A stretch of DNA of 35,363 nucleotides from Thiotrichales bacterium. GTDB lineage: Bacteria > Pseudomonadota > Gammaproteobacteria > Beggiatoales > Beggiatoaceae. The stretch's first letter is position 1, and the number at the start of each line of letters is the position of its first letter. The DNA is taken from assembly GCA_016744475.1 (NCBI GenBank), contig JADGEH010000045.1, forward strand, positions 1 through 35,363, in the 5' to 3' direction. This document shows, piece after piece, positions 1 through 35,363 of the stretch. The position numbers and the translations under genes are program-made. The notes under the pieces were generated by a model. It saw only the letters and a program-made list of their open reading frames with translations, was not told the DNA's origin and searched no databases.

Positions 1-29
1 TTGAATTTATCGATCAGATTACCTATAAA
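1..29 (+). promoter_or_regulatory. candidate sigma70 promoter for the RR-PurD gene
   Basis: TTGAAT at 1-6 and TATAAA at 24-29 are separated by 17 bases, close to the sigma70 consensus. Transcription would start near 36 and leave a leader of about 215 nt before the ATG at 251. The leader holds a short stem (CTGCG/CGCAG around 135-157), but I recognise no known riboswitch. A second -10-like TACAAT lies at 53-58 without a convincing -35. The start codon at 251 has no clear Shine-Dalgarno sequence. The call rests on sequence match only. Confidence 0.45.
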
Positions 30-250
30 ACAATAACTTTGGCGAAAAATGTTACAATGCCTTTTTGGTTTTTGATTTTTAATCTTCATTCTTATTATGC
101 AAACCGTGTGGACAAATAAAGCTGTCCAACAAGCTGCGCATTCCTGTCAACGCAGTGTGGAGCAAAGGCTATTTCTGAGTGTCTAAATACGTTTTTACAC
201 ACCCAAAAAAAGCTTTTGCATAACTTCCATTCATTTGCAACCAGACCCCT

Positions 251-2326
251 ATGAAACAAGAAAACATACTAGTAGTTGATGACAAAAATGATGGTCAAGT
301 CATCCGCGATTATCTGCGTACTCAAGGTGTTAAAGCTGATTGGGAAAAAAGTTGTGCAGGGGTACGCGAGTATCTCAAGCAACATCCGGTCGATTTAATC
401 GTATTAGATGTGGTACTTCCCGATGGCAATGGTCTCGCTTTGGTGAAAGAACTGCGCCTGCAAAATCGCCGCTTACCGATCATCATGATTTCTTCTGAAC
501 GTATTCAAGAAACTGATCGCGTCGTTGGACTTGATTTAGGTGCTGATGATTACCTGCTTAAGCCGCCTAAGCTGAGAGAGTTATATGCCAAAATTCGAGC
601 TGTGATTCGGCGTTACACTGAAATGCCCGTGCAAAATAACGAGACTGAAAGCGTTGATGCAGGCGACCAAAGTATTGCGCATTTTGGCCCTTACACCTTA
701 AACGTTACTCAGCGTCGTTTAAGCCGAGGTAGTCAGGAAATTAAACTGACGGACGCGGAATTTAACTTATTAAAAGTATTGTTGGCGCATTCTTATGACA
801 CCTTAAATCGTGATCAACTGACAGCATTGTTGTCGGGAGAACATCATAAGGAAGATCACCGCACCATTGACGTGCGCATTAGCCGCTTACGTCGCCGCAT
901 TGAGCCTGAACCCACCCGTCCTAGTTACATTCGCACCGTGCGCAAAAAAGGTTATTTATTTACCCCTGATGGTGAGCTCACGCCTGATCCCAAAGCCGAT
1001 AAAAAACGCAAGCGCGTCACTCATACGAAGAAAAAAAGAGTATTAGTGATTGGCGGAGGTGGACGCGAACATGCCTTGGCGTGGAAGTTAGCCAAATCGC
1101 CTCAAGTGAAAGAAGTATTTGTGGCACCAGGTAATGCGGGTACACATTTAGAGACTAAAGTGACTAACGTGCCGATTGGCATTGATGATTTACCCGGTTT
1201 AGTCAGCTTTGCCAAAGAAAAACGCATTGATATGACTATCGTAGGCCCTGAAGCACCACTGGTTGCCGGAGTCGTGGATACTTTTCAAGCAGCGGGTTTG
1301 CGTTGTTTTGGCCCCACCCGCCATGCGGCACAATTGGAAGGTTCTAAAGCCTTTAGTAAAGATTTTCTCAAACGCCACAATATTCCGACTGCCAGCTATG
1401 CGGTATTCACTGATATTGAACCTGCTCACGCTTATATTCGCCAACAAACGCTGCCCATTGTGATCAAAGCGGATGGTCTCGCGGCTGGCAAAGGCGTGAT
1501 TCTCGCGCAAACTGAAAATGAAGCCTGTCAAGCGGTGGAAGATATGTTGGCGGGCAATGCTTTTGGTGAAGCAGGGCATCGAGTCGTGGTGGAAGAATTT
1601 TTATACGGCGAAGAAGCCAGTTTTATTTGTATGGTGGATGGCAAACACATCTTGCCGATGGCCACTTCTCAGGATCACAAAGCGCGTGATGTCGGTGACA
1701 CCGGCCCAAATACCGGCGGCATGGGGGCTTATTCTCCTGCTCCTGTAGTGACCCCCGATATTCATGAACGCATCATGCAAACGGTGATAGAACCGACTGT
1801 GCGCGGCATGGAAGAGGAAGGCTATCCTTACACGGGCTTTTTATATGCAGGCGTGATGATTGCCCCTGATGGAGAACCCAAGGTGCTGGAATTTAATTGT
1901 CGCTTTGGTGATCCTGAAACCCAACCGATTATGATGCGGCTCAAGTCGGATTTACTGGAATTATGTGAAGCGGCACTGAATAAACGCCTACATAAAATCA
2001 CGGTTGAATGGGATAAGCAGGTCGCCCTTGGGGTCGTATTAGCCGCTGGCGGTTATCCAGCGGCTTATGAAACCGGAAAACCCATTACTCTGCCAGAAAA
2101 ATTAGCCCGTAAATACAAAGTGTTTCATGCAGGTACCACAGAACATGAGGAAGCGATTGTCACCAATGGTGGACGAGTCTTGTGTGCTTGCGCATTGGGT
2201 AAATCAGCACAAGAAGCACAAGATAATGCCTATCAACTGGTGGACTTAATTGATTGGGAAAATATGTATTTTCGCCCAGATATTGGCTACCGTGCGGTGG
2301 CTAGAGAACAAGAGAAAAATTCTTAA
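251..2326 (+). CDS. purD: OmpR-type response regulator fused to phosphoribosylamine-glycine ligase (PurD)
   Basis: One uninterrupted 691-aa protein. Residues 1-120 are a receiver domain with the acidic pair D10/D11, phospho-acceptor D53, S81 and K104, so phosphorylation chemistry looks intact. Residues about 144-240 are an OmpR/PhoB winged-helix DNA-binding domain ending in the usual IRTVRKKGYLF motif. A basic linker (about 241-262) leads into a full-length PurD (about 263-691) that starts with VLVIGGGGREHALAWKL and contains the GARS signature GDTGPNTGGMGAYSP. PurD is an ATP-grasp enzyme joining phosphoribosylamine and glycine to make GAR in purine synthesis. No in-frame ATG, GTG or TTG lies in the linker just before the PurD part, so it should be made as a fusion. 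No histidine kinase and no purH lie in the window. Both domain calls are very secure; the role of the fusion is unknown. Confidence 0.93.
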   Translation: MKQENILVVDDKNDGQVIRDYLRTQGVKADWEKSCAGVREYLKQHPVDLIVLDVVLPDGNGLALVKELRLQNRRLPIIMISSERIQETDRVVGLDLGADDYLLKPPKLRELYAKIRAVIRRYTEMPVQNNETESVDAGDQSIAHFGPYTLNVTQRRLSRGSQEIKLTDAEFNLLKVLLAHSYDTLNRDQLTALLSGEHHKEDHRTIDVRISRLRRRIEPEPTRPSYIRTVRKKGYLFTPDGELTPDPKADKKRKRVTHTKKKRVLVIGGGGREHALAWKLAKSPQVKEVFVAPGNAGTHLETKVTNVPIGIDDLPGLVSFAKEKRIDMTIVGPEAPLVAGVVDTFQAAGLRCFGPTRHAAQLEGSKAFSKDFLKRHNIPTASYAVFTDIEPAHAYIRQQTLPIVIKADGLAAGKGVILAQTENEACQAVEDMLAGNAFGEAGHRVVVEEFLYGEEASFICMVDGKHILPMATSQDHKARDVGDTGPNTGGMGAYSPAPVVTPDIHERIMQTVIEPTVRGMEEEGYPYTGFLYAGVMIAPDGEPKVLEFNCRFGDPETQPIMMRLKSDLLELCEAALNKRLHKITVEWDKQVALGVVLAAGGYPAAYETGKPITLPEKLARKYKVFHAGTTEHEEAIVTNGGRVLCACALGKSAQEAQDNAYQLVDLIDWENMYFRPDIGYRAVAREQEKNS

Positions 2327-2339
2327 AATTGCTACGAAT

Positions 2340-2363
2340 ACAGGGCATTGCCAATGCCCCTGT
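2340..2363 (+). terminator. hairpin downstream of RR-PurD gene
   Basis: ACAGGGCATTG (2340-2350) pairs with CAATGCCCCTGT (2352-2363) with one bulged C, followed by GTTTGT. It lies 13 bases after the purD stop and probably terminates that transcript, although the T-tract is weak. It also argues against a TTG start at 2348 for the next gene. Confidence 0.55.
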
Positions 2364-2449
2364 GTTTGTCATACTCAGTCATATCTCCCTCTGCCTTTTT
2401 CATAGACGCTCACGCCAGTGTCTATCTCCCTATCGGGAACTCATCGCTT

Positions 2450-3337
2450 ATGCCAAACGCCATCACTTCACCTTTTGCCCCTGAAAATGCCCAAGCTTAT
2501 GCCGTTTGGCGCGAACAAAAATTACACGATTATCCGACCCAGGTTGAAGATTTCATGGTTGAAATCAATCATCCCAATCAATTATCCAACGCCGAACATG
2601 AGCATATTTTGCGTCTATGCCGCAAAACCAATATGGCTTTATATCGTGCTCAGCGTCCTATGGATAAAAGGGATGTAAAAGCCCTAGGTCTGCAATTTGG
2701 TTTGCAACGTTTAGATCATAATCTGTGCGCCGACCCAGACGGCATTGCAGCGCTACAAATCTCTACGGGTGGGCGTTCGCAAGAATACATTCCTTACAGC
2801 AATCGTCCGATTAACTGGCACACTGATGGTTATTACAATAAGCCCGAAGAGCAAATACGCGGGATGATTTTGCATTGTGCTCGTCACGCGGGAGAAGGCG
2901 GTGAAAATGCGTATTTGGATCATGAAATCGCCTATTTACTCATGCGTGATGAAAACCCTGATTGGATCACAGCTTTAATGGACGCGGATGTGATGACCAT
3001 TCCTGCCAATCAAGAAAATGGACATGAAATTCGCCCCGCACAAACTGGTCCTGTGTTCTCGATAGATGAGCGAGGAGCCTTGCATACACGTTACACAGCA
3101 CGCTCGCGTAATATCGAATGGAAAGCTGATCCACGGGTGAGTGATGCTATCGCTTTTTTAACAGACTTGTTTCACTCCGATAATGCCTACATATTTCGTT
3201 ACCGATTAAACCCAAATGAAGGGGTGATCAGTAATAACGTGCTGCACAATCGAACGGGTTTTGCGAATGGTGACCATGCAGCACAACAGCGGTTACTGTA
3301 TCGAGCGCGTTATTTTGATCGCATGGCCAATACTTAA
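2450..3337 (+). CDS. TauD/TfdA-family Fe(II)/2-oxoglutarate-dependent dioxygenase
   Basis: A 296-aa protein from the ATG at 2450. An in-frame TTG at 2348 would add 34 residues, but these look non-coding and begin inside a terminator hairpin. The fold is supported by the HxD iron motif in NWHTDGYYN (H124, D126), a distal histidine in VLHNRTGF (H266) and arginines in YRARYFDR (R285 or R287) that would bind 2-oxoglutarate. Family members hydroxylate small substrates such as taurine or other acids. The substrate cannot be read from the sequence, and no sulfonate transporter or desulfonation gene is adjacent, so taurine should not be assumed. It is probably cytoplasmic and soluble. It lies between purD and the small-protein cluster and may be its own transcription unit. 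Confidence 0.82.
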   Translation: MPNAITSPFAPENAQAYAVWREQKLHDYPTQVEDFMVEINHPNQLSNAEHEHILRLCRKTNMALYRAQRPMDKRDVKALGLQFGLQRLDHNLCADPDGIAALQISTGGRSQEYIPYSNRPINWHTDGYYNKPEEQIRGMILHCARHAGEGGENAYLDHEIAYLLMRDENPDWITALMDADVMTIPANQENGHEIRPAQTGPVFSIDERGALHTRYTARSRNIEWKADPRVSDAIAFLTDLFHSDNAYIFRYRLNPNEGVISNNVLHNRTGFANGDHAAQQRLLYRARYFDRMANT

Positions 3338-3360
3338 GAGGTTGTTTGGAAAATAGAGAA

Positions 3361-3386
3361 CTCCATCAATAGCCTCTAAAATGGAG
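3361..3386 (+). promoter_or_regulatory. possible hairpin masking the ribosome binding site of the 64-aa gene
   Basis: CTCCAT (3361-3366) is complementary to ATGGAG (3381-3386). The right arm contains the GGAG that would serve the ATG at 3393, so the stem could hide the ribosome binding site. The stem is only 6 bp with a 14-nt loop, so this is weak. Confidence 0.25.
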
Positions 3387-3392
3387 CTTTAT

Positions 3393-3587
3393 ATGAGTAA
3401 AGAAGATGGCATGTTGTATTTGAGTGAATTATTAATACAACATCATGACTTAGCATCTTTTGATGCCTTAGTGGATTTAGTCGAACAAAACAAACGAGGT
3501 TATCGTTTTTTTCGTATGGATATTAAGCCCCCGTTTCAGGACACGCCTGAAAACTGGGAAGATCGCTTAGAAGCCACGTTTTATTAG
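3393..3587 (+). CDS. small hypothetical protein, first gene of the rspA/cas6-like cluster
   Basis: A 64-aa protein that I do not recognise. The ATG at 3393 is chosen over that at 3381 because TGGAG at 3382-3386 is well placed as its ribosome binding site. The product is soluble and acidic, with a predicted helical N-half (GMLYLSELLIQHHDLASFDA) and a C-terminal region containing YRFFRMDIKPPFQDTPENW. It has no signal peptide or membrane segment. Its stop is TAG made of one host T plus the first two bases of the adjacent MITE. With the MITE removed the stop would be TAA and the next gene would begin about 30 bp downstream, suggesting an ancestral operon with the genes at 3779, 4496 and 5257. Confidence 0.65.
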   Translation: MSKEDGMLYLSELLIQHHDLASFDALVDLVEQNKRGYRFFRMDIKPPFQDTPENWEDRLEATFY

Positions 3588-3745
3588 ACTTGTTGCGAGG
3601 GGTAGGCATCGTAGCGAAAAGGTGTGGTTTTGAGGCAGTTTTTTCGGTTTTTTGAGGCGAATAGCGGGCGTGTGTTGATAAAAAGCGGAAAAACAGGCCA
3701 ACATCCACGCCTTTGCAGTCGATGGATAGCCCTTGCAACAAGTCT
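3586..3745 (-). mobile_element. 160-bp MITE, copy 1 (inverted relative to copy 2)
   Basis: Terminal inverted repeats AGACTTGTTGC at 3586-3596 and GCAACAAGTCT at 3735-3745 are flanked by a 3-bp ATT duplication (3583-3585 and 3746-3748). It has no coding capacity for a transposase. Its reverse complement matches the element at 5597-5757 over most of its length, and its core also matches the element at 26785-26944. It separates the 64-aa gene from the 234-aa gene. The left end lies inside the stop codon of the upstream gene. The parent transposon is not in the window. Confidence 0.88.
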
Positions 3746-3778
3746 ATTAACTTTGGCCTCATACACGTTTAGGTTTAT

Positions 3779-4483
3779 ATGAAATTTCTTAAAGAAGAAC
3801 AACCTGCATTCAGTTCAGAATTTGCCGATGCACAACAATCCAAAGCCATTTTGCAATCCCAGGCTTTAGAACTACAACAACAACTAGACGCTTTGGGCGA
3901 AGCAGCACCGCCGTCAGAGCGTGGACCATTATTATTACAAATGGCTCATGCTCAAGTCGGCGCAGAGTTAATGCAAGAAGCCGAACATAATGCTGAAACG
4001 GCCTTTCATATTTTTTTACAAGCAGAACAATGGGAGCCAGCCGTAGAAGCTTGTGACATCTTATTTCGCACTGAATTGCCCGGTGCTTTAGCCGCTCTAG
4101 GGCGTGGCGTATGGTTAGCCGTCACCTTTCCTATTGATCCTGAGCTGAGCGTAGCCATGTTGGAACATATCGTTGAAGAAACACCCAGTGAGTCTGACGG
4201 TGCCGCAGTGGCTGCCGCCACGGGTTGTTATTTAGTGGATTTACGTGCAGAAGGTAAAGCACGCGATAAACTCAGCTTCTTTACTAATCAATTACTGGGC
4301 AAAGTAGCGAGACGACATAGCGATGTAGAGACCCAAGCTCAATTTGATGCTTGGATTCAACGCTTGCAACTCGATACCCCCGAATATTTTTTAGGGCGTT
4401 TGAGTTTAATACTGGAAGTGCTAGTACAAGAAGATTGGTGGTTTGAACGTGATGAGTTGCGGGCAAAAATCCCTGATCAATAA
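3779..4483 (+). CDS. hypothetical helical protein in the rspA/cas6-like cluster
   Basis: A 234-aa soluble protein of no family I recognise. It appears almost wholly alpha-helical. Residues about 20-45 are glutamine-rich and may form a short coiled coil (ALELQQQLDAL). Residues about 50-90 (LLLQMAHAQVGAELMQEAEHN) resemble a TPR-like helical pair, but no confident repeat array is visible. There is no signal peptide or membrane helix. The start is the ATG at 3779 with AGG about six bases upstream, just after MITE copy 1. It ends 12 bases before the cas6-like gene, so the two are probably co-transcribed and may work together. Its function is unknown. Confidence 0.7.
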   Translation: MKFLKEEQPAFSSEFADAQQSKAILQSQALELQQQLDALGEAAPPSERGPLLLQMAHAQVGAELMQEAEHNAETAFHIFLQAEQWEPAVEACDILFRTELPGALAALGRGVWLAVTFPIDPELSVAMLEHIVEETPSESDGAAVAAATGCYLVDLRAEGKARDKLSFFTNQLLGKVARRHSDVETQAQFDAWIQRLQLDTPEYFLGRLSLILEVLVQEDWWFERDELRAKIPDQ

Positions 4484-4495
4484 GCGAGATTAAAT

Positions 4496-5173
4496 ATGCT
4501 TTGGGAAGAAGACGAACAGGCAGAACACCTTGTTGTTAATGATGAAATCATAGATTTAAGTTTTGCCTTAGAGTGCAAAACACTGCCTTTAGATCACGCT
4601 TATGATTTATCCCATGCGATTCAACAAGCCCTACCTTGGTTTGCACCAAGCCCCACAGCGGGATTGCACTTAATTCATGGTGCGGAATCAGGTAATGGTT
4701 GGCAACGCCCAGAAAATCCCGACGGTACACTGTATCTATCTCGTCGCACGCGCCTAACTTTGCGCTTATCAAGCCTAGAGATTGAAAAAGCACAAGGCTT
4801 ATGTGGACAAATTCTGGACATTGCCGGACACCCGCTTAAAATTGGTACAACAAGCCAAAAACCTTTGCAGAAAACCAATATTTTATTTGCGCGACATATT
4901 TTATGTGATGCTCAGCACAGCGAAGAAGATTTCTTGCACACTGCACTGAAGCATTTAGAGCGCTTAAATATTCAATGCCGCAAAGCCATGCCGGGGCGTA
5001 GTCATCAGATAAAAACCCCGCAACAAGACTTATTCACCCGCAGTTTGATGTTGGCTGATTTAAGTATTGAGGATGCCCTGCTGTTGCAACAGCAAGGTTT
5101 AGGCGAGGGGCGCAAAATGGGTTGTGGTTTGTTTATTCCCCACAAGGGCATTAGCCCGGTGGATCAGAAGTAA
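4496..5173 (+). CDS. orphan Cas6/Cmx6-like protein (type I-MYXAN Cas6 family)
   Basis: A 225-aa protein resembling the Cas6/Cmx6 family (TIGR02807-type) by remembered family pattern. An N-terminal IDLSFALECKTLPLDHAYDL segment carries the conserved LPxDHxY with a histidine; it is followed by AGLHLIHGA, RTRLTLRL, a central NILFARHI strand, and the C-terminal glycine-rich GLGEGRKMGCGLFIP. Cas6 proteins are metal-independent endoribonucleases that cut CRISPR precursor RNA at repeat hairpins. Here there is no CRISPR array and no other cas gene within the window. The neighbours are a 234-aa helical protein 12 bases upstream and the RspA-type gene 83 bases downstream, so it may have been co-opted to bind or cleave another RNA. 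The family call is fairly sure; retained nuclease activity is unknown. Confidence 0.75.
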   Translation: MLWEEDEQAEHLVVNDEIIDLSFALECKTLPLDHAYDLSHAIQQALPWFAPSPTAGLHLIHGAESGNGWQRPENPDGTLYLSRRTRLTLRLSSLEIEKAQGLCGQILDIAGHPLKIGTTSQKPLQKTNILFARHILCDAQHSEEDFLHTALKHLERLNIQCRKAMPGRSHQIKTPQQDLFTRSLMLADLSIEDALLLQQQGLGEGRKMGCGLFIPHKGISPVDQK

Positions 5174-5186
5174 GATGAGACAATAG

Positions 5187-5217
5187 TTGTCATGCCGATT
5201 CGGTAGAAAGCTATTTA
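5187..5217 (+). promoter_or_regulatory. weak candidate promoter upstream of rspA
   Basis: TTGTCA at 5187-5192 and TATTTA at 5212-5217 are 19 bases apart, which is longer than ideal. They lie in the 83-nt gap before rspA. They could give rspA its own transcript in addition to read-through from the cas6-like gene. Confidence 0.3.
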
Positions 5218-5256
5218 TCATTCTTCTAAACACACTTAAAACAAGGAGTTAAGACT

Positions 5257-5598
5257 ATGCAATATGAAGTTAATGGAACCGTCGTTGAAACAGGTCCGAA
5301 TGGCTATCTCATTGAGCAAGGTGACTGGAGTGAAGCTTTAGCGGAAAAAATGGCTGCTGAAGATGACTTGACTTTAACCGATAAACATTGGGATTTACTC
5401 AACTATCTGCGTGATGAGTTTTTTAATAATCGTGAAAATCAACCGAATACACGTAGCATTGTCAAAGCCATGCAAAAAGCTTGGGGCGACAAGAAAGTAG
5501 ACAGTAAATCACTCTATGAATTATTCCCTAAAGACCCTTCTAAACAAGGTGGGCGCATTGCGGGCTTACCCGAAAGCCGTCGTAAAGGGGGATATTAG
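5257..5598 (+). CDS. rspA: cysteine-less DsrC/TusE-family protein (RspA type)
   Basis: A 113-aa protein of normal length for the DsrC/TusE/DsvC family. It has the recognisable core YLIEQGDWSEALAEKMA, LTDKHWDLLNYLRDEFF, RSIVKAMQKAWG and SLYELFPKDPSKQGGRIAGLP. In DsrC two cysteines near the flexible C-terminal arm carry sulfur, and in TusE one remains. Here both positions are lost: the tail reads KQGGRIAGLPESRRKGGY and contains no cysteine. Such paralogues have been named RspA and proposed to be regulatory rather than sulfur carriers. AAGGAG at 5243-5248 is a strong ribosome binding site for the ATG at 5257. The stop is TAG, formed by insertion of a MITE, with TAA as the likely ancestral stop. 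The family call is secure; the function is inferred. Confidence 0.88.
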   Translation: MQYEVNGTVVETGPNGYLIEQGDWSEALAEKMAAEDDLTLTDKHWDLLNYLRDEFFNNRENQPNTRSIVKAMQKAWGDKKVDSKSLYELFPKDPSKQGGRIAGLPESRRKGGY

Positions 5599-5757
5599 AC
5601 TTGTTGCAAGGGGTATCCATCGACTACAAGGGCGTGGATTTTGGCCTGTTTTTCCGCTTTTTCTCGTTCAATAGCCGGCTATTCGCCTCAAAAAATTGAA
5701 AAAACAGTCTCAAAACCACACCTTTTCGCTACGATGCCTACCCCTCGCAACAAGTCT
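5597..5757 (+). mobile_element. 160-bp MITE, copy 2
   Basis: 161 bp with terminal repeats AGACTTGTTGC (5597-5607) and GCAACAAGTCT (5747-5757) and ATT duplications at 5594-5596 and 5758-5760. It is the inverted counterpart of copy 1, with scattered differences in the middle. It starts inside the rspA stop codon; excision would restore TAT TAA. The two inverted copies bracket the 234-aa gene, the cas6-like gene and rspA. Confidence 0.88.
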
Positions 5758-5805
5758 ATTAAACAGCTAAAGCCATTGAGCGCTATCGGCTTATCCGCTG
5801 TTTAT

Positions 5806-5850
5806 AAAGCCTGACTGATAAGGTGATGAACTTTATCAGGCTTTTTGTTT
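5806..5850 (+). terminator. terminator hairpin between rspA and the MFS gene
   Basis: AAAGCCTGA (5806-5814) pairs with TCAGGCTTT (5836-5844), followed by TTGTTT. On the plus strand it would stop rspA transcription. The right arm overlaps the last codons and TGA of the convergent MFS gene, so the structure serves both strands, better on the plus strand. Confidence 0.6.
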
Positions 5851-6993
5851 GAACATGAAAAAGTAAGCCATCAAGCTAGCCAGCAGTGTGACTCCAGCCG
5901 CCATTACAAATACTTGATGCGGTGCCTTAATATCCCACACATAACCACTGACTAAAGCTCCACTCATAAGCCCCCCTCCCACACTAAAGCTAAGAAATAA
6001 AGCCTGTCCGCGTCCTTGCAAACGTCCAGTAAAGGTTTGATGAATCAAACCAATGGCTGTGCCTATACAGGCGGCATATCCCAATGACACGAATAATTGC
6101 CCCAATAACAGCCAAGCAAGATGCTCAACTTGAAAAGCGATCAATAACCAACCGGGGATATGTAAAAAGATGCCTAACCATAAGATTTTTGGTAAACCCC
6201 ACCGGGTTAGCAGGCGAGACATCCAAAATAATAAGATCACTTCACTGGCTAATCCCAATGTCCAAACCCAGCCAATAGCTTTACGTGAATACCCCGCATT
6301 CTCAAAATAAATACCTGAAAAGGCTTGGAAGGGCCCATGACTAAAAAACACCATAAAACAGATAAATAATAAAAATAACACGGTAGGCTTTTTAAGATTT
6401 TGGATGAATGATTCTTGAATTTGATGAGGATGTGTATGATTTTCTGGAAGATGAGGAATGGTCAGCATGACTAGAAAAATAATGACTAAAATGCTCAATA
6501 TGACATCGGGAAGCATACTCATGGGACGATTTTCTAAAAAATATCCAGTAGCCGCCGCTAAAACAGCAATACTGACAGAAGCCCAGAGGCGAATTTTACC
6601 GTAACCCTGCGTATCTTTATCTAAAAAAGATAAAGTCAAAGATTCGATTAACGGCATGGCTGCGTGCCAAAAAAAGCCCAAGGCAAATGTGACTAACACC
6701 ACCCAGGCATATTGCTGATCCAGATAAATGCCTGCAAAACTGATAATACTCAACAATCCAGCTATACGAATTAAAAACAGGCGGTGGCCTAAGTGATCCG
6801 CAAGCCATCCCCAGATATTGGGCGAGAGTAGTGAAGTGCTTAAAAATACCGCCATGAGTTCACCAATTTGGCGACTATCAAATCCCAATGTTTGCAAATA
6901 TAAGCCCCAATACGGGAAAAAAGCTCCCACCATGGCAAAATACCAAAAATACAGTGCAGACAAACGTTTATAGGGTAGTTGAGGGGGATGCAT
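5836..6993 (-). CDS. MFS transporter, HcaT/phenylpropionate-permease-like family
   Basis: A 385-aa protein with about twelve hydrophobic segments and the length expected for a major facilitator superfamily permease. The N-terminal RLSALYFWYFAMVGAFFPYW and the loop WGWLADHLGHR between helices 2 and 3 are typical of the HcaT-like/MFS_1_like group. A hydrophilic central loop around residues 180-200 is rich in histidine (LPENHTHPHQ). The protein sits in the inner membrane; its substrate cannot be predicted, and the phenylpropionate label is only a family name. AAGG lies about 12 bases before the ATG. It follows mutY on the same strand after 151 bases. Confidence 0.82.
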   Translation of the reverse strand: MHPPQLPYKRLSALYFWYFAMVGAFFPYWGLYLQTLGFDSRQIGELMAVFLSTSLLSPNIWGWLADHLGHRLFLIRIAGLLSIISFAGIYLDQQYAWVVLVTFALGFFWHAAMPLIESLTLSFLDKDTQGYGKIRLWASVSIAVLAAATGYFLENRPMSMLPDVILSILVIIFLVMLTIPHLPENHTHPHQIQESFIQNLKKPTVLFLLFICFMVFFSHGPFQAFSGIYFENAGYSRKAIGWVWTLGLASEVILLFWMSRLLTRWGLPKILWLGIFLHIPGWLLIAFQVEHLAWLLLGQLFVSLGYAACIGTAIGLIHQTFTGRLQGRGQALFLSFSVGGGLMSGALVSGYVWDIKAPHQVFVMAAGVTLLASLMAYFFMFKQKA

Positions 6994-7144
6994 GATATAG
7001 AAGACCTTAAGCTCGATGAGCCGTTGTCACATATTTTAAAAAATATGTACTGTGCTTATAAGGTTTTGAGCCTACGCATTGACTGACTGATACGCAAGAT
7101 GTCGGTTGGAAAAGAGTGCGACAGGATAAAAAATGATGTTGTGT

Positions 7145-8212
7145 TTAAAAGGTTTTTTTCAGCGCTTGTAACAAACGTAAAATAGGAGCAGGTAAGCCCC
7201 CTTTGATGTCTTCTGCGTGTTCAATATTGATCCAACAGGCATCAGAGGGTATTTCATCCGCTTCCTGCACGCTATCCGCCCATTGAATATGCACCGGAAT
7301 AATATCGAGATGATAATGAGTGAAGCTATGACGAAATGCTGGCCACAGTTGATAATGAGGCACAGGGCGCTTTAATTCTTCCCAGCACCAAGTATAAATA
7401 TCCGCCTCTTCAGTGCATTCAGGAAAACTCCATAACCCACCCCATAAACCCAGTTCAGCCCGACGCTGCAAAAATATCTCATCGTTGGCATTTTTCAACA
7501 TCAACATATACACCTGTTTTACGGATAAGGTTTTGCGTGGGCGAGGTGTGGGAAAAAGCGCTTCTTGTCCTAGTTGATGGGCTTGGCAATAGTTTTTCTG
7601 CGGGCATAGCGCACAACTTGGACGAGTACGAGTACATAACGTAGCGCCTAAATCCATAATTGCCTGCGTATATTCAGCCGCTTGCGTATAAGACATCAAA
7701 TCATCTGCCAATGTCCATAATTGTTGGCTTACTTGTGTTTTTCCTGGCCATCCATCAACCGCTTGATAACGGCACAATACACGTTTGACATTGCCATCTA
7801 AAATGGCTTGCCGTTGCCCATATGCCAATGACAGAATCGCTCCAGCCGTAGAGCGTCCAATGCCCGGTAAGCTCTGTAAAAGGCTTAAGTCCTGAGGCAA
7901 TTGCGCATTAAAATCTGTTTGTACTTGTTGTGCGCTGCGATGTAAATTTCTCGCACGAGCGTAATAACCAAGCCCCGTCCATAGCTGTAGCACTTCATCT
8001 AATGAAGCACGAGCCAGACTATCAAGCGTTGGGAATACTTCTATAAAGCGTTGAAAATAGGGAATAACCGTGTTGACTTGAGTTTGTTGCAACATGATTT
8101 CAGACACCCAGACACGATAAGGCGTAGGGTCTTGTTGCCAAGGTAAGTCTTTACGCCCATATTGTGCAAACCAGAGCAAGAGGCGCTGACTAAAGGCAGA
8201 GTTTTCAGGCAT
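7145..8212 (-). CDS. mutY: adenine DNA glycosylase MutY
   Basis: A 355-aa protein of standard MutY length. It removes adenine opposite 8-oxoguanine and prevents G:C to T:A mutation. Visible features are PWQQDPTPYRVWVSEIMLQQ with catalytic E38, the helix-hairpin-helix LPGIGRSTAGAIL, catalytic D139 in LDGNVKRVL, and the iron-sulfur cluster loop CTRTRPSCALCPQKNYC with C-x6-C-x2-C-x5-C spacing. A C-terminal Nudix-like domain (from about 225; LQRRAELGLWGGLWSFPE) recognises 8-oxoG. The Fe-S protein YggX gene that often follows mutY is not present; an MFS gene follows instead. The start codon has no strong Shine-Dalgarno sequence. Confidence 0.96.
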   Translation of the reverse strand: MPENSAFSQRLLLWFAQYGRKDLPWQQDPTPYRVWVSEIMLQQTQVNTVIPYFQRFIEVFPTLDSLARASLDEVLQLWTGLGYYARARNLHRSAQQVQTDFNAQLPQDLSLLQSLPGIGRSTAGAILSLAYGQRQAILDGNVKRVLCRYQAVDGWPGKTQVSQQLWTLADDLMSYTQAAEYTQAIMDLGATLCTRTRPSCALCPQKNYCQAHQLGQEALFPTPRPRKTLSVKQVYMLMLKNANDEIFLQRRAELGLWGGLWSFPECTEEADIYTWCWEELKRPVPHYQLWPAFRHSFTHYHLDIIPVHIQWADSVQEADEIPSDACWINIEHAEDIKGGLPAPILRLLQALKKTF

Positions 8213-8299
8213 GTTATGGTGATATTTTTAACAGCTTTAGGCGTAACGCCATGGAGAAACATAAGGAGAGTAAACACAATAAAATATGCGTTTAAAAAG

Positions 8300-8336
8300 A
8301 AAATAGAACAAGCCTAAAAATGACTCATTCTATTTT
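8300..8336 (-). terminator. AT-rich terminator of the nuo operon
   Basis: On the minus strand AAAATAGAA and TTCTATTTT form a 9-bp stem (arms at plus positions 8328-8336 and 8300-8308) with a 19-nt loop. The stem is followed by CTTTTTAAA. It lies about 55 bases after the nuoN stop. The stem has few G:C pairs, so it may be weak. Confidence 0.45.
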
Positions 8337-8390
8337 GACTACGGCATATAAATGTATTTCAAAGCTAAGACAATAGATCAAAGCCTTTTG

Positions 8391-9824
8391 CTAAAAAACA
8401 TTCATACATAATTGGAAAAGTATCTGAGGAAAAAGACCTAATGCTAAAATACCCAAACCATTTATGCTAATAGCAATACGCATATCCGCAGCAACAACAA
8501 TTTTAGTTAAGTCTTCCGGCTTATCAACATACATTAAGCGAATAATTCTTAAATAGAAAAAAGCACCAATGACAGAGAAAAGCACTGCAACCACGGCTAA
8601 CCATACAAAACCAGAAGCAACGACTTGATTGAGAACTGACCATTTAGCCCAGAAACCCAGCATAGGAGGAACGCCTGCCATAGACAACATTAAAATCATC
8701 ATTATAAAGGCATACCAAGGACTACGTTCATTTAAGCCTTTAAAATCATCTATATTTTCTGCTTCAAAACCTGCTCGACTCAGAAGCAAAATCATTCCGA
8801 AACTACCCATGCTCATCAGTGCATAAACAATGGTGTAAAACATTGATGCACTATAGCCTTCTTTAGTAGCCGTCAAAACACCTAATAATAAGAAACCAAT
8901 ATGAGAAATAGTGGAATACGCCAACATACGTTTAATATTTGTTTGTGCAATGGCAACAATATTACCCAATCCCATTGATAAAATAGCCATAATCATCAAC
9001 ATACCTTGCCAATCGGTATGTAATCCCTGTAAACCATCCACTAAAAGGCGCATAAGCATGGCAAAAGCAGCGAGTTTAGGTGCAGCACTAATAAACAAAG
9101 TCATGGCTGTTGGAGCACCTTGATATACATCAGGCACCCACATATGAAAAGGCACAGCACCTAATTTAAAGGCCACCCCAACCATAATGAAAACCAAGCT
9201 AAAGGCTAATAATGTATTTTCTATTTTACCTGTCGCAATAACTTCTGAGATTTTTTGTAACTCTAGCGTGCCTGTTATGCCATAAAACATAGACATTCCA
9301 TATAACAACATTCCTGATGCCAATGCTCCCAGTACAAAATACTTCATAGCTGCTTCACTAGCTTGTTTAGAATCTCTCCACATAGCTACCATTGCATACA
9401 AAGATAAAGATAACAGTTCTAAGCCAAGATAAAGACTGAGGAAATGGGCGGCTGACACCATAATCTGCATACCTAATAGTGCAGTTAAAGACAGAACAAA
9501 ATACTCACCTTTATATAGATCGCGCGCTCTTAGATATTGCCTAGAATATAAAAACACGGTGAACGTGATCAAATAAATAAAGGCTTTAAGGAGAATACTC
9601 ATTGGATCATGAATAAACATATTATTCATAACAATAGAGCTAGATTCAGTTAAATTCGTTAATGTTAAAATAGCTGCACCAATGACAGTCACTTGTGCTA
9701 GATGGTAATTTAATTCCATTAACTGTTTTGGGATATATACCGCTACAATTAAAATAATACATGCCATGGTAAGAACAAAAATCTCTGGCAATAACACATA
9801 AAGGTCAGACATTGGAATATTCAT
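8391..9824 (-). CDS. nuoN: NADH-quinone oxidoreductase subunit N
   Basis: A 477-aa antiporter-like inner-membrane subunit of complex I with about 14 membrane helices. The conserved proton-channel segments are visible: SLYLGLELLSLSLYAMVA with the key glutamate, AFKLGAVPFHMWVPDVYQGA, and NIKRMLAYSTISHIGFLLLG. It is the last gene of the operon, 14 bases after nuoM, with AAGGA upstream of the ATG. An alternative start four codons downstream is possible. Length and motifs are normal. Confidence 0.96.
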   Translation of the reverse strand: MNIPMSDLYVLLPEIFVLTMACIILIVAVYIPKQLMELNYHLAQVTVIGAAILTLTNLTESSSIVMNNMFIHDPMSILLKAFIYLITFTVFLYSRQYLRARDLYKGEYFVLSLTALLGMQIMVSAAHFLSLYLGLELLSLSLYAMVAMWRDSKQASEAAMKYFVLGALASGMLLYGMSMFYGITGTLELQKISEVIATGKIENTLLAFSLVFIMVGVAFKLGAVPFHMWVPDVYQGAPTAMTLFISAAPKLAAFAMLMRLLVDGLQGLHTDWQGMLMIMAILSMGLGNIVAIAQTNIKRMLAYSTISHIGFLLLGVLTATKEGYSASMFYTIVYALMSMGSFGMILLLSRAGFEAENIDDFKGLNERSPWYAFIMMILMLSMAGVPPMLGFWAKWSVLNQVVASGFVWLAVVAVLFSVIGAFFYLRIIRLMYVDKPEDLTKIVVAADMRIAISINGLGILALGLFPQILFQLCMNVF

Positions 9825-9838
9825 TATGAGTGAATCCT

Positions 9839-11368
9839 TTATTTAGAAATGGTCACATGTTCAATTAAATTAACGACAGAGACATGCATGACATTTTGCA
9901 ATGGTTCAGGCCAGATACCAAAGAACAAAACTGCAATCGCTAAAATCAACAGGATAAATGTTTCCCTTGCATTAATATCGCTTAAGCGTCCCACAGTCTC
10001 TAACTTGTCTTCTGGAATGACACCATAAATAACTCGTTTGATCATCCATAAGGTATAAGCAGCCCCTAGAATTAAAGTGGTTGCAGCTAGAAAAGCAATC
10101 CAAAAATTGGCTTGATAGCTACTGAGAATTACCATGAACTCTCCTACAAATCCTGAAGTTCCGGGAAGACCCGCATTTGCCATTGCAAAAAGAACAGCAA
10201 ACATGGCAAAACGTGGCATTGTATTCGCTACTCCACCATAAGAAGATATTTGGCGACTATGTAGACGATCATATAAAACACCGACACATAAAAACAAAGC
10301 TCCAGAAATAAAGCCATGCGAAATCATTTGAATCAAAGCACCTTCAACGCCCATTGCCGCAATATCAACGGATTGAGTATTTGCCATAATAGAAAATATA
10401 ATAAAAAAACCTAAAGTGACAAAACCCATGTGTGAAATTGAAGAGTAAGCAATCAATTTTTTCATATCTTGCTGCACCAGCGCAACAAAGCCAATATAAA
10501 CCACAGCAATTAATGACAGTAAAATGATTAACCACGCTAATTCTTGACTTGCTTGAGGAGTAATAGGCAAACTAAATCGTAAAAAACCATAAGTGCCCAT
10601 CTTCAACATAATCGCGGCCAAGACTACCGAACCACCCGTAGGCGCTTCAACATGAGCATCAGGTAGCCAAGTATGTACAGGCCACATAGGCACCTTAACG
10701 GCAAATGCGGCTAAAAATGCAAGGAAGATTAAAGTTTGAGCCGTTGAACTGAGATGTAATTGATGGAAATCAAGAATGCCAAATTGACCACCTGATTCCT
10801 TATACATATACAAAAAGGCAATCAGCATTAAAACAGAACCTAAAAAGGTGTATAAGAAAAACTTAACCGCCGCATAAATGCGATTCACACCGCCCCAGAC
10901 ACCAATAATAATGAACATGGGTACTAGCATTGCTTCCCAAAACACATAAAAAAGCATGGCATCTAATGCAGCAAAAACACCATTCATTAAACCTTCCATA
11001 ATAAGAAAGGCCGCCATATATTGCGCAACACGGTGTTTAATAACATCCCAAGCTGACAGAATCACTAATACAGTAATAAATGTAGTCAGTAGAATTAAAG
11101 GCATCGAGATACCATCCACACCTAAGTGGTAATGTGTATTGAGTGCTTTAATCCAGGGAAGTTTTTCTTCAAACTGCATAGAGGCTGTACTAACATCAAA
11201 ATAAAAATACAGCGGCAGAGAGAATAGAAAAGTCAATAAGGCAATAGTTAAAGCAATGGGCTTAACAGCAGGCGCATCTTCATTTTCTTTAGACTGTGTT
11301 AAAACCCAAATGCCACCTAGAATGGGTAGCCAAATCAATAAACTTAATAATGGCAATTCAGCAGACAT
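9839..11368 (-). CDS. nuoM: NADH-quinone oxidoreductase subunit M
   Basis: A 509-aa antiporter-like proton-pumping subunit of complex I. It shows FYVFWEAMLVPMFIIIGVWG with the conserved glutamate, AVKVPMWPVHTWLPDAHVEA, and KKLIAYSSISHMGFVTLG, all diagnostic of NuoM. AAGGAAAAA lies about eight bases before the ATG. It lies 40 bases after nuoL. Multiple transmembrane helices cover nearly the whole sequence. Nothing unusual was seen. Confidence 0.97.
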   Translation of the reverse strand: MSAELPLLSLLIWLPILGGIWVLTQSKENEDAPAVKPIALTIALLTFLFSLPLYFYFDVSTASMQFEEKLPWIKALNTHYHLGVDGISMPLILLTTFITVLVILSAWDVIKHRVAQYMAAFLIMEGLMNGVFAALDAMLFYVFWEAMLVPMFIIIGVWGGVNRIYAAVKFFLYTFLGSVLMLIAFLYMYKESGGQFGILDFHQLHLSSTAQTLIFLAFLAAFAVKVPMWPVHTWLPDAHVEAPTGGSVVLAAIMLKMGTYGFLRFSLPITPQASQELAWLIILLSLIAVVYIGFVALVQQDMKKLIAYSSISHMGFVTLGFFIIFSIMANTQSVDIAAMGVEGALIQMISHGFISGALFLCVGVLYDRLHSRQISSYGGVANTMPRFAMFAVLFAMANAGLPGTSGFVGEFMVILSSYQANFWIAFLAATTLILGAAYTLWMIKRVIYGVIPEDKLETVGRLSDINARETFILLILAIAVLFFGIWPEPLQNVMHVSVVNLIEHVTISK

Positions 11369-11408
11369 GCTTTTTCCTTAAAAATTGATTTTTATCTTGG
11401 GGGAAAAA

Positions 11409-13406
11409 TTAGAAATGAACAAACCAGACCAATAATACCAATAGGCCAATAATCATACTAAAGGCATATTGATAAAGAAGACCTGTTTGCATGCGGCGGA
11501 AGATTTGCGAAAAGACACCAACAACATTGGCGGTACCATTGACAAAAAAGCCGTCAATAATTTTCATATCACCAATAGCTGAAAACACATTTCCAATCTT
11601 ACGAGCACCACCAGCAATGAACCAATCATTGAAGCGATCAAACCCATACTTATCCATTAAAATACTATGTATTGTAGAAAATCGTGCTTGAATAAGTGCT
11701 GGTAACTCAGTCCATTGTATGTACAAGAAGTAAGCAGTTAAAACTCCAGCTAAAGCTAACCAAAAAGGTGGCTGAGTTAAACCATGCAGGACAAAACTAA
11801 CTACTCCATGATAATCATGAAAAGCCTGATGTTCTTGCATAATATAAATGGATGATTTGAAAAAATCACTATATAGCATTGTTTCTAATGCTAGTCCGCC
11901 AATAAAAACAGAAGGAATAGCTAATAAGACAAGAGGAACAGTGACAACAAATGGAGGTTCGTGTAGATGTTCTTTTGTATGCTCATCCATGCGCTCTTTT
12001 CCATGAAATGTTAGAAAGAACATACGGAATGAATATAAGGCAGTAATAAACACACCCAAAAGTAAAGCTATATAAGCAAACCCAGCACCAAAACGTCCTT
12101 GTGTATCAGCAAAATGTACCACCTCAATAATGGCATCTTTAGAAAAGAAACCTGAAAAAAATGGGGTGCCAATTAAAGCTAGGCTACCTAACAAGGTTGT
12201 AATATAAGTAATGGGCAAGTATTTCCTTAAGCCTCCCATTTTTCGCATATCTTGTTCATGGTGCATAGCAATAATCACTGAACCTGCACCTAAAAACAAT
12301 AATGCTTTAAAAAATGCGTGAGTCATTAAGTGGAATACACCTGCTGTATATGCAGAGGCACCTAAAGCAACTGTCATATAGCCTAATTGGGATAATGTTG
12401 AATATGCCACTACCCGCTTAATATCATGTTGCACCAATCCAAGAAATCCCATGAATAAAGCGGTAGTAGCTCCAATAATTAAAATAAAACTTAATGCAGT
12501 GGAACTTAATTCATAGAGGGGTGACATTCGAGCCACCATGAATATCCCCGCAGTTACCATTGTAGCAGCATGAATTAAAGCAGAGATAGGGGTAGGACCT
12601 TCCATTGAGTCAGGTAACCAAACATGCAAAGGTACTTGCGCTGATTTACCCATTGCTCCTATAAATAATAAAATGCAAATAACGGTAATAGCTGACCACT
12701 CAGAACCAGGAAATATTTCAATATTTAAATTCTCCAGGCTTGGAGCTAATAGAAAAACCTCTTTATAGTCTAAAGTGTTGAAATACATTAACACAGCAGC
12801 TATTCCAAGCAAAAATCCAAAATCACCAACACGATTAACCAAAAAGGCTTTTAAATTGGCATAAACAGCCGTATCACGCTGTAACCAAAAACCAATCAAT
12901 AAATATGAAACTAAACCGACCGCTTCCCAACCAAAAAATAATTGCAGGAAATTATTTGACATGACAAGCATGAGCATTGAAAAGGTAAATAGAGAAATAT
13001 AACTAAAAAAACGTTGGTAGCTATATTTTCCAGCCAGGCTATTATTTAACCAATTATGCTCATCATCTTTCATATAACCGATGGTATAAATATGCACCAT
13101 CCAAGATACAAAGGTAACGGTTACCATCATCATGGCTGTTAAGGCATCAACTAAAAAACCAATTTCTAGATTAATTTTACCTAATGTCATCCATTGGTAT
13201 AAAGTTAATACATTTGAAGAATTATTACTGAAAGGCAATATTCCATCTAATGCAACCAACTTAAAAATATAAGCCGATAAAAAGAATGATGTTCCGACAG
13301 ACACAATGGTAAGACGATGAGCTGTTTTTCGAGTTACATCAAATAATCCTGCGCCAATAGAACCCACTAAAGGCAAAAATACAATTAAGGTGCAGATAAG
13401 TTCCAT
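11409..13406 (-). CDS. nuoL: NADH-quinone oxidoreductase subunit L
   Basis: A 665-aa antiporter-like subunit, the largest membrane subunit of complex I. It has FFGWEAVGLVSYLLIGFW, AQVPLHVWLPDSMEGPTPIS, HAATMVTAGIFMVAR and DIKRVVAYSTLSQLGYM. The C-terminal part (about 520-665) fits the long amphipathic lateral helix and last transmembrane helix that brace the proton channels. Its ATG overlaps the intergenic junction with nuoK (one base gap), and the GAAGGG ribosome binding site lies within the end of nuoK, suggesting coupled translation. Confidence 0.97.
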   Translation of the reverse strand: MELICTLIVFLPLVGSIGAGLFDVTRKTAHRLTIVSVGTSFFLSAYIFKLVALDGILPFSNNSSNVLTLYQWMTLGKINLEIGFLVDALTAMMMVTVTFVSWMVHIYTIGYMKDDEHNWLNNSLAGKYSYQRFFSYISLFTFSMLMLVMSNNFLQLFFGWEAVGLVSYLLIGFWLQRDTAVYANLKAFLVNRVGDFGFLLGIAAVLMYFNTLDYKEVFLLAPSLENLNIEIFPGSEWSAITVICILLFIGAMGKSAQVPLHVWLPDSMEGPTPISALIHAATMVTAGIFMVARMSPLYELSSTALSFILIIGATTALFMGFLGLVQHDIKRVVAYSTLSQLGYMTVALGASAYTAGVFHLMTHAFFKALLFLGAGSVIIAMHHEQDMRKMGGLRKYLPITYITTLLGSLALIGTPFFSGFFSKDAIIEVVHFADTQGRFGAGFAYIALLLGVFITALYSFRMFFLTFHGKERMDEHTKEHLHEPPFVVTVPLVLLAIPSVFIGGLALETMLYSDFFKSSIYIMQEHQAFHDYHGVVSFVLHGLTQPPFWLALAGVLTAYFLYIQWTELPALIQARFSTIHSILMDKYGFDRFNDWFIAGGARKIGNVFSAIGDMKIIDGFFVNGTANVVGVFSQIFRRMQTGLLYQYAFSMIIGLLVLLVWFVHF

Positions 13407-13407
13407 A

Positions 13408-13713
13408 TCAACCCTTCATGCTATCTAAATCTTCAACATTAATTGTGCGTTTATTACGAAATAGCACAACTAAAATTGCTAAACCAATTGCAGCTTCAGC
13501 TGCCGCGACTGTGAGAATAAAAAAGACAAATACTTGCCCCGCAATATCACCATTAAAGTGAGAGAAGGCAATAAAATTCATATTTACAGCTAGAAGCATC
13601 AACTCAATACACATTAATAAAATAATGATATTTTTTCTATTAAGAAAAATACCAGCAATACTAATACAAAATAAAACTGCGCCTAGAACTAGAAAATGGG
13701 ATAAAACGAGCAT
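13408..13713 (-). CDS. nuoK: NADH-quinone oxidoreductase subunit K
   Basis: A 101-aa membrane subunit with three transmembrane helices. It contains the proton-path glutamates in [13 protein letters not shown] and [14 protein letters not shown], characteristic of NuoK/ND4L. Length is normal. It lies 31 bases after nuoJ and immediately before nuoL. Confidence 0.96.
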
Positions 13714-13744
13714 AGGTAGTTCTCAATTAAAGTTCACATCTAAA

Positions 13745-14338
13745 TTAGTTGCCATCAGAAGTCATATCAACAAGTTTAATCCGTTCAGCCCGTGTTACTT
13801 TGACTTGCTGTTCTGGATATTGTCGTTTACTTTCCTTTCTATTCCTTAGTGTTAGAGTAATAGCAGCAACCATGGCAACTAATAAAATAACAGCAGCAAT
13901 TTCAAATGCGTATAAATAATCCACATATAAAACCCTGCCTAAAGCAGTTGTATTATCAACTAAAGGAACATCTAAAGATATATTCTCAGCCTTTTTATTA
14001 AAAAAAGTGGAGCTTAAAACCAATATCATTTCCATCAAAATCAATACACCCACTAATCCACCTACAGGAAAATAGCGAGCAAATCCTTCTCGAACTGAAT
14101 CAGTATTAATATCCAGCATCATAACAACAAACAAAAAAAGAACCATGACTGCGCCTACATAAACTAAGACTAAGGCAATAGCCAAAAACTCAGCTTCTAA
14201 CAATAACCAAATACCTGCCGAAGTAAAAAAAGCTAATACTAAAAATAACGCTGCTTGTACAGGATTTCGCACGGTAATTACTCTAGCTGCCGCAAATACT
14301 AATATGGCACTTAAGCAATAAAAAACTAATGTAATCAT
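13745..14338 (-). CDS. nuoJ: NADH-quinone oxidoreductase subunit J
   Basis: A 197-aa membrane subunit of complex I with five hydrophobic segments. The signature ALVLVYVGAVMVLFLFVVMM contains the pi-bulge glycine region, and RNPVQAALFLVLAF precedes it. The C-terminal tail (about 165-197) is basic and cytoplasmic. It restarts the conserved nuo order after the inserted MORN-repeat gene, 31 bases downstream of that gene. Confidence 0.96.
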   Translation of the reverse strand: MITLVFYCLSAILVFAAARVITVRNPVQAALFLVLAFFTSAGIWLLLEAEFLAIALVLVYVGAVMVLFLFVVMMLDINTDSVREGFARYFPVGGLVGVLILMEMILVLSSTFFNKKAENISLDVPLVDNTTALGRVLYVDYLYAFEIAAVILLVAMVAAITLTLRNRKESKRQYPEQQVKVTRAERIKLVDMTSDGN

Positions 14339-14369
14339 AGTTATAGTCTTCTTTTATTTAAGGGAAGTC

Positions 14370-15023
14370 TTATTTTCTAACACGTTTAATAAGTTTATCG
14401 TTTTGATAATGACGCTCAGCTTTTAAATGACCTTTTTTATCATATTCTTTTGTTACGCCATGAATTTTTCCATCTTTAAATTCATGAACAAGGTGCATTT
14501 CTCCTGTCATAAAAAAAATAGTGGCTGAGACAGGCACACCATTTTTAAAAAGCCAATCTCCCTGAACGCGACCATTTTTGTAATAACCCTTCGCTACACC
14601 TTCTTTTTTACCTTTTTTATAATTACGTTCTGCTTTCAGCTTTCCATTTGGATAATAATCTCGTTCAACACCTTCTTGTGCTCCATCAATTAATAACCTT
14701 TCTCTAAACAAAGCTCCGCTGGAATGAAAGATTCTCAATGTTTCATGTTTTTTTGTATATTTTAAATAAAATTCATACTCTATTTGGGCATCATTTCTGT
14801 ATCGTTTTTCAGAAATCAACTTTCCTTTCTCATAAGTAAATTCTGTTTTTATATTACCATTTTCATAAAACTCTTTACTGACACCATCTAGTTTCTCATC
14901 TGACTTGTTGTAAATAAAATGCACGGATCCAGAAGGGTATAGTTTTTTTTCTTCATTTGCATAAAGATGAAAATTCAAACCCAATATCATGAAAATACTT
15001 AATATTAACTTAACGTATTTCAT
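14370..15023 (-). CDS. secreted MORN-repeat protein embedded in the nuo operon
   Basis: A 217-aa protein. Residues 1-22 form a signal peptide (basic MKYVK, hydrophobic LILSIFMILGLNF, cleavage near YAN-EE), so it is probably periplasmic or outer-membrane facing. The rest is a run of MORN_2-type repeats: DGVSKEFYENGNIKTEF, EGVERDYYPNGKLKAERNY, EGVAKGYYKNGRVQGDW and HGVTKEYDKKGHLKAERHY. Such beta-hairpin repeats are often annotated as YwqK-like antitoxins, but that label gives no function. AAGGAGG is ideally placed before the ATG. It lies 15 bases after nuoI and 31 before nuoJ on the same strand, so it must be co-transcribed with complex I. It is not a complex I subunit in any standard nuo operon. 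It could be an assembly or envelope factor, or a simple insertion. Confidence 0.85.
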   Translation of the reverse strand: MKYVKLILSIFMILGLNFHLYANEEKKLYPSGSVHFIYNKSDEKLDGVSKEFYENGNIKTEFTYEKGKLISEKRYRNDAQIEYEFYLKYTKKHETLRIFHSSGALFRERLLIDGAQEGVERDYYPNGKLKAERNYKKGKKEGVAKGYYKNGRVQGDWLFKNGVPVSATIFFMTGEMHLVHEFKDGKIHGVTKEYDKKGHLKAERHYQNDKLIKRVRK

Positions 15024-15038
15024 AAGCTGTTTGCCTCC

Positions 15039-15524
15039 TTAACGATATTGAGCTTCCTTGGCACGATCAACTGCAATTTGAGATTCTAGTTCATCACCGA
15101 TTGCCAAGAGCTTTTCTTTACTCATTATCAAATCACCACGGTTTTCACCATGATATTCAAACCGGCGTGTTTCAACAATTGCATCAACCGGACAAGCTTC
15201 TTCACAAAAACCACAGAATATACATTTATACATATCAATATCATAAAGTATAGTCCGCCTTGAACCATCTTCTCTAGGCTCAGCTTCAATTGTAATGGCT
15301 AGTGCTGGACAAACAGCTTCACATAATTTACAAGCAATACAACGTTCCTCACCGTTAGAATAACGCCTCAAAGCATGATGTCCGCGAAAACGTGAAGATA
15401 ATGGGGTTTTTTCATCTGGATATTGAACAGTAAACTTAGGTTTAAACAAATGTTCTCCAGTTACTCTCAAACCTTTTAATAATTCTAATAAGGATAGGCT
15501 TTTTAAATAACTAAACATGGACAT
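15039..15524 (-). CDS. nuoI: NADH-quinone oxidoreductase subunit I
   Basis: A 161-aa ferredoxin-like subunit that holds clusters N6a and N6b and links the peripheral arm to the quinone site. Two C-x2-C-x2-C-x3-CP motifs are visible: [12 protein letters not shown] and [12 protein letters not shown]. The ATG at 15524 is preferred over the upstream in-frame start at 15551, because GGAGG lies six to seven bases before it and it overlaps the nuoH stop by one base (TAATG). The longer reading would overlap nuoH by 28 bases. Length matches the family. Confidence 0.96.
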
Positions 15525-16627
15525 TAGATGCCTCCTTCTATAGAAAACCAAGGTGGCAATTCAGCTAAGATAAACACCCCAACCACTAATAACCAAACGA
15601 TTGTAATCGGAATAAATACTTTCCAACCTAAGCGCATAATTTGATCATAGCGATAACGTGGAAAAGTTGCTCTAAACCACAGAAGTAAAAACAAGAAAAA
15701 TGCTGTTTTCCCAAAGAACCATACAACGCCAGGTACCCAAGAAAACCAAACTTCTATGGGAGTTCCTACAAATGGAGATAACCAGCCCCCCATAAACATG
15801 ATAGCTGTGAGTGCTGAAATTAAAATCATATTCAAATATTCAGCCAGAAAAAATACGGCAAATAGCATCCCTGAATATTCAACATGAAAACCAGCTACAA
15901 TCTCTGACTCACCTTCTGCAACATCAAATGGAGCACGATTAGTTTCAGCCACCCCAGAAATAAAATAGATAACAAAAAGGGGAAATAAAGGCAACCAAAA
16001 CCAGCTAAAGAATCCAAATTTTCCAGCTTGAGCTTCTACGATGGCACTCAAGTTCAAACTACCCGAAGCCATTAATACACCCACTAAAGCAAATCCCATT
16101 GCAATTTCGTAAGCAACAATTTGTGCAGCAGAGCGTAATGCACCTAAAAAAGCATACTTAGAGTTAGATGCCCATCCAGCAATAATGACTCCATAAACAC
16201 CAATAGATGTCATTGCTAATATATATAAAAGACCCGCATTGATATCAGAAAACACCCAGTCTTTAGCAAAAGGAACAACAGCCCAAGCGGCTAATGCTGG
16301 AGCCATAGCCAGGATAGGCGCTGAAATAAATAAAAAACGATTTGATGTTCTAGGCAGAATAATTTCTTTAAACATCAATTTAATGGCATCGGCAATAGGC
16401 TGCAACCCACCTCGTGGCCCTACTCGATTTGGACCTATACGAATTTGAATATAACCAATAATTTTGCGTTCAGCATAAGTTAGGTAAGCCACCATAAGCA
16501 ATAATACAGGCACGGTAACAATCAAACCGAGTATAAGTATTTTGTCTGGTAGCTGAATTAAGGTAATCAGTAAAGCAGCTAGTAATAAAAAAAGACCAAC
16601 AGCCAGTGAAGCAAAGGAAAGTAACAT
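15524..16627 (-). CDS. nuoH: NADH-quinone oxidoreductase subunit H
   Basis: A 367-aa membrane subunit that forms much of the quinone chamber. It shows [35 protein letters not shown] and [20 protein letters not shown], all strongly conserved in NuoH/ND1. About eight transmembrane helices are present. It follows nuoG after eight bases, with GGAG about 11 bases before the ATG, and overlaps nuoI by one base. The N-terminus is slightly long, and the true start could be a little downstream. Confidence 0.96.
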
Positions 16628-16635
16628 TAGATTAA

Positions 16636-19056
16636 TTACTCCACATGATAGGATGATGAGCAGAATTTAAATGATTCGTTCCAGATAGAAAAGAAACCAT
16701 CTTTTTGAGCAGCATAATACAAAATACAGCCATCAGGTACGCGCTCATCACCCATAATAGGCATTTGAGTATCTAAAGAAGTTCCATCGGATGAAGTGAT
16801 ATTAATATCCTTCAATTGCCTAGAACTCACATAAAGACTGGCTGCTTGTGTTATATCTTGTGTATTTTGCAAAGATGTAGCACGTCTAACCATAGAATCT
16901 ATTGCATACATAGGCATCTCTATAATTTTCTCCAATTCTCTAGAGCCTTCATTAGATATGGCAATATTAATAGATTCAGGCATTTTCCAGTCTTGAAGAT
17001 TATTGGGTAATGAAACATTAACGGTTTTTTTATGGATATCGTCTTGAATTTCTTGACTAGAATCGTAATTAAACTCATCTAAATCAAATAAATTACCTAA
17101 GATACGTAAGACCTTCCAAGCAGGACGAACATTTTCAGGGGGGGGAATAACTCCATGGCTGGTTTGCCATACACCTTCACAATTCACATAAGTACCTGAG
17201 GTTTCAGGATACAATGAAATAGGTAAAATTACATTTGCATATTGCTGCATTTGCTTTGTTTTATATGAATTTAAACACACCACAAATTTAGCTTCTTCCA
17301 AAACAGATAAGGCATTACTGCCTGCATAGCTATCTATTTCTGCCTCTATTCCCAACAAAAGATAAGCTTTCAATGCGTGTTCTTTAGTGAGCATTTCAAA
17401 CGCATTTTTACCTTCATTTTCAACTTTATGCCCAGCTATTCCTTGATGCGGTAACACGCCAGTTAAACTAGCACCTACACTATTTCCCGCTTCTGCTAGA
17501 TAACCAAGCTTAGCTTCTGTTATTTTTCCTATCCATGCAGCTAAAGCACGAATTTTTGAAAACTCTGGATGTGTTGAAGCTAAACGTCCAACTAATATCG
17601 TTTTATATTCACCTTCATTAAGAAGCTTAGCCATAGCCTCATGAATTGAATTAGTAGAAACATCGGCTAACAAGTCTGTTATTTCATCAGAAATATTTTT
17701 ACCTGTGAGAGAAATCAGTGCTTTAGCAACACTTGCAAGCTCAGATACTATTTTTGAAGGAGCTGCAATTATTTTCTCTGCAATAGGTAAATTAAACTCA
17801 TAGTCCACAGGATTAATGAGCATTATATTTGCGCTAATTTCCTCATTAATCATCCCCGTATTTTTCAAAGCGGCTTTACGTAGGCGATGATTTAATAACG
17901 GTTGCTCTTTACGTAGATTTGTACCAATTAATAATACAGCATCAGATTTTTCTAATTCTTCAATACGTTGACCCAGATAAGGGTATAAAGGCGCATCATT
18001 CTGATCGCTAAAATCAATTTGATGGAGGCGATGGTCTATGTTCGAACAATCTAAACCACGTACTAATTTTTGCAGCAAATAAAGTTCTTCCAACGTAGCA
18101 GCTGGTGAGGCTAAAGCGCCCATAGCATCAGCATTGTATGTCGCTATAATGTTTTTAAGCCCTTCTATTGCATAATTTAGTGCGGTTTCCCAGTTTGTTT
18201 CTTGCCATTTCCCATTGCGTTTAATCATAGGATGAAGCAAACGTTCACTAGACTCTAATGCTTCATAACTAAAGCGGTCTCTGTCGGATAACCAAACTTC
18301 ATTAATTGCTTCATTTTCTCTAGGTACAACACGCAAAACTTTATTACGCCGAACATGCATATAAATATTTGAACCTAAACCATCATGAGGTGCAATGCTT
18401 GGGTATTGCTGCATTTCCCAGGCTCTACCATGAAAACGAAAGGCTTTAGAAGTTAACGCGCCTACGGGGCAAACATCAATCATATTACCCGACAATTCAG
18501 ATTCAACAGCACGCTCAATATAGGTGCCTATGCGGGTATTTTCTCCACGTCCAGTAGCCCCCATTTCACGAATACCAGCTACTTCAGTTCCAAAACGTAC
18601 ACATCGAGTGCAATGGATGCAACGAGTCATTTCAGTTGAAATAAGTGGTCCAAGATTTTTATCGGGAACAATACGTTTTAATTCTTTAAAGCGGGAACTG
18701 TCCTGCCCATAGCCCATAGCTACATCTTGCAACTCACATTCACCGCCTTGGTCACAAATAGGGCAATCTAAAGGATGATTAATTAATAAAAATTCCATCA
18801 CGGCTTTCTGTGCTTGTTGAGCTTTTTCAGAACGTGTTTGTACAACCATTCCATCCATAACGGGTGTCGCACAAGCAGGTAAAGGCTTAGGTGCTTTTTC
18901 AACATCAACTAAACACATACGACAATTAGCTGAAACTGATAATTTTTTATGGTAACAAAAGCGTGGAATCTCTATACCAGCGGCATCAGCAACGTCAATC
19001 AACATTTGACCTGCTTGCGCTTCGTAAGTATTTCCATTAATTGTAATCTTAACCAT
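16636..19056 (-). CDS. nuoG: NADH-quinone oxidoreductase subunit G
   Basis: An 806-aa subunit of the NADH-oxidising arm. The N-terminal ferredoxin domain binds a [2Fe-2S] cluster through C34, C45, C48 and C62. [14 protein letters not shown] supplies H94, C98, C101 and C107 for N5, and CIHCTRC plus VCPVGAL supply N4. The long C-terminal molybdopterin-oxidoreductase-like domain is degenerate, as is normal. After residue about 220 the segment [19 protein letters not shown] lacks the cysteines that bind the extra N7 cluster of E. coli, so this is the N7-less, mitochondrial-like form. AGGA lies about 11 bases before the ATG. Confidence 0.95.
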
Positions 19057-19097
19057 AAAGTTTTAATTCCTGTGCACTTCTTATTCTTTTAAGGCAA

Positions 19098-20405
19098 TTA
19101 GGCCGCAAATTGCTTGGCAACTTTACTTTCACCATGCTCGATCATGTATGCAAATTCATCTCTGAAATGCTTGAGAAAACTCTGCACAGGCATAGCTGCT
19201 GCCTCACCTAAAGCACAAATCGTCTTACCCGCAATTTTGTCAGCGACATCATCTAGAACATCCAAATCCTGAATGTTTCCATGACCATGCGCAATGCGAT
19301 GAAGCATACGAGATAACCATCCTGTACCTTCCCGACAAGGGGTGCATTGTCCACAAGATTCCTCATAATAAAAATGAGAAATTCTAGCCAGAACTTTAAC
19401 CATACAAGTGGTTTCATCCATGACTATCACTGAACCTGCACCTAACATTGAACCTGCTTTTGCAATGGAGTCATAATCCATTGTCACACCCATCATAATC
19501 TCGGCGGGTAATACTGGTGTAGATGAACCCCCTGGAATCACAGCTTTGAGTGTATGACCGCTACGTATACCACCAGCCATTTCCAAGAGTTCTTTAAAGG
19601 GGGTTCCCATGGGAACTTCATAATTCCCAGGTTTATTGACATGGCCAGAAACAGCAAATAACTTAGAGCCACCGTTATTTGGCTTGCCTAAATCAGCAAA
19701 CCATTCGCCACCCTTGGCTAAAATATAAGGCACTGAAGCTAATGTTTCGGTGTTATTAATAGTGGTTGGTTTGCCGTATAAACCAAATGCAGCAGGAAAT
19801 GGAGGTTTAAAACGAGGCTGTCCTTTTTTACCTTCAATCGATTCTAATAAAGCGGTTTCTTCTCCGCAGATATAAGCACCTGCACCAAGATGGGTATAGA
19901 GATTAAAATCAATACCAGAACCAAGAATGTTTTCACCTAACAAGCCTGCTTCATAAGCTTCAACTATAGCCGCTTCAAAACGATCAACAGGTTCTCCAAA
20001 TTCTCCGCGAATATAATTATATCCAGCAGTCGCTCCGATGGCATAACCCGCAATGACCATACCTTCAATTAAGGCATGAGGGTTGTAACGAAGAATATCT
20101 CGATCTTTAAAAGTACCCGGTTCGCCTTCATCAGAGTTGCAAACAATATATTTTTGTATATCCGCCATACGCTCACGCGCAGCTTCATCACGCGGCAGCA
20201 TAAAAGACCATTTCAAACCTGTAGGAAAACCTGCTCCACCTCGACCACGCAAATTAGATACTTTCAAAGCATCAATAATCTCCAAAGGAGAGGTTTTTTC
20301 TTGCAAAATCTTGCGCAGCATGGAATATCCCCCTGCACTTTCATAGGTAGAAAGTGTCCAAGGTTTATCCAAATGCAAGGTGCTGAAACAAACTTCATTT
20401 GCCAT
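19098..20405 (-). CDS. nuoF: NADH-quinone oxidoreductase subunit F
   Basis: A 435-aa NADH- and FMN-binding subunit. [16 protein letters not shown] is the NADH/FMN site, [12 protein letters not shown] is conserved, and [15 protein letters not shown] with the later [12 protein letters not shown] supplies the four cysteines of cluster N3. The ATG at 20405 is preferred over that at 20423: it has GGAG seven bases upstream and lies just after the nuoE stop, while the longer form would overlap nuoE. Length is typical. Confidence 0.96.
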
Positions 20406-20409
20406 TTTT

Positions 20410-20901
20410 TTACTCCAGCCCATCCAGAATTTGATCCACTTTTTCAGGTGTCAAATTCTCATGATAGTCTCGCCCTATTTGAAACATTGGTGCGTTACCA
20501 CAAGCCGCTAAGCATTCAACTTCTTTCAATGTGAATTTATTATCTGAAGTTGTTCCACCTAGTTTAATACCTAAACGTTTTTCTAAATGTGCAACAATTT
20601 CATCTGAACCACACAACATGCAAGAAACATTGGTACAAACGCAAACCTTATATTTACCAACAGGCTTTAATTCATACATTGAATAAAAGCTAGCTACTTC
20701 ATAGACAGCAATGGGTGGCATATCTAAATAATCGGCGATAGCATCCATCAGTTGAGTTGTTAGCCAACCACCATTATGATCTTGCACCAATGTTAAAGCT
20801 GGCATCACGGCAGACTGTTTACGTCCTGCTGGATACTTCGCAATATACTTATCAATTTCAGCCAGAATACTAGCTGATAATATGTCTTGTGCTGTTGCCA
20901 T
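20410..20901 (-). CDS. nuoE: NADH-quinone oxidoreductase subunit E
   Basis: A 163-aa thioredoxin-like subunit carrying [2Fe-2S] cluster N1a. Ligands are visible in [10 protein letters not shown] and [10 protein letters not shown]. The N-terminal helical part ([18 protein letters not shown]) is typical of the family. Its last codons carry the ribosome binding site for nuoF, so translation of the two is probably coupled. The gap to nuoD is 21 bases. Confidence 0.96.
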
Positions 20902-20922
20902 GCGTATATATCTTCGTATTAC

Positions 20923-22176
20923 TCAGCGATCAATTTCGCCAAAAACAATATCTTGAGTACCAATGACTGCGACTACATCAGCCAACATGTGCCCTTTTAC
21001 CATTTCTTCGATAGAGGCTAAATGAGCAAAGCCTGGAGCACGAATTTTTAGGCGGTAAGGTTTATTAGCTCCATCTGATACCAAATAAATACCAAACTCA
21101 CCTTTAGGATGTTCGATGGCAGAATAAACTTCACCTTCAGGAACGCAATAACCTTCTGTAAACAATTTGAAATGATGAATTAAGGATTCCATATCTTCTT
21201 TCATTTCATTGCGCTTAGGTGCTGTTATTTTATGATCATCTAACATCACTAGACCAGGATTCTGACGCAACCAATCAACACATTGTTTAATGATCTCATT
21301 TGATTGGCGTAATTCTTCCATACGTACAAGATAACGATCATAACAATCGCCTTCAGTGCCTACAGGAATAGAAAACTTCATTTCACTGTAAACTTCATAA
21401 GGCTGTTTCTTACGTAAATCCCATTCAATCCCTGAACCGCGCAGCATCGGGCCTGAAAAACCCAATTGCAAGGCACGCTCAGGAGAAACAACGCCAATAC
21501 CGACTGTACGTTGTTTCCAAATACGGTTATCGGTCAACAATGTTTCATAATCATCGACACAAGCCGGGAAACGACGGGTAAAGTCTTCAATGAAATCGAG
21601 TAAAGAACCCTGACGATTTTCATTTAAGCGCTTAATATCTTTTTCATTATGCCATTTAGACACTTCATACCGAGGCATAAAATCAGGCAAATCACGATAC
21701 ACGCCACCAGGACGGTAATAAGCTGCGTGCATACGCGCACCGGATACCGCTTCATAGCAGTCCATAAGGTCTTCGCGTTCACGAAAGGCATATAAAAACA
21801 TACTCATCGCGCCCACATCTAAAGCATGTGCGCCTAACCACATCAAGTGATTAAGTATTCGTGTAATTTCATCAAACATCACGCGAATATATTGAGCACG
21901 AATGGGTGGGGCGACATTCAGCATTTTTTCAATCGCCATCACGTAAGCATGTTCATTACACATCATAGATACATAATCTAAGCGATCCATATAAGGTACG
22001 CTTTGTGTAAAGGGCTTACTTTCTGCGAGCTTTTCTGTACCTCGATGCAATAAACCAACATGAGGATCAGCGCGTTCAATCACTTCACCGTCTAACTCTA
22101 AAACTAAACGCAAAACACCATGTGCGGCAGGATGTTGCGGACCAAAATTCATTGTACAGTTGCGAATTTCCGTCAT
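20923..22176 (-). CDS. nuoD: NADH-quinone oxidoreductase subunit D
   Basis: A 417-aa 49-kDa-type subunit that forms the quinone site with Nuo[33 protein letters not shown], and the conserved C-terminal [17 protein letters not shown] are diagnostic. It is separate from NuoC rather than fused as in E. coli. GAGG lies eight bases before the ATG, and nuoC ends three bases upstream. Length is standard. Confidence 0.97.
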
Positions 22177-22179
22177 TTT

Positions 22180-22845
22180 TTAATCCTCACACCCAGTATC
22201 ATGGTTATCATGCCGAATCACTCGCGGAACCAAAGTACGCGCCTCAATACTCACAGGCTGATAAATGACACGCCCTTTATCTGGGTCATAACGCATTTCA
22301 ACTTCCCCAATTAAAGGAAAATCTTTGCGGAAAGGATGTCCGATAAAGCCATAATCTGTTAATAAACGACGCAAATCAGGATGTCCATTAAACACGATAC
22401 CAAATAGATCAAATGCTTCGCGTTCAAACCATGAAGCTGAATTCCATATTTCAACAACGGAATCAACACAAGGTAATTGATCTGAGGTATATACACATAA
22501 TCGCAAACGCTGATTTTTTTCAATCGATAATAAATGGTAAACAACGGCAAAGCGCTCAGGGTGCGAATCTTGTTGTTTTTGATGTGAGCCTTTATTTACA
22601 CCACGACTAAAACCTGCGCTGCTTCTTTTGGTTTCCCAATCAGCTTGACCGTATTCAAGATAGTCAACGCCACATAAATCCATTAATTGCTCAAACTTAA
22701 ATTCATCACGCAAAGCAGTCGCAACGGTTAATAAATTCTCTGCGGCTACTTCTAAGCTTATTTCATTAAAAGTTAATTGCAACGTTGCTTGTTCTGCAAA
22801 ACGATGCTGCAAGGCGGTTATTAAAGTTTGAGTTTTTTCAGTCAT
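22180..22845 (-). CDS. nuoC: NADH-quinone oxidoreductase subunit C
   Basis: A 221-aa 30-kDa-type subunit of the hydrophilic arm. It shows [51 protein letters not shown] and [20 protein letters not shown], all typical of NuoC. A polar insertion of about 30 residues ([18 protein letters not shown]) sits in the variable loop before RFAVVY. The ATG at 22845 is preferred to a TTG at 22878, which would overlap nuoB; there is no clear Shine-Dalgarno sequence for it, so coupling to nuoB is likely. Confidence 0.94.
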
Positions 22846-22867
22846 AAGAGGATAGGGGCAATGCTTA

Positions 22868-23344
22868 TCAAGCTGCAATCGTATTAGTGCGATGAATTTT
22901 CTTTTGCAATTGCAAAATACCGTAAATCAAAGCTTCTGCTGTTGGTGGGCAACCAGGCACATAAATATCCACTGGAACAATGCGGTCACAACCACGCACG
23001 ACAGAGTAAGAATAATGGTAATAACCACCACCATTAGCACAAGAACCCATAGAGATAACCCAACGAGGCTCAGGCATTTGTTCATAGACTTTGCGCAGAG
23101 CAGGTGCCATTTTGTTCACTAAAGTCCCTGCGACAATCATTAAATCTGACTGTCTAGGACTAGGACGAAATACCATGCCAAAGCGGTCTAAGTCATAACG
23201 TGCGGCACCGGCTTGCATCATTTCTACTGCACAACAAGCTAAGCCAAAAGTAACCGGCCACATAGAACCCGTTCGCGCCCAATTAATCGCGCTATCTAAC
23301 GTAGTTGTAATGACACCTTCTGGTAAAACGCCTTCTATTCCCAT
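22868..23344 (-). CDS. nuoB: NADH-quinone oxidoreductase subunit B
   Basis: A 158-aa subunit holding terminal cluster N2. The ligands are in [31 protein letters not shown] and [16 protein letters not shown]. The ATG at 23344 gives the usual [10 protein letters not shown] start and has AAAGGAG about eight bases upstream. A longer in-frame reading from 23365 would overlap nuoA by 31 bases and adds non-conserved residues. It overlaps the nuoA stop by 10 bases. Confidence 0.96.
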
Positions 23345-23691
23345 TCTAGCGCTCCTTTTTTCCACTCATAAATAAAGCCCACCACTAAAATACCTAAAAA
23401 TATAGACATCACTACAAAACCATATAAACCCAATTCCTTAAACACAACCGCCCAAGGAAATAAGAATGCAATTTCTAAATCAAAAATAATAAACAGGATG
23501 GCCACTAAATAATAGCGTACATCAAATTTCATTCGAGCATCTTCAAAGGCTTCAAAGCCGCATTCATAAGGGGAGTCTTTTTCACTATTGGGCCGATGCG
23601 CACCAAAAATAAAGCCCGCAATAATAGGCCCTGCTCCGACTAACAAACCCGTTAGAATAAATAGAAGTATCGGTAAATACTCAGCTAGCAT
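23335..23691 (-). CDS. nuoA: NADH-quinone oxidoreductase subunit A
   Basis: A 118-aa membrane subunit with three transmembrane helices, first gene of the operon. [20 protein letters not shown] contains the conserved loop cysteine at the quinone site, and [23 protein letters not shown] residues follow ([20 protein letters not shown]). The ATG at 23691 with GAGTG upstream is preferred over a GTG at 23700. It lies about 80 bases downstream of a good promoter. Confidence 0.95.
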
Positions 23692-23785
23692 AATTATCAC
23701 TCTAAATTCTGAACATTAAGAAAATTAATATTCAATTTAAGGTTATTCTTATTTCGTCATTCATTCATTTAATGATGTGCGACGG

Positions 23786-23814
23786 AGTGTATTGGGGATG
23801 CCCTTTGGTGTCAA
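23786..23814 (-). promoter_or_regulatory. sigma70 promoter of the nuo operon
   Basis: On the minus strand TTGACA (23809-23814) is exactly 17 bases from TACACT (23786-23791). This is a near-consensus sigma70 promoter pointing at nuoA. The start site would be near 23779, leaving a leader of about 88 nt. No other promoter this strong is seen between nuo genes. Confidence 0.75.
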
Positions 23815-23822
23815 GAGACTTC

Positions 23823-23848
23823 AGCCTTAAAAATCCAAAAGGCTTTTT
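23823..23848 (+). promoter_or_regulatory. hairpin with T-tract just upstream of the DUF2064 gene
   Basis: AGCCTT (23823-23828) pairs with AAGGCT (23839-23844), followed by TTTT, and ends three bases before the ATG at 23852. The right arm contains the AAGG that should be the ribosome binding site. The structure could hide the binding site or attenuate transcription. Only six base pairs support it. Confidence 0.35.
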
Positions 23849-23851
23849 ATA

Positions 23852-24457
23852 ATGCTATGTATTCAAGTGCTTGCAAAAGCGCCTTCTACTCCAAAAATCA
23901 AAACCCGCCTGCAACCTGTATTAGGGCTGACCGCTACGCGCCAGCTTTATGCGCAATTACTGTGGCACACATTGGAGTTAGCCAGTCATTGTGCGCCTGT
24001 ACAGCTTTGGTGCGCACCACATACAGATTTTGCATTTTTTAAGCATTGCCAGCAACATTTTGGCTTAACATTGCACGCTCAATGTGCTGGCGACTTAGGT
24101 GATCGTATGCATTTCGCTTTAACGCAAGCCTTAAAAACTCATCACTTGCCGGTATTAATTGGCAGCGATAGCTTTACCTTATCAGCTCACGACATACATC
24201 AAGCTTTTGCTCATTTAAGCGCTGGAACGCCTGCTGTGTTCGCTCCTAGTGTAGATGGCGGTTATGCACTGGTGGGGGTGAATCAAGCCATGCCTGAGAT
24301 TTTTCTGCATCAGCAATGGAGTCATCCGCAAGTTATGGCAGAAGCTCGCTTAAATTTACAAGCCAAGGGGATACAGTGGGCGGAATTAAATAAACAAGCC
24401 GATTTAGACACGCCACAAGATTGGCTGGAATACTTACGTTTCACCGCCTTTACATGA
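23852..24457 (+). CDS. TIGR04282/DUF2064 family glycosyltransferase-like protein
   Basis: A 201-aa protein of the nucleotidyl/glycosyltransferase-A fold. Motifs in order are AKAPSTPKIKTRLQPVLG (the KxPxxxxxKTRL nucleotide-binding start), GDLGDRMHFAL, LIGSDSFTLS (usually GSDCP or GSDxP, so the cysteine-proline pair is missing), PSVDGGYALVG, and LDTPQDW at the C-terminus. Family members are annotated as arsenosugar biosynthesis transferases when beside arsenic methyltransferases; here no arsenic gene is adjacent, so the substrate is unknown. It precedes priA by 85 bases and is divergent from nuo. Confidence 0.83.
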   Translation: MLCIQVLAKAPSTPKIKTRLQPVLGLTATRQLYAQLLWHTLELASHCAPVQLWCAPHTDFAFFKHCQQHFGLTLHAQCAGDLGDRMHFALTQALKTHHLPVLIGSDSFTLSAHDIHQAFAHLSAGTPAVFAPSVDGGYALVGVNQAMPEIFLHQQWSHPQVMAEARLNLQAKGIQWAELNKQADLDTPQDWLEYLRFTAFT

Positions 24458-24542
24458 TGCCAAACAATATTTTTCACTCAAAGAACACCACTACACGATG
24501 CCCCTCTTCACTATCAAACCGCTCATCCTCACTTAAATTATC

Positions 24543-26786
24543 ATGACTTCCGCAAATAGTGCTCATCCCACAGTGATTTTACAAATAGCGGTCAATGGCC
24601 CTTTGCCGCGTTTGTTTGATTATCTGCCGCCTGTGGGGATAGACAAACAACAATTGCAGCCTGGAGTACGCTTAAGCGTGCCATTTGGGCGTAATGAGCG
24701 CTTAGGCATATTGCTAGGTTTATCGAGTCACACCGATGTTCCGCTTAAACGCCTCAAACCTGCTACTCGCTTGCTGGATGAAGCACCGCTCTTTCCTGCT
24801 GACCTGCTCAAACTCCTGCGTTGGGCAGCGAGTTATTATCACTATCCCATCGGACAAGTCTTGCAAACCGCCTTGCCGACATTGCTCAATCAGGGCGAAG
24901 CTGCGCAATTACCCACTTTGCCCGGTTGGCAATTAACCGCAGAGGGGCAAGCTTTTGACTTAAATAGCTTATCTAAACGGGCCCACCGCCAGCAGGCATT
25001 ACTTAAATTTTTGCATCAATGCTCAGATCACGCTGCCAGTCAGGCGACTATTAATCAGCATTTCCCTAATAGCTATACCAGCCTGAAAAGCCTGCAAAAA
25101 AAAGCCTGGATTGAAGCATGTCGCATCGACAAAATTTTTCACTTAAACCTGTCACCAGAAACGTCTTTAAACTTAAATGCCGCGCAAGCTGAAGCAGTGC
25201 AGACCGTGTGCAAGCATCTATCCAGTTTTCGTGCTTTTCTGCTGGATGGCGTGACGGGCAGTGGCAAAACTGAAGTGTATTTGCAGATTATTCAAGAAGT
25301 GATCAATCAAGGGCGACAAGCGCTGGTATTGGTGCCAGAAATTAATCTCACACCGCAAATGCTCACCCGCTTTGAGCGGCGTTTTTCTCAACCTATCGCC
25401 ATCTTGCATTCCAAACTCACGGACAACGAACGATTGTCAGCCTGGTTAATGGCTCAACAAGGCACGGCAGCTATCGTCATTGGCACTCGCTCAGCGGCTT
25501 GGACACCTTTGGCGCGTCCTGGCGTGTTGATTATTGATGAAGAACACGATGCCTCTTACAAACAACAAGGCGGCTTTCAATATTCAGCCCGCGATTTAAC
25601 CGTCATGCGAGCGCATTACGCGAATATTCCCGTCGTTTTAGGCAGTGCGACCCCAGCATTAGATAGCCTGTTTAATGTGCAACGCGGGCGTTATCAGTGT
25701 TTGCGCTTAACTGAGCGTGCAGGCACCGCTATACACCCCGATTTTCGCGTGATCGATCTACGTCGTTATCAACCGCAGGAAGGCTTATCCCAACCCTTAC
25801 TCAAAGCGATTCAAACTCGGTTAGACGCGCAACAGCAAGCCTTGGTCTATATCAATCGGCGAGGATTTGCGCCGACCTTAATGTGTCATCAGTGCGGTTG
25901 GGTGGCGGAGTGCCAGCATTGCACAGCACGTCAAACCTATCACGACACTGATAACCGCCTGCATTGTCACCATTGCGGTGCAGAACAAAGCCTGCCTGCG
26001 GTGTGCCCACAATGCCAATCAGTTCGTCTGCGTCGTTTAGGTTATGGCACTGAGCGCATTGAACAAGCCTTGCGTGGGCTATTTCCCACAGCGAGAATTT
26101 TGCGCATCGACAGCGATAGCACCAGCGGCAAACATGCGATGCAACAGATATTGGAACGCATTCATGAGGGGGAAGTGGATATTTTAGTCGGCACGCAAAT
26201 GCTTACAAAAGGTCATCATTTTCCCAAAGTCACCTTAGTCGGCGTGGTGAATCTGGATGGCGGCTTATTTGGCGTAGATTTTCGCGCCAGCGAGCGCTTA
26301 GCACAGAGTTTAGTCCAAGTGGCAGGACGGGCGGGGCGTGCTGATTTACGCGGGGAAGTGTTATTGCAAACCTATCATCCTGAACATCCATTGCTACAAG
26401 CTTTATTAGAACGTGGTTATAACGCTTTTGCTAATAATGCCTTAGAAGAGCGTCAACAGACCTGCTTACCGCCACACACTTATCTTGCTTTGCTGCGGGT
26501 TGAAGCCAAACAAGAAGCCGCATTAAATCACTTTTTGCAACAAGCCTATGCACAGGCAGAGGCTCAAATAGCACAACAAGGCTTGGAAAATGTAGAGATT
26601 TTGGGGCCCATCCCCGCTCCGCTGGAACGCCGTGCTAATTTTTATCGTGCTCAACTGCTGTGTCAGGCGCATCAGCGCAGCCATTTACAAGCCCTGTTAC
26701 AGCATTGGGTGATAGATTTAAACACCTTATCCACAGCAAAAGGCTTGCGCTGGTCTTTGGATGTAGACCCACAGAATTTATTTTAG
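24543..26786 (+). CDS. priA: primosomal protein N' (replication restart helicase PriA)
   Basis: A 747-aa superfamily 2 helicase that reloads the replisome at stalled forks. The N-terminal DNA-binding domain (about 1-110; VNGPLPRLFDYLPP, PGVRLSVPFGRNERLG) is present. The Walker A motif DGVTGSGKTEVYL lies near residue 235, and the DEEH box is at 332-335 (IIDEEHDASYKQQ). The zinc-binding cysteine block runs from about C448 to 495 (CHQCGWVAECQHC, CHHCG, CPQC). QVAGRAGRADLRGEV is helicase motif VI. The stop TAG is formed by the junction with a MITE; the ancestral stop was probably TAA. Full length and intact. Confidence 0.96.
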   Translation: MTSANSAHPTVILQIAVNGPLPRLFDYLPPVGIDKQQLQPGVRLSVPFGRNERLGILLGLSSHTDVPLKRLKPATRLLDEAPLFPADLLKLLRWAASYYHYPIGQVLQTALPTLLNQGEAAQLPTLPGWQLTAEGQAFDLNSLSKRAHRQQALLKFLHQCSDHAASQATINQHFPNSYTSLKSLQKKAWIEACRIDKIFHLNLSPETSLNLNAAQAEAVQTVCKHLSSFRAFLLDGVTGSGKTEVYLQIIQEVINQGRQALVLVPEINLTPQMLTRFERRFSQPIAILHSKLTDNERLSAWLMAQQGTAAIVIGTRSAAWTPLARPGVLIIDEEHDASYKQQGGFQYSARDLTVMRAHYANIPVVLGSATPALDSLFNVQRGRYQCLRLTERAGTAIHPDFRVIDLRRYQPQEGLSQPLLKAIQTRLDAQQQALVYINRRGFAPTLMCHQCGWVAECQHCTARQTYHDTDNRLHCHHCGAEQSLPAVCPQCQSVRLRRLGYGTERIEQALRGLFPTARILRIDSDSTSGKHAMQQILERIHEGEVDILVGTQMLTKGHHFPKVTLVGVVNLDGGLFGVDFRASERLAQSLVQVAGRAGRADLRGEVLLQTYHPEHPLLQALLERGYNAFANNALEERQQTCLPPHTYLALLRVEAKQEAALNHFLQQAYAQAEAQIAQQGLENVEILGPIPAPLERRANFYRAQLLCQAHQRSHLQALLQHWVIDLNTLSTAKGLRWSLDVDPQNLF

Positions 26787-26944
26787 AACCTATACGAAAA
26801 CGGGATCATCGGCTGCAAATCCGCCCTTTTGGTCAGGTTTTCCACTTTTTATCAACACACGCCCGCTATTCGCCTTAAAAAACCGAAAAAACTGCCTCAA
26901 AATAGCGCATTTTCGCTTCGATTCCCCATCTTCGTATAGGCTCT
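26785..26944 (+). mobile_element. 160-bp MITE-like element with different ends (copy 3)
   Basis: 160 bp bounded by AGAACCTATACGAA (26785-26798) and its near-complement TTCGTATAGGCTCT (26931-26944). The termini differ from copies 1 and 2, but the core (about 26845-26902) shares a long near-identical run with the reverse complement of copy 1, including CAACACACGCCCGCTATTCG. No clear target duplication was found. It begins inside the priA stop codon. It lies between priA and the giant gene. Confidence 0.75.
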
Positions 26945-26969
26945 TAATCCACCTGAAATAATAGTTACA

Positions 26970-27018
26970 GATTTTGCATACCTTTTAGAGTTTTGTGTCA
27001 AGAGACTCTTTCAAAAGG
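26970..27018 (+). promoter_or_regulatory. hairpin in the leader of the giant gene
   Basis: CCTTTTAGAGT near 26979-26989 is complementary to ACTCTTTCAAAAGG near 27005-27018 with a 3-base bulge. It ends eight bases before the ATG at 27027, and the AAAGG of the right arm would be the ribosome binding site. It could restrain translation of the very large protein. No clear -35/-10 pair was found. Confidence 0.3.
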
Positions 27019-27026
27019 TATAAAAA

Positions 27027-30000
27027 ATGAAACTATTATCCTATCTTTCACATTCCTTCATATTCTTTGTTTGCATCTTATTCTTCCCCCATCACATCTA
27101 TGCGGCTCCACCGGTTGCAGGTTTTGGTCATACCCTATTATTTGACGGAAATACCTATGCGCGTAGCTCTTTAGTCACCACTGCCGCGAATAACATCACC
27201 TTAGAAGCCTGGGTTAACAATACGCAACGCACAGGCAGCCAACAAATCATTTTCAGCAATGGCGCAGCAGGTTTCAATGGCTATGCTTTAGTCGTAGAAG
27301 GCAGCAACAATACGCTGAGTATTCAATGTGATGGCGTAAGCTCAGCCACTTCCAACTATGAATTACCTCTCAACGAATGGCATCACCTTGCCATCACCCG
27401 TGCTGGAGGCTTTTGGGCTTTATATGTTGATGGACAAGCCCAAGCTTTAAGCGGTAATCCTTCTCCCTTCTCCCCTTCTCAAACCACATCTTTAGCTTCA
27501 GACAGCCACGCAGACAACAGATTTCACGGACAGTTAGACGAAGTGAGAATATGGACTGTTGCACATACTGTTGCAGAGGTTCAAGCCCATATGTACACCG
27601 TGTTTGCTGGCAACGAAGCAGGTTTACAGGCTTATTGGGATTTTGAAGATGCCAGCGGCACGGTGCTCACGGATAAAACCACTCAGTTTAATGCAGAGCT
27701 ATTCAATAGCAATGATAACAACTGGATGAATACACAGATTTTTTCAGTGCGCATGGATGAAACCCTAGAAGGGGTGTTGCAAGGTGGCGATGCAGAACGC
27801 GATGCAATACGCTTTAGTGTGCAAAACAATGATGAATCTGCGATCCAAATCATTGATTTAAATACAGGTCAGTTTCGCTACACACCACACACTTCAGGTA
27901 TCCGCAGTTTTTCTTATTTTGTCAGCGATGATAGCGGCAGTTCTGCTGTTACTACTGTTGCAGTTAATGTCACAACACTCAAAGCCGATGGCGGGGTTCA
28001 GGATGTCGCTGAAGGCGACAGCAGTTCTGGGTTGAACAGTTTACGCGAGGTCATCGCTCATGCGCGTGATGGCGATACGATTACTTTTCGCCAGCCCACC
28101 TTAACCCTCAATCGTCCTATTTTCATTGATAAAAACCTGCATTTTGCGGGCACTGGACAACACATTGAGGGTGGTCATAGCACGCGCCTATTTGAGATCA
28201 GTGGTGCTACAGTCAGTTTTGAGCAGTTGTATTTTGAAAAGGCGCAAGCCGATAAGGGTGCCGCTATGCTGCTGAGTAACGGCGCACAAGTCACGATCAA
28301 CAACAGCGTTTTTAAGGATAACCAAGCCACAGATGTCGGTGGTGCAATAGCGACCGATGGCTCCGGTGTTAGCTTAAACATTCATCAAAGCAGTTTTCTC
28401 AACAACCAAGCCCTGTCAGGCAGCGCTATTAGTTTAGCCGCAGGCGATACGGGCACCTGGACGCATAACACGCTGTCGAGCAATATCAATAGCAGCACCG
28501 GAGCCAGCGTTATCGCTACTGGAAATGTCTCTTTATTTAACAACATCATCGCCAACAGCCAAGGCGCAGACTGCATCGGTTCGCCTGTTAGCTCGCACAA
28601 TTTAATTGAAGATGGCAGTTGCGCAACAGGCGCTGAGAACTTAGTCACAGGTGATCCGCTGTTAAGTGCTTTTCAATCTTACGGCGGTGTCATGCAAAGC
28701 TTCGCGCTATTGCCCGCCTCTCCGGCATTAAATGCAGCGGGTGCCGCGCATTGCCCAAGCACTGATTTATACGGCACATCTCGCCCACAAAATAAGGCTT
28801 GCGATCTAGGCACTCATGAAAAATTCCCTCCCGCCTTTACCAGCACGGTGCTATCAATAGCCACTTCTCAGGTGCCTTATCTTTACTTAGTCACATTCCA
28901 AGATAACGAAAGCCTTGATGCCGCCAGCCCGCAGATCAGCGCGACCACTTTACCCACCTGGCTGCAATTTCTTGATAATGGAGATAACACCGCAAGCTTA
29001 AGCGGCACGCCCACAGCGGCAGATGTTGGAATACATCCGGTGCTACTGACTTTGAACTCTGGCAGCGAAGACATTGAGCACAGTTTCAACATAGCCGTCT
29101 CCGGTTGTACCCCCAATCCTGTTGTCACTAATAATGCCGACAGCGGCACAGGTTCTTTACGCGAAGCACTGGCGATAGCCTGTGAAGGTAGCACGGTCAG
29201 CTTTGATGCGGATGAGCACATTGTCCTCAGTTCTGACAGCTTGCGTATCACTCAAGCCTTAAACATTGATGGCGGCGCACAACGCATTACCTTAGATGCC
29301 AATGGACAACACCGGGTTTTTTGGATACATCACACCAGCCCCCAGGTGTCGCTAAAAAACCTCACTTTAATCAATGGTATCAATCAGGATGATGTTGGTG
29401 GTGGCGGCATTTACGCCGACAATGCACAACTGCATATGGAAAACCTCGTACTCAAAGATCACACTGCCTATGGCGCATTCGCAGGCGGCGCTATTTATCT
29501 CGCGCAAGGGCACCTAGAGGTGTGGAATAGCCAATTCATAGGCAATCTCAGCACATCGCTCTCTCGCACCTGCCACACTGAAACGCCTACTTGTGTCGCC
29601 AATGCCAGCCCAAACACAGCCGTAGCAGGTGGCCTTTACATCGCCCCCAATGCCAGCACCAGCTTGCTGAATAACACCTTTGTCAGCAATGTAGCCGCAC
29701 AGGGTCAAAGCCTATATAACGCAGGCACGGTGCAGCCCTTTGCTAACAACGCCTTTCCTAGTTCAGTGGCTTCCTCTGCATCAAGCGCGATGTGCATAAA
29801 TACTGGACAGATGTTGCAAGCCTCTCACAACTTGATCAGCGATGGCAGTTGCAACGCCGCTTTAACAGCGACCGTTCAGCTAGCGCCCTTAGAAGACAAT
29901 GGCGGCGTGGTCTACACCACGGATTTTCTCAAAGCCGATGCCGCCTTAATCAATGCCGGAGATAACAGTGTTTGTCTAGCCACCGACGCACGCGGTATTC

Positions 30001-33000
30001 CGCGCCCACAAGGCAAAGCTTGCGATATTGGTGCTTATGAAAAACGCACACCCACATTTAGTAGCCAAGCCCCCACGCAAGCGCAAGAAGACGCGCTGTA
30101 CACCTACGCCATTCAATTTGTCGATCACGAAACCAGCGACGGACTCATTCCTCAAATCAGTGTGTTAAACAAACCCGATTGGTTAGCCCTTACGCACATT
30201 CAATCCAACAGCGCGGTGCTGACAGGCACGCCTAATAACAGCCATGTTGCGAGTCAGCAACTCGTGAGCTTAAGCCTCAACGCAGGCATTGATGATGTGG
30301 AACAACACTTTAGTATCCAAGTTAGCAACACCAATGACGCACCGATATTGCAAACCAGCACGCCCGCTTTACTGCTCAATATTGATGAAGATGAAGTCAA
30401 TCACCTCGGTACTTTAGTGTCCGAGATTATTGCTTCCGTCAGCTTATCGGTAGATTTGATCACGGATGATGACAGCGTGAGCATCGGTGCTACAGAAGGC
30501 TTAGCCATCACTCAAGTGGATAACAGCACAGGCGATTGGCAATTTAGTGTGGATAATGGCGGCACCTGGCAAACGCTCGCAGACGTGAGTACGCAACAAG
30601 CCCGCTTGTTAGCAGCAGACACCCAAAGCCGCATCCGCTATGTGCCGGGACAAGATTTTAATGGCAACACGCAATGCCAATTTCGCGCTTGGGATACCAC
30701 TCAGGGTGACAATGGCAGCCTCATGGATGTCAGCCTTCAAGGCGGCACCCGCGCTGTGAGTACCGACACCAACGCCGCACAAATTACCGTTTTGCCCGTC
30801 AATGACGCGCCCACCTTTCAGCACGGCAACGATCAATTACATCCCGTAGACAGCATCGGCGACCAAAGCCTTGTGGGATGGGCGCATAGCTATGATGTCG
30901 GGCCCGATAATGAAGACGGGCTACAGCAAATCAGCCATTTTGTGCTCAGCGTGGACGACCCCGACAACATTCTCAACGATGCCGTACCTGTGCGCTTAGA
31001 AGCCAATGGCGACTTGCATTATCAACTCAATTCAGGCGAGGGGATTGCGCAGATACAGATACAAGCGGTCGATAGCGGCGGCACGCCCAACAACGGAGCT
31101 GATACTTCACCCCTTGCCACCTTGCTCATTCAAAAAACCGCCTTGCAACTCAGTCTTAACCGCGCAGAACAGATTGAAGATCAAGGTGTTGCCGCCGTCA
31201 CAGCAACGCTGACCCGCACTGGAAGTACAGCGCTGCCCCTCACCGTTGAACTCAACAGCAACGACACCAGCGAAGCCACGCTACCCGCCACACTCACCAT
31301 TCCCGCAGGCCAGACTTCCGCTGATTTTGCCATTGATATGATCGATGATAATCAACTGGAAACGACACAAACCGTGACATTTACGGCAGCTCATCCGCAA
31401 TACACCGATGCCAGTGCCACCTTAAAAGTGCTCGACAGCGAGCGCACATTGACCGTCCATGTCGTCGGCGAAGGCCAAGTCCAACACGATAGCGTCGTCT
31501 CGCTCGGCGAATCACACCGTGTGCTCCCCACCCCCGACAGCTACGGCTGGGCTTTTGATCACTGGACAGGCGATTGCGATGCCACAGGCCAAGTCATCAT
31601 CGACCAGGATGAAATCTGCACCGCCCATTTTCTCCAACGCCAATTCGCCCTTACCGCTCAAGTCCTAGCCGGAGAAGGCCGTCTACAAGGCACAGGCACC
31701 TTTTTATCCAATCAACATCTCAGCCTTCACGCTGAACCCGCCCCCGGTTGGACGGTCGAAGCCTGGAGCGGCGATTGTGATGGTCTCGGACAAGTTTATT
31801 TAGACACCGACAAACGATGCAGCGTGAGTTTCGCCCCCGTCTTGAAATACTACGATTTGCAACTTGATGTCGTCGGTTTTGGTCGTGTGACCGGCGCAGG
31901 CACTTACACCGCCATGAGTCAGGTGCAAGCGCAAGCGCAAGCCGAGCCTGCTCTAGGCCAAGCCTTTGCGGGTTGGCAAGGCGATTGTGATGCACAAGGA
32001 TTCGTAGTCATGAACGCGCCCAAAAGCTGCACCGCCTATTTTATCACCGCCAATCATTTACTCACTGCCACCACGCAAGGACAGGGCAGCATCAGCGGTA
32101 CGGGCGGCTATCTACATAATGTCACCGTACAACTCACCGCTACACCCGCACCAGGCTGGCAATTAGTCGGCTGGCAAGGTGCTTGTGATGGCAACGGTCA
32201 AGTGCTCATGGATCGCAACCAACATTGCATCGCCATCTTCATCTTCAGTCAAGGTTACTATCTCTTAAACACCGACAGCCAAGGCCAAGGACAGGTACAA
32301 GGCGCAGGCGCTTACGCCTTTGGTAGCACCGCACAACTGCTCGCCACCCCAGAAGAAGGAGAACAATTCATCCGCTGGAGCGGCGATTGTGACAGCAACG
32401 GGCAAGTCATCATGAATGCTGACAAAACCTGCTACGCACAGTTCACAAACACCCAAGCCGACACCCAGTTCAACCTCAATGTCAGCGTTTCAGGCGCAGG
32501 CCAAGTGACAGGCAGCGGCACCTACCCCGCCTTAAGCAGCGTATTATTAAGCACCGAACCCGCTGCGGGCTGGGTGTTTGCAGGCTGGCAAGGTGATTGT
32601 CATGGCGACGCACAACAGCGCGTACTCCCCGTTTGGTTAGACGCGCAGAAAGACTGCCAAGCCCTTTTCACCCAAGATGCTTATCGCTTAAACGCCTCAA
32701 GCAGCGAAGGCGGACACGTCGATGGCGCAGGCGAATTCCGCCACGGCAGCCGCCTATTGCTTCATGCCGTGACCCACCCAGGCTTTCAGTTTGCAGGCTG
32801 GGGCGGCGATTGCGATGCCAACGGACAAGTGCAGCTATCCGCCGACAAAACCTGCACCGCCAGCTTTATTCCATCCCCCACTATCGCCAATCCTCTCGCG
32901 CAGGTCACTCCCGCACTGATCGCCAGTCTGCAACCCAGCGATATAGCCGCCGTGACACCCAGCCTCATGGCGTGGCTGAATGCCGAGCAAGTGAGCGCCA

Positions 33001-33695
33001 TCAGCCCTACTGTATTCAGCGCTTTTAACGCCGCACAACTGGCTAATCTCAGCCCAGAAGTGCTCGCACAATTCAGCATCGCAGCACTGCAAGCCCTGCC
33101 GCCTGCCACGCTCAGCGATTGGCGCGTCGCACAACTGCAAGCCCTGCCCGACACAGTGATCAACGCCTTCACACGAGAACAATTAGCCGCTCTCAATCCT
33201 CTGCAAATGCAGCAAATGCCCTCAACTGAACTCAGCCGTTGGTTGACCTGCCTAGCCCCTCAACACATCGCACCACGAGATGTCGTACCGTTCCTGCCCA
33301 CAGGCTGGTCAATCGACTTAGCCTCCGGCGATCTCCAAGTACCTAACAACACGCCCATCCGCTACCGTTCTTTAAGCAACACGACTGCACCCGATTTAAG
33401 TTTAAGTTTTGCACTCGGCGGGCAAGGGCGCGACGGCAGTGTGCTCAGTCAGTTACAACAAGTGGTCGATGCCTTAGTCCCAGGATTTGTACTCGCACAA
33501 GCAGAGGATGGCTGGCTAGAAGTGACGCAAGCGCTGGATAATAATGAATCAGTGATTCTATTGCGCCTATGGCCCGACACCACAGCGCTATGGACAGGCC
33601 GAGAGGGTTCATTAGACGTACAATCCAGCCCCGGCAGTGTTTCACTCAACACCCGCAACGGCATGTTGTTTCAGTTCTTGCCTGAAGGGGGTTAA
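27027..33695 (+). CDS. giant secreted multidomain surface protein with InlB-like and octapeptide repeats
   Basis: A 2222-aa protein. Residues 1-27 are a signal peptide (hydrophobic FIFFVCILFF, cleavage after IYA). Then, by recognisable motifs: LamG-like lectin domain (about 32-232, EAWVNN, LNEWHHLAITR, GQLDEVRIWTVAH); a cadherin-like segment (to 320); a parallel beta-helix with the SLREVIAHARDGDTITF start (about 321-600); a putative Ig domain (about 604-693); a second beta-helix opening with GTGSLREALAIACEG (about 695-1010); a second Ig-like domain; NDAP-type cadherin repeats (about 1105-1370); a Calx-beta domain (about 1373-1470); seven InlB/Flg_new-like repeats of about 67 aa, each with GxGxVxGxGxY, WxGDCD and CxAxF (about 1473-1957); fourteen 8-aa helical repeats (1960-2071); and a C-terminal domain of about 150 aa I do not recognise. 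There is no LPxTG, PEP-CTERM or obvious beta-barrel, so how it is held on the surface is unknown. Probably an adhesin or matrix protein. Its base composition is visibly more G+C rich than the nuo genes. Confidence 0.9.
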   Translation: MKLLSYLSHSFIFFVCILFFPHHIYAAPPVAGFGHTLLFDGNTYARSSLVTTAANNITLEAWVNNTQRTGSQQIIFSNGAAGFNGYALVVEGSNNTLSIQCDGVSSATSNYELPLNEWHHLAITRAGGFWALYVDGQAQALSGNPSPFSPSQTTSLASDSHADNRFHGQLDEVRIWTVAHTVAEVQAHMYTVFAGNEAGLQAYWDFEDASGTVLTDKTTQFNAELFNSNDNNWMNTQIFSVRMDETLEGVLQGGDAERDAIRFSVQNNDESAIQIIDLNTGQFRYTPHTSGIRSFSYFVSDDSGSSAVTTVAVNVTTLKADGGVQDVAEGDSSSGLNSLREVIAHARDGDTITFRQPTLTLNRPIFIDKNLHFAGTGQHIEGGHSTRLFEISGATVSFEQLYFEKAQADKGAAMLLSNGAQVTINNSVFKDNQATDVGGAIATDGSGVSLNIHQSSFLNNQALSGSAISLAAGDTGTWTHNTLSSNINSSTGASVIATGNVSLFNNIIANSQGADCIGSPVSSHNLIEDGSCATGAENLVTGDPLLSAFQSYGGVMQSFALLPASPALNAAGAAHCPSTDLYGTSRPQNKACDLGTHEKFPPAFTSTVLSIATSQVPYLYLVTFQDNESLDAASPQISATTLPTWLQFLDNGDNTASLSGTPTAADVGIHPVLLTLNSGSEDIEHSFNIAVSGCTPNPVVTNNADSGTGSLREALAIACEGSTVSFDADEHIVLSSDSLRITQALNIDGGAQRITLDANGQHRVFWIHHTSPQVSLKNLTLINGINQDDVGGGGIYADNAQLHMENLVLKDHTAYGAFAGGAIYLAQGHLEVWNSQFIGNLSTSLSRTCHTETPTCVANASPNTAVAGGLYIAPNASTSLLNNTFVSNVAAQGQSLYNAGTVQPFANNAFPSSVASSASSAMCINTGQMLQASHNLISDGSCNAALTATVQLAPLEDNGGVVYTTDFLKADAALINAGDNSVCLATDARGIPRPQGKACDIGAYEKRTPTFSSQAPTQAQEDALYTYAIQFVDHETSDGLIPQISVLNKPDWLALTHIQSNSAVLTGTPNNSHVASQQLVSLSLNAGIDDVEQHFSIQVSNTNDAPILQTSTPALLLNIDEDEVNHLGTLVSEIIASVSLSVDLITDDDSVSIGATEGLAITQVDNSTGDWQFSVDNGGTWQTLADVSTQQARLLAADTQSRIRYVPGQDFNGNTQCQFRAWDTTQGDNGSLMDVSLQGGTRAVSTDTNAAQITVLPVNDAPTFQHGNDQLHPVDSIGDQSLVGWAHSYDVGPDNEDGLQQISHFVLSVDDPDNILNDAVPVRLEANGDLHYQLNSGEGIAQIQIQAVDSGGTPNNGADTSPLATLLIQKTALQLSLNRAEQIEDQGVAAVTATLTRTGSTALPLTVELNSNDTSEATLPATLTIPAGQTSADFAIDMIDDNQLETTQTVTFTAAHPQYTDASATLKVLDSERTLTVHVVGEGQVQHDSVVSLGESHRVLPTPDSYGWAFDHWTGDCDATGQVIIDQDEICTAHFLQRQFALTAQVLAGEGRLQGTGTFLSNQHLSLHAEPAPGWTVEAWSGDCDGLGQVYLDTDKRCSVSFAPVLKYYDLQLDVVGFGRVTGAGTYTAMSQVQAQAQAEPALGQAFAGWQGDCDAQGFVVMNAPKSCTAYFITANHLLTATTQGQGSISGTGGYLHNVTVQLTATPAPGWQLVGWQGACDGNGQVLMDRNQHCIAIFIFSQGYYLLNTDSQGQGQVQGAGAYAFGSTAQLLATPEEGEQFIRWSGDCDSNGQVIMNADKTCYAQFTNTQADTQFNLNVSVSGAGQVTGSGTYPALSSVLLSTEPAAGWVFAGWQGDCHGDAQQRVLPVWLDAQKDCQALFTQDAYRLNASSSEGGHVDGAGEFRHGSRLLLHAVTHPGFQFAGWGGDCDANGQVQLSADKTCTASFIPSPTIANPLAQVTPALIASLQPSDIAAVTPSLMAWLNAEQVSAISPTVFSAFNAAQLANLSPEVLAQFSIAALQALPPATLSDWRVAQLQALPDTVINAFTREQLAALNPLQMQQMPSTELSRWLTCLAPQHIAPRDVVPFLPTGWSIDLASGDLQVPNNTPIRYRSLSNTTAPDLSLSFALGGQGRDGSVLSQLQQVVDALVPGFVLAQAEDGWLEVTQALDNNESVILLRLWPDTTALWTGREGSLDVQSSPGSVSLNTRNGMLFQFLPEGG

Positions 33696-33701
33696 ACGTA
33701 G

Positions 33702-33730
33702 GTCGGGTTAGGCGATAGCCGTAACCCGAC
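33702..33730. repeat. palindromic repeat 1 (GTCGGGTTA type)
   Basis: TCGGGTTA (33703-33710) and TAACCCGA (33722-33729) form a stem that extends through GGC/GCC. It begins seven bases after the giant gene stop and could act as a transcript end, though no T-tract follows. From memory, GTAGGTCGGGTTA-type palindromes are dispersed in many environmental gammaproteobacteria. Confidence 0.7.
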
Positions 33731-33754
33731 AAACATCCTAAATTCTCAATCGCG

Positions 33755-33777
33755 GGTCGAGGTTTGTAACCTCGACC
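33755..33777. repeat. palindromic repeat 2 (GGTCGAGGTT)
   Basis: GGTCGAGGTT (33755-33764) and AACCTCGACC (33768-33777) form a perfect 10-bp stem with a 3-nt loop (TGT). Its sequence is unrelated to the palindromes on either side. Confidence 0.75.
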
Positions 33778-33864
33778 TGAACGTTTTGGCAAACTTGAAT
33801 GTTTTTCTGAGGCTTGGAGATAGTTGAAACATTTGGGTCATATAGAAAAATTATATCAGTTGTT

Positions 33865-33897
33865 AAGACTGCCAGTCCTTGAAGGACTGGCAGTCTT
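33865..33897. repeat. palindromic repeat 3, perfect 16-bp arms
   Basis: AAGACTGCCAGTCCTT (33865-33880) and AAGGACTGGCAGTCTT (33882-33897) are perfect inverted copies around a single G. A 33-base perfect palindrome is far beyond chance. It looks like a dispersed REP-like unit; a role is not visible. Confidence 0.8.
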
Positions 33898-33980
33898 GGG
33901 TTTGGATATATCACAAGCCTATAAATGATGTACTTTAGCTATAGTTTCAAATCTTGACCCGCGTAGCGAAACATATGGCA

Positions 33981-34184
33981 TTAAATTCTTACAAAATAAG
34001 GTAATGCCATTAACACCATGCCTGAAAGAACAAGTATCTATATATTTGAAATAAAATAAGGCATCACCATTAACCCTATTCCGCTAAAAAGCGGTATAGC
34101 CGCTTTTTGTTTTTTGCCATAAACAAAAAATCCTAAGCCGATTGAACCAAATATCAGTCCCCACATTAAACTCGATGTATCCAT
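33981..34184 (-). pseudogene. small membrane protein gene interrupted by an in-frame amber codon
   Basis: The reading frame starts at an ATG at 34184 with AAGGA six bases upstream and runs 48 codons (MDTSSLMWGLIFGSIGLGFF...) to a TAG at 34038-34040. It then continues in frame for 18 more codons (ILVLSGMVLMALPYFVRI) to TAA at 33981-33983. The two halves together are 67 codons and match, from memory, a conserved family of about 67-aa two- or three-helix membrane proteins loosely annotated as amino acid transport protein. In that family the amber position usually holds a tryptophan or other hydrophobic residue. So the gene is broken by one nonsense change, or the codon is read through. A sequencing error is also possible. 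Confidence 0.7.
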
Positions 34185-34551
34185 ATCTAATCCTTCATTT
34201 AAAACATCATGATGACCATTGCTGGTTGTTTAGAACATAATGGAAAACAGTCAAACGAATAGTTTTATTCCTCATTTCATCTCTCAAAAAGTCACATCTA
34301 AATTATCTTTAAGCGATAAATGATTCAAACATTCTGATGAAAACCTTGCTTGACAGGCAGTTTTGTAGGGTTTCCACCGCGTGTTTTTTGCGGTGCGAAC
34401 GTGGGAAGGATAACGTGTAGCAGGGTATTGCGTGCACACCAAAAGACGGGGGAGTTCGCGTAGGTCGCATAAGCGGTAGCGCCATGCTGCATTTGGCTAT
34501 CCCAATATGGCAGGTAACGGGTTAGCGTGTCCGCTGGAATGTTTTATTAGA

Positions 34552-34929
34552 CTACTCATCTATCAAAAAAGAAAATATTATCGGTGCGCCACTAACTAAA
34601 ATAGTCATACCTATTAATATCATAATCTGATCGCCACCACTAGTTTGCCCAAAAATTATATCTCTATTGCCAATAAATGATGTATAAATATCATAGAAAA
34701 ATGCAACTAGCCAAAGAGAGCGCAGAAGAAATACTAAAAAAGCTTCTCCATAATATTCCCAGATAAATTTCGTGCCGAAAAGAAAGCCACCTATTATTAT
34801 TGCAAATATACTTGCTGCAATAACTTGTATATCCTCGTCCCCTACTATTTGTGAGGTGCCGTAAAAAGTAGTAAACCCATCCCAGAGGCCTGTTAGCCCA
34901 CATGCAATTAATAGAATGCCTTGTATCAT
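34552..34929 (-). CDS. hypothetical four-helix membrane protein
   Basis: A 125-aa hydrophobic protein with four probable membrane segments: about 3-18, 37-54, 64-80 and 100-121. Short polar loops lie between them (SQIVGDEDIQ, GNRDIIFGQTSGGDQ). I recognise no family. The ATG at 34929 has GAGA upstream and lies 15 bases after the stop of the 77-aa gene on the same strand, so the two probably form a small operon. Its function is unknown. Confidence 0.65.
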   Translation of the reverse strand: MIQGILLIACGLTGLWDGFTTFYGTSQIVGDEDIQVIAASIFAIIIGGFLFGTKFIWEYYGEAFLVFLLRSLWLVAFFYDIYTSFIGNRDIIFGQTSGGDQIMILIGMTILVSGAPIIFSFLIDE

Positions 34930-34944
34930 TATTAGTTCTCTTGC

Positions 34945-35178
34945 TTATTGCTTAAAAAACAGTACATAAACTATTCCGCAGACGATCCCCATTAGCATCG
35001 CAAAGCCAGTTACGTATTCAGCGATTCTGCTTTTCTTTTTTATGCCTTCTTTTCTTATTTCTTGTAGTCCGTATTTTAATGCGGTACTCAATATTTGTTG
35101 CTCACTTACAGAATGCTCTTTTGCTAATGCAGAAATGAGTGTTTTTGAATGATTATTTACTGTTAGTTCATTAGTCAT
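34945..35178 (-). CDS. small tail-anchored protein with possible DNA-binding-like N-terminus
   Basis: A 77-aa protein. Residues about 11-45 (KTLISALAKEHSVSEQQILS) are a helix-turn-helix or ribbon-helix-helix-like amphipathic region, without a firm family match. A basic patch (KEGIKKKSR) is followed by one membrane helix at about 54-75 and a short KQ tail, so the N-terminus is likely cytoplasmic. AAGGA lies eight bases before the ATG. It is upstream of the four-helix gene and divergent from the partial gene at 35284. A regulator or toxin-antitoxin role can be imagined but is not shown. Confidence 0.6.
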   Translation of the reverse strand: MTNELTVNNHSKTLISALAKEHSVSEQQILSTALKYGLQEIRKEGIKKKSRIAEYVTGFAMLMGIVCGIVYVLFFKQ

Positions 35179-35213
35179 AAAACGTCCTTAAATTAACCGT
35201 TTAACATATAGCT

Positions 35214-35236
35214 ATATTACATAATATGTGTAATAT
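35214..35236. promoter_or_regulatory. dyad between divergent genes, possible operator
   Basis: ATATTACA (35214-35221) and TGTAATAT (35229-35236) are perfect inverted copies separated by seven bases. The dyad lies 35 bases upstream of the 77-aa gene start and about 50 before the plus-strand gene. The region is AT rich, which raises the chance of a coincidence, but the position suits an operator. Confidence 0.4.
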
Positions 35237-35283
35237 AATTATTTGACTTAATATTAATAAAATTCATGAGGTAAATTAAAGAT

Positions 35284-35363
35284 ATGACAGCGCAAGATGA
35301 TTTATTATTTCTCATAAATACAGGAAAGCCATTAGAAATAAAACGAGCTATGGCTGTTCGCAT
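35284..35363 (+). CDS. partial gene at window edge, probable IS630-like transposase N-terminus
   Basis: The ATG at 35284 opens a frame that runs off the window after 26 codons (MTAQDDLLFLINTGKPLEIK then RAMAVR). The segment PLEIKRAMAVR resembles the start of helix-turn-helix domains of IS630-type transposases, where ERALAVKM is common. GAGG lies about 11 bases upstream. Only a short piece is visible, so the family is a suggestion from memory. Confidence 0.45.
   Translation, partial: MTAQDDLLFLINTGKPLEIKRAMAVR

Follow-up and report, generated by a model that had tools for sequence, protein, structure and literature searches.

A response regulator–GAR synthetase fusion gene in relatives of Beggiatoa: architecture, origin and predicted function

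Architecture and conservation of the fusion gene

The window analysed here, a 35,363-nucleotide stretch of contig JADGEH010000045.1 from a Thiotrichales bacterium (Beggiatoaceae), carries at 251..2326 (+) an rr-purD fusion gene that joins an OmpR-type response regulator to a complete GAR synthetase (PurD). The gene is an intact single open reading frame (ORF) of 691 codons, with an ATG start and no internal stops, and its predicted product of 691 aa contains all Pfam domains of both partners. Four further proteins (P0002–P0005) are homologous fusions of the same architecture as the window protein (P0001), one of them being that of G001, the other genus member compared. The fusion is confirmed as real, in line with a preliminary description of this DNA, and the fused PurD is the sole copy found in the source genome (G000).

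The receiver domain occupies residues 1-121 (251..613, +), where Pfam Response_reg (PF00072) matches residues 6-116 with an E value of 2.2e-20. It is followed by an OmpR-type winged-helix DNA-binding domain at residues 142-242 (674..976, +), which is matched by Trans_reg_C (PF00486) at residues 162-237 (E 4.9e-20; profile positions 2-77 of 77), and for which OmpR structures are found by sequence match; a winged helix of the Trans_reg_C type thus lies C-terminal to the receiver. PurD spans residues 262-687 (1034..2311, +) and consists of GARS_N (263-363), GARS_A (364-557, E 1.1e-82), and GARS_C (592-681), so that its Pfam span is 263-681 and its N, ATP-grasp, and C domains are complete; all five Pfam profiles are covered over their full length or their full length minus one position. 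The acidic pair (D10 and D11), the phosphoacceptor aspartate (D53), the Ser/Thr (S81), and the lysine (K104) of a receiver are common to all five fusions and to the unfused regulator of G016, a genome described below, which bears out the earlier reading that D53, K104, and the whole winged helix are intact. R116, in the helix through which receivers pair, is absent from P0005 and from the G016 regulator, and this counts against the explanation favoured below. From these sequence features, phosphorylation-dependent DNA binding is predicted for the regulator half, and GAR synthesis is predicted for the PurD half. The predicted structure model of the fusion has a pTM of 0.63, too low to claim any arrangement between the halves, and the VIA-align structural listing contains only PurD and ATP-grasp folds, the receiver half being barely probed there.

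Both halves are about equally constrained, and the regulator half is kept as if working. Averaged over all pairs of the five fusions, identity is 0.77 for the receiver, 0.75 for the winged helix, and 0.80 for PurD, against 0.34 for the inter-domain stretch and 0.31 for the linker. Between G000 and G001, the receiver has a dN of 0.129 with a dS of 1.93, and dN is 0.171 for the winged helix and 0.137 for PurD, synonymous changes being saturated in both; dN is given without dN/dS because synonymous sites are near or past saturation. The linker has a dN of 0.49 over 18 codons. The low dN in the receiver and winged helix, set against synonymous sites near or past saturation, places the regulator half under purifying selection.

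The source genome comprises 5,339,001 bases in 253 contigs and is 99.99% complete. A second PurD was found in it neither by the whole-protein search nor by the GARS_A profile, which detected its target in 13 of 14 control genomes, and PurH is encoded on a different contig from the fusion gene.

Related fusions and the origin of the joined gene

When residues 1-260 were used as the query, 1062 proteins were retrieved out of 7061 candidates, and among the best 120 of these matches five (P0001–P0005) contain the receiver, the winged helix, and all GARS domains. P0002–P0005 are 69-77% identical to P0001 over residues 1-260, and the sequence of P0003 is the same as that of the G001 gene. With residues 150-691 as the query, the same five proteins were the only fused ones among the best 120 of 8000 scored, and a scan of genome contigs revealed four loci with free PurDs and regulators and no fusion. 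An assembly artefact joining two genes, although such chimeras do occur, was rejected and is given practically no weight: five distinct proteins have the regulator–PurD architecture, P0003 is counted in two contigs and P0005 in four, and the linkers differ in length while the frame is held. P0006, in which a spermidine synthase is joined to a response regulator within ‘DLIVLDLM’, a motif typical of both, looks like one such chimera and is likely to be one, in contrast to the conserved PurD fusion. Response regulators are also joined to the C-terminal domain of glucose-6-phosphate dehydrogenase in P0019 and to phosphoglycerate kinase in P0061; each is represented by a single cluster and may be a real fusion or an artefact.

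Nearly whole-length matches to the fusion query were obtained in three of 57 genomes (the source included), namely G000, G001, and G016. In the genomes other than the first two, the PurD matches listed cover the PurD part only, and that of G016 belongs to a separate neighbouring gene. In a sample of 369 genomes of the class, for which three candidates were scored per genome and into which G001 was not drawn, 35 genomes (G000 included) had a match at 1e-195, a threshold that could miss less similar PurDs, and only the match of G000 spans both halves, so that no independent fusion was seen there.

G016 carries the same two genes side by side and unfused. Its regulator ends with a TAA at L010:2199 and its purD begins with an ATG at 2212, leaving a gap of 12 nt; a distance of 783 nt (261 codons) separates the two ATGs, which places both genes in the same frame, interrupted by one stop. 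Its match to the fusion query accordingly reads through as 693 residues with one TAA. No frameshift or stop codon lies between the domains in any of the five fusions, a possibility that the preliminary description had raised, and a stop is present in the unfused G016 pair only. In an ancestor of the G016 form, the loss of one stop would join the genes without any frameshift. The PurDs of G016 and Candidatus Venteria ishoeyi agree at 428 of 431 positions, and the PurD of G011, from the same family, matches that of Beggiatoa alba at 425 of 425.

Two trees were built, one of regulators with 27 rows (five fusions and 22 unfused regulators selected from the available loci) and one of PurD with 25 rows (five fusions and 20 unfused). 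The fusions form one clade in both, with support of 100/99 in the regulator tree and 98/99 in the PurD tree, and G016 stands next to this clade (98/94 and 90/87, respectively); as both trees are midpoint-rooted, its status as sister holds on the assumption of a root outside the group. Within the clade, P0001 and P0003 are paired in both trees (92/81 for the regulator and 95/77 for PurD), and P0002, P0004, and P0005 are grouped in both (93/88 and 91/85). Moving outward from G016, the next branch is that of the G014 regulator (90/89). In G027, G003, G014, G018, and G015, purD lies apart from the unfused regulator, at a great distance from it in G003 and on a different contig in the other four. 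The simplest account of these trees and gene orders is a single fusion through stop loss in a tandem pair, followed by vertical descent.

Drift could have fixed the stop loss and left the regulator half as a passive tag, which would be consistent with a single origin within one small group and with the putative nature of any coupling between the halves. Such a neutral accident is nevertheless very improbable as an account of the whole protein, as constraint on the regulator half is nearly as strong as that on PurD and the five phosphorylation-site residues examined are kept in all five fusions; drift may explain the joining event itself.

Linker, internal start codons and flanking signals

The linker (residues 243-261; 977..1033, +) is basic and variable, with eight Lys/Arg and two Asp/Glu in the window protein, and its residues 245-256 have a pLDDT below 50 in the predicted model. 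Across the five fusions, it is 18-23 residues long and contains 6-10 Lys/Arg and 0-2 Asp/Glu. It is held open, in frame, and basic, and is otherwise free to change and fast-evolving.

According to the preliminary description, the region of the junction lacks an internal start codon, but two in-frame GTGs are present, at 938..940 (+; V230) and at 1046..1048 (+; V266, in the first strand of PurD), and both are candidate internal starts. These GTGs bear on whether there are two products, that is, whether the fusion is translated and free PurD is additionally made through an internal start or through cleavage of the linker, leaving the enzyme mainly unfused. Such a reading is possible though rather unlikely. 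It is in keeping with the disorder of the linker in the predicted model, with the start-like codons in the G001 junction (one TTG and two GTGs), and with P0005, in which one Met lies about where PurD formerly began and a second one at the winged-helix end. The GTG at 1046 is preceded by a weak Shine–Dalgarno-like pairing of -2.4 kcal/mol, where the background mean is -1.8 kcal/mol over 127 start-like codons, but a start there would delete residues 262-265, four of the seven residues of the first strand of PurD (residues 262-268 in the model). The GTG at 938 has a pairing of +1.0 kcal/mol and no Shine–Dalgarno-like site, and position 230 is an Ile in P0005. The ATG of the fusion itself also scores poorly, at +0.4 kcal/mol and with no such site, and these energies therefore separate internal starts poorly. 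Four of the five fusions have no Met near the junction in the protein alignment, in which GTG or TTG starts of P0002 and P0004 cannot be judged. Free PurD is thus unlikely in most of the fusion group, judging from these sequences. The earlier claim that the enzyme occurs solely in fused form is likely, though unproven: it gains from the failure to find a second purD in G000 and is weakened by the junction GTGs and by the Met of P0005 at the old start.

Promoter-like sites are no more frequent than chance predicts, with seven in 1-3800 where 7.8 are expected, and none lies in 1-250. A candidate terminator-like hairpin is located right after the gene (2343..2359, +), one of three such sites in 1-3800 against 4.5 expected by chance. 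Elsewhere in the window, positions 4496-5173 encode Cas6 (Pfam E 9.7e-63) beside a DsrC-like gene (5257-5598), and an ORF of 2222 codons occupies 27027-33695.

Proposed function and comparison with known systems

In proteins of the OmpR family, phosphorylation at the conserved aspartate promotes dimerisation and DNA binding. Among the ten window ORFs scanned, no kinase is found beside the fusion gene, which starts 250 nt from the contig end, and none directly adjoins the corresponding genes in G001 or G016; the nearest kinase in G016 is 3.1 kb upstream, beside a LuxR-like regulator of its own, as read by eye. Hybrid histidine kinases adjoin four of the five unfused regulators inspected (G027, G003, G018, and G015, from ORFs read by eye), and the fifth, G014, has no kinase beside it. 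With 118 HisKA matches in G000 and kinases beside the related regulators, phosphodonors exist. The unfused regulators of G003 (L063) and G027 (L062) lie in similar clusters with large PAS-rich hybrid histidine kinases, and the 548-aa kinase of G003 corresponds to two ORFs in G027 (read by eye). A DNA-binding domain of the LacI family (PurR type) was not found in G000 with a profile that detected it in 9 of 14 controls, which suggests that purine genes there may be under other control.

We consider it probable, on balance, that the gene specifies a single protein with both parts working, which originated in one stop loss, descended vertically, and fixes the production of regulator and enzyme at 1:1. 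In the scheme that we infer, D53 would be phosphorylated by a kinase encoded elsewhere, the receiver would then dimerise, and the winged helix would bind promoters. The promoter of the gene itself may be among the targets, but autoregulation is a guess, because the regions upstream of the genes in G000, G001, and G016 have no conspicuous operator-like repeat in common. The enzyme half, on a flexible tether, would make GAR much as usual. The main consequence would be that one promoter sets both, with regulator and enzyme at a fixed 1:1 and some PurD held near DNA; any benefit of this is putative.

A closer coupling would make the protein a true trigger enzyme, in which the occupancy of PurD by its ligands alters DNA binding, or phosphorylation alters GAR synthesis. 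Both halves are intact and constrained together, no LacI-family (PurR-type) regulator was found in G000, and there is precedent in enzyme/DNA-binding fusions described as acting in this way, such as PutA (PMC8249747). Yet the linker varies in length (18-23 aa) and sequence (identity 0.31) and is disordered in the model, which favours loosely tethered domains, and we regard this reading as doubtful. The disordered, poorly conserved linker offers no positive support for tethering, allostery, or phosphorylation-tuned GAR synthesis. An equally doubtful variant is a phosphorylation-gated trigger enzyme, in which the sole GAR synthetase of the cell would itself be a transcription factor, substrate occupancy of PurD would tune promoter binding, and a histidine kinase would tune the amount of DNA-tied enzyme; if true, a single molecule would couple an environmental signal to the second step in making purines. 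The fusion suggests that two-component signalling and purine synthesis are connected in relatives of Beggiatoa in a way not recognised before, and G016 and the fusions form a natural before/after pair for asking whether joining neighbouring genes creates crosstalk.

As the preliminary description had supposed, no response regulator–PurD fusion is described in the literature searched, as far as the titles and abstract openings listed reach, with few subscription papers covered. The joining is new to that extent, and any new regulatory principle is putative. RegX3, BaeR, and KdpE of the OmpR/PhoB family likewise consist of a receiver and a winged helix, matched over residues 4-240 or nearly so, but their chains of 227-240 residues end at the winged helix, whereas the window fusion continues for about 450 further residues that include the enzyme. 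E. coli PurD (1gso) aligns over residues 263-687, and 66% of the 412 residues aligned by structure are identical; free bacterial PurD ordinarily stands alone as a protein of about 430 aa, and that of the window is fused to a regulator.

The trigger enzymes PutA, BirA, and NadR are described as combining a metabolic enzyme and a DNA-binding function in one chain, and five trigger enzymes have been counted in E. coli K-12 (PMC8249747). The window fusion is similar, by that description, in encoding an enzyme and a DNA-binding domain on one ORF, with one polypeptide predicted; PutA is described as responding to proline itself (PMC8249747), whereas the DNA-binding part of the fusion is a response regulator of the two-component type, its receiver intact, for which ligand control is putative. 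NnaR of actinobacteria, termed an orphan response regulator, also joins a biosynthetic-enzyme domain, which is HemD-like, to a DNA-binding domain; the account of NnaR cites a Streptomyces study in which no HemD activity was found and mentions that M. smegmatis has a second HemD (PMC6277429). The HemD domain of NnaR is N-terminal by that account, whereas the enzyme of the window fusion is C-terminal, seemingly intact, and the only copy found; none of the nine Pfam families listed for the window fusion is HemD, and its N-terminus is the receiver. As far as their descriptions go, an intact receiver is joined to an intact enzyme present in sole copy neither in the trigger enzymes nor in NnaR. Few enzymes also serve as transcription factors, and to these the window fusion adds a predicted phosphorylatable receiver together with a housekeeping enzyme of which it holds the sole copy found.
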